Part shown: one piece after another, positions 1-64,000 of the stretch | Layout of the letters: every line of letters begins with the position of its first letter | Numbering within the stretch: position 1 is the stretch's first letter | Assembly (NCBI GenBank): GCA_903899015.1 | Contig: CAIUHP010000075.1 | Span: 1 to 64,000, forward strand | Length of the DNA: 64,000 bases | DNA from: an uncultured Armatimonadota bacterium | Lineage (GTDB): Bacteria; Armatimonadota; Fimbriimonadia; Fimbriimonadales; Fimbriimonadaceae | Direction: 5' to 3' | Made by a program: the position numbers and the translations under genes | Notes under the pieces: generated by a model | The model's input: only the letters and a program-made list of their open reading frames with translations | The model's database searches: none | What the model was told of the DNA's origin: nothing

Positions 1-1
1 C

Positions 2-151
2 AAAGGAAACCAAGCCGCCGCAGAGTCCCTCTGGGCACATATGCAAAACCCAAGAGGCAACGGCAAAATCGCCGGTGGCAACCAACCTTTCGCGGTTGGA
101 CCCGGTGGAAAGATTATGCCTCCAGGGGGAGAACAGGGCGGAAATCGCTAA
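2..151 (+). CDS. 3' end of an unidentified gene (partial)
   Basis: An open frame runs from the window edge to TAA at 149-151 and gives about 49 residues ending in a glycine-, asparagine- and proline-rich tail (…FAVGPGGKIMPPGGEQGGNR). The stop lies 9 bases before the next gene on the same strand, so the two may be co-transcribed. No domain can be recognised in this fragment and I assign no function. The reading is supported only by the open frame and the close spacing. Confidence 0.5.
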   Translation, partial: KGNQAAAESLWAHMQNPRGNGKIAGGNQPFAVGPGGKIMPPGGEQGGNR

Positions 152-160
152 GACGAATTC

Positions 161-1888
161 ATGAATTACGATGTTGTGATTGCAGGAGGCGGCCCGGCTG
201 GGTCGACTCTGGGCTGTTTGTTGCGCAAATACGATCCAACGATCAAAGTGTTGATCGTTGAAAGAGAAAAATTCCCTCGGGATCACGTCGGAGAGAGTCA
301 ACTCCCCGCCGTTTGCGAAATCCTCGACGAAATGGGGGCTTGGGACAAAGTTGAAGCCGCGAACTTCCCCATCAAAATCGGAGCTACGTACAAGTGGGGC
401 ATCACCGATGACCTATGGCATTTCAATTTCCTGTTGAACGCGGAGCTACAAGAGCAACCGCGACCAGCCAAGTACGAAGGTCAAAGACGACAAACAGCCT
501 TTCAAGTTGACCGTAGCATTTACGACCAAATTCTTCTGGATCATGCCCGGGAGCTAGAATGTGACGTTCTCGAAGAGGTTGGCGTTGTTTCGGTAAGCCA
601 CCATGGTGACAAAGTAACTGGTTTCCTTCTACAGCCGGAGGCAACGGGGAGCCTCCCGGCAAGCTGGGGAGGTAACCGCACGGTGACAGCCAACTACTAT
701 TGCGACTGCACCGGCGGCTCCCTGATGCGACGCACCATGAATATCGGGATCGATTCCCCAACTTCTCTCCGGAACGTCGCTATTTGGGATTACTGGCAAA
801 ACGCTGACTGGGCCGAAACGATCGGCATTGGTGGCACGCGCATCCAAATCATGAGCCTTGGTTGGGGTTGGATGTGGTTCATCCCGATTAGCGAAACTCG
901 AACGTCGCTCGGCTTGGTGACACCCGTTCAGTATCTGAGAGACAGTGGTAAAAAGCTGGAAGAGCTTTACCAAGAAGCCATTCAGTCAGAACCAATCATC
1001 GCGAAATTACTTGTCAATGCCGAGGCAGAAAACCATCTCTCGACGACCCGTGATTGGAGTTTTTCTTCCGATCGCTATTCGGGAGAGAATTGGTTCCTCG
1101 CCGGTGATTCAGCAGGATTTGCAGACCCCATTCTATCAGCAGGCCTAACCCTCGCTCAATCGGGCGCACGTCGCTTGGCCTTTACGATTCTGGAGCTCAG
1201 AAAGGGTGACATGAACCCGGTTTGGCTTCATCGAGAATACGAGTCCACCTATAAATTTCAAATCAGCCATCACATTCGCTTTGCCGACTATTGGTATTCC
1301 GCAAACGCGATTTTTACCGACCTCAAAGAGAATTGTGCAAAGATCGCCGCCGATGCCGGACTTGACCTCGAAGCCGATGCGGCCTTCCAATGGTTGGGAA
1401 CGGGAGGATTCGCCCGAGATACCACCCCAGGCGTCGCCCGGGCGGCGACCTGGAGTCTCGGAACCGTGAAGCACATGATCAATCGATTTTCGGAGAAGAG
1501 CCCGACCTGGGCAATTTCAACGAACAATACATTCCGATTGTGTCTGGATGGAGCCGAAAAGGAATATGTCTCCTTCTACGATCAGGGACGTGTCATACCA
1601 ATTCGCAGTTACGTAAGAGGAGAGACCAACCTGCCACTACAGGGCCTCTACCATGTTCTCTTTGATGTTCTTCAGAAGTATTCCGACTTGAGCGACATTG
1701 CCGATGTCCTATGGCGAGTTGCAGAATCCGGCACGATGGGTGAGAACCCTCAAGCGGTTTTCGCAAGCTCGATTGAAGTGCTCGAGGCCATGGTCACCGA
1801 TGGCTGGGTCACCGCATCCAGAAATATGGACCGTCCGATCCTGAAAATTGCCTTCCACGAAGAAGGGTATGCCATGGAGTTTGCTTAG
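161..1888 (+). CDS. Flavin-dependent halogenase-like FAD monooxygenase
   Basis: This 575-aa protein resembles the tryptophan-halogenase family, which uses FADH2, oxygen and halide to halogenate substrates. It has the FAD-binding GGGPAG (residues 9-14), the GESQLP motif (44-49), a lysine at 72 in 'FPIKIG' that may be the catalytic lysine, a WxWxIP motif in 'GWGWMWFIP' (near 230) and 'GDSAGFADPILSAG' near 320, the typical second FAD contact. WxWxIP separates halogenases from ordinary flavin monooxygenases. The protein is longer than classical halogenases (about 530 aa), with an unassigned C-terminal extension of about 130 residues. No partner flavin reductase or biosynthetic cluster is visible nearby, so the substrate is unknown. 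An FAD-dependent hydroxylase or dehydrogenase remains an alternative. Confidence 0.75.
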   Translation: MNYDVVIAGGGPAGSTLGCLLRKYDPTIKVLIVEREKFPRDHVGESQLPAVCEILDEMGAWDKVEAANFPIKIGATYKWGITDDLWHFNFLLNAELQEQPRPAKYEGQRRQTAFQVDRSIYDQILLDHARELECDVLEEVGVVSVSHHGDKVTGFLLQPEATGSLPASWGGNRTVTANYYCDCTGGSLMRRTMNIGIDSPTSLRNVAIWDYWQNADWAETIGIGGTRIQIMSLGWGWMWFIPISETRTSLGLVTPVQYLRDSGKKLEELYQEAIQSEPIIAKLLVNAEAENHLSTTRDWSFSSDRYSGENWFLAGDSAGFADPILSAGLTLAQSGARRLAFTILELRKGDMNPVWLHREYESTYKFQISHHIRFADYWYSANAIFTDLKENCAKIAADAGLDLEADAAFQWLGTGGFARDTTPGVARAATWSLGTVKHMINRFSEKSPTWAISTNNTFRLCLDGAEKEYVSFYDQGRVIPIRSYVRGETNLPLQGLYHVLFDVLQKYSDLSDIADVLWRVAESGTMGENPQAVFASSIEVLEAMVTDGWVTASRNMDRPILKIAFHEEGYAMEFA

Positions 1889-1911
1889 CCTTCCAACCCA
1901 CCCAATCCAAC

Positions 1912-3168
1912 ATGATCTTTTCAATTCTTCTGGGCCTTGCAAAACCTTTCGCGGCGGATCCGCTTCTAGAGGAAGTTCAACACCGAGCCGTCAATTTCTT
2001 CTGGAAAGAATCGAATTCCGAAACAGGATTCACTCATGACCGTGCCCGAAATGTTGGGACCTACACCGAACCGAATACAATCGCAAGTTGTGCAGCCGTC
2101 GGTTTTGCTCTTGTGGCCTATCCAATCGGTGTCGATCACAAGTGGCTCGACCGCAAGCAGGCCCTTGAGCGAACTCGTCTGACTCTCAAGCACCTACTGA
2201 CCGACTGGCAACAGGAACATGGCTGGCTCTACCATTTCGTCGACTGGAAATCAGGCGTAAGACAATGGAAATCCGAAGCGAGTAGCGTCGACACAAGCCT
2301 GTGTCTCGCAGGGATTCTATTTGCGGAGCGCTACTGGAAGGATTCCGAAGTCACTCGAGACTCCCAGGCCTTTATCAACCGGATTGATTGGAAATGGATG
2401 CTTGAGGAGGGCGGCAAGACAGTTGATGCGGTTCACCTTAGCATGGGTTGGCACCCTGAGAGCGGGTTCATTAATAATCGATGGTCCGATTATAACGAGG
2501 CAAAGTTCCTCTATATCCAGGCCTATGGCCTTTCGGATATTACGAATGCTGGTTGGGACAAGATTAAGCGAACCGAGGTGCACTATAAAGGGATCGACTT
2601 GCTTACTGGTGGGCCGCTCTTTATGCACCAGATGTCCGAGGGTTTTTACGACTTCCGAGGCAAGCGTGATCGTTTGGGTTACGATTACGAAATTGCTCAG
2701 CGCAATGCTTCGCTCGCAAACCGACAGTACTGCATCGATAATCCCAAGGGATTCAAAGGCTACGGAGCCAACTTCTGGGGATTAAATGCGAGTGATGGTC
2801 CGGATGGTTACAACGCATTCGGTGCTCCTGGCTGGATTAACGACGATGGCACAATTTGCCCAACGGCTCCCCTCGCTAGCATCAACGTTCTCCCCCAAGT
2901 AGCAATGGATTTCGCGAAAAGCCTTCGCACCGACTACCCGGATGCCTGGGGACAATACGGCTTCCCAGATTCTCTAAACCCAAGTAAGAATTGGACGGAC
3001 ACCGATGTGATCGGCATCGACCTTGGCATGATGCTTTGTGCTACCGAGAACTACCGAACTGGCCTGATTTGGAAGACGTCCAATGCGAATCCAATCATTA
3101 GGAAAGGGATGGACCGGGCGGGCCTTAAGCGTGCGAAAGTTGATGGCCGCCTCCAAGTCACCGAATAA
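1912..3168 (+). CDS. Glycoamylase-fold hydrolase (GH144/PF10091-like)
   Basis: This 418-aa protein belongs to the 'putative glucoamylase' fold whose characterised members include GH144 beta-1,2-glucanases. The landmarks are 'GWLYHFVDWKSG' followed by 'SEASSVDTSLCLAGILFA' (about 103-142), 'HQMSEGFYDFRGKRD' (about 238-252), and 'GYGANFWGLNASDGPDGYN' (about 283-301). A very short hydrophobic N-terminus (MIFSILLGLAKPFAADP) may be an export signal, though it lacks basic residues. The gene starts 23 bases after the halogenase-like gene and is probably in the same transcript. No Shine-Dalgarno sequence is obvious before the ATG. The fold assignment is fairly secure; beta-1,2-glucan as the substrate is inference from the family. 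Confidence 0.78.
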   Translation: MIFSILLGLAKPFAADPLLEEVQHRAVNFFWKESNSETGFTHDRARNVGTYTEPNTIASCAAVGFALVAYPIGVDHKWLDRKQALERTRLTLKHLLTDWQQEHGWLYHFVDWKSGVRQWKSEASSVDTSLCLAGILFAERYWKDSEVTRDSQAFINRIDWKWMLEEGGKTVDAVHLSMGWHPESGFINNRWSDYNEAKFLYIQAYGLSDITNAGWDKIKRTEVHYKGIDLLTGGPLFMHQMSEGFYDFRGKRDRLGYDYEIAQRNASLANRQYCIDNPKGFKGYGANFWGLNASDGPDGYNAFGAPGWINDDGTICPTAPLASINVLPQVAMDFAKSLRTDYPDAWGQYGFPDSLNPSKNWTDTDVIGIDLGMMLCATENYRTGLIWKTSNANPIIRKGMDRAGLKRAKVDGRLQVTE

Positions 3169-3205
3169 TAGGACGACAAGCTCGGGGTAACGTACGACTG
3201 AAATC

Positions 3206-4636
3206 ATGGCGTCTAAAGCACTTCCCCGAGCCACTCCTGAATCGGTTGGCATCTCTTCTACCGATATCATTCGCTTCATAGATGAGGCAAAAAAAGCCGA
3301 GCTTGGCATTCATAGCCTTATGGTTGCTCGCCGCGGCAGTGTCGTGACAGAGGCTTGGTGGCCCCCCTATCAGCCGAACGATATTCACCTCCTTTACTCG
3401 CTGAGCAAGAGTTTCATGTCGTCTGCGATTGGCTTTGCCGTTCAGGAAGGTCGACTCTCGGTGCAAGACACGGTAGTTTCCTTCTTTGGCGACAAACTCC
3501 CAAGCAACCCTAGTGCAAATCTCCTCGCAATGACCATTCAGGACCTCCTCACGATGTCATGCGGTCACGATAAAGATGAGATCTCGGACATGTATATGCG
3601 GGAAGACGGAGATTGGGTGCGCGGCTTTCTTGCTCGGGAGGTTCCTCACATACCTGGAACCCATTTCCTCTACAACTCAAGTGCCAGCTTCGTGCTGTCA
3701 GCAATCCTGCAACGAGTAACCGGCTCCACGACCATTGACTATCTTCGCCCTCGATTGCTTGATCCACTGGGCATCGAAAATGCGACATGGGAATCAAACC
3801 CGGAAGGAATCAATATGGGCGGTTGGGGGATGAGCATCACCACCGATGCGATCCTTCGATTCGGCCAATTTTACTTGCAAAAGGGCATGTGGGAAGGTAA
3901 GCAGATCCTTTCGGAATCTTGGATCGAAGAAGCCACTCGATTTCACGTTTCAAACGAAAATAACGAACAGATCGATTGGAAGCAGGGCTACGGTTATCAG
4001 TTCTGGCGAAGTCGGCACAATGCGTATCGTGGCGACGGTGCCTTCGGACAGTTTTGTGTCGTGCTACCCGAACAGGATATGGTGGTCGCGATCACGTCTG
4101 GTGTGAGCGGTATGCAGGCGGTGCTCAATTTGGTTTGGGACCATCTCGTCGGGCCCATCAGCGAGACTCCACTTGCCGCAAATCCAGATTCGCTGAAAGA
4201 ACTCCAGTCCACGATCTCCCAATTGGAGCTTATGGGGCCGAAAGGAGCTTTGACTTCTCCCATCGTCAGCTCCATCCACGCCAAAACCTTTGTCCGATCG
4301 GAAAAGGGTGATGGTCTTCAAAGTTGCGTGTTATCCTTTGGCGATGACTCGGGAACGCTTACTCTAGAAGACTTCGAAGGCGAATATCGAATCGAATTCG
4401 GCATCGGTAAGTGGGTCTCAGGGATCACTGATTTTCAACTTCCCAATCGAAGGATCGGCGCTCGGGCAGCATGGCTTGACGACGATTTGTTGGAGATTAA
4501 GGTGGTTCACCTCGAGAGCCCTACCACTACCAACATTCAATGCAAATTCGACGGAGACGCGATCAACTTAACCACCGGCCTTCAGTTCATCTTTGGCCCT
4601 TCTGAGGGACCAAGCTTCAACGGTAAGTTGAGTTAA
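3206..4636 (+). CDS. Serine hydrolase of the class C beta-lactamase family
   Basis: This 476-aa protein has the beta-lactamase/penicillin-binding fold used by many esterases and D-amino-acid peptidases. The catalytic SxxK is SLSK (S65, K68). A tyrosine motif follows in 'FLYNSSASFVLS' (near 155), and the C-terminal part of the domain carries 'GDGAFGQF' in place of the classical KTG box, which is common in esterase-like members. About 130 residues beyond the catalytic domain form a beta-rich tail. There is no signal peptide, which suggests a cytoplasmic location. It lies 37 bases after the glycoamylase-like gene and may complete that operon. Substrate unknown; true antibiotic resistance activity is unlikely given the KTG change. 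Confidence 0.8.
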   Translation: MASKALPRATPESVGISSTDIIRFIDEAKKAELGIHSLMVARRGSVVTEAWWPPYQPNDIHLLYSLSKSFMSSAIGFAVQEGRLSVQDTVVSFFGDKLPSNPSANLLAMTIQDLLTMSCGHDKDEISDMYMREDGDWVRGFLAREVPHIPGTHFLYNSSASFVLSAILQRVTGSTTIDYLRPRLLDPLGIENATWESNPEGINMGGWGMSITTDAILRFGQFYLQKGMWEGKQILSESWIEEATRFHVSNENNEQIDWKQGYGYQFWRSRHNAYRGDGAFGQFCVVLPEQDMVVAITSGVSGMQAVLNLVWDHLVGPISETPLAANPDSLKELQSTISQLELMGPKGALTSPIVSSIHAKTFVRSEKGDGLQSCVLSFGDDSGTLTLEDFEGEYRIEFGIGKWVSGITDFQLPNRRIGARAAWLDDDLLEIKVVHLESPTTTNIQCKFDGDAINLTTGLQFIFGPSEGPSFNGKLS

Positions 4637-4688
4637 AAAACATGCCTGTTATCAAGTGAGGAATTCATTCTTCATTCGATAACAGGCA
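4635..4688 (-). terminator. Rho-independent terminator of the amidohydrolase operon
   Basis: A perfect 11-bp inverted repeat (TGCCTGTTATC at 4643-4653, GATAACAGGCA at 4678-4688) with a 24-base loop is followed on the minus strand by six T residues (AAAAAA at 4635-4640 on the plus strand). It sits just after the stop of the minus-strand amidohydrolase gene and also between convergent genes. Confidence 0.75.
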
Positions 4689-4714
4689 CGAAACGTCCGA
4701 TTCAGCTTCTTGTG

Positions 4715-7417
4715 TTAGCCGCCAACTCGTTGAAGATACTGATCTCGCAATCGAGTGAACTTACTCTTCATTTCAACTGGCTTTCCATTCACGAAGATGT
4801 AGCGAATGTTTGAAGTCAACTCAAATGGATCGCCATCGCAAATCACTAGGTTCCCTAGTTTTCCGGGAGCAATGCTGCCAACCTTGTCTGAGACGCCGAG
4901 AATTTCTGCCGCAGAAAGCGTCATGGATTTTAGAGCATCTTCAGGGGAAAGCCCGTATGCGCAAGATTCAGCCACTCGTTGCGGAAGATTCATTGATTCT
5001 GCGTAGCTATCACTCTGGAAGCAGAATTTGACGCCAGCTCGCTTGAGTGCAATCGGTGCAACATACGGTGAATCGTACGGATCCCAATCGCTGGAGACCG
5101 TATTTGCACTAAGAGTTGATTTTCCTGCCGCAGTGAGAATCACCGGAATCTTGTTATCAGCAAGTAGCTTCGCTTCCTTCCAAGCATCGGCTGCTCCAAC
5201 GACAACGACTTTAACTTTGTATTTCTTAGCGAATTCAACCACAGCTCGGATTCCTGACCGGTTACCGACATGGATGAATATGGGCAGTTGTCCTTTCACA
5301 TAGGGCTGCATCGCTTCCATTCCAAGGTCGATATCGTCGTGTGACTTTCCGTATTTGATTGCCTTGTCAAAGAAAACCGAAATCTCGTCAGCACCACCGC
5401 CATCGTCGGCAGCTGGTCCGCCCTGACCACCAGCGGGAGCCGCTCCTGCTCGAGTTCCGTTCGCTCCCGGTCGATTCCGTTGGCCCGCCCCACCGCCAGC
5501 ACCTCGTGTGCGCTGATAATTGGAGCCCATGTCGTCAGTGTCGTCTGCACTCAGATCGTGGTCACCCTGATCGTAGTCGACGTCACCATCAAAGCTGAAT
5601 CCTCCGCCGCCCGGCCAGTTGATTGAGAGTCCTGCCTTCGGCTTGATGCCTAAGAGTTCCGTTGTCCAACCGGCAGTGTTCATCACCGACGCCTGACCCG
5701 AAACGGTTCCGCCTCTTCCCGAAGTCAACGCGGTAAGAATGCCTTGGTATCGCGTCGTTGGCAAATGCTCGCTTTGTGTTTGAACTGCCGTCAGAGAGAC
5801 CAGATCCGGTTGATTTGTCCCAAGCTCACGCGCGTCGGTCGCCTGTCCGACCTGGCCGAATTCTGTTAGACCCAGAGTGGTACCGGCATCAATGAGCCCA
5901 GGATAGACGTTTAACCCTTTAGCATTCACAACGACTGCGTGTGCGGGAATCGCGACCTTCACGCCCACTGCCTTCACCAATCCGTTTTCCACCACGACCG
6001 TGCCCGACTTGATCACCGGACCACTTACCGGATGAATCGTTCCTCCGACAATTGCATAGATATTTGATGGGGCCGGAAGGGTTCGATCCTTCATATACGT
6101 GAAAGGATCGAGCCTATTCTTGGTTGTCGAACTCGCGTTGACTCCAAATGCATCCCGACGAGTGAAGTAAGTTTCGCCTTCGATGATCGTTGTATTGACT
6201 CGTGAATAGACACTGAGTGGGTGACCATCCCAAATGACTACGTCACCGTCTTTTCCGACATCAATGCTGCCCGTTCGCTTATCAATCCCAAGTTCTTTGG
6301 CAGGGTTGATCGTGATTAAGTCGAGAGCTTGTTGCTCCGATAGTCCACCAAATCGCATCGTCTTAGCGGCGTCGATATTGATCGCGGTTGTACCGGAAAC
6401 ACCGTCAGTGTTTACCGACACATTCACTCCCGCTTTCGTTAAGATCGAAGCGGCATAGGGAATGCAATCATAAAGTTCAAGCTTGCCCGCCCATTCGTCG
6501 GCAAAGATCGAGACTCCCACCCCAGCTTTGGCCAATTCAGGTGCGACCTTATACGATTCAAGAGCGTGTTGCATCGCTCCGATCTTGAAGCCGAACTCTT
6601 GGCTCAACCTAACCAGCATGAGAATCTCGTCTGCACGATAGGAGTGGCACTGAACCCAAATCTTTCGCTTCAGGATGTCTCCTAGCGTTTCTAATCGAAG
6701 ATCTCGCTGAGGAGCAACCGCCTTTGGATCGGTCGCCTTTTTCGCCTCATATGCGGCCCATTTCTTGTTATATTCTCGTGCCTGAGTAAATCCACGACGA
6801 TAGGTCGCTTCTACGCCCATTCTCGTATGAGGGAATCGCGTTGAAGTCGCCTGACCGGTTCGGGTGACGTTTTCTCCAAGCGCGAACTTGATCATCCTTG
6901 GCGCATCGGCAATTGGCATCTCCCGAGCCGACTTACCGTACTTCAGCTTAACGACCAAACTTTGGCCGCCAACTGGGTTTGCGCTACCGTGAAGGAGCAG
7001 GGCCGACGTTTCGCCACTGGCCACGGCTTGCCAAATCGCTTTTGCATCCGGATTGACAACATCCAGAACTCGAACCTCGCCAACGATCGCATCCGATCCT
7101 TCGTTCGTTGTATCCAATCCCCGGTGCACGTGGGCATCGACAATTCCCGGAGAAACGACCTTGCCAGTTGCATCGATAACCGGCACGCCAGGAGGTGCGG
7201 TGATCTTGCCAATAGCGACGATCTTGCCTCCTTGAATCAAGATGGAGCCCTTTTCAATCGTGCCGTGGGTCGCGGTCAATATCCGACCGTCTTTGATAAA
7301 GACGTCGCCGTGAGTCTGAATCTTTGGCTTACGATTGGCATTCGTTTCGGTGGGCAATTGCTGAGCAAACGCCACTTGTGCGGCATAAAATACTGCGATA
7401 AGTGCGGTTACTTTCAC
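4715..7417 (-). CDS. Tandem amidohydrolase (imidazolonepropionase-like), exported
   Basis: This 900-aa protein holds two amidohydrolase-superfamily domains. The first (about 35-420) has the metal ligands: HVH in 'VDAHVHRG', histidines in 'QCHSYRADE' and 'MQHALES', and the aspartate of 'VNTDG'. The second (about 450-890) has 'IDAGTTLGL' where HxH should be and keeps only 'FIHVGN' and 'FQSDSYA', so it probably cannot bind a full metal centre. A Gly/Asp/Ala-rich low-complexity insert lies near 605-685. An N-terminal signal peptide (…FYAAQVAFAQQ) points to export. The start is GTG at 7415-7417, which overlaps the TGA of the upstream gene by 4 bp (GTGA) and has GGGAGGT 7 bases upstream, so translation is coupled. 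Substrate unknown; peptidase or cyclic-amide hydrolase roles are possible. Confidence 0.85.
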   Translation of the reverse strand: MKVTALIAVFYAAQVAFAQQLPTETNANRKPKIQTHGDVFIKDGRILTATHGTIEKGSILIQGGKIVAIGKITAPPGVPVIDATGKVVSPGIVDAHVHRGLDTTNEGSDAIVGEVRVLDVVNPDAKAIWQAVASGETSALLLHGSANPVGGQSLVVKLKYGKSAREMPIADAPRMIKFALGENVTRTGQATSTRFPHTRMGVEATYRRGFTQAREYNKKWAAYEAKKATDPKAVAPQRDLRLETLGDILKRKIWVQCHSYRADEILMLVRLSQEFGFKIGAMQHALESYKVAPELAKAGVGVSIFADEWAGKLELYDCIPYAASILTKAGVNVSVNTDGVSGTTAINIDAAKTMRFGGLSEQQALDLITINPAKELGIDKRTGSIDVGKDGDVVIWDGHPLSVYSRVNTTIIEGETYFTRRDAFGVNASSTTKNRLDPFTYMKDRTLPAPSNIYAIVGGTIHPVSGPVIKSGTVVVENGLVKAVGVKVAIPAHAVVVNAKGLNVYPGLIDAGTTLGLTEFGQVGQATDARELGTNQPDLVSLTAVQTQSEHLPTTRYQGILTALTSGRGGTVSGQASVMNTAGWTTELLGIKPKAGLSINWPGGGGFSFDGDVDYDQGDHDLSADDTDDMGSNYQRTRGAGGGAGQRNRPGANGTRAGAAPAGGQGGPAADDGGGADEISVFFDKAIKYGKSHDDIDLGMEAMQPYVKGQLPIFIHVGNRSGIRAVVEFAKKYKVKVVVVGAADAWKEAKLLADNKIPVILTAAGKSTLSANTVSSDWDPYDSPYVAPIALKRAGVKFCFQSDSYAESMNLPQRVAESCAYGLSPEDALKSMTLSAAEILGVSDKVGSIAPGKLGNLVICDGDPFELTSNIRYIFVNGKPVEMKSKFTRLRDQYLQRVGG

Positions 7418-8685
7418 TTGGCACCTCCCTTCTTAACATCGATGCGCTTGCCTTCTACAAAGACAGTTTGGACGGCGCTCTTGCTGTCGATAAAATCTCC
7501 GTTGAGAATGACCAGGTTCGCCAACTTGCCGGCGGCAATCGTTCCCACTTTGTCGGAAACTCCAAGAATCGTTGCCGCTCCTGAAGTCATTGCCTTGAGG
7601 GCAGCTTCTTTTGGAAGCCCTTGAGCTACCAATTTGCGAACACCCGAAAGGTAATCACCAAATCCACTTCCAACACTAAACGCGATCGGAATACCCGCAT
7701 CAACAAGTGCTTTCGGATTCTTAGATTTCTCAAGCCATATTTGATACCGATCTTCCAAAACAGCAGTAGGGGTGGAGTCTGCCCCGGTCTCGGGCTTGAC
7801 GCTTGGCGCATCCGAGACATCGACGCTCAGAATGACGGGGATACTCTTTGACTTGAGTAGCTCGAGTTCTCGGTAAGCCTCCCGGCCTCCTGACACGATC
7901 ATCTTGACGTTGAATTCGTCCGCAATTCTCGACGCTCGCACGATCTCTCTCGCGGTATCCGCCACAAACAATGCTGGCACTTGCCCCGTCACTAACGGCT
8001 TGAGGTTGTCAAGGCCAGAGTCTTTCTTGGCTGGTTCCGATGAAGAATATGTCTGAGCGTCGGCAAGGACTTGTCGAACCAAAGCTGTGACACCAAACAG
8101 TGTCCCTGGATAACCTCCGGCGCCGCCTCCAAAGCCTCCTTTGAGCGCGATCTCTTCTCCTGCATTGGGAACCAAAACATTGCCCGAACTAGTCAGATCC
8201 ACCACCGCGGCGGTACCTCGAATCGAGCCGCTTCCAGAAGTCAGAAGAGCGGTGGTGACCCCCATCCCATAGCTGTCTTTCAGTCGATCAGCAAGGTCAA
8301 GGCACTTCGAGGCAATTATGTCGGTACGAATCCCCTTCTTATTTGCGTGCCACATTGATGCCGGGGCGGTTGTCCGGTTATCAGGAGGCGTTCCCGGAGT
8401 GGGAGCATCGGGAAGCTTGAGTCCTTGTGTGGAATAGGCATCGATAAAACCTGGATAGACGTACCAACCTTTGCCGTCGATGAACTGGGCGTCGGCCGGA
8501 ACTTCCAGGTTGTCACCAACCGCCGAAATCTTGCCGTCATGTATGACGATCGAACCGACCGAAATCACGGTTCCATCTCCCACGTCAATGTGGGCGTTTC
8601 GGATGACGACATCCTTGGATTGCGCGTGTGCGGCGGTTGCAATGAGTCCCATTGCCAAACCTAATAACTTGAATCTAATTGCCAT
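7414..8685 (-). CDS. Amidohydrolase-fold protein lacking metal ligands
   Basis: This 423-aa exported protein (signal peptide ending …ATAAHAQ) has the composite beta-sandwich and TIM-barrel layout of the amidohydrolases: an N-terminal 'VVIRNAHIDVGDGT' strand region, 'YPGFIDAYSTQGL' at the position of the HxH motif, and a C-terminal 'ATILGVSDKVGTIAAGKLANLV'-type closing region. Neither the HxH pair, nor the later histidines (ALFVADT, SGGREAY) nor the aspartate (AFSVGSGFG) is present, so it is probably catalytically dead. It resembles the second half of its downstream neighbour, with which it is translationally coupled, and may form a complex with it. The ATG has AAGGA four bases upstream. Confidence 0.82.
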   Translation of the reverse strand: MAIRFKLLGLAMGLIATAAHAQSKDVVIRNAHIDVGDGTVISVGSIVIHDGKISAVGDNLEVPADAQFIDGKGWYVYPGFIDAYSTQGLKLPDAPTPGTPPDNRTTAPASMWHANKKGIRTDIIASKCLDLADRLKDSYGMGVTTALLTSGSGSIRGTAAVVDLTSSGNVLVPNAGEEIALKGGFGGGAGGYPGTLFGVTALVRQVLADAQTYSSSEPAKKDSGLDNLKPLVTGQVPALFVADTAREIVRASRIADEFNVKMIVSGGREAYRELELLKSKSIPVILSVDVSDAPSVKPETGADSTPTAVLEDRYQIWLEKSKNPKALVDAGIPIAFSVGSGFGDYLSGVRKLVAQGLPKEAALKAMTSGAATILGVSDKVGTIAAGKLANLVILNGDFIDSKSAVQTVFVEGKRIDVKKGGAK

Positions 8686-8798
8686 GAGTCCTTGGATGGC
8701 CTGGGGAAAGGTAAGCGAACTTCAGGCCAAAGCACATATTAACGGTTTGAGAGTCAATCCGGGAATCGTAACTAGGTTGGAGTTCTCTAGGAATTCAT

Positions 8799-10100
8799 TT
8801 ACGATTCCTTAACCGCGAAGCCATCTTGCTTCCCAATGACCGGGAGGAGTAAGTGAATGATGGTGAAAGCTAGCAGATAAGCCGTCGGCGCGATGATGTA
8901 CAAAATGAGATAGTTGTTGTGGGTCCAGGCAAGGACATGTCCCACAAATTCGGCGAAAAATAATCCTGCGATGGCCCCCGACATTCCCCCGATCCCAATT
9001 ACCGAACTCACCGCCTTACGGGGAACCGAGTCAGAAACCAACGTATATAGGTTTGCCGACCAACCCTGATGAGCCGCTGCTGCTAAACCGATAAGGCAGA
9101 CGGAAACCCACTGATTCGTGACTTGAGAAGCGAAAACCACTGGAATCACGCAAAGAGCGCAAGCTAACAAGGCAGTCTTGCGGGCAAAGTTGACGGTCCG
9201 TCCGCTCTTAATCAGGTGGGAAGACAACCAGCCTCCCGCGATGCTTCCAAAGTCGGCGATGAGATAGACAATTATCAAGGGTGGCCCAATGTTTTTGAGG
9301 TCAATCTTGTAATGATCAAACAGGAATCCAGGTACCCAAAATAGATAGAACCACCATATCGGACTACTAAGAGCCATTCCCACCGCAAAGGCCCATGTCG
9401 CACGAAACCTCAGGAGCCCGAGCCAGGGTATCGGTTCCGAAGTGTCCTTCGGATCACTTTGAATATAGGCCAATTCCGATGCTGAAACCTTGAGATGATT
9501 GTCTGGCTGCTGGTACATCATCAGCCAAGGAACAAGCCAAATGAAGCCAAGCACACCGGTGGCAAGAAATGCCATCGGCCAGCCGTATTTGAGGGTAATC
9601 CATGGGACCATCAGCGCGGAAACCATGACACCAACGTTCGATCCCGCATTAAAGATGCCGGTCGCTAACGCACGCTCTTTCTGCGGAAACCACTCACTGA
9701 TTGTCCTAATGGCGGCAGGAAAATTACCCCCTTCCGCAAGACCAAGCCCAACTCGGGCGATAGAGAATCCAGTGACCGAGCGAACGACCGAGTGTGCCAC
9801 GGCTGCCAAGCTCCACACGAAAACGGAGAGGGCATATCCTCGTTTGACGCTCAAAATGTCGTTCAGTCTTCCCGCAAACAAATACCCAGCCGCATAGGCA
9901 GCTTGAAACCAGAAAACGATGTGGCCATACGCCACTTCATCCATGTGCAAGTCCGTTTTCAGCGTGTTCTTAAGAACTGAAATGACTTGACGGTCCAGGT
10001 AACAAATGGTCGTGCCAAAGAATAAAAGGGCACAAATCCACCATCGGTATCGCGACATCGTCACCGATTTTCCATTTGCATCGGCGTCAACATTGTCCAC
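8799..10100 (-). CDS. MFS transporter, ACS family, hexuronate (ExuT)-like
   Basis: This 433-aa inner-membrane protein has about 12 hydrophobic segments and the anion:cation symporter signature of ExuT/GudP-type carriers: 'CYLDRQVISVL', 'GLGLAEGGNFPAAIRTISEWFP' cut by the conserved loop, and 'RALATGIFNAGSNVG'. Family members import galacturonate, glucuronate or related sugar acids with protons. The start given is GTG; ATG at 10058 (MSRYRWW, preceded by GGAAAA) is an equally good choice. It lies upstream of and opposite to the glucuronidase/esterase-like gene, which fits a uronate substrate, but the specificity is inference. Confidence 0.85.
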   Translation of the reverse strand: MDNVDADANGKSVTMSRYRWWICALLFFGTTICYLDRQVISVLKNTLKTDLHMDEVAYGHIVFWFQAAYAAGYLFAGRLNDILSVKRGYALSVFVWSLAAVAHSVVRSVTGFSIARVGLGLAEGGNFPAAIRTISEWFPQKERALATGIFNAGSNVGVMVSALMVPWITLKYGWPMAFLATGVLGFIWLVPWLMMYQQPDNHLKVSASELAYIQSDPKDTSEPIPWLGLLRFRATWAFAVGMALSSPIWWFYLFWVPGFLFDHYKIDLKNIGPPLIIVYLIADFGSIAGGWLSSHLIKSGRTVNFARKTALLACALCVIPVVFASQVTNQWVSVCLIGLAAAAHQGWSANLYTLVSDSVPRKAVSSVIGIGGMSGAIAGLFFAEFVGHVLAWTHNNYLILYIIAPTAYLLAFTIIHLLLPVIGKQDGFAVKES

Positions 10101-10293
10101 CGACCCATTTATACCAAGCTTCGGCTCAGAAAGGAAGGTTCAACTTTTGTCGTTTGACTCGAAAGCCACCGTTCACTGAACCGAACGACCATCGCTGGAA
10201 TTCAGTTTATTGTCTCGCTTGATCGTTCTCCGATTTGAGTCAGTCCAACCAAACTAGATTTGGGGCAAGCCAAGAGTGAACGGCTCAATATTG

Positions 10294-10338
10294 GATATGT
10301 CGATAAAAAAGGATTTTATCGACATATCACCCTATAAT
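10294..10338 (+). promoter_or_regulatory. Fic gene promoter with perfect 15-bp inverted repeat
   Basis: GATATGTCGATAAAA (10294-10308) and its exact complement TTTTATCGACATATC (10314-10328) are separated by 5 bases. A consensus -10 box TATAAT follows at 10333-10338, and no good -35 box is visible. The repeat lies where a repressor or activator would act. The predicted transcription start (about 10345) falls on the Fic start codon. Confidence 0.7.
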
Positions 10339-10345
10339 ATCGTTA

Positions 10346-11443
10346 TTGGCGACACATCTACCGTTCAATAGACCCGACCAACCCTACAACGATTTGCCCT
10401 TGTTGCCTCCAACTGTGGAAATTGAGAGCAAGGCAGTTTTGAAGGCTGCCATTGAAGCTCACATCGCCCTAGCCCAACTGAGGGGAGTGGCCAAAGCCAT
10501 TCCTAATGACAGCATCCTCATTCGAGCAATAGCCCTCCAGGAAGCCAGAACATCATCTGAGATCGAGATGATTGTCACCACAAACGATGAGCTTTATCGG
10601 GCACTGAGCCAAAATGAGTTCTCCATCGATCCTCAAACCAAAGAAGTTCTTCGTTACGCGGATGCGGTGTGGCTAGGTTATGGACATTTGCAGAAGGGCA
10701 AATTGTTGGATGTGCCCTTTTTCGAGGGGTTGGCTTCAACCATTCTTCAGCGTCCTATCTCCGTTCGAAAAGGACTTGGAACTCGAATTGGAGACGTTCG
10801 GACGGGAAAAACCGTCTACACGCCACCGGTCGGAGAGGCTTTGATACGCCGCCAGTTAGAGAATCTGTGTGCATTCTGGGAGAACAACCGCGAAGTCGAT
10901 CCACTTGTTCGACTTTGCATGGGGCATTATCAATTCGAAGCGATTCACCCATTTAGTGACTCAAACGGACGTGTTGGCCGTGTTCTAAACATCCTCTTTC
11001 TCGTTCACCAGAAGCTGTTGGACTCGCCCATCCTGTACCTTAGCAGAGCTATCATTGAAGATAAACCCGCATATTATCGTGGACTGAGACAGGTCACCGA
11101 GGAAGGGCGATGGGAGGATTGGGTACTCATGATGCTCGGCAGCATCACGTCGACAGCGATCGAGACCCGAAGACGGATTGAGACGATCCAGAGAGAACTT
11201 GACCTGGCCATAAACCATGCGAAATTAAATATGAGTCGCGGTTATAGCATGGAACTTATTCGCACCATTTATAGCCAGCCATACACTAGGATCATCTTCC
11301 TTGAGAAGGCCAACATCGCAAAAAGGCAAGCTGCTTCCGAATATCTTCAGGAGCTCGAGCGGATCGGACTCCTTCGAGGTGTGAAGAGGGGGCGAGAAAT
11401 GTATTACGTTAACGACCGGCTACTCGAAATTCTGACCATTTAG
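10346..11443 (+). CDS. Fic/DOC family AMP-transferase with C-terminal winged helix
   Basis: Fic proteins transfer AMP or a related group to hydroxyl side chains of target proteins. The active-site loop is HPFSDSNGRVGR with His201; the usual Gly before Asn is Ser here. The N-terminal inhibitory helix motif is 'TSSEIEMI' with the blocking glutamate at E74, marking a class II (self-inhibited) Fic; the residue after it is Met instead of the usual Gly or Asn. The C-terminal 100 residues ('YTRIIFLEKANIAKRQAASEYLQEL') form a winged-helix DNA-binding domain. The only suitable start is TTG at 10346, lying right at the predicted transcription start, so the message may be leaderless. The upstream perfect inverted repeat suggests autoregulation. 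No antitoxin-like partner gene adjoins it. Confidence 0.9.
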   Translation: MATHLPFNRPDQPYNDLPLLPPTVEIESKAVLKAAIEAHIALAQLRGVAKAIPNDSILIRAIALQEARTSSEIEMIVTTNDELYRALSQNEFSIDPQTKEVLRYADAVWLGYGHLQKGKLLDVPFFEGLASTILQRPISVRKGLGTRIGDVRTGKTVYTPPVGEALIRRQLENLCAFWENNREVDPLVRLCMGHYQFEAIHPFSDSNGRVGRVLNILFLVHQKLLDSPILYLSRAIIEDKPAYYRGLRQVTEEGRWEDWVLMMLGSITSTAIETRRRIETIQRELDLAINHAKLNMSRGYSMELIRTIYSQPYTRIIFLEKANIAKRQAASEYLQELERIGLLRGVKRGREMYYVNDRLLEILTI

Positions 11444-11546
11444 TTGCCACGACCCTTCAAGCGGACCCGATATCCCATCCCTTCCAAACGAGGATGCCCA
11501 GGAATGTTCGCAATTTGATATTCTGCTGATAGTTCTGAGGTTTTAA

Positions 11547-14500
11547 ATGATTGGGATAGCGATTCTTGCGTTTGCGCTTCAACAGAAGACTCCGATTGAC
11601 TTTGCTCGCGAGGCAATTCAAGCTGCAGTCGGGACCGAGAGTTCCCGAGTCGAAATAACCAGTTATAGCGGCCGAGTAAAGGAGTGTTATCGAATATCGA
11701 GCCACGACGGGAAAATTACGATCGCAGGATCGGACCCGGTAGGGGCAATGTATGGCGCTTTTGAATTTGCCGAGCGAGTGAAAAACAACGGTGATGCCGC
11801 TTGGAAAACCAACGTCGATGGTGAACCTTTCCTACCGGACCGAGGGCTCAACCTGTTTACGACACTCCCCTGGAACTACGCCAAGAACGACACCGATTAC
11901 GAAGACGCTGCCCTAGTGGATCCTAATCGATGGTGGTTCCAAAACGATGATTACTGGACCACCCTTCTCGACACGATGGCGCACAGTCGGTTGAACTGGC
12001 TGGATATTCATGGAATGTGGGATGTGAGCTCAACCCGTGCTCCAAACCTTTATGCCTACTTTGTTACAAGCCCATCATTTCCCAAGGTTGGCGTTCCCGA
12101 AGAAGTCAAGCGAGCCAATCTTGCCCGGCTGAATCGAGTGGTTCAGATGGCGCATGAGCGAGGGATTCGGGTGAGTTTGATGGCTTACGAGGCCAATCTA
12201 CGGATTCCCCAGAACCAGAATCCTCCTTATGCTCAATCTGAAGAGAACATTTACAAGTACACAAGAGAAGCCGTCGAGCAGATGATCCGAGGCGTTTCTG
12301 GCCTCGACGCGATTGGCTTCCGAATTGGAGAGAGTGGACGCAGTGAATCCTTCTTCAAGTGTTACGGCGAGGCCGTCAAACTAAGCGGACGGAACATTCC
12401 ACTTGTCACCCGGAGCTGGATTACCCGTCGACAACGCGTCTTGCCGCTCGCGCGGGCTTCGAACGACTTTACCGTCGAGATTAAGTACAACGGCGAGCAA
12501 TGGGGCGCACCGTATCCGGTCGCGGGTGGTCGAATGGCGACCTGGAATAGCTATTCTTTCGAAGACTATCTAAGCGACGCTGGCTCTCCAAGTAAAAACG
12601 CTAAGACTTGGCCCGGTTGGTCCGCAGAAGGTGGTGGCAAATGGCCGAACAACCCCTACAAAGAAGTTTGGCAGGTGCGTGCAAATGGTACTCACCGCAT
12701 TTTCCCTTTCTATAACCCTGACTGGGTTCGACGCTCGATCAGTGCCATGAAGGTCGGCACCGCTTCGGGCTACACCATTGAAGGCGAAGACGCTTACTAT
12801 CCCAAGTCTCCTCTCTACTACTTGTCCAACCCTAAAGATCAGTATTGCGATTGGATCCATCAAAGAGATGCCATGTATTGGATGACCTGGGGAAGGCTCG
12901 GTTACGATCCCAAAACCCCAGATTCCGTTTTTGATGCCCAAGTCACCCAGTGGTTTGGACCTCAAGGTCAGAGGATCGCAGATATTTGGAAGAACGCAAG
13001 CCAGATCGTTCCGCTCTCGTTCATGGCGAATTCTCTCGGCCCAGATCACCGAGACCATGCTCCGGAACTTGAGACGGGTGGCGATACCCAAGGGTTTATT
13101 GACGGGCAACCTTTCGATCCGTTTGTTTTCCGATCCGTTCACGAAACGGCTGGACTCCAAGCAATGGGTGTCACTGATGGTCGAATCGGGGTTGACGACG
13201 TCGGAACTCGCCTGGCAACACTTGCTCGGGACATTCGCAAGCTCACCAATTCAATTAGCGAATCTGCCATCCCCGCCGAGAACAAAAAACGATACTTCGA
13301 GTTAAAGAATTCGTTTGGGATGCTCTCAGGATTGGCTCAATACACAAGCGGCCGATTTAGTTCGGCCCAGCGGGTTGCTACTCAAGAGGTGGAAACGGGT
13401 GAAGATCTTCTCACAAGTCCTTTCGATGCTCAACGGGTACTCCGTCAGCTCAACCAGAACATAAACCCGTTCTCTCCAACCGAGGCGTCTCCGTTTGCGA
13501 ATCACAGTTTCATGAACGTGTGGAAGGGCTGGGAGATTCTCTCCAACTCCGACGCAGCCAACTTTTACAAGCCGTTCACTGAGCGGCTTCGCATGCACAC
13601 CAACACGTTTCATTGGAAGTCTGAAGCTCCATTGATTGAACGAGAGGGAATGCCACCAGTAGCTTACCAAGCACAACCATTGCCAAAGTCTTCCGCTCCT
13701 GGTTTAAATTTGGCCGCACTTTCAACTGCCGAACTAACGTGGAAGAGATCGGGAGGCAAAGTGGTGGCGATGGTGCCCACGAAAGGACTCAAGGCGGCGT
13801 GGCTCCTCTATAAACCGCTTCCGAGCCCGACGTTCTTTCACAAGACTCCAATGGCTCGAATCGGCGACCACTTTGTCGCTTCCATTCCGGACGAATCCTA
13901 CGGCGAGTGCCTCGCCGCAGAAATTCAATCAGACTCGGGATTAACACGTATTCCCTCGTTTGTCCAAGGCAAGAAACCCTACGTGATTGTTTCTGCTCGG
14001 TCTGGACCAACCGCTCAGATCTATGGAAATGAGGAGGCGATGACTTTCCTCGATTCCAAGGTCATCACGCCAGAGAAGTACGGTTCGATGATCGTCGCCC
14101 CGCGAGCAAGTGATTTCTTCCGAGGTTTCGATCGCACCACTCGGCGCAAAGTTCTTGACCCAGTGGCTCGGGGAATGAAGCTTATTGTTCTTCAACAGGA
14201 TTTCGTTTCTGGCCGATATCCCTTGGACTTTCTGCCTCGCCCGCTAAGAGTCGAGGGCAATCCTACTCCTGGTGTTTTCGATGCTGGAGGACTGCTTGGT
14301 CTGCCTCGATTGGAAACTCGAGAGATCATGTGGCAGCACTTCCTTCCAAGCGAAGGATGGGAGGTCCCCGGAAACGGTGGCGTTGCCCATATGAAGTTTG
14401 GCAAGGGCGACATCTTTGTCGTGGCCGGTCGGCTCATGCAACGGATGACCTCCAAACCTGTTGCACTAGCCTTACGAAAGCTACTCGAGACAAACGGTAG

Positions 14501-16415
14501 ACACCTTCCCGCGATCCTTTTCGATCCCGGCACGGAAGGAGCAGTCTATTCCACATCGATCTACCCCGATCTTTTCAACGCGCTCAATATTCCCTTCCTC
14601 ACTCTCGGCGAAGTCATTGCTAAAGAGCAAGGACCTAACGATCTCAAAGCCATTCCGGGACCTATCATGGACGACGACATCCTCAACGGTAAAGCCAATG
14701 CCCAAGGCACTGCATTTCTCAGAGGCAGGGTACAGAAAATGTCTGCTGTGCAGACTCCAAGTGCGGCGTCATTCGAATCCATTCGCAAGGCTCGTAAGAA
14801 AGAGCTCTTGAAGGCTTTAGGACTCGATCCTATGCCACCGAAGACTCCTCTAAATGCCCGCCAAACGGGAATCCTTTTTGGTCAAGGATTTCGGATTGAG
14901 AAGGTTGTGTTTGAAAGCAGACCTAACTTCTATGTAACGGCCCACGTTTATCGTCCAAATACAAAAGACCTTATCAAGCGGCCCGTCATCATGAACGTCA
15001 ACGGACACTGGGCCCACAAAAAAGACGAAGACCGAATTCAACTTCGATGCCAATTCGAGGCCCTGCAAGGCTACATCGCAATCGCGATTGACAGCCCTGG
15101 ACACAGCTTTGAAGGCAATAGCCTTATTGAGCGACGGCCAGAAGGAGAGCACAACGACTTTGCGCTCGTCGAAGGCGGCAGTAATGCGACCGGTTACTAT
15201 GTGTGGGACGCGATTCGGGCCTTGGATTACATGGCCACACGTCCTGACACCGACATGCAACGGATCGGTATCACAGGTGCTTCAGGAGGCGGGCTCGCCA
15301 CTCTTTACGCCTTTGCTGCGGATGATCGTTACACGGCGGCCGTTCCGGTGGTTTATATGTCGAGCCTTGAGCTTGCCCCGGACAATGGATGCCTTTGCAA
15401 CCACGTACCGGGAACCTGCCAGATTGGTGATCGGTCGGACGTGATCGGTATCCAAGCCCCCAAACCGGTTTACATCATGGGCGCCCAAAACGATGGTGAA
15501 TTCACTCCGCCGGGCATGATGCTGACCCACAAGAAAATGGAAGCGACGTGGAACCTGTTTGGCAAAGGAAATGATACTTATGTTCAAGTCTATGCAGGTG
15601 GACATGACTATAACAAACCCATGCGCGAATCCATGATCGGGTTCTTCAATAAGTATTTGAAGGGCGAAGGGGACGGTTCTTCAGTTCATGAACCAGACTT
15701 AAAGGTCTGGGATTCCGAAGATCACCAACTGCTTGTTCTCGAAACCCCCATTGCGGGTGAGCGAACCATGCGTGACCTGAGCAAGGAATATCTCGACCAA
15801 GCTCCCTCTGCAGTTTCGAAAGAAGAAGTTATCCGAATCAACGGCGGGCTTCCCGCGAAGTCAGCGCTTAAATATCAAGAATTGGGAGACGGTTCGAAGC
15901 GAGGTGTTATTTTCGAGCCCCAAGCTGGGCTTCAAGTCCCTGGAATCTTGGTCATGCCCAAAGGGAAGGTTGAAGGCGTAACGATCGTGATGGTGGATGC
16001 CGGTAAGGCAGAGGGCCAAAAACTCGTTCCAGCCTTACCCAACCAAGCGACCCTCTACTTGGACGGTCTTGGAATCGGAGAACTGAACCAGGTTGAGATG
16101 AGATACGCCGTCTACATGGGGACGTCGATCTCGTTTATGAACGGTTGGGAAATTGTCCGCGCGGCCGAAGCGATGGAGCGCTACTCCAAAAACGTCAGCA
16201 TCATTGGGAAGGGCCCCATTTCTTCTCAATCGGTGATGTTCGCTGGAATCATGCACTCAGACTTCGCAAGCGTTACAGGTCAGGAGTGCCTCAAGTCATG
16301 GAAGGATGTCTTCCAAGACAACATCTCCGACTACGCAATCCAACCAAGAGCTCATTTGTGTGGATCGTTGGATCATCTCCGATCCTTGGTTAAGAATGCC
16401 ACTTGGAAGTTCTAG
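11547..16415 (+). CDS. Giant fusion: GH67-like glycosidase plus alpha/beta-hydrolase esterase
   Basis: This 1622-aa protein appears to join at least four modules. Residues 1-90 resemble the GH20/GH67 N-terminal alpha/beta domain ('DPVGAMYGAFEFAERV'). Residues about 90-690 look like an alpha-glucuronidase-type barrel ('GFRIGESGRSE' near 260, 'EGGGKWPNNPYKEVWQVRA' near 360). A middle region (about 720-1050) resembles a ThuA/glutaminase-like domain. Residues about 1085-1400 are an acetyl-xylan-esterase-like hydrolase with nucleophile S1246 in GASGGG, a candidate Asp in 'MGAQNDGEF' and His in 'AGGHDYN'. The last 200 residues resemble a second hydrolase fold without a GxSxG. A short hydrophobic start may be a signal. 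GAGG precedes the ATG. Removing glucuronosyl and ester groups from xylan-like polymers is inference; the glycoside family is uncertain. Confidence 0.72.
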   Translation: MIGIAILAFALQQKTPIDFAREAIQAAVGTESSRVEITSYSGRVKECYRISSHDGKITIAGSDPVGAMYGAFEFAERVKNNGDAAWKTNVDGEPFLPDRGLNLFTTLPWNYAKNDTDYEDAALVDPNRWWFQNDDYWTTLLDTMAHSRLNWLDIHGMWDVSSTRAPNLYAYFVTSPSFPKVGVPEEVKRANLARLNRVVQMAHERGIRVSLMAYEANLRIPQNQNPPYAQSEENIYKYTREAVEQMIRGVSGLDAIGFRIGESGRSESFFKCYGEAVKLSGRNIPLVTRSWITRRQRVLPLARASNDFTVEIKYNGEQWGAPYPVAGGRMATWNSYSFEDYLSDAGSPSKNAKTWPGWSAEGGGKWPNNPYKEVWQVRANGTHRIFPFYNPDWVRRSISAMKVGTASGYTIEGEDAYYPKSPLYYLSNPKDQYCDWIHQRDAMYWMTWGRLGYDPKTPDSVFDAQVTQWFGPQGQRIADIWKNASQIVPLSFMANSLGPDHRDHAPELETGGDTQGFIDGQPFDPFVFRSVHETAGLQAMGVTDGRIGVDDVGTRLATLARDIRKLTNSISESAIPAENKKRYFELKNSFGMLSGLAQYTSGRFSSAQRVATQEVETGEDLLTSPFDAQRVLRQLNQNINPFSPTEASPFANHSFMNVWKGWEILSNSDAANFYKPFTERLRMHTNTFHWKSEAPLIEREGMPPVAYQAQPLPKSSAPGLNLAALSTAELTWKRSGGKVVAMVPTKGLKAAWLLYKPLPSPTFFHKTPMARIGDHFVASIPDESYGECLAAEIQSDSGLTRIPSFVQGKKPYVIVSARSGPTAQIYGNEEAMTFLDSKVITPEKYGSMIVAPRASDFFRGFDRTTRRKVLDPVARGMKLIVLQQDFVSGRYPLDFLPRPLRVEGNPTPGVFDAGGLLGLPRLETREIMWQHFLPSEGWEVPGNGGVAHMKFGKGDIFVVAGRLMQRMTSKPVALALRKLLETNGRHLPAILFDPGTEGAVYSTSIYPDLFNALNIPFLTLGEVIAKEQGPNDLKAIPGPIMDDDILNGKANAQGTAFLRGRVQKMSAVQTPSAASFESIRKARKKELLKALGLDPMPPKTPLNARQTGILFGQGFRIEKVVFESRPNFYVTAHVYRPNTKDLIKRPVIMNVNGHWAHKKDEDRIQLRCQFEALQGYIAIAIDSPGHSFEGNSLIERRPEGEHNDFALVEGGSNATGYYVWDAIRALDYMATRPDTDMQRIGITGASGGGLATLYAFAADDRYTAAVPVVYMSSLELAPDNGCLCNHVPGTCQIGDRSDVIGIQAPKPVYIMGAQNDGEFTPPGMMLTHKKMEATWNLFGKGNDTYVQVYAGGHDYNKPMRESMIGFFNKYLKGEGDGSSVHEPDLKVWDSEDHQLLVLETPIAGERTMRDLSKEYLDQAPSAVSKEEVIRINGGLPAKSALKYQELGDGSKRGVIFEPQAGLQVPGILVMPKGKVEGVTIVMVDAGKAEGQKLVPALPNQATLYLDGLGIGELNQVEMRYAVYMGTSISFMNGWEIVRAAEAMERYSKNVSIIGKGPISSQSVMFAGIMHSDFASVTGQECLKSWKDVFQDNISDYAIQPRAHLCGSLDHLRSLVKNATWKF

Positions 16416-16422
16416 GAAAACC

Positions 16423-16454
16423 AAACTCCTCTGCTATTGATGGCAGAGGAGTTT
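16423..16454. terminator. Bidirectional terminator
   Basis: A perfect 12-bp inverted repeat (AAACTCCTCTGC at 16423-16434, GCAGAGGAGTTT at 16443-16454) with an 8-base loop lies between the convergent fusion gene and the CLC transporter gene. Short A and T tracts flank both sides. Confidence 0.75.
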
Positions 16455-17828
16455 TCATGTTTCTGCATCGTCACCCGTGACCTTGATGTCTCCACCAACA
16501 CGCCACCGGGCAAACGGCTCCGTCAAGTTAAACCCGAGTAACTGAATAGATCTTAGGCTTTGACCATCCTTGATATGAGCGTGATTGGTCTTCGGTTGAT
16601 GAACTTGCTGTGAGGCGTAGATGCCTCGGTGGCCACCTAGAATGTAAGTCAGGATGCACGATATAGCGAGCGGTAAGATGAGGTGACCGCCGAAAAGCTC
16701 GACCCCCATAATGGTGCAAGCCAACGGGGTATTGGCTGCTCCCGCAAAGACCGCCACAAATCCGAGGGCAGCAAAAAGTGCAGGATCTTGGTGGGTAACT
16801 TGTGCAAATGCTGCTCCCAGCGTGGATCCAATGCAAAAGAGAGGTGTCACTTCGCCCCCTTTGAAACCGGTGCCAAGGGTGATGGATGTGAAGAGAATCT
16901 TTAGCAGAAACGCATAAAGCACGACTTTCCCAGGGTGAAACGAAGCTTTCATCAACGGAATCCCAAGACCGTTATAGTCTTGATTCCCCACCAACAGAGT
17001 CAATCCGATAATCGCAAATCCGCCTATGATCGGCCGGACATAGGCAGCCCCCTTCATTTCCTTCCCGATGGACTGAATCCAATGAGTCAATTCAGAAAAT
17101 GCAGTGCTGGCTAAGGCAAATAACACCGTCACACACAGGATCAAAAGCAAAACGGTTGGCGTTAACGTGAATGTGGGGGCAAAGTCGTACCCTTGATGTC
17201 GAATTCCAACTCCCTTACAAACCACGTCACCGACAATGCTAGCGACAAGGCACGGGATAAGTGCGTCGTACTTGATCCGTCCAATTGACAAGACTTCCAT
17301 TCCGAAGATCGCGCCGGCAATGGGAGTTCCGAACACGGATCCAAAACCGGCTGATATTCCGGTCATGATCAGAATGCGACGATCTTCTTTTGAAAGCTTG
17401 AGCGGCTTTACAGCTAAATCCGCTAAAGTGCCCCCCATCTGAACCGCAGTTCCTTCTCGTCCTGCTGAACCACCTAACAAATGAGTGAGGACCGTCGTGG
17501 CTAGGATATAAGGAGCCATCCGAAACGGAATGGATCCATTCGGATCGTGTATTCGATCAAGAAGCAGATTGTTACCGCCCGCAACGGATTTTCCATGACC
17601 GGCATAAGCGAGGCCAATTGCTGCTCCGCCAATTGGCAGCAGCAATAGAAGCCACGGATGAGCCAGCCGAGTCGATGTCGCAACGTCGAGTGACCACAGA
17701 AAAAATGCGGAAGCAAGCCCAGAAAGGATGCCCACCCAAGCCCCGAGTAGCGTCCATTTGATCACGACTGCAAACAGAGCCGTCTGTTCATTCCAACGCA
17801 GCCGACCGTTCATTGACTCAGAATCCAC
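16455..17828 (-). CDS. CLC-F type fluoride/proton antiporter
   Basis: This 457-aa membrane protein belongs to the CLC family. It carries the gating glutamate E125 in 'GSAGREGTAVQMGG', and 'GFKGGEVTPLFCIG' near the second half-site. In place of the chloride-type GSGIP motif it has 'GGNNLLLDRIHDP' (84-96), which is the pattern of the fluoride-exporting CLC-F branch. The fluoride riboswitch directly upstream supports this independently. The protein removes cytoplasmic fluoride, so protecting enolase and other metal-phosphate enzymes. The start is GTG at 17826-17828 with GGGAG upstream; ATG at 17813 is an alternative. It is transcribed from its own promoter, not from the SGNH gene. Confidence 0.9.
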   Translation of the reverse strand: MDSESMNGRLRWNEQTALFAVVIKWTLLGAWVGILSGLASAFFLWSLDVATSTRLAHPWLLLLLPIGGAAIGLAYAGHGKSVAGGNNLLLDRIHDPNGSIPFRMAPYILATTVLTHLLGGSAGREGTAVQMGGTLADLAVKPLKLSKEDRRILIMTGISAGFGSVFGTPIAGAIFGMEVLSIGRIKYDALIPCLVASIVGDVVCKGVGIRHQGYDFAPTFTLTPTVLLLILCVTVLFALASTAFSELTHWIQSIGKEMKGAAYVRPIIGGFAIIGLTLLVGNQDYNGLGIPLMKASFHPGKVVLYAFLLKILFTSITLGTGFKGGEVTPLFCIGSTLGAAFAQVTHQDPALFAALGFVAVFAGAANTPLACTIMGVELFGGHLILPLAISCILTYILGGHRGIYASQQVHQPKTNHAHIKDGQSLRSIQLLGFNLTEPFARWRVGGDIKVTGDDAET

Positions 17829-17920
17829 AGAGCATTCACTCCCGATCGCGTCGATAGCCTATTCGTTATGTTCAAGCAACACCTTGTTTCAACCAGGCTT
17901 CGCGTTGGGAGAGAGTTCCA

Positions 17921-18002
17921 CCTACGGCGAGGCCACCGTAGGAGTCATCAGCTGAAGCATCGTTGCTTCCAGCGGTTGGTTCAGGGCGAACTCCATGCCC
18001 CG
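17921..18002 (-). ncRNA. Fluoride (crcB) riboswitch
   Basis: Read on the minus strand, 18001-17936 shows the conserved fluoride aptamer blocks in order: GGGGCATGGAGTTCGCCC, then AACC…AACCGC, a GAAGC/GCTTC stem, and GCTGATGACTCCTACGG. GGAGT pairs with ACTCC to close the main stem, and GGGC pairs with GCCC as the pseudoknot. Just downstream CCTACGG (17936-17942 on the plus strand reads CCGTAGG) can pair with CCGTAGG copied from 17921-17927, which competes for the aptamer's 3' strand and is the likely expression platform. Fluoride binding is expected to turn on the CLC gene about 95 bases downstream. Confidence 0.93.
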
Positions 18003-18012
18003 TAAGAACTCT

Positions 18013-18041
18013 ATGATAGCTGATCGTACACAAGGCGTCAA
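18013..18041 (-). promoter_or_regulatory. Sigma-70 promoter for the fluoride riboswitch transcript
   Basis: On the minus strand TTGACG (18041-18036) is followed after exactly 17 bases by TATCAT (18018-18013). Transcription would start near 18006, a few bases before the aptamer. It lies between the SGNH hydrolase stop and the riboswitch. Confidence 0.8.
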
Positions 18042-18057
18042 CGAATGGACGCGTTGT

Positions 18058-18864
18058 TCACTTCTCTGGCCGAGGACGATCTCCGAATAGCTTTGCCAAA
18101 GTCGGTTCCATAGCGCGAGCCCAAATTCCAAATCCTTTGGCGCTCGGATGGAGAAAATCAGGCATGATCTCAGCCGAAATCGTCCCATCTTCCTGCAGAA
18201 ACTTTGAACTCAAATCGAGATAAGTAATCATCCGTTCCTTACCCAAAATCGAGATCCCACGATTCACATCTTCCACCTGTTTACGCATGGGACTAGAAGG
18301 ATTCTGATCTCGAGGGAAGATGCCCAAGAGGAGAATCTTCGTCTTGGGCAATTTATGCCTTAGTTGGCTCACGATGGTATCGATCCCTGTGACGATATCT
18401 TCCGTCGAATTCGAACCCATATTATTGGTCCCGATCATCACGACTGCGACCTTAGGCTTAATTCCATCGAGTTCGCCATGTTCGAAGCGCCAAAGAACAT
18501 GCTGAGTTCGGTCCCAACCGAATCCTAGATTGACGGCATTTCTGCTCCCGAAATACTTGTCCCATAAATAATCGCCCCGACCATGGATGGTCTGCTCTTC
18601 TGGAACGCCTCCCCACATATGGGTGATGGAGTCCCCGATGAGAAGAAGATCTACTTTGCCCTGCTTCACTCGTTCGACAACCGCGTTGTGGCGTGCCATC
18701 CAATCGTAACTGTGAGACTGGGACGGTCCCTCATCAACGACGGGAATGACTGTTTCGGGAAGTTTCGTCTGGTGGTCTAGGGAACCATAAACAACGCCGG
18801 CAGCTATGATAACGACTGAGGCAGTTAAAAACCGAACATTCATCAATTTCATGTTAGTCCACAA
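18058..18864 (-). CDS. SGNH/GDSL hydrolase (PAF-acetylhydrolase-like), membrane-anchored or exported
   Basis: This 268-aa protein has the four SGNH blocks: catalytic Ser in 'LIGDSITHMW', Gly in 'NLGFGWDRTQ', Asn in 'MIGTNNMGS', and Asp/His in 'PDFLHPS'. This arrangement is typical of PAF-acetylhydrolase beta/gamma-like lipases and carbohydrate esterases. A hydrophobic segment near the N-terminus (FLTASVVIIAAGVVYGS) acts as an anchor or signal. The longest frame begins at TTG; ATG at 18852 or 18843 is more likely. Its neighbourhood of glycosidases suggests deacetylation of glycans, which is inference. Confidence 0.85.
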   Translation of the reverse strand: MWTNMKLMNVRFLTASVVIIAAGVVYGSLDHQTKLPETVIPVVDEGPSQSHSYDWMARHNAVVERVKQGKVDLLLIGDSITHMWGGVPEEQTIHGRGDYLWDKYFGSRNAVNLGFGWDRTQHVLWRFEHGELDGIKPKVAVVMIGTNNMGSNSTEDIVTGIDTIVSQLRHKLPKTKILLLGIFPRDQNPSSPMRKQVEDVNRGISILGKERMITYLDLSSKFLQEDGTISAEIMPDFLHPSAKGFGIWARAMEPTLAKLFGDRPRPEK

Positions 18865-18873
18865 ATCGAATGA

Positions 18874-18899
18874 GGGCGATCAGTTTTCACCGATCGCCC
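18874..18899 (-). terminator. Hairpin after the WD40 gene
   Basis: GGGCGATC (18874-18881) and GATCGCCC (18892-18899) form a perfect 8-bp stem with a 10-base loop immediately after the WD40 stop. There is no good T run, so it could be a weak terminator or an mRNA-stabilising hairpin. Confidence 0.45.
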
Positions 18900-18932
18900 C
18901 CATCCATACTCGTTCATTCCCAGGTCGCGAGT

Positions 18933-19970
18933 CTATTTTCTGCGATGATGCTTCTTAGTCTTTTTCGTCGTTGCCTTAACAGGCTTCGCGGGCTCATCCT
19001 TAGGCGCTTGCGAAGGGCTGATGGCATTGAATTGAATATCTCCCGCATCGTTGACCGTGATCAAGGAATTACCGTCCGCAGTAAAGCAAACCGGCGAACC
19101 CACTGACGATTGGCCAGTAATTTCTCCGACTTTCTCTCCGGTTGTTGAATTCCAAATCTTGACCGACTTGTCAACCGAAGCGGACGCAATGAACTTTCCG
19201 TTCGGCGAGTAAGCAAGGTTGTTCACCCAGTCTTGGTGCCCCTTCAGAGTTGCCACGGTCTTCTTTGAGGCGGAATCCCAAATAAGGACTTCTCCGTTCT
19301 TGCCACCCGTAACTTCTTGAGTACCGGCTGGGTTGTAGCAAACGTCAAATACACCTTGATCGTCAACCGTATTTAAGAACCCGAGGCACTGTCCCGAGTT
19401 GCAATCATAGACCCGGCCTCCGTGACCCAAAATGCCGGTCGAAATGGTGTAAGGCAGCTTGGGGCTAAATGCTGCGCCATAAAAGTTTGCGCCCTTGCCA
19501 AGGATCTTGCGCACCTCTTTCGGCGCTGGTTTGGACAAATCGTAAATATTGATTTGGTCGTCTTTGCCCGTGCTGGCAAGGTACTGCCGGGTCATGCTGA
19601 AGCTGAGCTTTTCGATTCCCTTCGTGTGGGTTCGATACTCGCGAATCTTGCTTCCTGTAATGGGGCTTTCGATCCAAATTCGTGCCGATTCGTCTCCAGT
19701 TGCCACATAAGTGCCGTCTGGGCTCCAAGCGGCGGCGTAGGCACCTTGTGGATGCTTCGCCAGAATACGAACGGTTTGTCTCGACTTAGCATCCATGACT
19801 CGAACCGAACCATCTTCTAAACATGCTAAGAACTTGGATCCAGTAGGAGCGGCTGCTAGTGCAATAGGGCGAAGCCCTTGAATCACCGGACCGGCCGAGA
19901 CCTGAAACACGACCGATGTCGGTTTGTGCACAGGTGTGCCCATTAACAAGGCGGCAGCAAGAATCGTCAT
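18933..19970 (-). CDS. Exported WD40-repeat beta-propeller protein
   Basis: This 345-aa protein has about seven WD40-type blades, seen as repeated 'AWSPDGTYVATGDES', 'LSFSMTRQYLASTGKDD', 'AYSPNGKFIASASVDKSVKIW' (cut here at motif level) units spaced by roughly 40 residues. A short N-terminal signal (MTILAAALLMGTP) suggests export. The C-terminus is a lysine/histidine-rich tail (KKTKKHHRRK). WD40 propellers are protein-interaction platforms; no partner is evident. The ATG is preceded by a strong TGGAGG. It is divergent from the GH2 gene. Confidence 0.8.
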   Translation of the reverse strand: MTILAAALLMGTPVHKPTSVVFQVSAGPVIQGLRPIALAAAPTGSKFLACLEDGSVRVMDAKSRQTVRILAKHPQGAYAAAWSPDGTYVATGDESARIWIESPITGSKIREYRTHTKGIEKLSFSMTRQYLASTGKDDQINIYDLSKPAPKEVRKILGKGANFYGAAFSPKLPYTISTGILGHGGRVYDCNSGQCLGFLNTVDDQGVFDVCYNPAGTQEVTGGKNGEVLIWDSASKKTVATLKGHQDWVNNLAYSPNGKFIASASVDKSVKIWNSTTGEKVGEITGQSSVGSPVCFTADGNSLITVNDAGDIQFNAISPSQAPKDEPAKPVKATTKKTKKHHRRK

Positions 19971-20022
19971 TTTTCCTCCATGAACTTTACTTCAGACGTG
20001 CGTATCCTCACGTCGACACTAC

Positions 20023-20050
20023 CGTTGTACAACGTTTCGACCATGTCGAA
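20023..20050. promoter_or_regulatory. Two adjacent palindromes in a divergent promoter region
   Basis: Between the WD40 and GH2 genes there is a 12-bp perfect palindrome CGTTGTACAACG (20023-20034) followed after one base by TTCGAC-CAT-GTCGAA (20036-20050). Such sites are typical targets of dimeric repressors of sugar operons. No protein in the window is clearly the regulator. Confidence 0.4.
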
Positions 20051-20185
20051 GTTCCCTCCTCACATAAAAGCCGCAAGGTGAGACTTATCGTTGCCGGTAG
20101 TAATGTCATTTTACGCCGCACGGGTCATAAAGTGAACTTATTCCTACGCCAGAAAGAGCGGTAGGTGTGCAAGAATCGAAGATCA

Positions 20186-22438
20186 ATGAATGACTTCGAA
20201 CGAACGCTTGTCAGGCACTGGACCGTTGATTATTGCGATGGCTCCTCAACTGAGCAGGTAACGGTCCCTCATGCTTGGAAGCAAGATATCGCTCTAAGTC
20301 ATGAAGGCCCAGTGGTCTACCGAACGACAATCGAAGTTCCCAATCGACCGTCCAAACTAAGATTCAGCGGCATCTCCTATTCGGCTGAAATCACCATTGA
20401 CGGAAAAGTGGCGGCTCAACACACCGGAATTTGGGATGCTTTCGACGTATCCCTATCGGAATTCGCAGGCAAAAAAGCTGAAGTTTCCGTCAAGGTCATT
20501 AAGAATGGTGGTCCAACCTATCCCGTACGGGATGTTGCCAGCGGGTTTCTTCCCTACGTCTTTCACACATTTGGTGGAATTCATGGCGAAGTAGGCATCG
20601 TCGAGGACGACCTTTGCCTGTACCAACCTTTGCCGAGTACTCAGCGCGTGTCGACGCATGGTTCGGAAATCTATGTTAACGAACAACCTTTCTACATGCG
20701 GGGCATTCTGCATTGGGGTTGGTATCCCGACCTGGGCCATACGAACCCACCTTCAGACTTGATTCGCAATGAAGTCCAACAGGTTAAGAAACTTGGTTTT
20801 AACCTCATCAAGTTCTGTCTCTGGGTGCCGAGCCAGGCGTACCTGGAAATCATGAAGCAAGAAGGATTAGAAGCATGGATCGAACTTCCACTCTGGGACC
20901 CTACTCCCGATCCCGCCAAACAATCCAAAATCGCCGCCGAATTCGAAGAGATCGTTCGTCAATATCGCCACCACGATAACATCCTGATGTGGACCGTCGG
21001 ATGCGAGTTAAGCGAGGCGACTTCTCCCGAATATCGTCAGCACTTAGTCCAGCTCATCAAGAACTTGACCGGTTCTCCGTTAGTGAAAGACAACTCCGGA
21101 GGAGCCGAAATGTACGGCGGAAGTCTGAAGGAATTTGGTGACTTTTACGACTTTCACCCGTACTGCGAATTGACTTACTATCCCCAAGTTCTCGACTCGC
21201 TCTTGCCGGGACCACGAAACGTTCAACCCATGTTGCTTGGCGAGTTCAACGATTCTGACGTTCATCGCAACTTGCCGCGTTTAGCCAACGAGATTCCGTA
21301 TTGGTGCTCAACTCTTTCTGAACTAAACGATCAAGGAGTCCGCTGGCAGCATGATCTACCAGGGTTTTTGGGAAAGAACCGATTTGCTCAAGACCCTGAA
21401 AAAAATGGTCACGATAAATTAGCCGAGTCATCTCGACGAAAAACACTCTTTATCCGCAAGTGGGTCCAGGAAGCCGTTCGAGCTCGCTCCGAGATATCTG
21501 GCTATGTCATTACCGGAATGCGTGATACACCGATTTCAACATCGGGATTCTTTGACGACTGGGATCAACCACGATTCACTTCCATGGAATGTGCAAGTTG
21601 GAATAGTGAAACCTGTCTTTTTGTCATTCCAAACCGCAGGCCACCGTGGGTTCAAGGCGGTAATCGCCCCGGCTACAACGATCCCTTCAACCAGTTCGTC
21701 GGCCAAATCTTCTTTAAAGTAGGCATCCATTCCGAGTGTCCGCTGACAGGCGGATTACTCTGGCGACTGTCCGACGAAGACTCCAACGTTGTGGCTCAGG
21801 GTTGCGGCGACTTTGTCCATGTTGCGCCATTGGCTTCTCAGCAAATCAGTCAAATCGAATGGACAAGCACCGTGCCCGGCAAATACCGATTGGACGTCGA
21901 ATTTGAGAACGTAAAGAATAGCTGGACCGTTTGGATATCTGAGAAATTCGGAGACGCTGACGGATCTTTCTGGAAAACGCATGATCCCTCTCAGCAATTT
22001 GGATTCACCTCTCATTCCGGAGAAGCGGCCCTGTCTACTCAATGGCAAGCAGACACCACAGGATTGTTCGTGCTGAGCGGATCAGGTACGGTTCCATGCC
22101 CCTTCTGGAGAGAAGCCGCCTATGAGTTTCTCCATAAACCGTTTTGGGAGGATCTCAACTTTGCCGAGAATTGGGAACGGTTTGTACCGATTGCTCCCGA
22201 CCGAGCCTTATCACTCGAATGGCTTAAACCGCTTGGGCAACGGGTCGAGATTCTGATGAACCGCGTGGATGTCCGGACATACGTCGAAGCACCTGTCCTC
22301 GTTCGGGTTGGAAACTCATTCATTACGACATTGCGCCCATTTGGCGGACTGGGTATTCAACCATGTGGAATCCCTTCCAACGCTGCTGGGGCTGATTTAG
22401 TTAGAGGTATTGCCGCCACTATTCGGAAAGGCAGTTAA
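20186..22438 (+). CDS. GH2-like glycoside hydrolase
   Basis: This 750-aa protein has the GH2 layout: an N-terminal sugar-binding jelly roll ('VTVPHAWKQDIALSHEGPVVYR'-type opening), an immunoglobulin-like linker and a TIM barrel beginning 'VNEQPFYMRGILHWGWYPD'. The likely acid/base is the Glu of 'VGCELSE' (usually NE) and the likely nucleophile is the Glu of 'LLGEFNDSD'. It lacks a signal peptide, so it probably acts on imported oligosaccharides. The C-terminal 250 residues look like additional beta-domains. GTG at 20165 would add seven residues, but the ATG at 20186 aligns better with the family. The specific sugar (galactoside, mannoside, glucuronide) cannot be told. Confidence 0.8.
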   Translation: MNDFERTLVRHWTVDYCDGSSTEQVTVPHAWKQDIALSHEGPVVYRTTIEVPNRPSKLRFSGISYSAEITIDGKVAAQHTGIWDAFDVSLSEFAGKKAEVSVKVIKNGGPTYPVRDVASGFLPYVFHTFGGIHGEVGIVEDDLCLYQPLPSTQRVSTHGSEIYVNEQPFYMRGILHWGWYPDLGHTNPPSDLIRNEVQQVKKLGFNLIKFCLWVPSQAYLEIMKQEGLEAWIELPLWDPTPDPAKQSKIAAEFEEIVRQYRHHDNILMWTVGCELSEATSPEYRQHLVQLIKNLTGSPLVKDNSGGAEMYGGSLKEFGDFYDFHPYCELTYYPQVLDSLLPGPRNVQPMLLGEFNDSDVHRNLPRLANEIPYWCSTLSELNDQGVRWQHDLPGFLGKNRFAQDPEKNGHDKLAESSRRKTLFIRKWVQEAVRARSEISGYVITGMRDTPISTSGFFDDWDQPRFTSMECASWNSETCLFVIPNRRPPWVQGGNRPGYNDPFNQFVGQIFFKVGIHSECPLTGGLLWRLSDEDSNVVAQGCGDFVHVAPLASQQISQIEWTSTVPGKYRLDVEFENVKNSWTVWISEKFGDADGSFWKTHDPSQQFGFTSHSGEAALSTQWQADTTGLFVLSGSGTVPCPFWREAAYEFLHKPFWEDLNFAENWERFVPIAPDRALSLEWLKPLGQRVEILMNRVDVRTYVEAPVLVRVGNSFITTLRPFGGLGIQPCGIPSNAAGADLVRGIAATIRKGS

Positions 22439-22455
22439 GAGGTTTACTTCAGCAG

Positions 22456-23175
22456 ATGCCCAGCAAAGCCGAGCCGGTTACTGAATTACGTCGAGTTAAG
22501 ATCGTTGAGAACGGAGAAGAATTAGTCGATTTCCTCCGGCTTTGCTCAGAACTGAAACTAGACCGTCCTCGATTCAACTATCGACGAGAAACCCTCCTGC
22601 GACGTTCGGTCGCCGAAATGCTACGTGACGCCAACTTATCCCTCATGAAAAAGGGATATCGCATTCAAGTCATTGAGGGATGGCGCGCACCCCTCATCCA
22701 ACGTCGAATGTTCGCCGCAGTTTGGGAGCATATGCAAAAGCATCATCCCGATTGGTCGGAGACGAAACTACGACGCACCGTGAACCAATTCACGGCTCAC
22801 ATGAATCCCCGCGTACCGCCCCCTCACACCACTGGCGGAGCTATTGACGTCGCACTAACGGATCTGGCAGGAAATGAAATGGATGTGATTTCGCCGTACT
22901 TAATACACGACATTAACGGCTATTTTACGGATGCACCTCGACTGACTGATGAGGCTCGAAGGCATCGCGACCTTCTCGGAGAAGCCATGCTTCGAACAGG
23001 GCTCACAAATTATCCAAGCGAATATTGGCACTGGAGCTACGGAGATCAAGGATGGGCCTATCGAGGCGGCAAAGAGCATGCCATCTATGACTCAATCACA
23101 CCCCCTGATTGGACTCCCGATCCACTAGACGTCACGGATGCGCCCCTGCAATGGGTCACCGCGAATGCTGACTAA
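22456..23175 (+). CDS. D-alanyl-D-alanine dipeptidase (VanX/DdpX-like, M15D)
   Basis: This 239-aa zinc dipeptidase carries the M15D signature: 'PHTTGGAIDVAL' provides the first His and Asp ligands, and 'EYWHWSYGDQGW' provides the catalytic Glu and the third ligand His. An arginine in 'EGWRAP' matches the substrate-stabilising Arg of VanX. It cleaves D-Ala-D-Ala released from peptidoglycan. There is no signal peptide, so it is cytoplasmic. It follows the GH2 gene by 17 bases. With no VanH/VanA ligase or VanS/R nearby, a role in cell-wall recycling is more likely than vancomycin resistance. Confidence 0.9.
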   Translation: MPSKAEPVTELRRVKIVENGEELVDFLRLCSELKLDRPRFNYRRETLLRRSVAEMLRDANLSLMKKGYRIQVIEGWRAPLIQRRMFAAVWEHMQKHHPDWSETKLRRTVNQFTAHMNPRVPPPHTTGGAIDVALTDLAGNEMDVISPYLIHDINGYFTDAPRLTDEARRHRDLLGEAMLRTGLTNYPSEYWHWSYGDQGWAYRGGKEHAIYDSITPPDWTPDPLDVTDAPLQWVTANAD

Positions 23176-23288
23176 TTAGTAAAAATTCACCTATCCGGGA
23201 TCGGAACTCAGAGAGTAGCCTCTCAATTCAGGTAAACCCCTAGGGTTAGCTCAGCCAACCTTCGTCGACGAATGTTACGTAGAGTCTA

Positions 23289-25493
23289 ATGATTCTCATG
23301 GCCTCCATTCTCGAAGAACCCACCCCTATTGGCGACCAAGAAGTCGAACGCTTTGTGACTCAAGCTGATTTGAGACACGACGGCGTGCTCGGCGATGCCC
23401 GAATGGTCGTAACCGACGAGAGGGTTTATCGATATGAATCCACCCCAACCGGTGAGAATCTTGTCGTCTCCTACGAGTTATCCAAGCTTTCTAATCCCCG
23501 CTTGGAAGATCTTGTGGATGCCAACTCGCTTATTGCTGATTTCCAAGGCAAGCCAGTTGAGCTCATTCGAACGACAAGTAAGCGTTCACTTCAGGTGGCC
23601 GGTGCCGAAAAGCGGCTGAAGGCCATCCTCGAGGGTAAGGAAATGCCAGAGATTGAGGACAACATCCGTATTTGTCCTCGATGCTCTCGCCCCCTTCCTG
23701 AGTTTTCAGACGTTTGTGAAGGTTGTATCAATCGTGGACAGACCCTTCTCAGACTCTTTGGTTATGCCAAACCGTATAAGGGGCGTTTGCTCTGGGGCAC
23801 CGTTCTTACTCTTGGGGGAACTCTCCTTGAATTAGCTCCTCCAAAGTTGACTCAATGGCTCGTTGACGATGTACTCATCGCTCACCGGACCGCAATTTTC
23901 ATCCAACTCATCTTGGGACTGATCGGATTCCGCCTGCTAGTCATGGGTGTCCAAGTTGCGAGAGGGCGAAATGTCGCCTACCTCGGCATGCAGATTACGG
24001 TTTCGATTCGCGGCACACTGTTTGAGAAATTCCAGTCTCTTAGTCTGAGCTACTACGACAAGCGAAATGTCGGTTCGATCATGTCCCGCATGACGAACGA
24101 CACCGGGGCGCTCTACGAAGTTTTGGTCGATGGAATTCCAGTTCTGCTCAACCAAGCGGCGATGATCATCGGCATCCCAACCGCGTTGCTGATCATGAAT
24201 TGGCACATCGCCATATGGGCGCTGCTTCCCATTCCCTTTGTTCTTCTAGCCGTCCGTTGGTTCAGGCGCAAGATGATGCGGGTCTGGAGCCGCTTCTGGC
24301 ACAACTGGTCTCGTCTTGGAGGCACGCTAAACGGAATTCTTCAAGGGACTCGAGTCGTCAAGGCGTTCCATGGTGAAAAGCGCGAAGTAAATCGCTTCGA
24401 TCGCAGAATTACCGAGCTTGCCCGAACAGGTTACTTGGCTGAATCGGCTTGGGCCACTTTCTTCCCTCTCGTCCTCTTCACAATGAGTTTCAGCACCTTT
24501 GTGGTCTGGTGGGTTGGGGGAAAGAGCGTGCTCAACAATCAGATGTCGGTTGGTCAGCTCACTGCATTTATCGCTTATTTAGCCATGTTACAGCAACCAT
24601 TGATGATGCTTCAGCGCATCATCGACTGGTCATCGCGAGCTCTCACTGCCGCCGAGAGAGTTTTCGAAGTCATGGATACGCCGGTCGATATTCAAAATTC
24701 GATCGATGCCGTAAGCATGCCGAAGATCCAAGGTGCCGTCAAATTTACAGATGTTCACTTTGGCTACGACAAGGCTCGTGAAGTGCTTCATGGCATTGAT
24801 CTCGATGTGAAAGCGGGTGAGATGATTGGCCTAGTCGGTCATAGTGGTGCCGGCAAATCCACGATGATCAACTTGCTCATGCGGTTTTACGACCCAACGC
24901 AAGGGCACATTGAACTCGATGGTGTCGATCTTCGACACGTCAATTTGGAAGATTTCCGCCGACAAGTGGGTGTGGTGCTTCAGGAGAGCTACCTGTTCCC
25001 TGGATCGATCAAAGACAATATCGCTTACGGCCGACCCGAAGCCTCCCTGGAAGAGGTCATCGGAGCTGCGAAAGCCGCGAATGCCCATGATTTCATTGTT
25101 ACTTTTCCTGACGGTTACGATTCCTATGTAGGCGAACGTGGTCAACGATTGTCCGGTGGTGAGCGCCAGCGCATTGCGATCGCACGAGCCATTCTTCACA
25201 ACCCAAAGATCCTGGTTCTTGATGAAGCCACCGCGAGTGTGGATACCGAAACAGAGCGCATGATCCAGGAAGCACTTGAGCGACTGATCGATGGCCGAAC
25301 GGTTTTTGCGATCGCCCACCGTCTGTCGACGCTTCGCAATGCCGACCGGCTCGTCGTTATTGACGAAGGTAAGGTCGCCGAAGTCGGAACTCACGAAGAA
25401 CTGCTCGCACTTCACGACGGAATTTACAAGAAGCTTGTCGATATGCAAAAGGACGTCAACAAGCTTCGCGAGAACTTTATCGCGACGGAGTAA
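23289..25493 (+). CDS. ABC exporter half-transporter with N-terminal zinc ribbon
   Basis: This 734-aa protein combines a membrane domain with about six helices (about 160-460) and an ATPase (about 485-720) having Walker A 'GHSGAGKST', signature 'LSGGE', Walker B 'ILVLDEATA' and switch 'AIAHR'. This is the MsbA/LmrA-type exporter layout. Unusually, the first 150 residues hold a beta-rich PH-like region ('ARMVVTDERVYRYES') and a four-cysteine ribbon 'CPRCSRPLPEFSDVCEGC' placed just before the first membrane helix. The substrate may be a lipid or a peptide. The gene stands alone and so probably works as a homodimer. Confidence 0.9.
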   Translation: MILMASILEEPTPIGDQEVERFVTQADLRHDGVLGDARMVVTDERVYRYESTPTGENLVVSYELSKLSNPRLEDLVDANSLIADFQGKPVELIRTTSKRSLQVAGAEKRLKAILEGKEMPEIEDNIRICPRCSRPLPEFSDVCEGCINRGQTLLRLFGYAKPYKGRLLWGTVLTLGGTLLELAPPKLTQWLVDDVLIAHRTAIFIQLILGLIGFRLLVMGVQVARGRNVAYLGMQITVSIRGTLFEKFQSLSLSYYDKRNVGSIMSRMTNDTGALYEVLVDGIPVLLNQAAMIIGIPTALLIMNWHIAIWALLPIPFVLLAVRWFRRKMMRVWSRFWHNWSRLGGTLNGILQGTRVVKAFHGEKREVNRFDRRITELARTGYLAESAWATFFPLVLFTMSFSTFVVWWVGGKSVLNNQMSVGQLTAFIAYLAMLQQPLMMLQRIIDWSSRALTAAERVFEVMDTPVDIQNSIDAVSMPKIQGAVKFTDVHFGYDKAREVLHGIDLDVKAGEMIGLVGHSGAGKSTMINLLMRFYDPTQGHIELDGVDLRHVNLEDFRRQVGVVLQESYLFPGSIKDNIAYGRPEASLEEVIGAAKAANAHDFIVTFPDGYDSYVGERGQRLSGGERQRIAIARAILHNPKILVLDEATASVDTETERMIQEALERLIDGRTVFAIAHRLSTLRNADRLVVIDEGKVAEVGTHEELLALHDGIYKKLVDMQKDVNKLRENFIATE

Positions 25494-25534
25494 GCATCGG
25501 TAAAGCCATTACCATCAGGTAACGTTCGCTTTTG

Positions 25535-26182
25535 ATGCTCGTCCTAGCCAGCTTCGTTCTATCTCTACCGTTGACGGTTTGTATCGATCCTGGTCACCCA
25601 AGCGAAGTTGGTGAGGGCACAGCGGGTAATAACGTTTCGGAAATCCATATTGCCTGGGCTGTTGCCAAGAAACTCGAAACGATTCTTGAGCAAAAACACG
25701 TTAGGGTCGTTCTCACGAAGCACTCGGAAAACCAGTTCGTCAAGAACATGGAGCGATCCAAGATTGCGAATGACTGCAACGCGAACCTATTTGTTCGTCT
25801 TCATTGCGATTCGTCGAATGGCTCGGGCTTTGCCACGTACTATCCTGATCGTCAAGGAACGGTTCGAGGTTTTACCGGCCCCTCTCCAGAACTCCTGGAA
25901 AAGCTTGGACCGATTGCCAAACACTTTCACGCCTCCCTGCATGACGGCCTCAAAGGATTTCTAAAAGACAACGGATTGATGTCTGATATTAAGACAGCCG
26001 TCGGCTCAAAGCAGGGAGCGTTAACCGGTTCCATCTACTCACATGTTCCGGTTGTTCTTGTCGAAATGTGCGTCCTTACCAACCCAAAGGATGAATCTTT
26101 GGTTTCCAGCGACGCTGGTCAACAAAGGCTTGCCGAAGCTCTTGCCAGGGCCACTGTGTCCGCCATATCCCCCGATAAATAG
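25535..26182 (+). CDS. N-acetylmuramoyl-L-alanine amidase (Amidase_3)
   Basis: This 215-aa amidase cuts the bond between muramic acid and L-Ala. The zinc ligands expected of Amidase_3 are present: His in 'DPGHPSEVGEG', Glu in 'NNVSEIH', His in 'FVRLHCDSS', and the catalytic Glu in 'VVLVEMCVL'. A signal peptide (MLVLASFVLSLPLTVC) places it outside the cytoplasmic membrane. The ATG at 25535 directly follows a TTG that could extend the frame by one residue. It follows the ABC exporter by about 40 bases and lies just before the cobalamin riboswitch. Confidence 0.9.
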   Translation: MLVLASFVLSLPLTVCIDPGHPSEVGEGTAGNNVSEIHIAWAVAKKLETILEQKHVRVVLTKHSENQFVKNMERSKIANDCNANLFVRLHCDSSNGSGFATYYPDRQGTVRGFTGPSPELLEKLGPIAKHFHASLHDGLKGFLKDNGLMSDIKTAVGSKQGALTGSIYSHVPVVLVEMCVLTNPKDESLVSSDAGQQRLAEALARATVSAISPDK

Positions 26183-26187
26183 AGGTA

Positions 26188-26315
26188 CTATGCTCCCACT
26201 TGCGTGGAGATCGGCCTAGTGATTTCTAAGTAGGGGAAGTCCGGTGAGATTCCGGCGCTGTGCCGCAACGGTGTGGGTTGAAGAACCTAAGCCCGAATGC
26301 CTATCACGCATGCGT
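26188..26315 (+). ncRNA. Cobalamin riboswitch
   Basis: The core AGGGGAAGTCCGGTGAGATT followed by CCGGCGCTGTGCCGCAACGG (26232-26271) matches the conserved cobalamin aptamer (GGGAA, GGTG, CC, GC-G, CCGCAAC-GT). After a short hairpin, AAGCCCGAATGCC (26289-26301) corresponds to the B12-box side. ATGC near 26191 and GCATG near 26308 can close the P1 stem. The outer boundaries are estimated. Downstream are hairpins CACCTA/TAGGTG (26329-26346) and a GCGC-rich stem (26421-26434) close to the start codon, a plausible translational expression platform. The next gene, a pseudopilin, is the only gene it can control. Confidence 0.85.
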
Positions 26316-26448
26316 CTTGTGACGCCGTCACCTACGAGCATAGGTGGATGATAGCGAAAGTGGCACTCCGCCCTTAGCGTCTCATCCATTCAAAGTCCGT
26401 TCGGATGGTCTCACCCGTCAGCGCGCTTGCGCGTAAGTGAGGACAGTC

Positions 26449-27219
26449 TTGTTTCGAAAAATTAACTCCGCTTTTACTCTCATTGAGTTGCTGGTCGTTA
26501 TCGCCATTATCGCGATACTCGCCGCTATCCTATTCCCTGTTTTTGCCCAGGCAAAAGCTTCTGCAAAAAAGACTGCTTCAGCTTCTAACCTGAAGCAGAT
26601 CGGACTAGCATGGACGATGTACGAGAATGACAACGACGATACATGCATGCGCGTTCTGACCCAAGGTTCGGGAAAGACTTACTACTGGTGGGGAAGTTGG
26701 GATGGAACAACTTTAAGGCCACAGGAAGGATTGCTATTCCCTTACACCAAGAGCCAAGGAATCCAAGCCGATCCGAGCTTTGACAACAAGCTCAGAACGA
26801 CTTTGGGGCTTACTGGATACGGATACAACTACTACTATCTAAGCCCATCCAATTATCCGGCTCCCGACTATATCGAAGTACCGATTCCCGTTAATTACAG
26901 TCAGATCGGACACCCCTCCGAAACAATCACATTTGCCACCGCCGCGCGCATCAACACTTGGTCTTACACCTCTCCAACACTCGAAGGAAACACCTATCTG
27001 GATCCGCCCAGCAACATGAATCCGGGATTTCACGGAAGAAACGTTGGCGGGGTCGGGAATGTGCTTTGGTGCGACGGACACGTTAAGGCTATGAAGCCAA
27101 CTTATCGAGTGGGTGACTTTGGATATGGCTTTAATTCCGGCGAATTCACACCTTATAATCTTGGAGATATCACCAAGAACGGTGACCTTACCACGGATGA
27201 CTATTACAGCTTGAATTAG
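26449..27219 (+). CDS. Pseudopilin-like protein (prepilin leader, H-X9-DG tail)
   Basis: This roughly 256-aa protein starts with a short basic leader, '[15 protein letters not shown]', cleaved by prepilin peptidase before Phe with the methylated N-terminus and Glu5. The remaining hydrophobic helix ends in 'FPVFAQAKA'. A C-terminal 'VLWCDGHVK' marks the DUF1559/H-X9-DG family. Such proteins are inserted in the membrane by type II/type IV pilus machinery and exposed on the surface. I choose TTG at 26449 because GAGGA lies five bases upstream; GTG at 26437 lacks a ribosome site. Its 5' leader contains the cobalamin riboswitch. Confidence 0.85.
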   Translation: MFRKINSAFTLIELLVVIAIIAILAAILFPVFAQAKASAKKTASASNLKQIGLAWTMYENDNDDTCMRVLTQGSGKTYYWWGSWDGTTLRPQEGLLFPYTKSQGIQADPSFDNKLRTTLGLTGYGYNYYYLSPSNYPAPDYIEVPIPVNYSQIGHPSETITFATAARINTWSYTSPTLEGNTYLDPPSNMNPGFHGRNVGGVGNVLWCDGHVKAMKPTYRVGDFGYGFNSGEFTPYNLGDITKNGDLTTDDYYSLN

Positions 27220-27234
27220 CTTTTTACTTGAAAT

Positions 27235-27263
27235 GGGAGCCGTTGGGAAATCTTTCGGCTCCC
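27235..27263 (+). terminator. Hairpin after the pseudopilin gene
   Basis: GGGAGCCG (27235-27242) and CGGCTCCC (27256-27263) form a perfect 8-bp stem, followed by a T-rich stretch (CTTATTGGTTATTT). It is a likely terminator for the riboswitch-controlled transcript. Confidence 0.6.
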
Positions 27264-27482
27264 GCTTATTGGTTATTTGGGATGAGATCGCCTCAAACTG
27301 GTTCGCAAATATCGCAGAACCCTGCATGGTTAGAAGGCAGACAGAATCGATCACCTTTATCTTTGAAATCACTTAGTCAAGTTGGCCCTCCTATATAGTT
27401 GTGGCAAACTTACAGCGGTTGATTGCGCTTGCCTAAGAGGTTGAGTGAATCTTATCAGCCCAAGGTATAGGTCAATTAGGTT

Positions 27483-29078
27483 TTGAAGAGGACATTATCC
27501 TGGGTAATACCCACTGCCATTCTTGTATTTTTGGTTGCTTGGCGTTTTGTGGCCATGCAATCGGATAAGGCTAAAGTATTGAACCAAGCCACTAAGGGCA
27601 AAGGTGCTGCTTCGGTCCTAGTGGCCCCGACAGAGAGCCGAACGATAACGGAAGTTATTCAAAGCGTCGGCAATGTCGAATCTCCGTTCAAAGTTCAAAT
27701 TTCGCCTAAAACGTCGGGACGGATCGATTACCTTGAGGCTAGAGAAGGCGATTTAGTCACCCCCGGTCAAGTGCTTCTCAGAATCGACCCAAGCGATCTC
27801 CAAGGTGCGGTACTTCAACAACAGGCTAGCGTTGCCGAGGCTCGGGCTAGATACGCACAAGCGAAGATCAACCAAAACTCAACCAATGTCGGTGTGACCA
27901 GCCAGATTCAGCAACAGCAAGCCGGTTTGGGAAGTGTTGAAGCAAACCTTAATCAAGTCCAACAAAACTATGCCGCTCAAGTTGCCACCGCGAGTGCCCA
28001 AGTAAGCGCCGCCGAGAGTGCCGTCGCAAACAGTCAGGCAACTCTGGACAAGGAAAACGCGACTCTCCACAACTTAGAGATCAAGTACGACCGAACCGTT
28101 TATCTCTATAAACAGAATTTTATCGCCGCTCAAGACGTTGATGATGCTCGAACAGCCATTGAAGTTCAAAAGGGAGCGGTCTTGGTAGCTCAAGGTCAAC
28201 TCGCGGCAAACAAGTCTCAGCTCAAAGTTCAACAGCAGAATAAGCTTATCGTTCAAAGGAAAGGACTAGCAGACATAGCCGCAAGTAAAGCAAACGTTAC
28301 CCAGGGCAAGGCGACTCTACAATTTGCTCAGGCAAATCGCTCTCAATCACCGGCATACCAACAGAATCTAGATGCCCTCCAAAGTCAAATTGTCGCTGCC
28401 GAAGCTCAACTGAAGCAAGCTCAGGCCAAGCTGGCTGATACGGTGATCGCATCGACCATCACCGGAACGGTCACCGCGCGTAAAGCAGATCCGGGTGCTC
28501 TTGCAACACCAGGCACTCCCGTCTTAGAAGTGCAGTTCCTTGATTGGGTGTATGTCACCGCGACCCTGCCTATCGACCAAGGCGCGCTGATTCATCCAGG
28601 GCAAGTCGCGGAGATCACCATTGATGGTCTTCCTGGCAAAACATTTCACGGTCCGGTTGCCAACATCAATCCGGCCGCCGATCCACAGAGTCGCCAATTT
28701 GGAATCAAAGTGCGCCTTGAGAACAAGGATCACTCGATTCGGCCTGGCATGTACGGAAGGGTCAAGATCGTTACCGGTCAAGTCAAAGCGCAGGTTGTCG
28801 TACCCCGCGAAGCACTCATTACAGATTCGTCAGGAGCGACTACCGTGGTCGTAGTCGATCCGGATAAGGTGGCACACGTAAAGGCAGTTAAGCTGGGTGT
28901 GAGCGACGACAGGGGAGCCCAAATTCTTGACGGCGTTGATGCCGATGACAAAGTTGTGGTCCTAACATTCAACCCGATCAAGGAGGGCCAAAAGGTTTCG
29001 ATCTCGACTCCTGGCGACTCCAGTAAGAAAGGCGGGAAAGGAAAGAAGACGGGCGGAGCGAAGCAAACCAAGCCATGA
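27483..29078 (+). CDS. RND efflux periplasmic adaptor (HlyD/MFP family)
   Basis: This 531-aa adaptor links an RND pump to an outer-membrane channel. It has an N-terminal membrane anchor (SWVIPTAILVFLVAWRF), a barrel-sandwich half ('VQISPKTSGRIDYLEAREGDLV'-type lipoyl motif), a long Gln/Ala-rich coiled coil (about 100-310), the second lipoyl half ('ASTITGTVTARKADPGA'), a beta-barrel and a membrane-proximal domain, then a Lys/Gly-rich tail. The start is TTG with AGG upstream. The stop overlaps the pump start by 4 bp (ATGA). The coiled coil is longer than in AcrA-type adaptors. Confidence 0.93.
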   Translation: MKRTLSWVIPTAILVFLVAWRFVAMQSDKAKVLNQATKGKGAASVLVAPTESRTITEVIQSVGNVESPFKVQISPKTSGRIDYLEAREGDLVTPGQVLLRIDPSDLQGAVLQQQASVAEARARYAQAKINQNSTNVGVTSQIQQQQAGLGSVEANLNQVQQNYAAQVATASAQVSAAESAVANSQATLDKENATLHNLEIKYDRTVYLYKQNFIAAQDVDDARTAIEVQKGAVLVAQGQLAANKSQLKVQQQNKLIVQRKGLADIAASKANVTQGKATLQFAQANRSQSPAYQQNLDALQSQIVAAEAQLKQAQAKLADTVIASTITGTVTARKADPGALATPGTPVLEVQFLDWVYVTATLPIDQGALIHPGQVAEITIDGLPGKTFHGPVANINPAADPQSRQFGIKVRLENKDHSIRPGMYGRVKIVTGQVKAQVVVPREALITDSSGATTVVVVDPDKVAHVKAVKLGVSDDRGAQILDGVDADDKVVVLTFNPIKEGQKVSISTPGDSSKKGGKGKKTGGAKQTKP

Positions 29079-32000
29079 ACGTCGGCAAACTTTCCGTAAC
29101 TCGACCAGTCGCGGTCACCATGCGAATTGCCGCGTTGGTGCTTCTCGGATACATCTGTTTACAGAAGATTCCGATCGACTTGCTGCCAAGAATCCAGATC
29201 CCAACCATCTCCGCAAGCGTTAGTTGGCCCAATACTCCTCCTGAGAACATGGAGGCACAGATCACTCGCCCGATCGAACAGGCCGTTTCAACCGTGCAAG
29301 GGATAAGCGTCGTCCAATCAACCTCCCAGCTTGGATCGTCGAACGTTCGCGTTCAGTTCAACTACGGCGTGAACATGGACCAAGCGGCCTTAGACGTCAT
29401 CCAAGCGGTTCAGCGAGCCAAGCAACGCTTCCCGGTAGACCCGAACATCTCCGAGCCATCTATTTTCAAGTTTGACCCAAGCGCTCTTCCGATCCTGAAC
29501 TACGGAATTACCGGAGACAAAGACCTTGTCCATCTTCGTGACACTCTGGTGAACCAGATCAGTCCGATGGTTGAAGGTGCAGGGGGAGTCGCTCAGGTGA
29601 ACATTTCGGGCGGTTATGACCGCTCGATCATCATCGATGTCGATCCAGCAAAGCTCGAAGCTTTTGGAATCTCGATGTCCCTCATTTCACAGCGGTTGGG
29701 CCAAGAAAATATCTCTCTTCCAGCGGGCTTATCCCAAGAGGGGCATACGCAGTACAGCATCCGAAGCGTCGGTTACTTTAAGAGCCCTCGCGAGATTCCT
29801 AAGATGCCATTGACCACGATCAATGGGCATCTCATCACCCTCGACCAAGTTGCCACCGTACGTGACGCCACCCAGGATATTCAGCATTACACCCGTGTTA
29901 ATCGCGAACCTGGAATGAGCCTTAGTGTTCAAAAGCAGGCAGATGCAAACACGGTAGAAACCGCGACCAACATCAAGGCACAGATGGCGGAAATTCAGAA
30001 GCGATATCCTTATCTGAAGTTTCGCCCGCTTTACGATCAGTCTCAGTTCGTTGAAGCGTCGATTGACGACCTGAAGCAAACAGCAATCATTGGCGGTGTT
30101 CTCGCCATTCTGATCATCACGTTCTTCCTCAGAAATCTAAGAAGCACCTTTGTTGTTGCCCTGTCGATTCCGATATCCATCATCTCGACGTTCTCGCTTC
30201 TCTACTTCTGCGGTTTCACCCTCAACACGATCTCCCTTAGCGGACTCGCGTTAGCATCGGGACTGATCGTTGACGACGCAATTGTTGTCCTTGAAAATAT
30301 CTATCGACACATTGAACGCGACAAGAAACGAGCCGCCGACGCAGCAGTTTCTGGAACGCAGGAAATCATTCCTTCGGTTCTAGCATCAACATTCACGGTT
30401 ATGATCGTTTTCCTGCCTTTGCTCTTAATTAAAGGGCAAACGGGCCAGACGTTCACTCAGTTCGCACTGGTTGTCATCTTCTCGATCGCAGTCTCGCTTT
30501 TGGATGCGACAACTGTTGTGCCGATGTTGGCATCACGTATGATCCGCGAGAAGGACGTCATCGCAGAAGCTCATCCTGAGATGCGAGCGGAATTAGGTCT
30601 GAAATCAAACTTCATGACCAACGCCTTCGACCGAATCGGAGAGTGGTTCCATAACCTCGATAACTCCTATCGAAAAGGGCTAACGTGGTCGATTCACCAT
30701 CGGCTTCCGATAGTCGGTATTGCCGTCCTTGCGGTTGTCGCAGCAGGCATTCTTTGGCCGTTTGTCGGGAGAGAAAACTTACCGCAAACCGATACTGGCA
30801 ACCTGAACGTGAGCGTCAGATTACCGCTCGGAACGTCACTGGATACCACCGATGCGATCATGAAACAAGTCGATCAGATCTTGGCGAATGATCCAGACAT
30901 CGACACATTCTTTAGTGGTTCTGGATTCAATTTCCGCTCGGGTGGCGGAAATCAGTCGAGCCCCAATAACGGCGGAGCTGCAATTCAACTTAAAGCACGC
31001 GGTCTCAGAAAATCGACAACTGATAAGGTAGTTAAGCGGCTGCAGGCGGCTCTCAAGAAGATTCCGGGGGCTCGCATTCAGGTCAATCCGTTTGACATTG
31101 TTGCCAACATCATTGGAGGAAACAATCTCGGTCTCACCGTAAATGTCTTTGGCAATGACCTCGATCAGCTCTCGAAGACGGCTCACGATGTTCAAGCCGC
31201 GATGGAAAAAGTACCCGGCCTAGATGGAGTCGATACTTCACTTCAAGACACCACACCAGAGCTGCACTACGAAATCGATCGAGAGAAAGCTAAGACGCTC
31301 GGTGTGTCGTTCCAAGATATCGCCAACACCTTAACATCGAGCACAAGTGGGCAGCTTTCGACTTACTACCAAGAGAACGGATTTCAATATCCCATCATCG
31401 TTCAAGTCCCTCAAAATCTGAGACTTAGTGTCGACCAATTGAGTCGTCTCCCTGTTGCGGGCACCGAAGGTCGTCCGACCGGCCCCGTATTGGTCGGACA
31501 AGTAGCGAAGGCAACCGTTGGTAACGGTCCTCGAGAAATTCAACGTCAAAATCGGCAGAGATACAACGACATTGGAGGTCGCGTGGTCGACCGCTCTCAG
31601 AGCGAAGTCATGGCGGATATTACTAAGGCGTTGAATGCCGTTCACTTCCCTCCCGGAAGCTATTGGGAATTCAGTGCCGACCAGCTTCAGGCGCAAAAGG
31701 ACTATGCAGGCTTAGGCGTGTCAGTCTTCCTTGCCATTGCCTTAATCTACATGTTGCTAGCGACCCAATTTGAGTCATTTGTCTATCCGCTGATTGTTCT
31801 ATGTTCGGTCCCGCTATGCGCCATTGGAATGGTGTTGGGGCTCTTCCTTACTGGGCGATCCTTTGGGTTAACCGCCTTTATTGGCTTGCTCATGCTCATC
31901 GGAATCGTCGTCAAAAATGGAATTCTATTGGTGGACTACACCAACCAATTACGACATCGGGGTATGCCGCGTGACGAAGCAGTATTGACTGCCGCACCTA

Positions 32001-32299
32001 CTCGATTACGCCCCATTCTCATGACGACCTTGGCAGCGATTCTCGGTATGTTGCCACTAGCACTTGGAATTGGAACCGGTTCGGAAATGTATGTGCCGCT
32101 TGCAACGGCGGTCATTGGCGGATTGGGAACTTCAACTCTACTTACTTTGTTTATCGTTCCAACGGTCTATACGATCTTCGACGATCTGATTCGAAAGTTT
32201 CGTAAACCCTCACTTGACCTTGAGCGACCGACTTTAGTGGAACCGTCAATTGTTGCGGTAGGCGGTTCGTCAGACTTTATGGAGGCCCACGATCATTAA
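29075..32299 (+). CDS. RND multidrug-type efflux pump (AcrB/MexB-like)
   Basis: This 1074-aa inner-membrane proton antiporter has the standard RND layout with 12 helices and two large periplasmic loops. Typical elements include the N-terminal 'RPVAVTMRIAALVLLGYI', the proton-relay segment 'SGLALASGLIVDDAIVVLENI' (two adjacent Asp) and 'FIGLLMLIGIVVKNGILLVDY' in the second half. It exports hydrophobic compounds, possibly toxins or antibiotics. It is translationally coupled to the adaptor (4-bp overlap) and its last codons carry the ribosome site of the downstream TolC gene. The specific substrate is unknown. Confidence 0.95.
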   Translation: MNVGKLSVTRPVAVTMRIAALVLLGYICLQKIPIDLLPRIQIPTISASVSWPNTPPENMEAQITRPIEQAVSTVQGISVVQSTSQLGSSNVRVQFNYGVNMDQAALDVIQAVQRAKQRFPVDPNISEPSIFKFDPSALPILNYGITGDKDLVHLRDTLVNQISPMVEGAGGVAQVNISGGYDRSIIIDVDPAKLEAFGISMSLISQRLGQENISLPAGLSQEGHTQYSIRSVGYFKSPREIPKMPLTTINGHLITLDQVATVRDATQDIQHYTRVNREPGMSLSVQKQADANTVETATNIKAQMAEIQKRYPYLKFRPLYDQSQFVEASIDDLKQTAIIGGVLAILIITFFLRNLRSTFVVALSIPISIISTFSLLYFCGFTLNTISLSGLALASGLIVDDAIVVLENIYRHIERDKKRAADAAVSGTQEIIPSVLASTFTVMIVFLPLLLIKGQTGQTFTQFALVVIFSIAVSLLDATTVVPMLASRMIREKDVIAEAHPEMRAELGLKSNFMTNAFDRIGEWFHNLDNSYRKGLTWSIHHRLPIVGIAVLAVVAAGILWPFVGRENLPQTDTGNLNVSVRLPLGTSLDTTDAIMKQVDQILANDPDIDTFFSGSGFNFRSGGGNQSSPNNGGAAIQLKARGLRKSTTDKVVKRLQAALKKIPGARIQVNPFDIVANIIGGNNLGLTVNVFGNDLDQLSKTAHDVQAAMEKVPGLDGVDTSLQDTTPELHYEIDREKAKTLGVSFQDIANTLTSSTSGQLSTYYQENGFQYPIIVQVPQNLRLSVDQLSRLPVAGTEGRPTGPVLVGQVAKATVGNGPREIQRQNRQRYNDIGGRVVDRSQSEVMADITKALNAVHFPPGSYWEFSADQLQAQKDYAGLGVSVFLAIALIYMLLATQFESFVYPLIVLCSVPLCAIGMVLGLFLTGRSFGLTAFIGLLMLIGIVVKNGILLVDYTNQLRHRGMPRDEAVLTAAPTRLRPILMTTLAAILGMLPLALGIGTGSEMYVPLATAVIGGLGTSTLLTLFIVPTVYTIFDDLIRKFRKPSLDLERPTLVEPSIVAVGGSSDFMEAHDH

Positions 32300-33683
32300 G
32301 CGCACCCTTCCTTTTATCGGGGCTATTGCGGCATCCATTGCCGTTGCCTCTGCTCAAACAGCAGGAAACGACACCTCGAAACAAGCCGGAGGTGCGGCTC
32401 CGACGCCACCACCTAAGGTAACCACTCCCGACGTCAAGATTCCCAATGCCCTCCTGTTACCAGGGCCCAAAACTTCTGAAATTGGCACTCAACCGCTTAC
32501 TATTCTCGAAGCAGTGGCGATCGCTCTGAAGAAGCAGCCTCAAATTGGAATAGCCCGCGCCAACTTGCTATCCGCTCAAGGGAGAACGGGCCAAACAGCG
32601 TCCGCTTTGAATCCTCAATTCGTAGGCAACGCAGGTTTAAATGATCAGCGGGACATAAAGAACAGTACTGGCGCGGTTGGAAATCCGGTCACCGCATCCG
32701 TAACACTTCGCCAGCTGATATACGATTTCGGGCGCACTCGGGATCAAGTTCGACAACAAAGTTCGATCGAACGATCCTTCCAGCAAGCACTGACACGCAC
32801 TCAACAGACCGTCGCTCTCCAAGTTAGAGTTGCCTTTTACGATCTCATTCAGAGTATCGCCAACGTTGCTACCAGCGAGGCAAACGTCAGCAATCGTCAG
32901 CGTCAGTTAGATCAGGCGCAAGCACGTATGGACTCCGGACTTGGCGCACCAGTTGACGTGGTCCAAGCAAAAACGAACCTCGCTGACGCTGCCATCTCTC
33001 TCACAACGTCTCGCGACACCGTTCTTACCAATCGGGTCGCCCTTGCTCAGTTACTCGGAATAGATTCCCGAACTCCGATTGTCCCTGCGAGCGCGAAGGA
33101 GATCAAACTTGATAATGAGTCGGATCTGGAGCTACTTGTAACGGACGCGCTCAAGAATCGCCCCGACATCAAGGCGGCTCAGGAAACAGTAACGGCTGCT
33201 CGGTACGGCGTTTTTGCCGCAAATAAGGATCCTCTTCCAACGGTCACCGCGAACGCAGGTGTCAATGGTCGCGGAGCGAACGACCCGTTCCCTACTCAAA
33301 CAGCAACGTTCGGTGTCAACGTTACCTGGACATTTGGAGACGGCGGATTAGCCGCTGGAAAGCGCAAAGAAGCACACGGCTCTGAAGATGCTGCTCGACA
33401 GAACCTCATCCAAATTTCCAATCAGGCAGTTTCGGAAGTCAGCCAGTACTTCGTGGATCTGCAATCTGCCAGTCAACGCGTAAACCTGGCTCAAGTTGAA
33501 GTCGCCAATGCACTAGAATTGGTTCGGATTTCTGAAGGCAGGTACACAGGCGGATTGGGACAGTTTCTCGACGTAACAAGCGCTCAAAACTCTCTCTTCA
33601 CCGCAAATCAAAGGCTATCGCAAGCTCAGGAAGACGTTGAAAGGACTCGAGCCCGACTCCGCACAGCAATCGGACTCATGTAG
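32295..33683 (+). CDS. TolC-family outer-membrane efflux channel (non-canonical start)
   Basis: The protein has the two tandem TolC repeats: long alpha-helical hairpins with 'DQAQARMDSGLGAPVDVVQAKTNLAD'-type repeats cut near 155-185 and 'ALELVRISEGRYTGGLGQFLDVTSAQNSLF' near 410-440. In-frame extension upstream of the first GTG (32514) encodes a perfect signal peptide (KRTLPFIGAIAASIAVASA). No ATG, GTG or TTG exists in that stretch. GGAGG at 32281-32285 precedes ATC (32292) and ATT (32295), so I give the start as ATT, 462 residues, a normal TolC length. The 5' end overlaps the pump stop. The gene completes a three-part efflux system. Confidence 0.8.
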   Translation: MKRTLPFIGAIAASIAVASAQTAGNDTSKQAGGAAPTPPPKVTTPDVKIPNALLLPGPKTSEIGTQPLTILEAVAIALKKQPQIGIARANLLSAQGRTGQTASALNPQFVGNAGLNDQRDIKNSTGAVGNPVTASVTLRQLIYDFGRTRDQVRQQSSIERSFQQALTRTQQTVALQVRVAFYDLIQSIANVATSEANVSNRQRQLDQAQARMDSGLGAPVDVVQAKTNLADAAISLTTSRDTVLTNRVALAQLLGIDSRTPIVPASAKEIKLDNESDLELLVTDALKNRPDIKAAQETVTAARYGVFAANKDPLPTVTANAGVNGRGANDPFPTQTATFGVNVTWTFGDGGLAAGKRKEAHGSEDAARQNLIQISNQAVSEVSQYFVDLQSASQRVNLAQVEVANALELVRISEGRYTGGLGQFLDVTSAQNSLFTANQRLSQAQEDVERTRARLRTAIGLM

Positions 33684-33756
33684 GTCCAGTACAGCTGGTT
33701 TCTCCCCAAGTTGCCGCTAAGTGGCATGTCATAATGGTATTTCCCAGGAAATCATC

Positions 33757-35100
33757 ATGCCCAACGTCGCGCCAAACCCTTCCTCGTTCCCCGGTCCAAA
33801 GTCTGCGAAGATGCTGGAAGAGCTCGGTCAGTATGTTATTGCGACTCCTTATCCGTTTGCCGTAGATCTCGCGAAATGCGAAGGTATGTGGCTGGTAACG
33901 GTTGACGGACAAAGACTTTTTGACTGGGCGGGCTATTACGGATCGAAGCTGGTTGGGCATAACCATCCTGGCTTATACGAAGAGTCGTACACCAAGCGCC
34001 TTATCGTAGCCGCGAACAACAAGATAGCGAATCCCGACTTTCTAACTCAAGAATGCTTGGACTACTACCGCATGCTTTACCGGGTTGCCCCCGAGATCAT
34101 GAGGAATGATTCGCTCGAAGTCTACGCCGTCAACTCGGGTGCTGAAGCAGTCGAGAATATGATGAAGTACTTGATCGCAAAGTTCAATCAGAAGCGACTA
34201 AACGAAGGAAGCCATCCGAGTAACCGACGTTTCCTCTACTTCGACAAGGCATTTCATGGCCGAACGGTATTTGCTCTTGGAGTCACTCAAACTACTGACC
34301 CGGTTGCCACGCGAGACTTCCAAGGACTCACGTCAGGTGGCAATATCAAGCTTCCATTCCCGGCATTCGATAGCGGTGCCACAGGCAAGCAGAATCTAGA
34401 GAATGCAGTGAAGGCATTAGAGCAAGTTGAAAGCGCGCTTTCGCTTATGTCTGACGAGATCGTTGGGATTGTTGTTGAACCGATCCAAGGTGCTGGCGGA
34501 CATCGCGTCGCTGTCCCAGAATTCTTCCAGGGTCTCTCTCGCCTCTCTCACGAGCACAACGTCTATTTAGGTTTTGATGAAGTTCAAACCGGGTTGGGAG
34601 CCACCGGAAAGATGTGGGCGATTGACCACTTCGATTTGCCGTTCCCTCCGATGGCAGTCGCCTCCGGGAAGAAGTTTGGAAACGGGGTGGTCTTCATGTA
34701 CGAGTCGCTTGACGATATCGGCGTACTCGACTCCACATGGGGCGGATCTCTGGCCGATATGGTTCGAGTGGTCCGGGAAATGGAGATCGTTGAAGAAGAA
34801 GGATTGATCGCTCGCGCGGCTGAAACGGGAGACTATCTCGCTCAGCGTTTGCATGAAATCACTGACAAATTCGCACCCATCGTTTCTAATGTGAGAGGCC
34901 TTGGTCTCTATCAGGGGATATCATTGGACACGCCTGAAAGGAAGGCCGCTCTGGTTGAAACGGCAAGATCGCAATTTGGATTATTGCTATTGGGAGCAGG
35001 CAAACGCTCCATTCGGACCCGTCCCAATCTCTCGGTGACCCGAGAGGACGTTGACCTATTTATTGACCTGCTGGAGAGTTCTCTTCAGCAGGTCGTTTAG
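33757..35100 (+). CDS. Class III aminotransferase, lysine 6-aminotransferase-like
   Basis: This 447-aa PLP enzyme belongs to the class III (ornithine/GABA/lysine) aminotransferases. It shows 'YAVNSGAEAVENMMKYL' (PLP phosphate site), 'FDEVQTGLGATGKMW' (Asp for the pyridine nitrogen) and the PLP-binding lysine in 'ASGKKFGNG'. The KK-F/Q motif and long N-terminal part suit the L-lysine 6-aminotransferase branch. A GTG at 33721 would add 12 residues; ATG at 33757 with AGGA upstream is preferred. It lies close behind the efflux operon. The substrate is inference; ornithine or another omega-amino acid is possible. Confidence 0.78.
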   Translation: MPNVAPNPSSFPGPKSAKMLEELGQYVIATPYPFAVDLAKCEGMWLVTVDGQRLFDWAGYYGSKLVGHNHPGLYEESYTKRLIVAANNKIANPDFLTQECLDYYRMLYRVAPEIMRNDSLEVYAVNSGAEAVENMMKYLIAKFNQKRLNEGSHPSNRRFLYFDKAFHGRTVFALGVTQTTDPVATRDFQGLTSGGNIKLPFPAFDSGATGKQNLENAVKALEQVESALSLMSDEIVGIVVEPIQGAGGHRVAVPEFFQGLSRLSHEHNVYLGFDEVQTGLGATGKMWAIDHFDLPFPPMAVASGKKFGNGVVFMYESLDDIGVLDSTWGGSLADMVRVVREMEIVEEEGLIARAAETGDYLAQRLHEITDKFAPIVSNVRGLGLYQGISLDTPERKAALVETARSQFGLLLLGAGKRSIRTRPNLSVTREDVDLFIDLLESSLQQVV

Positions 35101-35117
35101 GTTCCGGTCCAAGCAGA

Positions 35118-35327
35118 CTACTTCGGCGGCGGAGTTGCTGTCATACCTTGGCTCGGCGCAGGAGCTCTCGCTCCTTCACTCGAAGCCAGTCCCGGCTTGT
35201 TGGGGCTGGCAGGCATGTTATCGATTGGCTTGGTTGGTTTTGCAGCCGCGTCAGCATCACTTGTGCCACTGCTGCCACAACCAACCAAAACGAATGCTGT
35301 CGCGATCAACAGGATTCCGAATCTCAC
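35118..35327 (-). CDS. Small proline-rich lipoprotein
   Basis: This 69-aa protein has a signal peptide ending in the lipobox LVGC (Cys17), followed by a Pro/Ala/Ser-rich tail (…[14 protein letters not shown]). The start is GTG, overlapping the TGA of the pseudopilin gene by 4 bp (GTGA) with GGAAGGG just upstream, so translation is coupled. It is probably a membrane-attached accessory of the pseudopilin. No family is recognised. Confidence 0.75.
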
Positions 35328-36205
35328 TGATCGCCCTTCCAGAGATAACGAGTTGGGTCGGTGATCACAAGGCTCGTCGAAGCAATGTTCGGATTGTAGT
35401 TCGTACCCACTGCCATCGCGCCTGGTGCCTTGCTTGTTGCATGTCCATCGACGTAAGCGGTGACCATAAGGCCAGCTTGTCGTAACGAGTTACCACCCGT
35501 ATAGGCTCCAGCAGCCGTGTTCTTCAACAGGTAATCGGTTGAACCGCCGCCCCAGAATGCGTTCTGACCCCAACCATCAAAGCAGGTTGTGTTGTTGGAA
35601 CCACAGTCGGGAGGATCGACTACCGTGTCGCTGCAGTAAGAGCCAGGGCCGAACCATGATCCGCAATACCAAGCGGATGTAGAGGTTGGATTGACCTCGC
35701 TAGTCGAAAACTTCTGGCTCAGCAATACCGTTTCAGCCGGTCGAGCAACCGATGTTGCTGACTGAGGCGCGAACAAAAGAGTGGTGCTGTTGAACGGAGC
35801 CAAATAGGTTTGATTGTAACCGTATTGAGGAGCAAGGATATCAGTGATTGTCGGGGGGAAACCTGATGCTGCTGTCAGGTTCGCAGGTGCCTGAGGATCA
35901 CGCATGATCGGCGTATTCTTCACGTAAGGTTGAACAATTGCTGACCAAGGCTGATATCCCGTTCCGTTGAGGAAGATTTGAGCGCCGCTGTTGCTCCAGT
36001 TAACGGGCAAAACAAAAGTGTCGTCGGAGTCGCCCTGGTACATGATCATGGCGAGGTCAAGTTGCTTTACATTGCTGAGCGATGCTGCTTTTTTGGCGGC
36101 TGCTTTTGCCTGGGCAAAGACTGGGAATAGGATCGCAGCGAGAATCGCGATGATCGCGATGACGACCAATAACTCGATAAGTGTAAATGCACGAGATTTA
36201 TTCAA
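35324..36205 (-). CDS. Pseudopilin-like protein with H-X9-DG tail
   Basis: This 293-aa protein has the leader and helix of prepilins ('[19 protein letters not shown]' then '[14 protein letters not shown]') and a large globular, Ser/Thr/Asn-rich domain with four cysteines around 195-210. The tail '[10 protein letters not shown]' is the DUF1559-type DGH motif. The start is TTG with AAGGA five bases before it. It is coupled to the small lipoprotein downstream. It shares its N-terminal helix almost exactly with the riboswitch-controlled pseudopilin, while the C-terminal domains differ. Confidence 0.85.
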
Positions 36206-36303
36206 TGATTCCTTTCAGCCCCAAATTATTAAGATTTAATGGAGGCCCATTGTGTTGGGGGCTGTCTTTTATTGACGTACTTCACACTATTAATCGTTTG
36301 ATC

Positions 36304-36321
36304 CATGAGAATATTCTCATG
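36304..36321. promoter_or_regulatory. Perfect 18-bp palindrome in the pseudopilin/Gfo-Idh intergenic region
   Basis: CATGAGAATATTCTCATG is a perfect palindrome with no spacer, in an AT-rich stretch about 100 bases upstream of the pseudopilin and 210 bases upstream of the Gfo/Idh gene. The 325-base gap (36206-36531) also holds CAGCCCCAA and TTGGGGGCTG arms (about 36217-36265) in the pseudopilin leader. No gene fits in this gap. Confidence 0.4.
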
Positions 36322-36426
36322 AAGTTTTAAGCTTATTACTCCTTAGAATGAGGCTTTATACCCGTATTTCAATTTGTGTATCTCACCCTACAAATTGCTC
36401 GAACTTTCCGTAAATTTCATCCCTCC

Positions 36427-36501
36427 TATAATGTTTGCCATCTTAACGTCAGTGCAGGAGTTATCGCCCTTGAAGGCGATGTGCTACGCCAAACGTGGCG
36501 T
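36427..36501 (+). promoter_or_regulatory. -10 box and two-hairpin leader of the Gfo/Idh gene
   Basis: TATAAT at 36427-36432 is followed by a roughly 90-base leader with two tight perfect hairpins: ATCGCC/GGCGAT (36463-36480) and ACGCCA/TGGCGT (36486-36501). No Shine-Dalgarno sequence precedes the ATG at 36532. The hairpins may affect translation; no known riboswitch class matches. Confidence 0.4.
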
Positions 36502-36531
36502 GTGAATCGTTCGAACTTGTAAGCTTGTGCA

Positions 36532-37638
36532 ATGCAGCCTGTTCGTATCGGCATTATCGGCGTTGGAAACATTAGCGGAATCTATCTCAAGAACTTAAGC
36601 GAATTTCGAAGCACGCAAATCGTTGCCGTTGCTGACCTTGATCTTGAACGTGCGAAGGCTGTAGCAGAGAAGCACGGGATTCCTCAAGCGCTCTCACCTG
36701 AGGCTCTTCTCGCCTCAGCGGACGTAGAGTTCGTCCTAAACCTAACTATTCCTAACGCCCACGGATCGGTTGCTCTGCAAGCCGTTCGAGCCGGAAAGCA
36801 CGTTTATAATGAGAAGCCACTGAGCGTCGAGACGGCGGAGTCAAAGCTTCTCCTTGAAGAGGCGGCTAAGCACGGAGTCTTGGTGGGTTGTGCACCGGAT
36901 ACTTTTCTCGGAGGTGGCATTCAAACCTGTCGAGCCCTCATCGACAGCGGTGCGATCGGCGAACCCGTTGCGGCCAATGCGTTCATGCTCTGTCACGGTC
37001 ATGAAACATGGCACCCTTCGCCGGAGTTTTACTATCAAAAGGGCGGCGGGCCAATGCTTGACATGGGCCCTTACTACATCACCGCACTTATCAATCTTCT
37101 GGGAGGCATCCGACGGGTATCTGGATCGACCCGAGCGACTTTCCCAACCCGTACGATCACGAGCCAACCCAAAGCCAGAAAAGTCATTGACGTTGAGACC
37201 CCAACCCATCTTACTGGGTCGATGGATTTTGTTAGTGGCGCAATCGGGCAGATCACCACAAGTTTCGATGTCTATTCCGATCCATTGCCAAACATTGTCA
37301 TTTACGGATCGGAAGGCACATTAATCGTGCCCGATCCTAACGGGTTTGGTGGACAACCTAAGATTCGATTAGCAAAGGACGACACATTCCGAACGGTCGA
37401 ACTGACTCACGGTTACAGCGATAACGAGCGTGGAATCGGCGTTGCCGATATGTGCCATGTTATCCGGAACGGAGGCAGCCATCGAGCCAGCGGAGCCCTT
37501 GCCTACCATGCGTTAGAGGTCATGCATGCATTTACTCAGTCGAGTGAATCTGAGAGGCATATTCACCTCACGAGCATGGTGGAAAGGCCTGCGCCAATGG
37601 ATGTCGATACTTATGCCGACGAAAGGGTCAAAGCTTAG
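36532..37638 (+). CDS. Gfo/Idh/MocA-family oxidoreductase
   Basis: This 368-aa NAD(P)-dependent dehydrogenase has the Rossmann start 'IGIIGVGNISGIYL' and the family's 'AGKHVYNEKPLSVE' loop containing the catalytic-site lysine. 'GGPMLDMGPYYITALINLLGG' provides the substrate-binding histidine-equivalent region, here with Tyr. Members oxidise or epimerise sugars and inositols. Its last 4 bases overlap the convergent rsmI gene. A cytoplasmic sugar dehydrogenase is likely; the substrate is unknown. Confidence 0.88.
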   Translation: MQPVRIGIIGVGNISGIYLKNLSEFRSTQIVAVADLDLERAKAVAEKHGIPQALSPEALLASADVEFVLNLTIPNAHGSVALQAVRAGKHVYNEKPLSVETAESKLLLEEAAKHGVLVGCAPDTFLGGGIQTCRALIDSGAIGEPVAANAFMLCHGHETWHPSPEFYYQKGGGPMLDMGPYYITALINLLGGIRRVSGSTRATFPTRTITSQPKARKVIDVETPTHLTGSMDFVSGAIGQITTSFDVYSDPLPNIVIYGSEGTLIVPDPNGFGGQPKIRLAKDDTFRTVELTHGYSDNERGIGVADMCHVIRNGGSHRASGALAYHALEVMHAFTQSSESERHIHLTSMVERPAPMDVDTYADERVKA

Positions 37639-38336
37639 TCGACTTCTTTCCGACGACGGCCTTCAATAACGAGGGTGATCTCTCCTTTTCGAGGAACATC
37701 ACTCTCGCTCGGAATCTCAGGAAGCACCGATCGGTACACCTGTTCATGCATCTTGGTTAATTCTCGGCAAATGGCATATCGACGCGCTCCAAGCGCCTCA
37801 TGGGCGGTTTTAAGTAGCACGTCAAGCCGATGGGGTGATTCGAACAAAACAAGAGTGAGCGGAGAATCCGCGAAGACAGAAAGTTCGCCCCTTATCGCTC
37901 CTGGCTTGCGGCCAAGAAATCCAAGAAACGCAAAGCGTTGCGCAAAAAAGCCACTCAGCATCAATGCGGTGACAACGGCACTGGGGCCTGGGATGCCTTC
38001 TATCGTGACGCCCGCTTCATGACACTTGTCCGTGAGAATCGCTCCGGGATCACTGATGGCGGGTGCGCCTCCATCCGTCAAGAGCGCTACATGGGCACCT
38101 TTCTTCAACTCATCGAGATAGCGCTCGACATGCCCCATGGACGTATGGTCATTTAAGACCTTCATCGGCTTCTTTAGGCCGAGATAAGTGGCTAACTTAC
38201 CGCTAACTCGCGAATCTTCGACAATCCAATATTCCGCTTCGGTAAGCGCCTCAACCGCACGTGGCGAGAGATCAGAAAGATTTCCGATAGGGGTGGCGAC
38301 AAGCACAAGCTTGCCGCCACTTTCTTCTTCAATCAT
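37635..38336 (-). CDS. rsmI: 16S rRNA 2'-O-ribose C1402 methyltransferase
   Basis: This 233-aa SAM-dependent enzyme methylates the ribose of C1402 in the ribosomal decoding centre. It shows the RsmI signatures 'VATPIGNLSDLSPRA', 'LLTDGGAPAISDPG', 'GIPGPSAVVTAL', 'FESPHR' and 'CRELTKMHEQ'. It is shorter than E. coli RsmI (286 aa), ending after the catalytic domain. Its start overlaps the end of the foldase gene by 4 bp, so the two are coupled. Confidence 0.93.
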   Translation of the reverse strand: MIEEESGGKLVLVATPIGNLSDLSPRAVEALTEAEYWIVEDSRVSGKLATYLGLKKPMKVLNDHTSMGHVERYLDELKKGAHVALLTDGGAPAISDPGAILTDKCHEAGVTIEGIPGPSAVVTALMLSGFFAQRFAFLGFLGRKPGAIRGELSVFADSPLTLVLFESPHRLDVLLKTAHEALGARRYAICRELTKMHEQVYRSVLPEIPSESDVPRKGEITLVIEGRRRKEVD

Positions 38337-40210
38337 TGCTTCTTCGGAGCAGGAGCATTGCCCTTCGGCGTTGCAGTTACACCCGTGATCGTTCCAGGAA
38401 CGGTCGTAGTGGCACCAGATGCCGGAGCAGACGAAGGTGTCGTGGATGGGGTTCCCGCTGGCTTAGGATTCTTGGCAGCGTCAGCTTTCGCTTTCGCAGC
38501 TTCCTTCATTTGCTGAGCTTTCAGATCGTCAGCCTTCTTCTTAGCCTCGTCCTGAGCGAGTTTCATTTGAGCCTTCTGGTCTTCTACTTCCTGGTTTTGC
38601 TTAAGCCAATCGTCTTGAGCCTTCTTGATAGCTTTCTCCTGGTCTGGAGTCACCATCTTGGCACTTTGAAGTTTCAACAACTTCGCATTGATGTCTTGGA
38701 AGTTCTTGAGGCCGGTTGGATCGTAATACACGTTTGAGGAAGCCGCATCAACGAGCATGGCACCTGCTTCGGGACCAGACTTACTGTCGACCAACAGGTC
38801 AACAAGTTCCATCTTCAGAGAGAAGTACGGAGTATCTGCGGTGAGTGCTTTGACAACTTCAATTCGATCTGCTCGCAGCTTATTCTTATCTGCGCCAGGA
38901 GCATTCCAAATGCGATCTTCTGCAGCAAACCATGCGAGAAGAGCCGTTCTACCGTCGTACCCTTGATTAGAAGAAGTTGCCTTCTTAGCCTCAGCCATCA
39001 CGTCTTGAAGCTTGGCGCTTTGGATTGCAGGTGTGCTTGTTGGCGAAGAATCGTTTGTGATTTGATACCAATCAAACATCGCCTTGTATCCGTTGCTCAC
39101 CCACTTCACAATACTTGACTTCAAAAGGTCCTTCATCTGACTCTGGACCTGGTCAGAAGCCTTTTGACTCGCAAGCTGGTCGGCGTATTTCTTCTTCTGC
39201 TTGTCAAAGTCAGGCGGAAGATTTGACTTCATGCTGATGAGCTTGTAAATACCCTTGCCTTGTGGAGAGTCAATGACACCGCTCACTTCACCCGGTTTCA
39301 GCGCCTTCAAAGGAGCATAGGCAGGCGTCGTGTCGAACTCGGATGCTCGAATGGTGGTCGTGCTATCGCTAGCTTTCTTACCCTTCGGCATTGGCGGTTC
39401 CTTCGAGTACCGATCCATCGCCTGTTCAAAAGTCAAACCACCTTTGAGGTCGGCCTGCGCCTTATCAACCTGAGATTTAACGTCTGCTGCGGCATCCATC
39501 GAGAACAGAATCCGCTTGAAAACATATTCGTTGTAACTTGCCTTCAAGTCGGCATCTGAAGGGGTATTTCGAGTTTGAAGGGTCGCTTCCAAAACCGATT
39601 TGGCGACGGTGGACTCAAGCGTCGCTCGCTCTTTCGTGTCCTTCAAGTTCTTTTCAACGCTCTCGATGAACTTCTTTCGGAGTCCGGCGAGATCCGAACC
39701 AGTCTGCTTCTTCAGAGCAGCATCGAAATCTTTGTCGGTCGAACCCGGCTTAAGCATCTGCTGTTGCTCAAGTTGCATACGAGCCATCATGACGCTGTCT
39801 TCAAATTGCTTCGTCTGGGCTTTGCGAATCGCGTCGTCGGTAAATTGGACGCCATCTTTCTTTGCCAGGTACGCATACCCAACACTCTGAATGGATTGAT
39901 TGATGACACTTGCCTGGAGGAATGCCTCCGAACTTGGCGGCAGAGCATCGGGGCCACCCGACTGTTCTCGCTGGAGGGCCTGTTGTCTCTGGGCCTCGAT
40001 CTGCTGAGAAAGATCGGTTGCGTAGATGGGGTAGTCACCCACCGTCACTGCGACTTTTTTCTCGCCTTGCTCGGTCGAATCGGCCATTCGAGCACCGGTG
40101 CCACAACCCATGTAAAACATGCCTGCAAAGAACACGCCGGCACAAACATAGAGGACTGCGCTGCCGCATCCCGTTCTGAAAACTTTTTCTTGAAACTTAT
40201 TAATTGACAC
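38333..40210 (-). CDS. SurA/PrsA-like peptidyl-prolyl isomerase, membrane-anchored
   Basis: This 625-aa protein has an N-terminal hydrophobic anchor (AVLYVCAGVFFAGMFYMGC), a helical SurA-N-type chaperone region (about 55-215), and a parvulin-type domain (about 215-340; 'DRYSKEPPMPKGKK', 'ALKPGEVSGVIDSPQGKGIYKL'). The second half is helical without a clear family, and the last 100 residues are a Lys/Ala/Gln- then Pro/Ser/Thr-rich tail. It should help fold exported or outer-membrane proteins. The unusual C-terminal half may be a substrate-binding extension. Confidence 0.8.
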   Translation of the reverse strand: MSINKFQEKVFRTGCGSAVLYVCAGVFFAGMFYMGCGTGARMADSTEQGEKKVAVTVGDYPIYATDLSQQIEAQRQQALQREQSGGPDALPPSSEAFLQASVINQSIQSVGYAYLAKKDGVQFTDDAIRKAQTKQFEDSVMMARMQLEQQQMLKPGSTDKDFDAALKKQTGSDLAGLRKKFIESVEKNLKDTKERATLESTVAKSVLEATLQTRNTPSDADLKASYNEYVFKRILFSMDAAADVKSQVDKAQADLKGGLTFEQAMDRYSKEPPMPKGKKASDSTTTIRASEFDTTPAYAPLKALKPGEVSGVIDSPQGKGIYKLISMKSNLPPDFDKQKKKYADQLASQKASDQVQSQMKDLLKSSIVKWVSNGYKAMFDWYQITNDSSPTSTPAIQSAKLQDVMAEAKKATSSNQGYDGRTALLAWFAAEDRIWNAPGADKNKLRADRIEVVKALTADTPYFSLKMELVDLLVDSKSGPEAGAMLVDAASSNVYYDPTGLKNFQDINAKLLKLQSAKMVTPDQEKAIKKAQDDWLKQNQEVEDQKAQMKLAQDEAKKKADDLKAQQMKEAAKAKADAAKNPKPAGTPSTTPSSAPASGATTTVPGTITGVTATPKGNAPAPKKQ

Positions 40211-40327
40211 GACTAGGTCACCGTAACGCTATTGAGAAGCTTAGTAGTATGGCATGGGAGGCACCTAATCGACTATCCGCATTGATTAGGCCTAGTGAGA
40301 ACCGCAAAAGTCTTGCCTCCAACTCAC

Positions 40328-40365
40328 TTTACAGTAGACAAAATAAAGTGTATCATTTGTCTACT
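40328..40365 (+). promoter_or_regulatory. lexA promoter with overlapping inverted-repeat operator
   Basis: TTTACA (40328-40333) and TATCAT (40351-40356), 17 bases apart, form a sigma-70 promoter. A perfect 10-bp inverted repeat, AGTAGACAAA (40333-40342) and TTTGTCTACT (40356-40365) with a 13-base spacer, brackets the promoter: one arm touches the -35 box, the other the -10 box and start point. It is the natural candidate for the LexA autoregulatory site. Confidence 0.75.
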
Positions 40366-40412
40366 CCTTGGCAGATATCAATTGCAGAGGAGTCGTTTCC
40401 CAGGAGCAGAAT

Positions 40413-41042
40413 ATGGCGAAAGGACTCACCAAACGACAGGAAAAGATTCTTCAATACATTTTGGATTACGTACAGCGTGAAGGATATCCACCCTCCATTC
40501 GTGAAATCGGCACCCAATTTGGAATCGGCTCCTTGCGAGGGGTAACCGTTCACCTTGATGCTCTAGAACGAAAAGAGTTTATTTCCCGATCGAACACACC
40601 ACGTTCGATTAAGGTCATTCATCCCACCTACCAGTCGAGCAATCGAGTGACCATGCTGCCCTTACTCGGAAGTATCGCAGCAGGAACTCCGATCTTTGCC
40701 CAAGAGCATGTTGAAGATTTAATCGCGGTCCCGAGTGAAATGGTGCGAAACATCGAGAGCGCTTTCCTTCTGCGGGTAAAAGGTGACTCCATGTCCGGCG
40801 AAGGCATAATGCCCCGTGACTTGGTTGTCATCAAGCCACAAATCACCGCTAACCACGGAGATCTTGTTGCGGCCCTTCTAGGAGATGACGCAACCGTTAA
40901 GCGGCTCCATCGAGATTCAAAGGGCGTCCGGCTGATGCCAAGTAACCCTGCCTACGATCCGATTGAAGTCCAGCAAGAAGACGCCCGAATTATCGGCAAA
41001 GTGGTCGGATTGATCCGCGACTACGAAGGAATGGCATTCTGA
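40413..41042 (+). CDS. lexA: SOS regulator LexA
   Basis: This 209-aa repressor has an N-terminal winged helix ('LTKRQEKILQYILDYVQREG', 'PPSIREIGTQFGI') and a self-cleaving S24 domain. The cleavage site is Ala90-Gly91 in 'SIAAGTPI', with catalytic Ser126 in 'GDSMSGEGI' and Lys163 in 'ATVKRLH'. RecA-stimulated cleavage would de-repress DNA-repair genes. ATG at 40413 with AGGAG six bases upstream is chosen over a TTG at 40368. The recognition-helix region 'TQFGIGSLRGVTVHLDAL' differs from the usual 'AVAxxFGxxSPNAAEEHL', consistent with an unusual operator. Confidence 0.95.
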   Translation: MAKGLTKRQEKILQYILDYVQREGYPPSIREIGTQFGIGSLRGVTVHLDALERKEFISRSNTPRSIKVIHPTYQSSNRVTMLPLLGSIAAGTPIFAQEHVEDLIAVPSEMVRNIESAFLLRVKGDSMSGEGIMPRDLVVIKPQITANHGDLVAALLGDDATVKRLHRDSKGVRLMPSNPAYDPIEVQQEDARIIGKVVGLIRDYEGMAF

Positions 41043-41073
41043 CGATTGCGCTCATACGCGAGTCTCGCCAAAT

Positions 41074-41104
41074 CCCCTTTCTAAACAACTCATGTAGAAA
41101 GGGG
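41074..41104. terminator. Hairpin between convergent lexA and cysS
   Basis: CCCCTTTCTA (41074-41083) and TAGAAAGGGG (41095-41104) form a perfect 10-bp stem with an 11-base loop. There is no long T tract, but the position between convergent genes suggests termination or 3'-end protection. Confidence 0.55.
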
Positions 41105-41119
41105 ACAGAGCAAAGCGAC

Positions 41120-42613
41120 TTAGAGAGCCGACTTAACAACCCAAGTTGTTCCTTCAATGGAATCGCGGAGTTCAATCCCTTCCACTTCTAAATCCTTCCG
41201 AATCTGATCCGCTCGGGCGAAATCCTTTGACTTCTTCGCGGCCGTTCGCTCTTCGATGAGGTTCTGAATCCTTGCTTCGTCCACTTTTGGACCAGCCGCT
41301 TCGATCGGATCACAACCGAGATCCCGCTCCTGTCGAACGATTCCGAGGAGAGCATTGATCCGATCCAAATACAGCTTGCCGCTCTTGGCAGACTCTTTGG
41401 AAAGCGACTCACTCTCTCGGAGAATGACACGAGTTCCTTCAAGTGCTTTCGCAAGTGCCACCGATGTATTCAAGTCGTTCGTCATTGCGTCAAGAGCCTG
41501 GTCATAGAGGTCGCCGAGAGCAGCGCCAATAACATCCGGACCTTCTCCGCCATTTTCCAATGCCGCTTCTACCGCCGCATCGCATCTCTTGAACCGATCA
41601 AGATTCCCCATTGCGTCGCTGAGGCTCTGGTCGGTGAAATTCAATGGCTTCGTATAGATGCCCGAGATCAGTGCGTACCGAATTGCAAGGGGATCCGCAC
41701 CTTTTTCCAAGAGAGATCGAACGGTGTAGTAGTTACCCGTACTCTTACTCATCTTCTCGCCGTTCACCTGAAGGAACCGAGTGTGAATCCAATGATTCGA
41801 GAACGGCTTACCCGTCAGGGCTTCTGACTGCGCGATTTCGCACTCGTGGTGGGGGAAGATAAGATCCTCTCCGCCTGCATGAAGGTCGAGAGTGTCGCCA
41901 AGGTACATCCGAGCCATGACCGAGCACTCAAGGTGCCAACCAGGGAAGCCCCATCCAAATGGTGAATACCATTGCATGAGGTGCTTGTCATCTTTCTTCC
42001 AAAGTGCAAAGTCGGCCTGCTCCTTTTTGTTGTCGTCAAGCACAACCTCTCGCACTGCTTTTCGAAGGTTTTCCTGAGTATTGCCGCTCAGTTTGCCGTA
42101 ACCCTTGAAGCTGTCAACGCTAAAGTAAACACCGGTCGGCGTTTCGTAGGCATATCCTTCTTTAACGAGTTGCTCGGCCGCGACAATTTGCTCGCGCATG
42201 TGCTGGGTCGCCCTGGGTCGAACACTTGGCTCTCGTAAGTTGAGACGAGCCCAGTCTTCCAGAAACGCGTCTTCGTAGAATTCGGCAAGTTCCCATACGT
42301 TGTTGAATTGCTCGCCCTCTTTCGATTTGAGAGCGCTCGCCATCTTGTCTTCGCCAGAAGCATCCGCGAGGTTGTCTTGCGTCAAATGCCCCACGTCGGT
42401 AATGTTGCTGACGTATTTTACGGTCCAGCCCAACGCTTCCGCCGTGCGAATCACGAGATCAGCCGTCAGAAAGGTTCGGAAATTGCCGATATGCGCATAC
42501 GAATAAACCGTAGGGCCACACGAGTAGAAACGGAGCAAGCCGGGCTCTGCAAGCTCAATCGGCTTAACCTGTCGCGTCATCGTATCGTAAAGGCGAAACG
42601 TTCTCTCTGACAT
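41120..42613 (-). CDS. cysS: Cysteinyl-tRNA synthetase
   Basis: This 497-aa class I synthetase charges tRNA-Cys. It shows the HIGH motif as 'YAHIGNFRTF', the zinc-ligand cysteine in 'FYSCGPTVY' with 'WHLECSVMA' and 'HHECEIAQ', and KMSKS as 'GEKMSKSTGNY'. The C-terminal DALR-type and anticodon-binding regions are complete. The start is set at ATG 42613 (MSERTFRL) because the family begins there; the frame could extend 20 codons upstream without homologous sequence. Confidence 0.96.
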   Translation of the reverse strand: MSERTFRLYDTMTRQVKPIELAEPGLLRFYSCGPTVYSYAHIGNFRTFLTADLVIRTAEALGWTVKYVSNITDVGHLTQDNLADASGEDKMASALKSKEGEQFNNVWELAEFYEDAFLEDWARLNLREPSVRPRATQHMREQIVAAEQLVKEGYAYETPTGVYFSVDSFKGYGKLSGNTQENLRKAVREVVLDDNKKEQADFALWKKDDKHLMQWYSPFGWGFPGWHLECSVMARMYLGDTLDLHAGGEDLIFPHHECEIAQSEALTGKPFSNHWIHTRFLQVNGEKMSKSTGNYYTVRSLLEKGADPLAIRYALISGIYTKPLNFTDQSLSDAMGNLDRFKRCDAAVEAALENGGEGPDVIGAALGDLYDQALDAMTNDLNTSVALAKALEGTRVILRESESLSKESAKSGKLYLDRINALLGIVRQERDLGCDPIEAAGPKVDEARIQNLIEERTAAKKSKDFARADQIRKDLEVEGIELRDSIEGTTWVVKSAL

Positions 42614-42704
42614 TTGGTGGAGTTTACCAGTCACAGTGAAGGTGGGGTCTCCGCCTCTTTCCGGCGATTCCATGGCCTTAAAAGCGATACACTGTAAGTA
42701 AGCG

Positions 42705-42992
42705 ATGAACGATAACGTTAGTCAGGATGCGAAGAAGCGACTAGCCCGCATTGGAGGGCAGGTGGCAGGCATTCAAAAGATGGTTGATGAGGGACGTTAT
42801 TGCGTAGATATTCTCACGCAAGTATCGGCTCTGCGCGCCGCGCTCGACCAATTCGGCTTGCTCATGCTGTCCACCCATCTTGAGAATTGCGTATACGGAA
42901 ATGACGATTCAGACGGCGACCATTGTCACAACATGTCCTCCGAAGAACGTTTAGCGGAAATCAAGGTCACTTTGAATCGATTTTTGAAGTAA
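42705..42992 (+). CDS. csoR: CsoR/RcnR-family metal-sensing repressor
   Basis: This 95-aa helical repressor carries the Cu(I) ligand set of CsoR: Cys33 ('GRYCVDIL'), His58 and Cys62 ('STHLENC'). Copper binding would release it from DNA. The C-terminal segment adds 'DGDHCHNMS', two extra His and one Cys. No copper ATPase or chaperone is next to it, so its target is elsewhere or it regulates the downstream rhamnulokinase gene only by proximity (10-base gap). Other family members sense Ni, formaldehyde or persulfide, but the C-H-C set fits copper. Confidence 0.88.
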   Translation: MNDNVSQDAKKRLARIGGQVAGIQKMVDEGRYCVDILTQVSALRAALDQFGLLMLSTHLENCVYGNDDSDGDHCHNMSSEERLAEIKVTLNRFLK

Positions 42993-43002
42993 AACCAGGC
43001 CC

Positions 43003-44349
43003 ATGATTGGCGCAGTCGCAGTTGATTTCGGAGCTTCGTCCGGCAGGTATGCCGCGGGTTGGATTCAGGATGGTCAAATCCATTTCCAAGTAATCGACCA
43101 AATTCCGCACGGTGCTACCGAAAGAAACGGCCGGCTTGAGTGGGACATTGACTTACTTCTCGAACTCTGCCGATCGGCAGAAGCCCATGCTGCTGAACGA
43201 TTCGAGTCCGCCACTCTCGGAATTGACACTTGGGGAGTCGATCACGGCTTTATCGACCATAACGGATCTTCCCTTGGCGCTCCGGTTTGTTACCGAGACA
43301 CCTCTCACCTGGCCGCTTTTGAGAGCTTGGCTCCCCATAGGGCCCGACTTTATGCGCTGACAGGAATTCAGCACCAACCGTTCAACACTATCTGCCAACT
43401 GCTGGCCCGCAAAACTGCCGACCCAGATATCGTCAACCGAGCAGCTCGATGGTTTATCCTTCCCGACTTCCTTGGATATCTCCTAAGCGGCGAGCAAAAC
43501 AACGAATTGACGCAGGCATCTACCTCTCAGCTCCTCGGACTCGATGGAAAATGGTGCCGAGAGGCGTTTGATCTAATCGGGTGGCCGGTTCCCGATTTAG
43601 AACCCACCTTGCCTGGGAAACTGGGACCTGCACTCTCTCACGATAATGTTCGCTTAGCTCATGTTGGAAGCCACGATACGGCGTCAGCGGTTTGTGGTTT
43701 CGGTCAACTCGGCGACGATCAAGTCTTTCTCAATGTCGGTACTTGGTCCCTGGTGGGCTGTGTGATTGACCAGCCCTTAGCCACTCCAGAAGCAGAAGCC
43801 GGGATGTTCACGAACGAACGAACGGTGGACGGTAGGGTTCGGTTCCTCAAGAACATCCCGGGATTTTATGTCATCAATCGCATTCATGAAGAGCTTGGAT
43901 TAACGATGACCGTTCCCGAATGGCTCGCTCAAGCGAAAGCCGTCCCGGAAAGAATCGACCTCCTGCACCCCGATTTTTATAATCCGCCTTCCATGATCGA
44001 AATATGCGCCGCTCTCGCCGGTCGACAACCTGCAGACGTATGGGAGTGGGCGGGTTTAGCTCTTTCGAGTCTGACTAGTACGATTGCCAAGCAACCTGCC
44101 GAATTAGAGCGCCTAACGGGCCGGAAATTCACCAGCCTTCGAGTAGGCGGTGGTGGATCGCAGAGCACAAGCTTCTGCCAGTCACTCGCCAACGAAAGTG
44201 GGTTACCCGTCTACGCCGGCCCCGCCGAAGCCACCGTACTAGGCAACCTCGCGATGCAATTCCTCGCCTCTGGTCAAATCGCAAACATGGAAGAAATGGC
44301 CGCAATCGTATCCCGAAGCGCCGACACCAAAACCTATCTGCCGCAGTGA
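43003..44349 (+). CDS. rhaB: Rhamnulokinase (FGGY family)
   Basis: This 448-aa kinase phosphorylates L-rhamnulose at O1. It shows the FGGY start 'AVDFGASSGRYAAG', 'LGIDTWGVDHGF', 'TGIQHQPFNTICQL', 'GSHDTASAV' with the catalytic Asp and 'VGTWSLVG', a pattern specific to RhaB. It follows csoR by 10 bases and faces a D-lyxose isomerase gene. The rest of the rhamnose pathway (RhaA, RhaD) is not in the window. Confidence 0.9.
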   Translation: MIGAVAVDFGASSGRYAAGWIQDGQIHFQVIDQIPHGATERNGRLEWDIDLLLELCRSAEAHAAERFESATLGIDTWGVDHGFIDHNGSSLGAPVCYRDTSHLAAFESLAPHRARLYALTGIQHQPFNTICQLLARKTADPDIVNRAARWFILPDFLGYLLSGEQNNELTQASTSQLLGLDGKWCREAFDLIGWPVPDLEPTLPGKLGPALSHDNVRLAHVGSHDTASAVCGFGQLGDDQVFLNVGTWSLVGCVIDQPLATPEAEAGMFTNERTVDGRVRFLKNIPGFYVINRIHEELGLTMTVPEWLAQAKAVPERIDLLHPDFYNPPSMIEICAALAGRQPADVWEWAGLALSSLTSTIAKQPAELERLTGRKFTSLRVGGGGSQSTSFCQSLANESGLPVYAGPAEATVLGNLAMQFLASGQIANMEEMAAIVSRSADTKTYLPQ

Positions 44350-44419
44350 AAAGTGGTCTGGCGAAGATGTCGATCAAACGTTTGCACCGTCATTGGCACC
44401 CAAGAACCCGATCGTCGGG

Positions 44420-44992
44420 CTACTCAGAATCGCTGATTAGCTTGACGATCGGAATCGCATCTTCTTCGACGTGGGGATAGCGTCCGACTCGCGGGTTGAC
44501 GAAGAAGTTGTCGTTCACATCGTCGTTTGCGGTTGAGACTTCACCGATGATGCATTCCTCGGAAACGGGGACGAACTCGTGGTAGGTGCCGGGGTGAATC
44601 GTAATACGCCAACCTGAATGGAGGTCCACAAACGAGCCTGATGGGATCGATTGGGGTTCACCGTTCAAAAGAATCGAAACGGGTTGGTCTCCGCTTCGGG
44701 CGGGCACGTCTGCCCACAGTTGAATGCGAAGGACTCCGCAACGCGAGATGATGTCCTCCTTCTTTTTGGCATGACAATGGGCAGGGGTAGCCATTCCCAC
44801 TTTGGCATACATCAGCTTTTCACAATATTCAGGCTGGTCAGCTAAATTCACGAGCACCAGCCCAAACGTCTGCCAATCCCCCAAGCCAAAGTCGGTCACA
44901 TCCCAATGTGGTTTAGGCGGAAGAAACCAACCGCAGTGTTGGAAATAAGCGGTTGCATCGCTCACCAGTTGATTGATTTCACTTCGTTTCAT
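44420..44992 (-). CDS. D-lyxose/D-mannose isomerase (cupin)
   Basis: This 190-aa cupin resembles D-lyxose isomerases, which convert D-lyxose to D-xylulose and D-mannose to D-fructose. Metal ligands are provided by 'PAHCHAKKKEDI' (two His, Glu) and a second His in 'HPGTYHEFVPVSEE'. It lies opposite the rhamnulokinase and 30 bases upstream of the PfkB kinase, with which it may form an operon. Confidence 0.88.
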   Translation of the reverse strand: MKRSEINQLVSDATAYFQHCGWFLPPKPHWDVTDFGLGDWQTFGLVLVNLADQPEYCEKLMYAKVGMATPAHCHAKKKEDIISRCGVLRIQLWADVPARSGDQPVSILLNGEPQSIPSGSFVDLHSGWRITIHPGTYHEFVPVSEECIIGEVSTANDDVNDNFFVNPRVGRYPHVEEDAIPIVKLISDSE

Positions 44993-45021
44993 CGTAGGCG
45001 CCTATTAGACCATCTTCCTCA

Positions 45022-46149
45022 CTACCGAGTTTCCTTCCGGAAGGTAGTGCCATTGAAACTCCACTCCTCAGGAAGAACTAACTCCCGCACCGGCCATTCA
45101 CTTTGAAGCCGAGTTTCAATCTCTTCCCAACTCTTTACACCGGAAACCGCGTCAGCTTGTTCACAACAACATGCTCCAACCGCGACCGCTGCGCGAACCG
45201 CGAGATCAGGGGACATTCCTCGAAGCCAACCCATAAGCAATCCCGCAATCGTGGCATCCCCGGCACCGGTCGTCCCGTCTACTTCAACCTCGAAAACGGG
45301 TGCCCAAAGTTCCACACCTTGCCACTCCAGAAGATTCTCAGGCTCACCTCGCCCTAGACCTTCCAGGATTGAAGATGCTTTCAAATAGAGTCCGCGAGCC
45401 CCAGCTTTAACCGCGACCACTTTCGCACCAAGATCAAGTGCCAAATCGGACAACCGCTCAAATTCGTGAGACGGAATTTCGCTTCCTTGAAACGCCGCAA
45501 ACGAAGCCTTGTCCAACATGAATAGCAATTCATCGATGCTTGGCAAGAAAAGGTCGGTATAGGGCAACACCCGTTTCAGAATTCTCTCCCAATCCGCTTG
45601 CCCCGCGGGACTTGAAAGATCGGGGAGGCTCACGTCGAGTGAAGTGGTGGCACCCAACTCTTTTGCGCGTCGAAAGAGGCTCTCTAGTTCCGCCCCATCG
45701 TCAGCAAACATGCGGGCCATGAGCGTCGGATAACCAAAGTGAATCAGCCTTGCGTCCGCAATTGCAGAGTCTGAAACGTCGTTTGCGACGAATGTGTTGT
45801 TACAACCGGGGGAGTGGAGAAACATGCGATCTTCCCCCGATAGGCTGATGACAACGGTATAGGAACTGCTATCTGTTTCCGAGACTTGCATGCCGCGGCT
45901 CAGACCAAGTCCGTTCTTTTCCAGGACCTCACAAATCGCCTTGCCAAATAGGTCTTTGCCAATTTTGCCCGCAAGCGACGTTCGAACACCTAGTTTGTGG
46001 AGCGCTTGTCCCGTATTAGAGACCGCTCCGCCGGTGCTGATTTTTGCTTCACCGACTTCAAAAAGTCGCCCCGGATCGAAAGTCACTTTGCCCTTAAACG
46101 CGGGAATGATGTCCAAGCAAATGTGGCCTGCAACAAGGACCTGATTCAT
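45022..46149 (-). CDS. PfkB-family carbohydrate kinase
   Basis: This 375-aa kinase has the PfkB N-terminal 'STGGAVSNTGQALHKLG' and the C-terminal signature 'DGTTGAGDATIAGLLMG' with the catalytic Asp. Members phosphorylate ribose, fructose, 2-keto-3-deoxygluconate or nucleosides. It starts two bases after the upstream Gfo/Idh gene and leads to the lyxose isomerase gene, suggesting a sugar pathway; xylulose/keto-sugar phosphorylation is an inference. Confidence 0.88.
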   Translation of the reverse strand: MNQVLVAGHICLDIIPAFKGKVTFDPGRLFEVGEAKISTGGAVSNTGQALHKLGVRTSLAGKIGKDLFGKAICEVLEKNGLGLSRGMQVSETDSSSYTVVISLSGEDRMFLHSPGCNNTFVANDVSDSAIADARLIHFGYPTLMARMFADDGAELESLFRRAKELGATTSLDVSLPDLSSPAGQADWERILKRVLPYTDLFLPSIDELLFMLDKASFAAFQGSEIPSHEFERLSDLALDLGAKVVAVKAGARGLYLKASSILEGLGRGEPENLLEWQGVELWAPVFEVEVDGTTGAGDATIAGLLMGWLRGMSPDLAVRAAVAVGACCCEQADAVSGVKSWEEIETRLQSEWPVRELVLPEEWSFNGTTFRKETR

Positions 46150-46151
46150 GA

Positions 46152-47291
46152 TTAGCCGTCCACCATGACAGTCGAACTAGCCTTTTGCGAAGCGAGGGCA
46201 GCTGTGAATAGCTGGTGACTCACCAAAGCTTCTTGCGGCGTAGCGCATCGGAAATCTCCCTTCATTCCCTCGCGATGAACTAGCTCGTCTAGAAAAGCTG
46301 CCCACATCTGGAGAAGTGAGTCACTAAAACCAAATTCGAAGATATCACCGGTAATCGTTTTATAGGGCACTCGATAGCCGATATCTTCAACGTGCCACGC
46401 CTGTGGAACACCCGATTTATACGGCATCGTCCGAATCGACTTGGGGTTCTTCGTCGAGAACTCGGCAGAATTTTCAGTGCCAACAATTCTTACGAACCAA
46501 GAATTCATGTCTCCCGGCGAAATGCGCTTTGCTTCAAGCACCATCGGAAACCCATTCTCGGTTTCGCAGGCAAGAATGGCGTTGTCCCACGTCTCGCACG
46601 GAGCCATCCCGCCCTTGCCATCTGGCCGCTGATCAACGACTTTTGAGAGGAGTGCTCGAACATTTTTTGGCTTCCAGCCTACTCGTGCGGGGACATGCAA
46701 AACGTGCATACCAAGATCACCCATGCAACCGTACTCCCCACACGTCGCGATTCTCCGCTTCCAGTTGATTGGCTTGTTAGGATCAAGATCGGAACTGTGA
46801 AGAAAGCCGGATCGGACCTCGATAATCTTTCCAAATGCGCCTTCCTGAATCATCTTTACGATGCGCTGAACGCCTGGGAAAAACGGAAATTCCGAAGAGC
46901 AACGAACAAGTAATTCTGGGTGCCGATTCACTTCCGCGAGAATGTTTTGGCAAGCGGCCAAATCGATTCCAAACGGTTTCTCGGCTAATAGATGCTTTCC
47001 TGCCTGAATAATCTCAATGTAGAGTTTTTCATGGAGGTTATGCGGCACCGCACAATAAACCGCTTCAACTTCTGGATTCGCCAACAACTCACGATAATCA
47101 GCCGTAATCTGCCCAAGAGTAAAGTTTTGAGAGAACCATTCGGTTGCCTGAGGATTGGCATCGCAAACGGCATAAATCTCGGGAATGGCATCCGTATCCA
47201 ATAAATGGCACCAGCGAGCAACTGCGCTGGCAAATTCCCGGCCCATGAGGCCACAACCAATAATCCCGAACCGCACCGTTCGCCGTGACAT
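46152..47291 (-). CDS. Gfo/Idh/MocA-family oxidoreductase
   Basis: This roughly 379-aa dehydrogenase begins with 'RFGIIGCGLMGREFASAV' and has 'AGKHLLAEKPFGID' with the catalytic-loop lysine and 'EYGCMGDLGMHVLHVPARVG' at the active site. It is first in an operon with PfkB and D-lyxose isomerase. The ATG at 47291 is preferred; a TTG at 47315 would add eight residues. The protein differs enough from the other Gfo/Idh gene to suggest a different substrate. Confidence 0.88.
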   Translation of the reverse strand: MSRRTVRFGIIGCGLMGREFASAVARWCHLLDTDAIPEIYAVCDANPQATEWFSQNFTLGQITADYRELLANPEVEAVYCAVPHNLHEKLYIEIIQAGKHLLAEKPFGIDLAACQNILAEVNRHPELLVRCSSEFPFFPGVQRIVKMIQEGAFGKIIEVRSGFLHSSDLDPNKPINWKRRIATCGEYGCMGDLGMHVLHVPARVGWKPKNVRALLSKVVDQRPDGKGGMAPCETWDNAILACETENGFPMVLEAKRISPGDMNSWFVRIVGTENSAEFSTKNPKSIRTMPYKSGVPQAWHVEDIGYRVPYKTITGDIFEFGFSDSLLQMWAAFLDELVHREGMKGDFRCATPQEALVSHQLFTAALASQKASSTVMVDG

Positions 47292-47375
47292 GTGAACGGA
47301 GTTTACACCTGGCAACCATGCGCCAAAACGGGTGGACTTACCTTTCGTAAAGCCACCCGCTAGAATCTGGCCCGT

Positions 47376-49484
47376 TTAAAGGCCAAGGACTTTTTGAATC
47401 AAGGCTTTTTGGGCGTGCAACCGGTTTTCGGCTTGATCGACTACTCTGCTCTGAGGCCCGTCAATAACTCCGGTCGTCACCTCAAACTCACGACGTGCAG
47501 GCAAGCAGTGGAGGAAGATGGCATCCTTGCTTCCCATCTCCATCACTCGCTGATTGACTTGGTAAGGCTCAAACACCTTCAGCCGATGCTCTTGCTCGTG
47601 CTCGTCGCCCATGGACACCCAAACGTCGGTATAAACAACATGGGCTCCATCCATTGCCTCTTCGATATTCGTAGTTTGGACGAGCCCCTCAATTGGCTCT
47701 AATCGGAAGTTCTCTGGCCCGCAGATCGTTACCGGATAGCCAAGTCGAGTACCCAACTTAGCAAGCGATCGTGCGACGTTATTTCCGTCACCGATGTAAG
47801 CAATCTTGACCTTATCCTGGCCAAAGCTTTCCTGAACGGTCTGGATGTCCGCAAGGGCTTGGCAAGGGTGCTCCCACTCGGTGAGGGCATTGATAACCGG
47901 AACATCAGCATATTCTGCCAATTCAACTATGTGCCGCTGCCAGTAGAGCCGAGCAACGATCAAATTGCACCATCGCGAGAGGTTCTGAGCCACATCGCGA
48001 ATCGAGTCTCGCGAGCCCATTGCGATGTCTCCCTTACCAAGATGAACCGCATGCCCTCCGAGTTCGTGAATGGCGGTTTCAAAGGAAACACGAGTTCTCA
48101 GCGACTGCTTTTCGAAGACCATCGCAACGGTTCGGTTCTCGACAGGGGTAATGGCAGAAGGAGCAATCTTCCTTCTCTGCTTGCTGTAAGCAGCAAGATC
48201 CAACACTTCTTCGATTTGAGCATCGGAAAGATCGTCCATTGTCAGCACGTCGTGTAACGGTCGGACAAGGGCTTTGGACCGCACTCCGGATCGAGCGCTC
48301 ATCGGTGCTGAAATTCCCATCGCCTCGGCAAGAACGGTGAGTGCCTGCACTATCTGGTCTTCGTTAATGACAAGCGGTGGCACGAAGCGCAGAGTCGACT
48401 CATCGGTTGCGTTGATGATGAGTTTATGCTCGAAGCACTTCTTGACCAACTCGCGACCGATTGGCTTTTCCAAGCCGGCACCGATCATCAGTCCCTTGCC
48501 TGTCACATGAAGTCCCATTGTTTTGAGGCCGGAACGAAGCAGTTCACCCATCTCGGTGGCATGCTTCATCAAGCCTTGGTGCTCAATGGTATCAATCACT
48601 GCTAGAGCAGTCGCACAGGTTAGAGGATTGCCCCCAAACGTGGAACCATGGTCGCCCGGTTCAAGAATAGATGCTGCTTTGCCTCGGGCCAATGCTGCAC
48701 CGATCGGTACTCCGCTGCCAAGTCCCTTCGCAAGAACTAGAACATCTGGCTGAAGGGCATAGTGCTGGAAAGCGAACCATTTTCCCGTTCGTCCCAATCC
48801 GCATTGAACTTCGTCGAGCATGAAGAGCGCATTGTGCTCAAGACAAAGTCGCTGGGCTTCCAAGAGATATTCTTCGGTTAATTCAAGAATTCCGCCCTCA
48901 CCCATGATGGTCTCAAGCAAGACCGCCGCGGTTCGGTGCGAGAACGCCTCTTTCAGTTCCTCAAGGTTGTTGACTTCAACATGAACGAAGCCCGGTACGA
49001 TGGGCTCGAACGAGCGTTGGTACTTTCTTTGCCCAGTAGCCGAAAGTGCCCCTAAGGTTCGGCCATGAAAGGATCGATTCAGAGTGATGATCTGATAATC
49101 ACCATCGGGCCGCTTTGAGTTGCCGTGCTTCTTGGCGATCTTGATAGCGGCTTCGATAGCCGTCGCTCCGCAGCCCGAGAAAAATACTCGATCCATGCCA
49201 CTGATGTCGCATAAGCGCTTCGCCAATTGAGCCTGAGGAGCGGTCAGCAGAAGATTGGATGTGTGAATTAGTTGCTGCGCCTGACGCGTAATCGCTGCTA
49301 CAACTGCCGGATGGCAATGACCAAGCTGACAGACGGCAATTCCTGCGAGCATATCCAGATATTCATTGCCACGGTTATCCCACAGACTGCAGCCGGAACC
49401 CTGGACGAAGAGCGCCGGGAACCGGGTGTAGGTTCGCATCAGGTGTTCGTCGTCGGTTGATTTGATCGTATCGTATTTGAGCAT
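47376..49484 (-). CDS. argDF: ArgD-ArgF fusion: acetylornithine aminotransferase and ornithine carbamoyltransferase
   Basis: This 702-aa protein joins two arginine-biosynthesis enzymes in one uninterrupted frame. The first (to about 400) is ArgD with 'FFSGCGATAIEAAIKIAKKH' and the PLP lysine in 'LAKGLGSGVPIG'. The second (about 405-702) is a complete ornithine carbamoyltransferase with SLRTR, HPCQ, HCLPARR and the 'DVWVSMG' ornithine loop, so it is not an N-acetylornithine enzyme. The deacetylation step between them must come from a separate ArgJ/ArgE. The natural start is ATG at 49484; GTG at 49514 would add ten residues. The linker is short (about 15 residues). Confidence 0.95.
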   Translation of the reverse strand: MLKYDTIKSTDDEHLMRTYTRFPALFVQGSGCSLWDNRGNEYLDMLAGIAVCQLGHCHPAVVAAITRQAQQLIHTSNLLLTAPQAQLAKRLCDISGMDRVFFSGCGATAIEAAIKIAKKHGNSKRPDGDYQIITLNRSFHGRTLGALSATGQRKYQRSFEPIVPGFVHVEVNNLEELKEAFSHRTAAVLLETIMGEGGILELTEEYLLEAQRLCLEHNALFMLDEVQCGLGRTGKWFAFQHYALQPDVLVLAKGLGSGVPIGAALARGKAASILEPGDHGSTFGGNPLTCATALAVIDTIEHQGLMKHATEMGELLRSGLKTMGLHVTGKGLMIGAGLEKPIGRELVKKCFEHKLIINATDESTLRFVPPLVINEDQIVQALTVLAEAMGISAPMSARSGVRSKALVRPLHDVLTMDDLSDAQIEEVLDLAAYSKQRRKIAPSAITPVENRTVAMVFEKQSLRTRVSFETAIHELGGHAVHLGKGDIAMGSRDSIRDVAQNLSRWCNLIVARLYWQRHIVELAEYADVPVINALTEWEHPCQALADIQTVQESFGQDKVKIAYIGDGNNVARSLAKLGTRLGYPVTICGPENFRLEPIEGLVQTTNIEEAMDGAHVVYTDVWVSMGDEHEQEHRLKVFEPYQVNQRVMEMGSKDAIFLHCLPARREFEVTTGVIDGPQSRVVDQAENRLHAQKALIQKVLGL

Positions 49485-49514
49485 TTTGTTCTTAGTTGAA
49501 TTCGCCAAGGGCAC

Positions 49515-49720
49515 GCCACATTACGTGCAGTTTAACTGCCAAGCTTGAGGGGAGGCGGGTTGCGTCGTCGCAGAGGGGCATTGGCCCGGCTCCCCTAGAT
49601 ACGTGGGGTACGACGGCGTGGCTCGCGCGAAAGCAGCGCGATGGTGTTCATTCCCGAGGTCAGGGAGGCACCAAACATTGTGGTAACGATACCCTATCTT
49701 CAGATTCATCAATGAAAACC
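49515..49720. other. Intergenic region without a recognised gene
   Basis: This 206-base stretch upstream of argDF has GC-rich hairpin-forming segments (GCGCGAAAGCAGCGCG-type stem near 49626-49641, CTCCCCTAG/GGGG near 49581-49600) but no coding signal, no tRNA and no SRP RNA core. It presumably carries the argDF promoter and leader. ACGTGCAGTTT (49523-49533) recurs at 49752-49762. Confidence 0.4.
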
Positions 49721-49749
49721 TTGCATGTACCGAGAAGCAAGACTATAAT
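49721..49749 (+). promoter_or_regulatory. Strong sigma-70 promoter for the 52-aa lipoprotein
   Basis: TTGCAT (49721-49726) and a perfect TATAAT (49744-49749) are separated by exactly 17 bases. Transcription would start near 49756, leaving a leader of about 110 bases. Confidence 0.8.
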
Positions 49750-49754
49750 GCACG

Positions 49755-49844
49755 TGCAGTTTGAACCTGCAACCCATTTTGGGTAATGAGGGTATAACCC
49801 TTTAGCGCCGGTTCAACCGGCACAATAAACGCTCCGAAAGGGGC
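49755..49844 (+). promoter_or_regulatory. Leader with five tandem short hairpins
   Basis: In 90 bases there are five consecutive small stems: TGCAG/CTGCA (49755-49771), ACCCA/TGGGT (49772-49784), AGGGT/ACCCT (49789-49801), GCCGGTT/AACCGGC (49807-49821) and GCTCC/GGGGC with a GAAA tetraloop (49831-49844). A strong AGGAGGTG follows at 49853-49860. No known riboswitch class fits. The array may stabilise the mRNA or bind a protein. Confidence 0.5.
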
Positions 49845-49865
49845 GGTCCGTCAGGAGGTGTTTGT

Positions 49866-50024
49866 ATGACTAAGAAGATTTTTGCGCTCGTAATGGTGGT
49901 CAGCGTTCTCGGTGCATTTTTGGCCGGCTGTGGTAAGAAAGACGAAGGTGCTGATGCTACCTCCGCAGGTGCTTCCGCTCCAGCTAGCGGCGGCGCAGCA
50001 GCCGATACTACTAAGGCTCCCTAG
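49866..50024 (+). CDS. Tiny lipoprotein, 52 aa
   Basis: ATG at 49866 encodes a 52-aa protein with a basic start (MTKKIF), a hydrophobic core and the lipobox LAGC (Cys22), then a short Gly/Ala/Ser-rich tail with two Asp/Glu clusters (KKDEGAD). AGGAGGTG lies five bases upstream. It has its own strong promoter, structured leader and terminator, so it forms a complete, probably highly expressed transcription unit. It resembles Lpp-like or entericidin-sized surface peptides only in size; no function can be assigned. Confidence 0.8.
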   Translation: MTKKIFALVMVVSVLGAFLAGCGKKDEGADATSAGASAPASGGAAADTTKAP

Positions 50025-50055
50025 TAAGGACCTGCCCATTTAACGGGTACAAGAA

Positions 50056-50094
50056 AGGTCTCTGATCCTCGGATCGGAGACCTCTTTTTGTTTT
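50056..50094. terminator. Bidirectional Rho-independent terminator
   Basis: AGGTCTCTGATCC and GGATCGGAGACCT (50056-50083) pair over 13 bases with one G-U, around a two-base loop, and are followed by CTTTTTGTTTT. It ends the 52-aa lipoprotein transcript and lies at the end of the convergent lipoprotein gene. Confidence 0.85.
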
Positions 50095-50650
50095 AAAGCC
50101 CGACTGATTTCGCTGCGTCTTGGACCTTTTTGGCTGATTCCTTCACTTTTTCTGAGGCATTGTCATACATCGCCTGAGCCTCAGAGAGCTTCTTTTGAAG
50201 GTCTTGATACTCGGAATCGGCCTCATTGAGCTTCTTTTTGATATCGTCAATGCTCTTCTCGGTGTTGTCCTTAGCATTTTTCGCGCTTTCGACTCGCTCG
50301 TCCAATTCAGCTTTAAGCTTCTGAACGTTTAGAGCTGCTTCCACACGCTGAATCTGGTCCTTGACCGAGTCAAGTTTCAGATCGTCCAAGCTCGTGGGTG
50401 CTTTCACCTGGGACAGCTTGCCCTTAAGCGATTCTAGTTGCGATTTTGCCGATTCCAGGGCCGGGCGCCCCGAATCGGCAGATAATTTATCGGCCTCTTC
50501 ACTTACCGATTTCCATGCACTTCCGGCCATTGCGCCGGCTTTGTTCATGACCACCTGGGTCTGAGCAAGGGCCGCGTCTTGGTCCTTTTGTTCGCAACCA
50601 ACCAAGAGTGCTCCAAGAGCACAAGACACCAAAACCGACAGTGTTTTCAT
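50093..50650 (-). CDS. Coiled-coil lipoprotein
   Basis: This 185-aa protein has a signal peptide with lipobox LVGC (Cys19) and an almost wholly helical, Lys/Glu/Asp/Ala-rich body with heptad-like spacing (about 70-180). No domain family is recognised. It could be an envelope spacer or tether. It begins two bases after the sugar nucleotidyltransferase gene and is likely co-transcribed with it. Confidence 0.75.
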   Translation of the reverse strand: MKTLSVLVSCALGALLVGCEQKDQDAALAQTQVVMNKAGAMAGSAWKSVSEEADKLSADSGRPALESAKSQLESLKGKLSQVKAPTSLDDLKLDSVKDQIQRVEAALNVQKLKAELDERVESAKNAKDNTEKSIDDIKKKLNEADSEYQDLQKKLSEAQAMYDNASEKVKESAKKVQDAAKSVGL

Positions 50651-50652
50651 CG

Positions 50653-51585
50653 CTAACCTACGTAATCGCCATGGAGAATCGTATTTTCGATATCTCCATC
50701 TGACAATACGGGGCCGGCAAGAATTGCGTGGCGTATTTTTCCAGCGACCTTTACATGAGCGCCCGGGAGCACAACGGAATCTTCAATCGACTGGCATTCC
50801 ACCGATGCACCCGCTCCCACAACGACCATCTTCCCGACTTCTCCTTGGACCGTGGCACTAGGATCAATCAAAATGCCGCCGTCAATAAGGAATTCAGTGG
50901 TTTCAAGATAAGAATCGAGTGTCCCAGTGTCAAACCAAACATCCTCGAAGACGCCAGCAAGAACAAGCTCACCTTTGTTAATCATGATCTGGATCGCATC
51001 GGTGATCTCGTACTCACCTCTTGCGCTCGGTTGGAGATTGGGAAGAACATCCCAAATTTGGGGGCCAAAGAAGTAGAGACCGGCCATTGCCAAATTACTC
51101 TCAGGCACCTTAGGCTTTTCAACCAGCTTGACGATGCGTTCGCCATCAACGTTAGCCACCCCAAATCGGCTTGGATCGGGGACCGCTTTCACCACGTTTA
51201 GGTTGGCGCAGCCTGATTCCTTAAATCGCTCGGCAAATTTCTTAAAGCCCGAGCTATAAATGGCGTCACCCAAATAAAGAACAAACGAGTCGCCCGCCAC
51301 AAAGTCCTTTGCAAAGCCCACCGCGTGCGCAAGACCCTTGGGCTCTTCCTGACGGACATAACTTAAGCGAATGCCAAACGCTGAGCCATCCCCTAACGCC
51401 TCTCGCATTTGGGGCTCATTTTCACCCACAACGATACAAATTTCGGAGATACCGATGTCTTTCAATCGATCAAACGCATATTCCAGCGTTGTTCGATTAG
51501 CCATTGGCAATAAGGGCTTAGGGATGACTCGAGTAACCGGATAGAGGCGGCTTCCCTTACCCGCCGCAAGAATGACACCTTTCAT
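50653..51585 (-). CDS. Sugar-phosphate nucleotidyltransferase (RmlA/GlmU-like)
   Basis: This 310-aa protein activates a sugar-1-phosphate with an NTP. It has the signature 'AAGKGSRLYPVT' and 'IPKPLLPM' and a C-terminal left-handed beta-helix of hexapeptide-like repeats ('PSATVQGEVGKMVVVGAGAS'), typical of long-form glucose-1-phosphate thymidylyltransferases. ATG at 51585 is chosen; the frame continues upstream without homology. The product would feed surface polysaccharide synthesis. dTTP versus UTP specificity is not clear. Confidence 0.85.
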   Translation of the reverse strand: MKGVILAAGKGSRLYPVTRVIPKPLLPMANRTTLEYAFDRLKDIGISEICIVVGENEPQMREALGDGSAFGIRLSYVRQEEPKGLAHAVGFAKDFVAGDSFVLYLGDAIYSSGFKKFAERFKESGCANLNVVKAVPDPSRFGVANVDGERIVKLVEKPKVPESNLAMAGLYFFGPQIWDVLPNLQPSARGEYEITDAIQIMINKGELVLAGVFEDVWFDTGTLDSYLETTEFLIDGGILIDPSATVQGEVGKMVVVGAGASVECQSIEDSVVLPGAHVKVAGKIRHAILAGPVLSDGDIENTILHGDYVG

Positions 51586-51723
51586 AGTTTTATGGGCTGC
51601 GCACTCCGCAGCTATTCGCACCGATAATACACCCACCAGCCGTTATTCGGGAGATAAATCGGGCCCAACCAGTAAGGCAATTGTTCGAAAAGTTAAAGGA
51701 AAGGAGAGGTAACCTGTACTCCC

Positions 51724-52950
51724 ATGGAGCAGGGACGATTCAAAACTACGGTTGCGCTATCAGTCGTGGTTTTTGTCATGCTCGGCTGCCACTCAGGTGA
51801 CTCTGAGCCTGAAAAAGTCTGGGCCAACGAACCCGTCGCTTATAACCCAAGTCCAAACTCTCAAAACGCCTTCGATGCGTATGCGTTGGCTGCTTTGGAT
51901 GCCCAAACATTGGCGCAAAGCAGTATTGATCGGGTCTTTTTCTTCCCTGACCAAAAAACCGAGGTCTCTAAGAAAATTGAGAGATGTGTACGTGAGGTCT
52001 CGCGGGCCACAGAAATGCCCTGTCAGTTCAAATTCGTCGCCCATAAACCATTTAAGGCTCCTCAGTATCAAAGTGGATGGCGATTGATCGGTCGAGTTTA
52101 TCAGTGGAATGCAGAAACAGCATGTACCGGAAGCGACTTCGACACCGCGATTAAGAACGTCGTAACCGGCAGTAAATTTGGCTTTGACCTCACTGGCGGA
52201 GGTGCAACCGATGCCTCTCTCGGATTGGCAATCGTCAACAACCTACGACGAGTCATCACGTCCTATCTTGGGAAAATGACTCCCGCTCAATTGGATCGGC
52301 TAGCCAAGGGAATGAAGGATGCACTTTCTCGCAAACCTTCTTTGAATGATACGTTAAAGAATGAGCACGAGAACATGCTTCAAACTCTTCAATACGTTGC
52401 AAACATCATGAAGACGGAAGACCTGAAAGGGCTTCAACAAAACATGGGACCAGACGTAAACGAAGCAGTGCGTTACATCGATCAAATCCGTTCGAATCCC
52501 AAAAAGCGGCAAGCTTTCATGACTGAACTTTCCAACGCGTGTGAAGAAGAGTTCTCGGCAATCCAGCACGATATCGGTCAGCCTGCCAATCTACGATCTA
52601 AACCGAAAACGGATTTTACTGGTCAGTGGAAGAAGCTTCCCAAACACATCCTTGGAACTTCCCGCCCCTTGCTTGAGTTGAGCGACATGACCCTTGCTCG
52701 TACTCGGTTATTGATTCTTTACGCCGAAATCTACCGAGTCGGAAAACAAAACAAGCCCTACCCCACGAGCCTGACATCGTTCACAAGAGAACTAACGATC
52801 GATCCTTTCTCTGCCACACCCTTCCTCTATCACGCCGACCAAGCAGAATTCTCCATCTACAGCGTGGGACTCAACGGCCGAGACGATGGCGGAGACAGCG
52901 ATGAAACCTTCACAGCTCCCGACCTTCGACTCGAAAATACCGGGCAATAG
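51724..52950 (+). CDS. Lipoprotein with a GspG-like C-terminal motif
   Basis: This 408-aa protein has a lipobox signal (…VMLGC, Cys22) and a mainly helical, uncharacterised body with five cysteines. The last 60 residues, 'YPTSLTSFTRELTIDPFSATP' split by a loop and ending 'FSIYSVGLNGRDDGGD', resemble the C-terminal strand region of type II secretion pseudopilins (DPFSGKP…YSVGPDG-DDGG). It is flanked by a strong AGGAGAGG upstream and a terminator downstream, so it is monocistronic. A role in an envelope or secretion structure is inference. Confidence 0.7.
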   Translation: MEQGRFKTTVALSVVVFVMLGCHSGDSEPEKVWANEPVAYNPSPNSQNAFDAYALAALDAQTLAQSSIDRVFFFPDQKTEVSKKIERCVREVSRATEMPCQFKFVAHKPFKAPQYQSGWRLIGRVYQWNAETACTGSDFDTAIKNVVTGSKFGFDLTGGGATDASLGLAIVNNLRRVITSYLGKMTPAQLDRLAKGMKDALSRKPSLNDTLKNEHENMLQTLQYVANIMKTEDLKGLQQNMGPDVNEAVRYIDQIRSNPKKRQAFMTELSNACEEEFSAIQHDIGQPANLRSKPKTDFTGQWKKLPKHILGTSRPLLELSDMTLARTRLLILYAEIYRVGKQNKPYPTSLTSFTRELTIDPFSATPFLYHADQAEFSIYSVGLNGRDDGGDSDETFTAPDLRLENTGQ

Positions 52951-52958
52951 CCAAATAG

Positions 52959-52993
52959 AAAGAGCCAAGCGAAAGGAGATCGCTTGGCTCTTT
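52959..52993. terminator. Bidirectional terminator
   Basis: AAAGAGCCAAGCGA (52959-52972) and TCGCTTGGCTCTTT (52980-52993) form a perfect 14-bp stem with a 7-base loop between the convergent lipoprotein and aconitase genes. Confidence 0.85.
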
Positions 52994-53010
52994 CTGATGG
53001 GTTCTTCGAA

Positions 53011-55662
53011 CTAGATGAGGGATCGAAGGACGTACTGCAGAATTCCACCATTCAGATAGTAGAGGTTCTCTTGAGGAGTATCAATACGAACCTTGACCAT
53101 GAAGTCGATGACCTTTCCGTCGCGAGCTGTAGCCTTCATGATGAGGGTCTTACCGTTTGCAAAGTTTGAACCAACCGCTTCCGAAAGCCCAACGAGGTCG
53201 AACGACTCGTGGCCGGTAAGTCCGAGGGTTTCAGCCGATTGTCCATTGGTGAACTCGAGCGGAACGACACCCATTCCAATAAGGTTGGATCGATGAATCC
53301 TCTCGAAACTCTGAGCCAGAACAGCCTTCACGCCGAGCATGTAGGTTCCCTTGGCTGCCCAGTCTCGACTCGATCCCGAACCGTACTCTTTCCCTGCAAT
53401 GACTAGGAGCGGAGTGCCCGCCGCCTGGTACTGCATGGATGCATCGTAGATCGTCGTGACCTCGCCGGTTGGCAAGTAGGTTGTGAATCCACCCTCCGTT
53501 CCCGGAGCCAACTGATTTCGCAGTCGAATGTTTGCGAAGGTACCTCGCACCATCGTCTCGTGGTTTCCACGGCGCGAACCATAAGAGTTGAACATGGCAG
53601 CCGTCACGCCATGCTCGGTCAGGTACGAACCGGCAGGAGAATTCAACTTGATGTTGCCGGCAGGTGAGATGTGGTCCGTGGTAATGCTGTCACCAAGAAC
53701 TGCGAGAGTCGACATCCCCATAAGATCCGGAACAGAAGTTGGTGCTTCTGCGCTCATGCCCTCAAAGTAGGGAGGATTCTTGATGTAGGTCGATGCATCG
53801 TTCCAGGCAAAGTTGTCTCCACCCGTGATCGAAATCTCAGCCCATCGCTCGTCACCCTTAAAGACATCTTCGTAGTTATCGATATACAGCTCTTTTCGAA
53901 CCGCCAGAGCGTTGGTCTCCGCAATTTCTGCCTGAGTTGGCCAGATATCGCGTAGATAGACTGGATTTCCTTCTTGGTCGTTACCGAGAGGATCGATATT
54001 GAGATCGATGTTGATCGTGCCCGCCAAAGCGTAAGCGACGACCAAAGGCGGCGACATAAGATAGTTTGCCTTGATGTCTTGGCTAATTCGACCTTCAAAG
54101 TTTCGGTTGCCACTCAGCACACTGCATGCGACAAGATTCTTCTCGTTGATCCGTTTCGAAATCTCTTCCGGCAAGGGTCCCGAGTTTCCGATACAAGTCA
54201 TACAGCCGTAACCCACCACGTTGAAGTGGAGAGCGTTAAGAGCATCGAGCAGCCCCGCCTTCTCAAGGATGTCACTCGCAACCCGTGAACCGGGCGCGAG
54301 CGAAGTCTTGACCCAAGGCTTCGACTGAAGTCCCTTCGCGAGTGCTTTCTTAGCCAACAAACCAGCAGCCGTCATGACTGACGGATTCGATGTGTTCGTG
54401 CAACTGGTAATTGAAGCAATAACGACGGCACCATGACCAATTCCGTCTGCAGTGTCGACAGGCGTCAACTGGGATTCAAACGTCTTGTTGAAATTAGATT
54501 TGGCTTGGTTGAGAAGAAGTCGATCTTGAGGTCGCTTGGGTCCTGCAACTGAAGGGACGATGGTGGACAGGTCAAGCTCCAAGACGTCGGTGTAGGTGCA
54601 TTCGGGGCAGCCAGGGAAATGGAAGAGTCCCTGAGCCTTGAAGTAATCCTCAACGAGTTGAACCTGAGCTTCTGGTCGACCCGTAAGTCGAAGGTATCGA
54701 AGGGCTTCATCGTCAACCGGGAAGATCGCGCAAGTTGCACCGAATTCTGGTGACATGTTGCCGATCGTAGCTCGGTCTGCTAACGGAAGATTCTGAAGGC
54801 CCGGGCCGAAGAATTCGACGAATTTGCCGACGACTCCTTTCTTTCGAAGCATCTCGGTGACAGTCAAAACGAGGTCCGTGGCGGTTGTTCCTTCTGGCAA
54901 TTTGTTGACCAGTCGGAATCCGATTACCTGCGGAATCAACATGCTAACCGGTTGGCCGAGCATGGCAGCCTCGGCTTCAATCCCTCCCACTCCCCAACCC
55001 AAAACGCCAATGCCATTGATCATTGTCGTGTGTGAGTCCGTACCGACGAGAGTGTCGGGATAGAGTGTCTTGGATGTACCGTCGTCTTTTACAAACGCGA
55101 CGCGTGCGAGGTGCTCAAGGTTAACTTGGTGGACAATTCCGGTGTTGGGCGGAACAACGCGGAAGTTATCGAGTGCATTTTGTCCCCACTTAAGGAACTC
55201 ATATCGCTCTTGATTGCGCTCAAATTCTAAGTCGCGATTGATGGTTAAAGCGTCTGATCGACCAAAAGCGTCGGTCTGCACCGAGTGGTCAATGACGAGT
55301 TCAACTGGCTGAAGCGGGTTGATCTTTTTAGGATCTCCGCCTAGCGCCACCATCGCATCACGCATCGCAGCAAGGTCGACCACGCACGGAACACCCGTGA
55401 AGTCTTGGAGAATAACTCTGGCTGGCGTAAATGCGATCTCTTTGCTTGGCTCAGCTTTGGCATCCCAAGATGCAAGTGCTTCAATGTCTTCCGCAAAGAC
55501 GCTTCGGTTATCTTCGGTGCGCAGGAGATTCTCTAAGAGAATGCGCAACGAGTACGGCAGTCGGTCTAGGTCATGGCCCTTATCTTTGAGGACCTGCAAA
55601 CTGTAGATTTGATATTCGGTTCCGCCGCTTTGGATTGTCTTCTTGGCGTTAAAACTATTCAA
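53011..55662 (-). CDS. acnA: Aconitate hydratase A
   Basis: This 883-aa TCA-cycle enzyme isomerises citrate to isocitrate with a [4Fe-4S] cluster. The cluster cysteines lie in '[10 protein letters not shown]' and '[10 protein letters not shown]'. The swivelling domain carries '[15 protein letters not shown]' and '[14 protein letters not shown]'. The length and order match the AcnA/IRP group. The start is TTG at 55662 with AGGAGG eight bases before it. Confidence 0.97.
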
Positions 55663-55769
55663 TGGATCCGCCTCCTAATGTGCCCGGGCTCCCGGTCGTG
55701 TCAAAGGGTTTCCCAATGGGCCAAGGAGTGGGTTAGGAGTTCAATATACCCAGCAGAGGCACTCTCCAG

Positions 55770-55783
55770 GTAAGGAACCTTAC
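55770..55783. promoter_or_regulatory. Inverted repeat in the acnA divergent region
   Basis: GTAAGG-AA-CCTTAC is a perfect 6-bp inverted repeat in the 185-base gap between acnA and the divergent exported-protein gene. It may be an operator; no clear promoter boxes are visible beside it. Confidence 0.3.
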
Positions 55784-55847
55784 ACTCATCACCCCTCCCC
55801 TTGGGATATGCCTTGAATCGGACGCATACTATTAAGCAGGAAACTTT

Positions 55848-58046
55848 ATGATTGGACTCACGCTTTTTGCTGGCATAGCCCTGCTTCCACATCATGTGGG
55901 CTCGGCTTCGAACAGGACAACCCAATCGGACCCTAAAATAACCTTAGCCATTCAAGCAACAAGCATGGCCAAAGCTTTGGAGCAACTAAGCGAGGCATCC
56001 CACTCCTCGCTTTTCACGTCCGTCCAAACAGCTAGCGACGTCATTACACTTCGGTTTAAAGAGGTTCCCCTTTCGGAGGCCATGAAACGCATCGCAGATG
56101 CGGATGATGCGTCCTGGCGACAAGAGGGCGAAGTTTTTAGACTGATACGAACGACCGATCAAGTACGCGCGGAAAAGCGAGCTGCCTATCTGAAGGAAGT
56201 TGAAACCATTCGCAAAGCGATTCAAAAACGGTCGGATGCGCTTGCCAAAATGCCTGGTTGGAACTCCTCAGAAGCCGATCTGCTTGCGACAAAAGTTAAG
56301 TCCCTCATCCGAGGCTTCAACCCCAACATCTCCAACTCTAATTTTTACCAACAGGTAAGCCAACTCAGCCAACAAGCACCGATCGGTCGAGCGATGACAA
56401 AGATTTGTGCGATGTTGGACCCTGAAGAATTGGCTCAATTACCTTCCAGCTATCGAACGGTTTGGTCATCTCATCCAACCGCGACTCAAAGGCCACTTCC
56501 CGAGGGTGTGATGCCTGTAATTGAGCAGTACATGGCCTACCAGACTCAATGGCAGGCCGCAATCGATAAATATCACGTCACGCCGCCGACATTTGGTGGT
56601 GCGACCTATTGGGTTGGAGACTTTGGCGATTTGCAAGATGCCAATTCACCAGGCAAGGTCACTACAGTTTTGCTAACGGCTCAGAAATGGAGTCGCGATT
56701 CTGCATTTAGCCTTGAGCTTTCGGCATACGATGAGAAAGGCAAGCGAATCGGTCAGGCTCAAAATTCACTTTCGACGGATATGTCGAACTACACCGATGC
56801 AATGAAAGACGTCCCTGCCCGCCCAGGCGAGAGGACAATCAAACCCGATCCTGAGATGGCGCCAATCGTCTCGCAACAATTCCAAGCTACGCAGCGAGAC
56901 CCAAAACCCTATCCTCCTCAACTGCTCAAGAAGCTTCTACACCCGGAAGATGCCGACCCGCTCAGCTATTTCCTCTCGAACTCCCTCATTCAGGCAAGCG
57001 AAATTAAAGATGTCAATATGGTCGGAATCCTCACCGACCGAGCATTTTTCGGCAGCATGATGGGGGAAGCAAAAGAAATTACTGCGGACACCTTTATCAA
57101 GCGACTCGGCTTCTTTAATACATCCATCGAATTGAAGGATGGTTGGCTAACAGTAAGGCCCACGCAACCAGATTTCGCACGAGAAGATCGCGTTGACCGA
57201 AAAGAGCTCGGACGTTACTTGCGAAGGATCGTGGCTGGTAAACCGCTGACGATCGACGAGCACGCCAATTTTTGCTTGACGTTACCTCCCCAAGAAACCA
57301 ACTTCATTCCGAACTCGATGGCGAACATCCTTCACTATCAAGACACCGCATACTACGACCACAACATGCTTCGCATCTACGCTCTTTCAACGCCCGAACA
57401 GCGCGCGAAGATGAGTGGCGGAGGCCTGCCATTTGAAGCCCTTACTGAAAGCCAGTTAGAATGTGTCAACAAGATGGTCTATGGAGTGAACACCAACCTC
57501 CAATACACTCCTCCTCAAAATACGGATGGAAATAACGTCGAGTTTGATTGGAATCTTTTCTATAACGGTTTGATGCACGAGCCGACTGAATCCCTTCCGA
57601 ACGGAATTCCACCCCGAGGAACCTTGAAAATGGACGTGGACAATTCGTTTGTCGTCAAGACCCAGGATGTACCGACTAGGAATTACACGATGCCCGGTCG
57701 ACAAATGGACCCATCATCATTAGCTTGGCAAAAATATTCCCAAGAGCATCCCGATTTATTTCCTTGGATGGCAGAGGAATCTCAAAAAGTTGATCTGTCC
57801 CGAATACTTTACGGTAAGCGCTTACAACTGAATTTCACGCTTCACTTCACTCCGGTACTTTCTCTTTCTTACAGCTTTGAGGAGCACAATTCGAGCGATT
57901 TCAAGTCCGTATCCATTGACGACTTGCCTGCCGACTTCAAAAAGCAATTTGATGATGCGTACAACGGCCTAAAGCAGAGTTACGCAAATGCTAAGCCTGG
58001 GCAGTTTAACGGAAACCAGAGGGGAACTAACCCTCCTCCCCAGTAG
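55848..58046 (+). CDS. Exported protein with secretin/TonB short N-terminal (STN-like) domain
   Basis: This 732-aa protein has a signal peptide (MIGLTLFAGIALLPHHVGSAS). Residues about 29-102 ('ITLAIQATSMAKALEQLSEAS', 'VPLSEAMKRIADADDASWRQEG') resemble the STN domain of secretins and TonB receptors. The remaining 630 residues show no family I recognise; they are rich in Gln/Pro/Asn loops. No secretin pore domain is present. It may be an anchor for an envelope complex. The gene is followed by its own terminator, so it is probably monocistronic. Confidence 0.65.
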   Translation: MIGLTLFAGIALLPHHVGSASNRTTQSDPKITLAIQATSMAKALEQLSEASHSSLFTSVQTASDVITLRFKEVPLSEAMKRIADADDASWRQEGEVFRLIRTTDQVRAEKRAAYLKEVETIRKAIQKRSDALAKMPGWNSSEADLLATKVKSLIRGFNPNISNSNFYQQVSQLSQQAPIGRAMTKICAMLDPEELAQLPSSYRTVWSSHPTATQRPLPEGVMPVIEQYMAYQTQWQAAIDKYHVTPPTFGGATYWVGDFGDLQDANSPGKVTTVLLTAQKWSRDSAFSLELSAYDEKGKRIGQAQNSLSTDMSNYTDAMKDVPARPGERTIKPDPEMAPIVSQQFQATQRDPKPYPPQLLKKLLHPEDADPLSYFLSNSLIQASEIKDVNMVGILTDRAFFGSMMGEAKEITADTFIKRLGFFNTSIELKDGWLTVRPTQPDFAREDRVDRKELGRYLRRIVAGKPLTIDEHANFCLTLPPQETNFIPNSMANILHYQDTAYYDHNMLRIYALSTPEQRAKMSGGGLPFEALTESQLECVNKMVYGVNTNLQYTPPQNTDGNNVEFDWNLFYNGLMHEPTESLPNGIPPRGTLKMDVDNSFVVKTQDVPTRNYTMPGRQMDPSSLAWQKYSQEHPDLFPWMAEESQKVDLSRILYGKRLQLNFTLHFTPVLSLSYSFEEHNSSDFKSVSIDDLPADFKKQFDDAYNGLKQSYANAKPGQFNGNQRGTNPPPQ

Positions 58047-58065
58047 CTGCTGGCAAGTAATTAAA

Positions 58066-58098
58066 TGGGCCGAGTTCGAATTATCCGAACTCGGCCCA
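58066..58098. terminator. Bidirectional terminator
   Basis: TGGGCCGAGTTCG (58066-58078) and CGAACTCGGCCCA (58086-58098) form a perfect 13-bp stem with a 7-base loop, followed by TATTTATG. It separates two convergent genes. Confidence 0.85.
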
Positions 58099-58125
58099 TA
58101 TTTATGATTACTCAGCGAGATTTAT

Positions 58126-59157
58126 CTATTCGACCCAGTCAGCTACGAATAGATTCGTCTCATGAGGCTTGCTTGAGTAGCGGTTCGATGCGAATACCAA
58201 CTTCTTACCATCCTTCGTAAACATCGGGAAGCCATCGAAAGCAGGCGCGGTTGTAATTCGCTCCAGGTGAGTGCCATCGAGATTGATCATGTAGATATCA
58301 AACTCTCGCCCCTTTGGATCGGCGAAATTCGAACTAAAAATCACTCGCTTGCCATCTGGGTGAATGAAAGGCGCGAAAGATGCTCCTCCCAATTTGGTGA
58401 TCTGGCGCTTGTGGCTACCATCTGGGTTCATGACCCAAATTTCGAGCTTGCCCGGTCGCACCAGGCTCTGGTGAAGCAAATCTAAATAGTCCTTCTTCTC
58501 GGCTTCGTTCGTGACGGCCTGACGTCGATAGGCTATCAGCTTGGAATCCCAGCTCACAAACGGACCGCCATCGTATCCAATCTCATTGGTCAGTCGTTTG
58601 ATGTGGCTGCCATCCAGATTCGCGCGGTAAATCTCAAGGTCCCCATCAAAGCTACCGGTGAAAACCATGTATTTACCGTTTGGTGCGATCGTCGTTTCGG
58701 CTACGTATCCATCTTTCTTGATGATTGGAGTAATGCCCGTTCCGTCTGGATTGCCCTTATACAGAGCGAAGTCAGGATTGACCATCCAAACGTATCCCTT
58801 GCTCTGATCAATCGGCTTTTGCGGTCCGGGATTACGTTCATGCGTCGAGCTGAAGTAAACCGTCTTGCCATCCGGAGCAAAGTAGCTGCAGGTACATCGA
58901 CCTTTGCCAGTACTAACAAGATGCTTGTTCGAACCGTCCGCATTCATGATGAAAACTTGCTCGTCTGGAAATTCAGGTTGCGCAGTTTGATAAATCAACT
59001 GTTTGCAATCCGGACTCCAATAAGCCTCGGCGTTTTGTCCACCAAAGGTAAGTTTCCGAATGTTTTTGAGGTGCTTCTCGCCAGGAAAAGCGTCCACCGG
59101 AATCGAATCAGGCGCACCAGCTTGACCTAGGGAAAACAGTAGAGCAAGAGCAATCAT
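58126..59157 (-). CDS. TolB-like beta-propeller protein, exported
   Basis: This 343-aa protein has a short signal (MIALALLFSLGQAGA) and about six PD40/WD40-like blades, each with 'MNADGSN', 'FAPDGKTVYFSS', 'NPDGSHKRQITKLGG' or 'NLDGTHLERIT'. This is the TolB propeller pattern. A CTC motif ('GRCTCSYFAPDG') is a minor oddity. No Tol-Pal genes adjoin it, so it is probably a stand-alone propeller of unknown ligand. Confidence 0.82.
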   Translation of the reverse strand: MIALALLFSLGQAGAPDSIPVDAFPGEKHLKNIRKLTFGGQNAEAYWSPDCKQLIYQTAQPEFPDEQVFIMNADGSNKHLVSTGKGRCTCSYFAPDGKTVYFSSTHERNPGPQKPIDQSKGYVWMVNPDFALYKGNPDGTGITPIIKKDGYVAETTIAPNGKYMVFTGSFDGDLEIYRANLDGSHIKRLTNEIGYDGGPFVSWDSKLIAYRRQAVTNEAEKKDYLDLLHQSLVRPGKLEIWVMNPDGSHKRQITKLGGASFAPFIHPDGKRVIFSSNFADPKGREFDIYMINLDGTHLERITTAPAFDGFPMFTKDGKKLVFASNRYSSKPHETNLFVADWVE

Positions 59158-59258
59158 AGACTTTATGATGCGCTCCCATCACCCCAGGTCTTTTTTCCAA
59201 GGTTGACGAACATGATTCGTATTTGATGAAATTCATCAAATAATGCAAAAGACGAGTC

Positions 59259-60242
59259 CTAGAAGCCTCTTGAGGCCCACTCCACCATCTTATCGAACGC
59301 CTGATCTTCTATCGGATTGACCAACTGGCGGCTTGGATCCGATTCGAACCATTCGATAATTTCCCGAGCGCCGACCGAAAACGGAGTCGTGCATTTGAAA
59401 TCTGGCACGAGGGCCTTGATCTTTGAATTGTCGAAGATGGAGCTGTTCGCTTTGTCGCCAATAAGCCCAGGCCCCCAATTAGGAACAAACTTCGATATTA
59501 CTTCGGATGGAACGTGTACTTTTTGAACTTCAACCCCCAGCGCTGCACCAACGAGGTCATAAATCTGATTCCACGTCAACCATTCGTCAGACGTGATCTG
59601 ATAGGCTTCGCCAATTGCGTGAGAATTTCCAAGGAGACCCACAAACCCTTTCGCAAAATCGGAATGATGGGTCAAGGTCCAAATCGAGGTTCCGTCCCCG
59701 AGAACAACCACCGGCTTCCCTTTCTTCATTCGATCAACGACGGTATAGCCGCCTTCAAACGGGAGCAGGGTTTTGTCGTAAGTGTGCGAGGGCCGCACGA
59801 TCGTGAATGGGAATTTACTCTTTCGATACGCACTCACCAGCATCTCTTCGCAAGCGATCTTGTTTCGCGAGTACTCCCAGAAGGGGTTGTCTAGAAGCGT
59901 GGACTCCGTAATCGGTAGCGTTGACGGAGGCGTTTGATAGGCTGAGGCAGACGAAATAAAGACGAACTGTCCCGTTTTGCCTGCAAATAGATCGAGATCG
60001 TTTTGGATGTGCTGAGGGGTGTAGGCGATCCAGTCGACCACGACGTCCCAAGTATGTCCGGCAAGTGCCGCTTCAGCGGATGCTGGGTTTCGAATATCGC
60101 CATTCAAGACCTTCGCGCCTGCGGGAATGCCTCGCGCGCTTTGACCTCGATTTAGTAAATAAAGGTCGATTCCTTTCACCAAAGCGAGTGGAGAGCAAGC
60201 CGAACTGATGATGCCAGTACCGCCAATGAAAAGGACCTTCAT
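59259..60242 (-). CDS. Extended SDR: NAD-dependent epimerase/dehydratase-like
   Basis: This 327-aa protein has the NAD-binding 'VLFIGGTGIISSAC' and active-site 'FVFISSASAYQ' with 'YSRNK' (Tyr and Lys). The second half ('PFTIVRPSHTYDKTLLPF') matches the CSP41/reductase-like SDR group. It may be a nucleotide-sugar epimerase or reductase. It follows the LuxR-type regulator by 73 bases on the same strand. Confidence 0.82.
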   Translation of the reverse strand: MKVLFIGGTGIISSACSPLALVKGIDLYLLNRGQSARGIPAGAKVLNGDIRNPASAEAALAGHTWDVVVDWIAYTPQHIQNDLDLFAGKTGQFVFISSASAYQTPPSTLPITESTLLDNPFWEYSRNKIACEEMLVSAYRKSKFPFTIVRPSHTYDKTLLPFEGGYTVVDRMKKGKPVVVLGDGTSIWTLTHHSDFAKGFVGLLGNSHAIGEAYQITSDEWLTWNQIYDLVGAALGVEVQKVHVPSEVISKFVPNWGPGLIGDKANSSIFDNSKIKALVPDFKCTTPFSVGAREIIEWFESDPSRQLVNPIEDQAFDKMVEWASRGF

Positions 60243-60315
60243 GAGTTCAATTGTGCCGCATTGCGCATCAAATTATAGGAGACGCTCAGCCCGAAATAGA
60301 GTCAAATGAGATCTC

Positions 60316-60984
60316 TTAATAAGCGCGTCCAATTCCCACGATATGACCTTCAAGGCTTTGAATGCCGGGCCAGAACCGGAAGGAATAACATGCCTCTAAG
60401 TTGGTGCCCGTTGAAGGACTGACGTCAAGCTCAGTATCTGTTTCCGTTTTTGAAGCAAGTTCAAGCACTTCATCAAGATCGCTATTCTCAACGAGAGAAG
60501 ATAGGTGGCACGATGCGGGAACAGGTTTATTTGAAAAGACGACTTTGCCGGACTTATCAAGCAAAAGGATCCAGTCGGTCGATAACGCCAAGATGCTGTC
60601 CGCCACTGAAACTTGAGGCTTAATCACGGCGGAAATGTCCACCGGAGCACCCGAAGAAACGTTTGCAATCAGATGATCGGCAACGAGCTTTAGGCACTCG
60701 TTGACGTACTTGAGATTCTCAACTGCAGCCTTGCCTCTGTCCTCAGCGTATTTGGCAACGACTTCAGTTCGGCTGGCGGCTTGGTATTTGGCGAGAATCC
60801 TGCGCCAATATGTGCCGACCGTGTCCGGGCTAATCCCGAGACGAATTGCAATCTCTTTGTCTGTCAGTCCCCCGGCCGCAAGGACGAGAACCTGTTCTTC
60901 ACGCTTGGGAGCTTCACCTGTTGTTGTTGTTTCTGACATTCCTATCTGATTATCCGTTAAATTGAAGTTGACCGCTAGGGACAT
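60316..60984 (-). CDS. LuxR-type HTH regulator with C-terminal PAS-like domain
   Basis: This 222-aa protein has a LuxR/GerE helix-turn-helix near the N-terminus ('LVLAAGGLTDKEIAIRLGIS', 'DTVGTYWRRILAKYQA') and a C-terminal PAS-like sensor ('ILALSTDWILLLDKSGKVVFSNK'). HTH first and sensor second is the reverse of most LuxR regulators. The ATG at 60984 lies inside the last codons of the upstream gene (10-base overlap), so translation is coupled. An ATG at 60939 is an alternative. The signal is unknown. Confidence 0.78.
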   Translation of the reverse strand: MSLAVNFNLTDNQIGMSETTTTGEAPKREEQVLVLAAGGLTDKEIAIRLGISPDTVGTYWRRILAKYQAASRTEVVAKYAEDRGKAAVENLKYVNECLKLVADHLIANVSSGAPVDISAVIKPQVSVADSILALSTDWILLLDKSGKVVFSNKPVPASCHLSSLVENSDLDEVLELASKTETDTELDVSPSTGTNLEACYSFRFWPGIQSLEGHIVGIGRAY

Positions 60985-61478
60985 TCTTGCTTCTTGTCCA
61001 AGAAACTTTGAAGATTGTTGGGTGATACTATCACTACATTAGGGTCAGATAGTCGTACAAATTCCTCAAATGAGACCTCTGGCAACTCTCCTGTTTCTTT
61101 AAACTCTTCATACATTGCCCGTAGCACCTGAATTTGAGTCGGCATGGAGGCAAATGCATCGAGCCACACACCAGGTGTCGTCTCGCCACTTCGATAGGCA
61201 ACCGCAACGACATAAGGCTCAATATGATCGCCAGGTGTCGGAGTCGAATCAACCGCAAGCGACCAGTTGCCCTCAAAAACTTTCACCCCTTGCTGCTCGA
61301 GTTTCGATTTCGCACCAGCCGGGCTCCATTCTGACCGCGAGACGACGATGAACCCTTTGTCTGTAACCGCCGCCGAGATCAGGCACCCACTTCCATTGGC
61401 AGCGACATAGGCTTCCTTAGTACCAAGAACGCGTTCAATGGTCTTTGTAAATTGGTCAAACGGAACGTTCAAAGTCAT
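60975..61478 (-). CDS. Uncharacterised protein coupled to the LuxR-type regulator
   Basis: This 167-aa cytoplasmic protein has no recognised domain. It has an N-terminal 'MTLNVPFDQFTKTIERVLG', a beta-rich middle and an acidic C-terminal third ('FKETGELPEVSFEEFVRLSD'). It overlaps the regulator gene by 10 bases, which suggests that the two proteins act together, for example as a sensor or modulator. It is divergent from acs across a 105-base gap. Confidence 0.65.
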   Translation of the reverse strand: MTLNVPFDQFTKTIERVLGTKEAYVAANGSGCLISAAVTDKGFIVVSRSEWSPAGAKSKLEQQGVKVFEGNWSLAVDSTPTPGDHIEPYVVAVAYRSGETTPGVWLDAFASMPTQIQVLRAMYEEFKETGELPEVSFEEFVRLSDPNVVIVSPNNLQSFLDKKQECP

Positions 61479-61583
61479 ATCGGTAGTCCAAACTTTAGCA
61501 CGCCTGGCTAAAACGAATTGGGGGACGAAGCCAAGTTGGGCCAGGTTGCGCTAAAATCGAGAGCACTCCCAAGGTAGACCCAG

Positions 61584-63596
61584 ATGTCCGAGACGATTCA
61601 AACGCTCCTCCAAGAAAATCGCACCTTCCCGCCTTCTGAAGCATTCAAGGCGCAGGCAAATGCTAACGATGCCAAGATTTACGAAACTGCCGCCGCCGAT
61701 CCGGAAGGTTTCTGGGAATCTTGGGCCCGCCAGCTCGACTGGTTCGAGCCTTGGCATACCGTTTGCGACTTCAAGCCGCCCTATGCTCAATGGTTTGTTG
61801 GCGGAAAGATAAACGCGGCCTATAACTGCATCGACCGACACGCAAACAGCACTCGTAGCGATAAGCCCGCAATCATTTGGGAAGGCGAGCCAGGCGACAG
61901 CCGAACGATCACCTATGGCGAGATGCTAGATGAAGTTTCTCGACTCGCCAACGCTCTAAAGTCGCTTGGAGTCGGTAAGGGTGATCGTGTAAGCATCTAT
62001 ATGCCAATGGTTCCTGAACTGGCCTTCACGATGCTCGCGTGCGCCCGCATCGGAGCCGCGCACAGCGTCGTTTTCGGCGGTTTCAGCGCGGAGTCGCTTG
62101 AAGAGCGGACGAATGACGCTCAGTGTAAGGTCATCGTAACCGCCGATGGTGGTTGGCGACGAGGACACATCGTCCCTCTCAAAGCGACTGTTGACGAAGC
62201 GATGGACCTCGGATGCCCTAGCGTTACCAACATTCTTGTTCTGAAGCGATCTGGCCAGGAAGGCGAGATCACCAACGGTCTCCCGACTCCTAAATACAAT
62301 GAAGGAAGTTGGGTTGAAGGTCGAGATATTTGGTGGCACGACATCGTGCCTCAGCAGTCCACCGATTGTCCTTGCGAGTCAATGGATAGCGAAGACCTCC
62401 TCTTTATCCTTTACACCAGTGGTTCAACCGGCAAACCCAAAGGCATTACCCACACCACCGGGGGCTACCTTACCGGAACATTTGCGACGAGTAAGCTCGT
62501 TTTTGACCTCAAGGATAACGATATTCATTTCTGCACCGCGGACTGCGGTTGGGTTACCGGACACAGCTACGTGGTCTACGGTCCCATGGCGAACGGTGCG
62601 ACCGTCTTGATGTATGAGGGTGCTCCTGATGCTCCAGACAAAGATCGATTCTGGCGGATCGTCGAGAAGCACAAGGCTACGATCCTGTACACCGCGCCCA
62701 CTGCTATTCGCGCTTTCATGAAATGGGGCATTCAATACCCAGACGGTTGCGACATGTCTTCGCTTCGACTCCTCGGTAGTGTCGGCGAGCCGATTAACCC
62801 GGAAGCATGGATGTGGTACCACGAGGTTATCGGTAAAGGTCGATGCCCAGTGGTCGACACTTGGTGGCAAACCGAAACGGGCAGCATCATGATCTCTGCT
62901 CTGCCTGGAATCACACCTACCAAACCGGGCTCAGCCACTCAACCGTTCCCTGGAATCAGCGTGAGTGTCTACAGCGAATCAGGCAGCAGCGTTGAAGTAA
63001 CCGGCCCCGATCAGCTTCATAAGGCTACGGGTGGATTCCTCGTTCTGACGAAGCCTTGGCCAAGCATGACTCGAGGCATTTTCAATGATCCTGCTCGATT
63101 CCAGAAAACTTACTGGTCCCGATTCGAGAATGCTTACTTTGCTGGCGACGGAGTCAAGCTTGACGAGGACGGCTACTTGTGGCTCCTTGGACGCGTCGAC
63201 GACATCATGCTCGTTGCCGGACACAACATCAGCACAATGGAGGTCGAAAGCGCTCTGGTCGATCACCCATCCGTTGCCGAAGCAGCCGTTATCGGCAAAA
63301 CTCACGAAGTCAAAGGACAGGCGATCGCCGCGTTCGTCATCCTGCGCCATGGTCACGAGAACCACCCGACTTTGGTCGACGAATTGAAGAAGCACGTCGC
63401 CCATAAAATTGGTGCTTTGGCGCGACCGGACGACATCTTTATTTCCGCCGAACTTCCCAAAACAAGAAGCGGAAAGATCATGCGCCGACTTCTTCGTGAC
63501 GTAGCCGAAGGGCGTGCTCTTGGAGACACCACTACCTTGGCTGATCCAAATGTCGTATCGGCTCTCAAAGATAAATACGAGTCGAGCGAGTCCTAA
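61584..63596 (+). CDS. acs: Acetyl-CoA synthetase
   Basis: This 670-aa AMP-forming enzyme converts acetate, ATP and CoA to acetyl-CoA. It shows the adenylation P-loop '[13 protein letters not shown]', '[10 protein letters not shown]' at the acetate pocket (Trp), '[15 protein letters not shown]' at the domain hinge, and the regulatory lysine in 'TRSGKIMRR', a known target of acetylation in this family. Length is slightly above E. coli Acs (652 aa). It is followed by a strong terminator. Confidence 0.95.
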
Positions 63597-63634
63597 CAAC
63601 AGCTCTGGAATGCCGCTCGCGGCAAAACCCAATT

Positions 63635-63669
63635 GGCTCCCCAAGTTGAACGACACGGGGAGCCTTTTT
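63635..63669 (+). terminator. Rho-independent terminator of acs
   Basis: GGCTCCCC (63635-63642) and GGGGAGCC (63657-63664) form a perfect 8-bp stem with a 14-base loop, followed by TTTTT. Confidence 0.85.
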
Positions 63670-63783
63670 GCGAGCTTCTCAATACAAATTGGGTCTTTCA
63701 CTGGGTCCATGTATTTCCGAACAAGCCTCGAATCTCTTTCTCCATGTAGCGCCAAATTGGAGCGCATAAAAGGAAAAAAGAAG

Positions 63784-64000
63784 ATGACATTGAGGAATGG
63801 GGCATTCGTGCGAAACCGCATGAAGTTCATGCCCAAAAAGGCAAGTTGGCTGTTTGGGAGTCTCGCGATTTTGGTCGCATCCACCGGTTCTGCGTCAGCG
63901 AGCCAAGCTTACGGAAGCATCAACAACTTCGACTGTGTGAACGACACTGGCGTGGAAGCTCATGGGTTCGAAATTGAGTTGGATTACGGCCACACCACCG
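63784..64000 (+). CDS. Exported protein (5' part; continues past the window)
   Basis: The frame starts at ATG 63784, with AAAGGA and a purine-rich AAAAAAGAAG upstream, and runs to the window edge. It encodes a signal peptide (…WLFGSLAILVASTGSASAS) and then 'YGSINNFDCVNDTGVEAHGFEIELDYGHTT', a start seen in large exported proteins of unknown function. ATG at 63820 is an alternative start. Only 72 residues are visible. Confidence 0.75.
   Translation, partial: MTLRNGAFVRNRMKFMPKKASWLFGSLAILVASTGSASASQAYGSINNFDCVNDTGVEAHGFEIELDYGHTT

Follow-up and report, generated by a model that had tools for sequence, protein, structure and literature searches.

A SoFic-type Fic protein and the operator family that it very probably recognizes in front of its own gene

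A fic gene that is closely preceded by a perfect inverted repeat, and whose product carries a winged helix, raises the question of whether the protein binds this repeat and thereby controls its own synthesis. SoFic is a single-gene anti-phage system, and the gene considered here encodes a protein of the SoFic type. An earlier note had placed the repeat, a TATAAT hexamer and a TTG-started open reading frame in the window (the whole 64-kb stretch of DNA that was analysed), and all of these coordinates proved correct on re-checking. The control region and the gene consist of the following elements.

10294..10328, no strand: perfect 15-bp inverted repeat, candidate main operator (0-mismatch match to the family pattern)
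10295..10304, + strand: operator half-site 1, ATATGTCGAT (identical 10-mer upstream of homologues)
10318..10327, - strand: operator half-site 2, ATATGTCGAT (its recognition centre and that of half-site 1 are 20 bp apart)
10333..10338, + strand: TATAAT, resembling a -10 hexamer, 5 nt past half-site 2
10346..11443, + strand: fic gene, SoFic-type protein adenylyltransferase, 365 aa, TTG start (Pfam PF13784/PF02661/PF21248)
10348..10357, - strand: putative third half-site, ATGTGTCGCC, weaker, at a distance of 30 bp from half-site 2 and sharing one base with the start codon

The arms of the repeat (10294-10308, GATATGTCGATAAAA, and 10314-10328, TTTTATCGACATATC) are 100% complementary and are separated by the spacer AAGGA; among the perfect inverted repeats listed for the 64-kb window, at a distance of up to 30 bp, this one is the longest. 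It is very unlikely that a perfect 15-bp repeat with a 5-bp spacer would arise in 64 kb by chance, and in the 4.94-Mb genome the paired core was found, with up to three mismatches allowed, at a single site, namely the operator of the window. Judged from the letters, this operator probably reaches the weaker third half-site right at the beginning of the coding region; 30-bp same-strand steps were also found repeatedly in the arrays of relatives. The TTG start stands 7 nt past TATAAT. A -35-like hexamer upstream of the gene and a terminator-like site at the repeat were both looked for and not found.

The features of the encoded protein that are relevant here are the following.

10553..10570, + strand: SSEIEM (residues 70-75), N-terminal inhibitory motif of a probable class II Fic enzyme, with an unusual Met75 (comparison with relatives)
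10946..10972, + strand: Fic catalytic loop HPFSDSNGR, residues 201-209, with an unusual Ser206 (comparison with relatives)
11249..11410, + strand: C-terminal winged helix, residues 302-355 (PF21248; AlphaFold secondary structure)
11318..11362, + strand: recognition helix region, A325-K-R-Q328-A-A-S331 to residue 339 (helix 327-339 in the model; co-variation of columns 325, 328 and 331)

The Pfam domains Fic_N, Fic and SoFic-like_C were detected with 84.1, 49.4 and 79.6 bits, all above their cut-offs (26.7, 24 and 27). NCBIfam NF046030 matched over nearly the full length with 407.4 bits, under its equivalog cut-off of 550 bits; on this criterion the protein does not count as an equivalog and is better described as a diverged relative of the SoFic type. 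Its AlphaFold model (34 sequences, mean pLDDT 89.6) could be superposed on SoFic 3zcn with a TM of 0.94 and an rmsd of 1.6, so that the fold is shared; the C-terminal winged helix, which the earlier note had read from the sequence, is both matched by PF21248 and predicted in this model. The same note had called the Met of the inhibitory motif and the Ser of the Fic loop unusual, and the comparison of 197 relatives bears this out. From the motif (S/T)xxxE(G/N) the protein retains S70 and E74 and has Met, not Gly or Asn, at residue 75; Met75 occurs in only one further protein, that of the nearest relative, L012 (69% identical), while Asn stands there in 187. Every position of the loop HxFx(D/E)(A/G)N(G/K)R fits except Ser206, which is unique among the 197, Gly being present in 195.

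If the repeat belongs to the gene, it should recur with it, and the earlier note had named its absence upstream of close homologues as a finding that would speak against binding; this was checked, and the repeat is present across relatives and phyla. In the taxonomic family of the window the gene was found in 11 of 85 genomes (the window's own counted), and by inspection all 11 upstream regions carry half-sites that read ATATG(T/C)CGA(T/A) or differ little from it. A GTDB-wide scan (one genome per species, 257 Gb) for the pattern ATATGTCGAT-N12..15-ATCGACATAT matched 77 contigs, against about one expected by a simple 4^20 count, and the spacer was exactly 13 in 71 of the 80 pattern matches. 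The match lies at, or at most 400 bp upstream of, a SoFic-like gene on 44 contigs and runs into such a gene at the edge of the locus on two more (46/77); of the others some are too close to an edge to be judged and the remainder are orphans. Roughly one third of the 77 contigs lack a SoFic gene at this place. At least one orphan, L091, adjoins a fragment resembling the C-terminus of SoFic. Among phage records there was one good match, which is unannotated, and a peptide-pattern search of viral contigs found no relative. Exact operator pairs that are not followed by a SoFic gene were also seen at L098 4422-4454 (before a large open reading frame), at L025 3378-3410 (before a trmFO-like gene) and at L028 2399-2431 (between a fic gene and a small open reading frame); these could be remnants or members of a wider regulon.

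Homologues were also gathered regardless of the motif, from Armatimonadota, Bacteroidota, Gamma- and Alphaproteobacteria, the groups of G294, G295 and G296, and plasmids. Half-sites were called by an RTG anchor and pair geometry, two half-sites having to agree in at least nine of ten bases, or in eight when an array was present. Paired half-sites were obtained in 71 of 163 upstream regions, compared with 0.17% of shuffles; the other 92 gave no call at this strict threshold. Beyond the chosen pair there were 1.9 half-sites per locus (shuffles, all half-sites included: 0.2), and 106 of the 129 half-sites that were not used for calling are spaced from the pair by multiples of 10 (+0/1) bp, where 20% was expected. 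Neighbouring half-sites are 20-21 bp apart, measured at base 7, whether they are convergent or divergent, and therefore all of them share one face of the helix.

The arrays of some relatives extend well over 150 bp. In front of the fic gene of E. coli D7 (L312) about 10 half-sites are arranged in 70-bp repeats, the last overlapping the start codon; this gene was retrieved with a Salmonella plasmid gene as query and was not found with a Dyella query. A Salmonella plasmid gene has a similar array. A related gene is present in 278 of 5426 complete E. coli genomes. At L312 1270-1443 the half-sites alternate between two flavours, ATATGTCGAT and ATATGTTTAT, and 70-bp steps were seen in L022 and L053 as well. 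In L020 the array upstream of fic recurs just past the fic stop codon, seemingly unchanged in the part that was inspected.

The proteins split into two classes, with an AKRQ-like and an SRLT-like helix, and since this split dominated a ranking over the whole dataset, the ranking was redone within the classes, each protein column being scored for its information on operator bases 6-10. The top two columns were 325 and 328 in class I (of 268) and 328 and 331 in class II (of 249), and all three lie on the predicted recognition helix 327-339 or its first turn. Q328 pairs with GTCGAT and D328 with GCCGAT (GCG in L203). When the winged helix is left out of the tree, the D/Q difference at 328 requires three independent changes, and base 6 switched too in all three, D328 going with C. 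In class II, Leu or Ile at 328 goes mostly with GTATAG, Pro mostly with GTAAAG and Gln with GTTAA, and L310, which combines a class I Fic domain with the helix VSRQTAS, has the operator ATGTTAG, like that of the class II VSRQ/ISRQ proteins (ATGTTAA). The other independent pairs were concordant or neutral and none was discordant, with few pairs per test, chosen after inspection, and none below 0.05 singly. Exceptions to the code are L271 (P328 with the Leu-type base 8), L258 (Leu with the Pro-type base) and L255 (AKRQTAS with GTTTA).

The repeat thus recurs across phyla and the residues of the recognition helix co-vary with the operator bases, and because of these two observations the best explanation is that the SoFic-type Fic protein itself very probably binds the repeat before its own gene. 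Against this explanation count the 92 upstream regions that gave no call, the exceptions to the code, the small number of independent pairs and the pattern contigs that lack a SoFic gene. The suggestion of the earlier note that the protein's own winged helix binds the site has in this way gained strong support from sequence comparison; its further suggestion, that the gene may be switched in response to AMPylation state, is a conjecture to which these comparisons lend no support. As in the autoregulating Fic-HTH protein CccR, an inverted repeat stands in the protein's own promoter; here it co-varies with the recognition helix across relatives.

Where the message begins is less firmly placed: the transcription start of the window's fic is a guess from the -10 alone, because a -35 was not found. 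In most Armatimonad relatives a half-site is followed by 5-6 nt, a -10-like hexamer, 4-11 nt and the start codon, and L012 has GTG where the window's fic has TTG; owing to this spacing and this GTG, the leader is likely to be very short or absent in the Armatimonad group. The leaderless TTG start proposed earlier is plausible on this ground and is made less secure by the lack of a -35. A -10 hexamer following the last half-site is kept in the Armatimonad relatives and is not conserved across class I overall (9/70), and many other class I genes have their ATG start within the last half-site.

As to the consequence of binding, two winged helices, presumably of one dimer, would occupy the two ATATGTCGAT half-sites on opposite strands, the centres of which are 20 bp, that is two helical turns, apart. 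The predicted sites span the -35 region as well as the -35/-10 spacer and extend in the direction of the start codon, and for this reason, together with the precedent of CccR, we infer that the Fic protein most likely acts as a repressor of its own gene. Once bound, the protein would obstruct RNA polymerase and hold down the amount of a potentially toxic AMPylase; repression might be relieved by loss of the protein, by a change of the dimer or enzyme state, or by infection. A reason for such tight self-repression can be seen in the toxicity of wild-type EcSofic, the cloning of which needs tight repression (PMC12249575). Taken as a whole, we consider it highly likely that the gene encodes a class II SoFic-type adenylyltransferase which binds DNA sequence-specifically and represses itself.

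A further step, put forward tentatively and rather doubtful at present, is that SoFic-family AMPylases might form regular dimer rows on one face of operator arrays, the DNA-held enzyme being inactive, and that loss of the array on infection might free the enzyme and open the gene. This proposal covers half-site centres every 10-30 bp, of which there are about 10 in E. coli, and couples promoter occupancy to the enzyme state.

It is unlikely, though less so than the other alternatives, that the protein binds and activates, or mainly sets its own enzymatic state on the DNA, without being a repressor. DNA binding alters the activity of CbFic2 (PMC10628234), the promoter in the window lacks a -35 as activator-dependent promoters may, and the longest arrays mentioned above would suit this reading, but the sites extend over the promoter and in many cases over the start codon as well, which suits repression, and CccR is a repressor (PMC9755527). 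It is very improbable that a separate transcription factor takes the place of the Fic protein at the repeat and in the control of fic: orphan sites do occur in genomes where no SoFic gene was detected (e.g. G292, G299 and G301), but the operator bases track residues of Fic's own recognition helix and the neighbour genes vary from locus to locus. Finally, a structure-forming RNA such as a hairpin or terminator, a recombination site or a chance palindrome was rejected as practically negligible for the 10294-10328 repeat, which as a perfect palindrome is able to fold, but which lies upstream of the -10 with no terminator-like site found, has its half-sites convergent and divergent at multiples of 10 bp, and occurs in association with SoFic genes.

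Returning to self-repression by the Fic protein, autoregulation by a Fic-HTH protein is already known from CccR of Yersinia pseudotuberculosis, a Fic enzyme with a C-terminal DNA-binding domain, like the window's protein, which is an autorepressor and binds to an inverted repeat within its promoter (PMC9755527). CccR is a distant homologue and its operator, AGATAATCAT-N26-ATGATAATCT, differs from that of the window in sequence and spacing; read outwards, its half-site ATGATAATCT also begins with ATG. For the CccR dimer a distance of 70.2 A between the recognition helices is reported (PMC9755527), about 20-21 bp of B-DNA, like the half-site spacing described here, which is suggestive as a match and not as a test. 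CbFic2 of Coxiella burnetii, also a distant homologue, is a class II Fic protein with a winged helix, which binds DNA and is altered in activity by it; no specific site is known for it, and it bound random DNA tightly (PMC10628234), which counts against a reading of site-specific binding. Unrelated perfect or near-perfect inverted repeats of similar geometry were seen upstream of more distant Fic-HTH genes (L205, L210, L215, L250, L251, L298, L299 and L303), and for this reason self-operators may be general in Fic-HTH proteins. The window's own genome (L010, contig C111) has a second Fic-domain gene after a small helix-turn-helix gene, which resembles the mobile mystery protein A/B pair.

The closest known system is SoFic/EcSofic (Shewanella oneidensis SO_4266, PDB 3eqx and 3zcn; EcSofic of E. 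coli H397; NF046030, PF21248), with which the window's protein shares the fold (TM 0.94 to 3zcn) and the order Fic_N, Fic, winged helix, and from which it differs by Met75, Ser206 and an NF046030 score of 407 against the cut-off of 550. DNA binding by SoFic was described in 2023 as not demonstrated (PMC10628234); no DNA target for SoFic was reported in the literature searched, nor were a SoFic operator, its arrays or a residue-to-base code found there, subscription papers and preprints lying outside that search. The code proposed here can be tested by swaps, and the operator offers a handle on how cells restrain a toxic AMPylase. The E. coli fic gene of the SoFic type carries the same half-site as the window, and an operator that is family-wide and stands before this gene as well would give SoFic a concrete DNA target.
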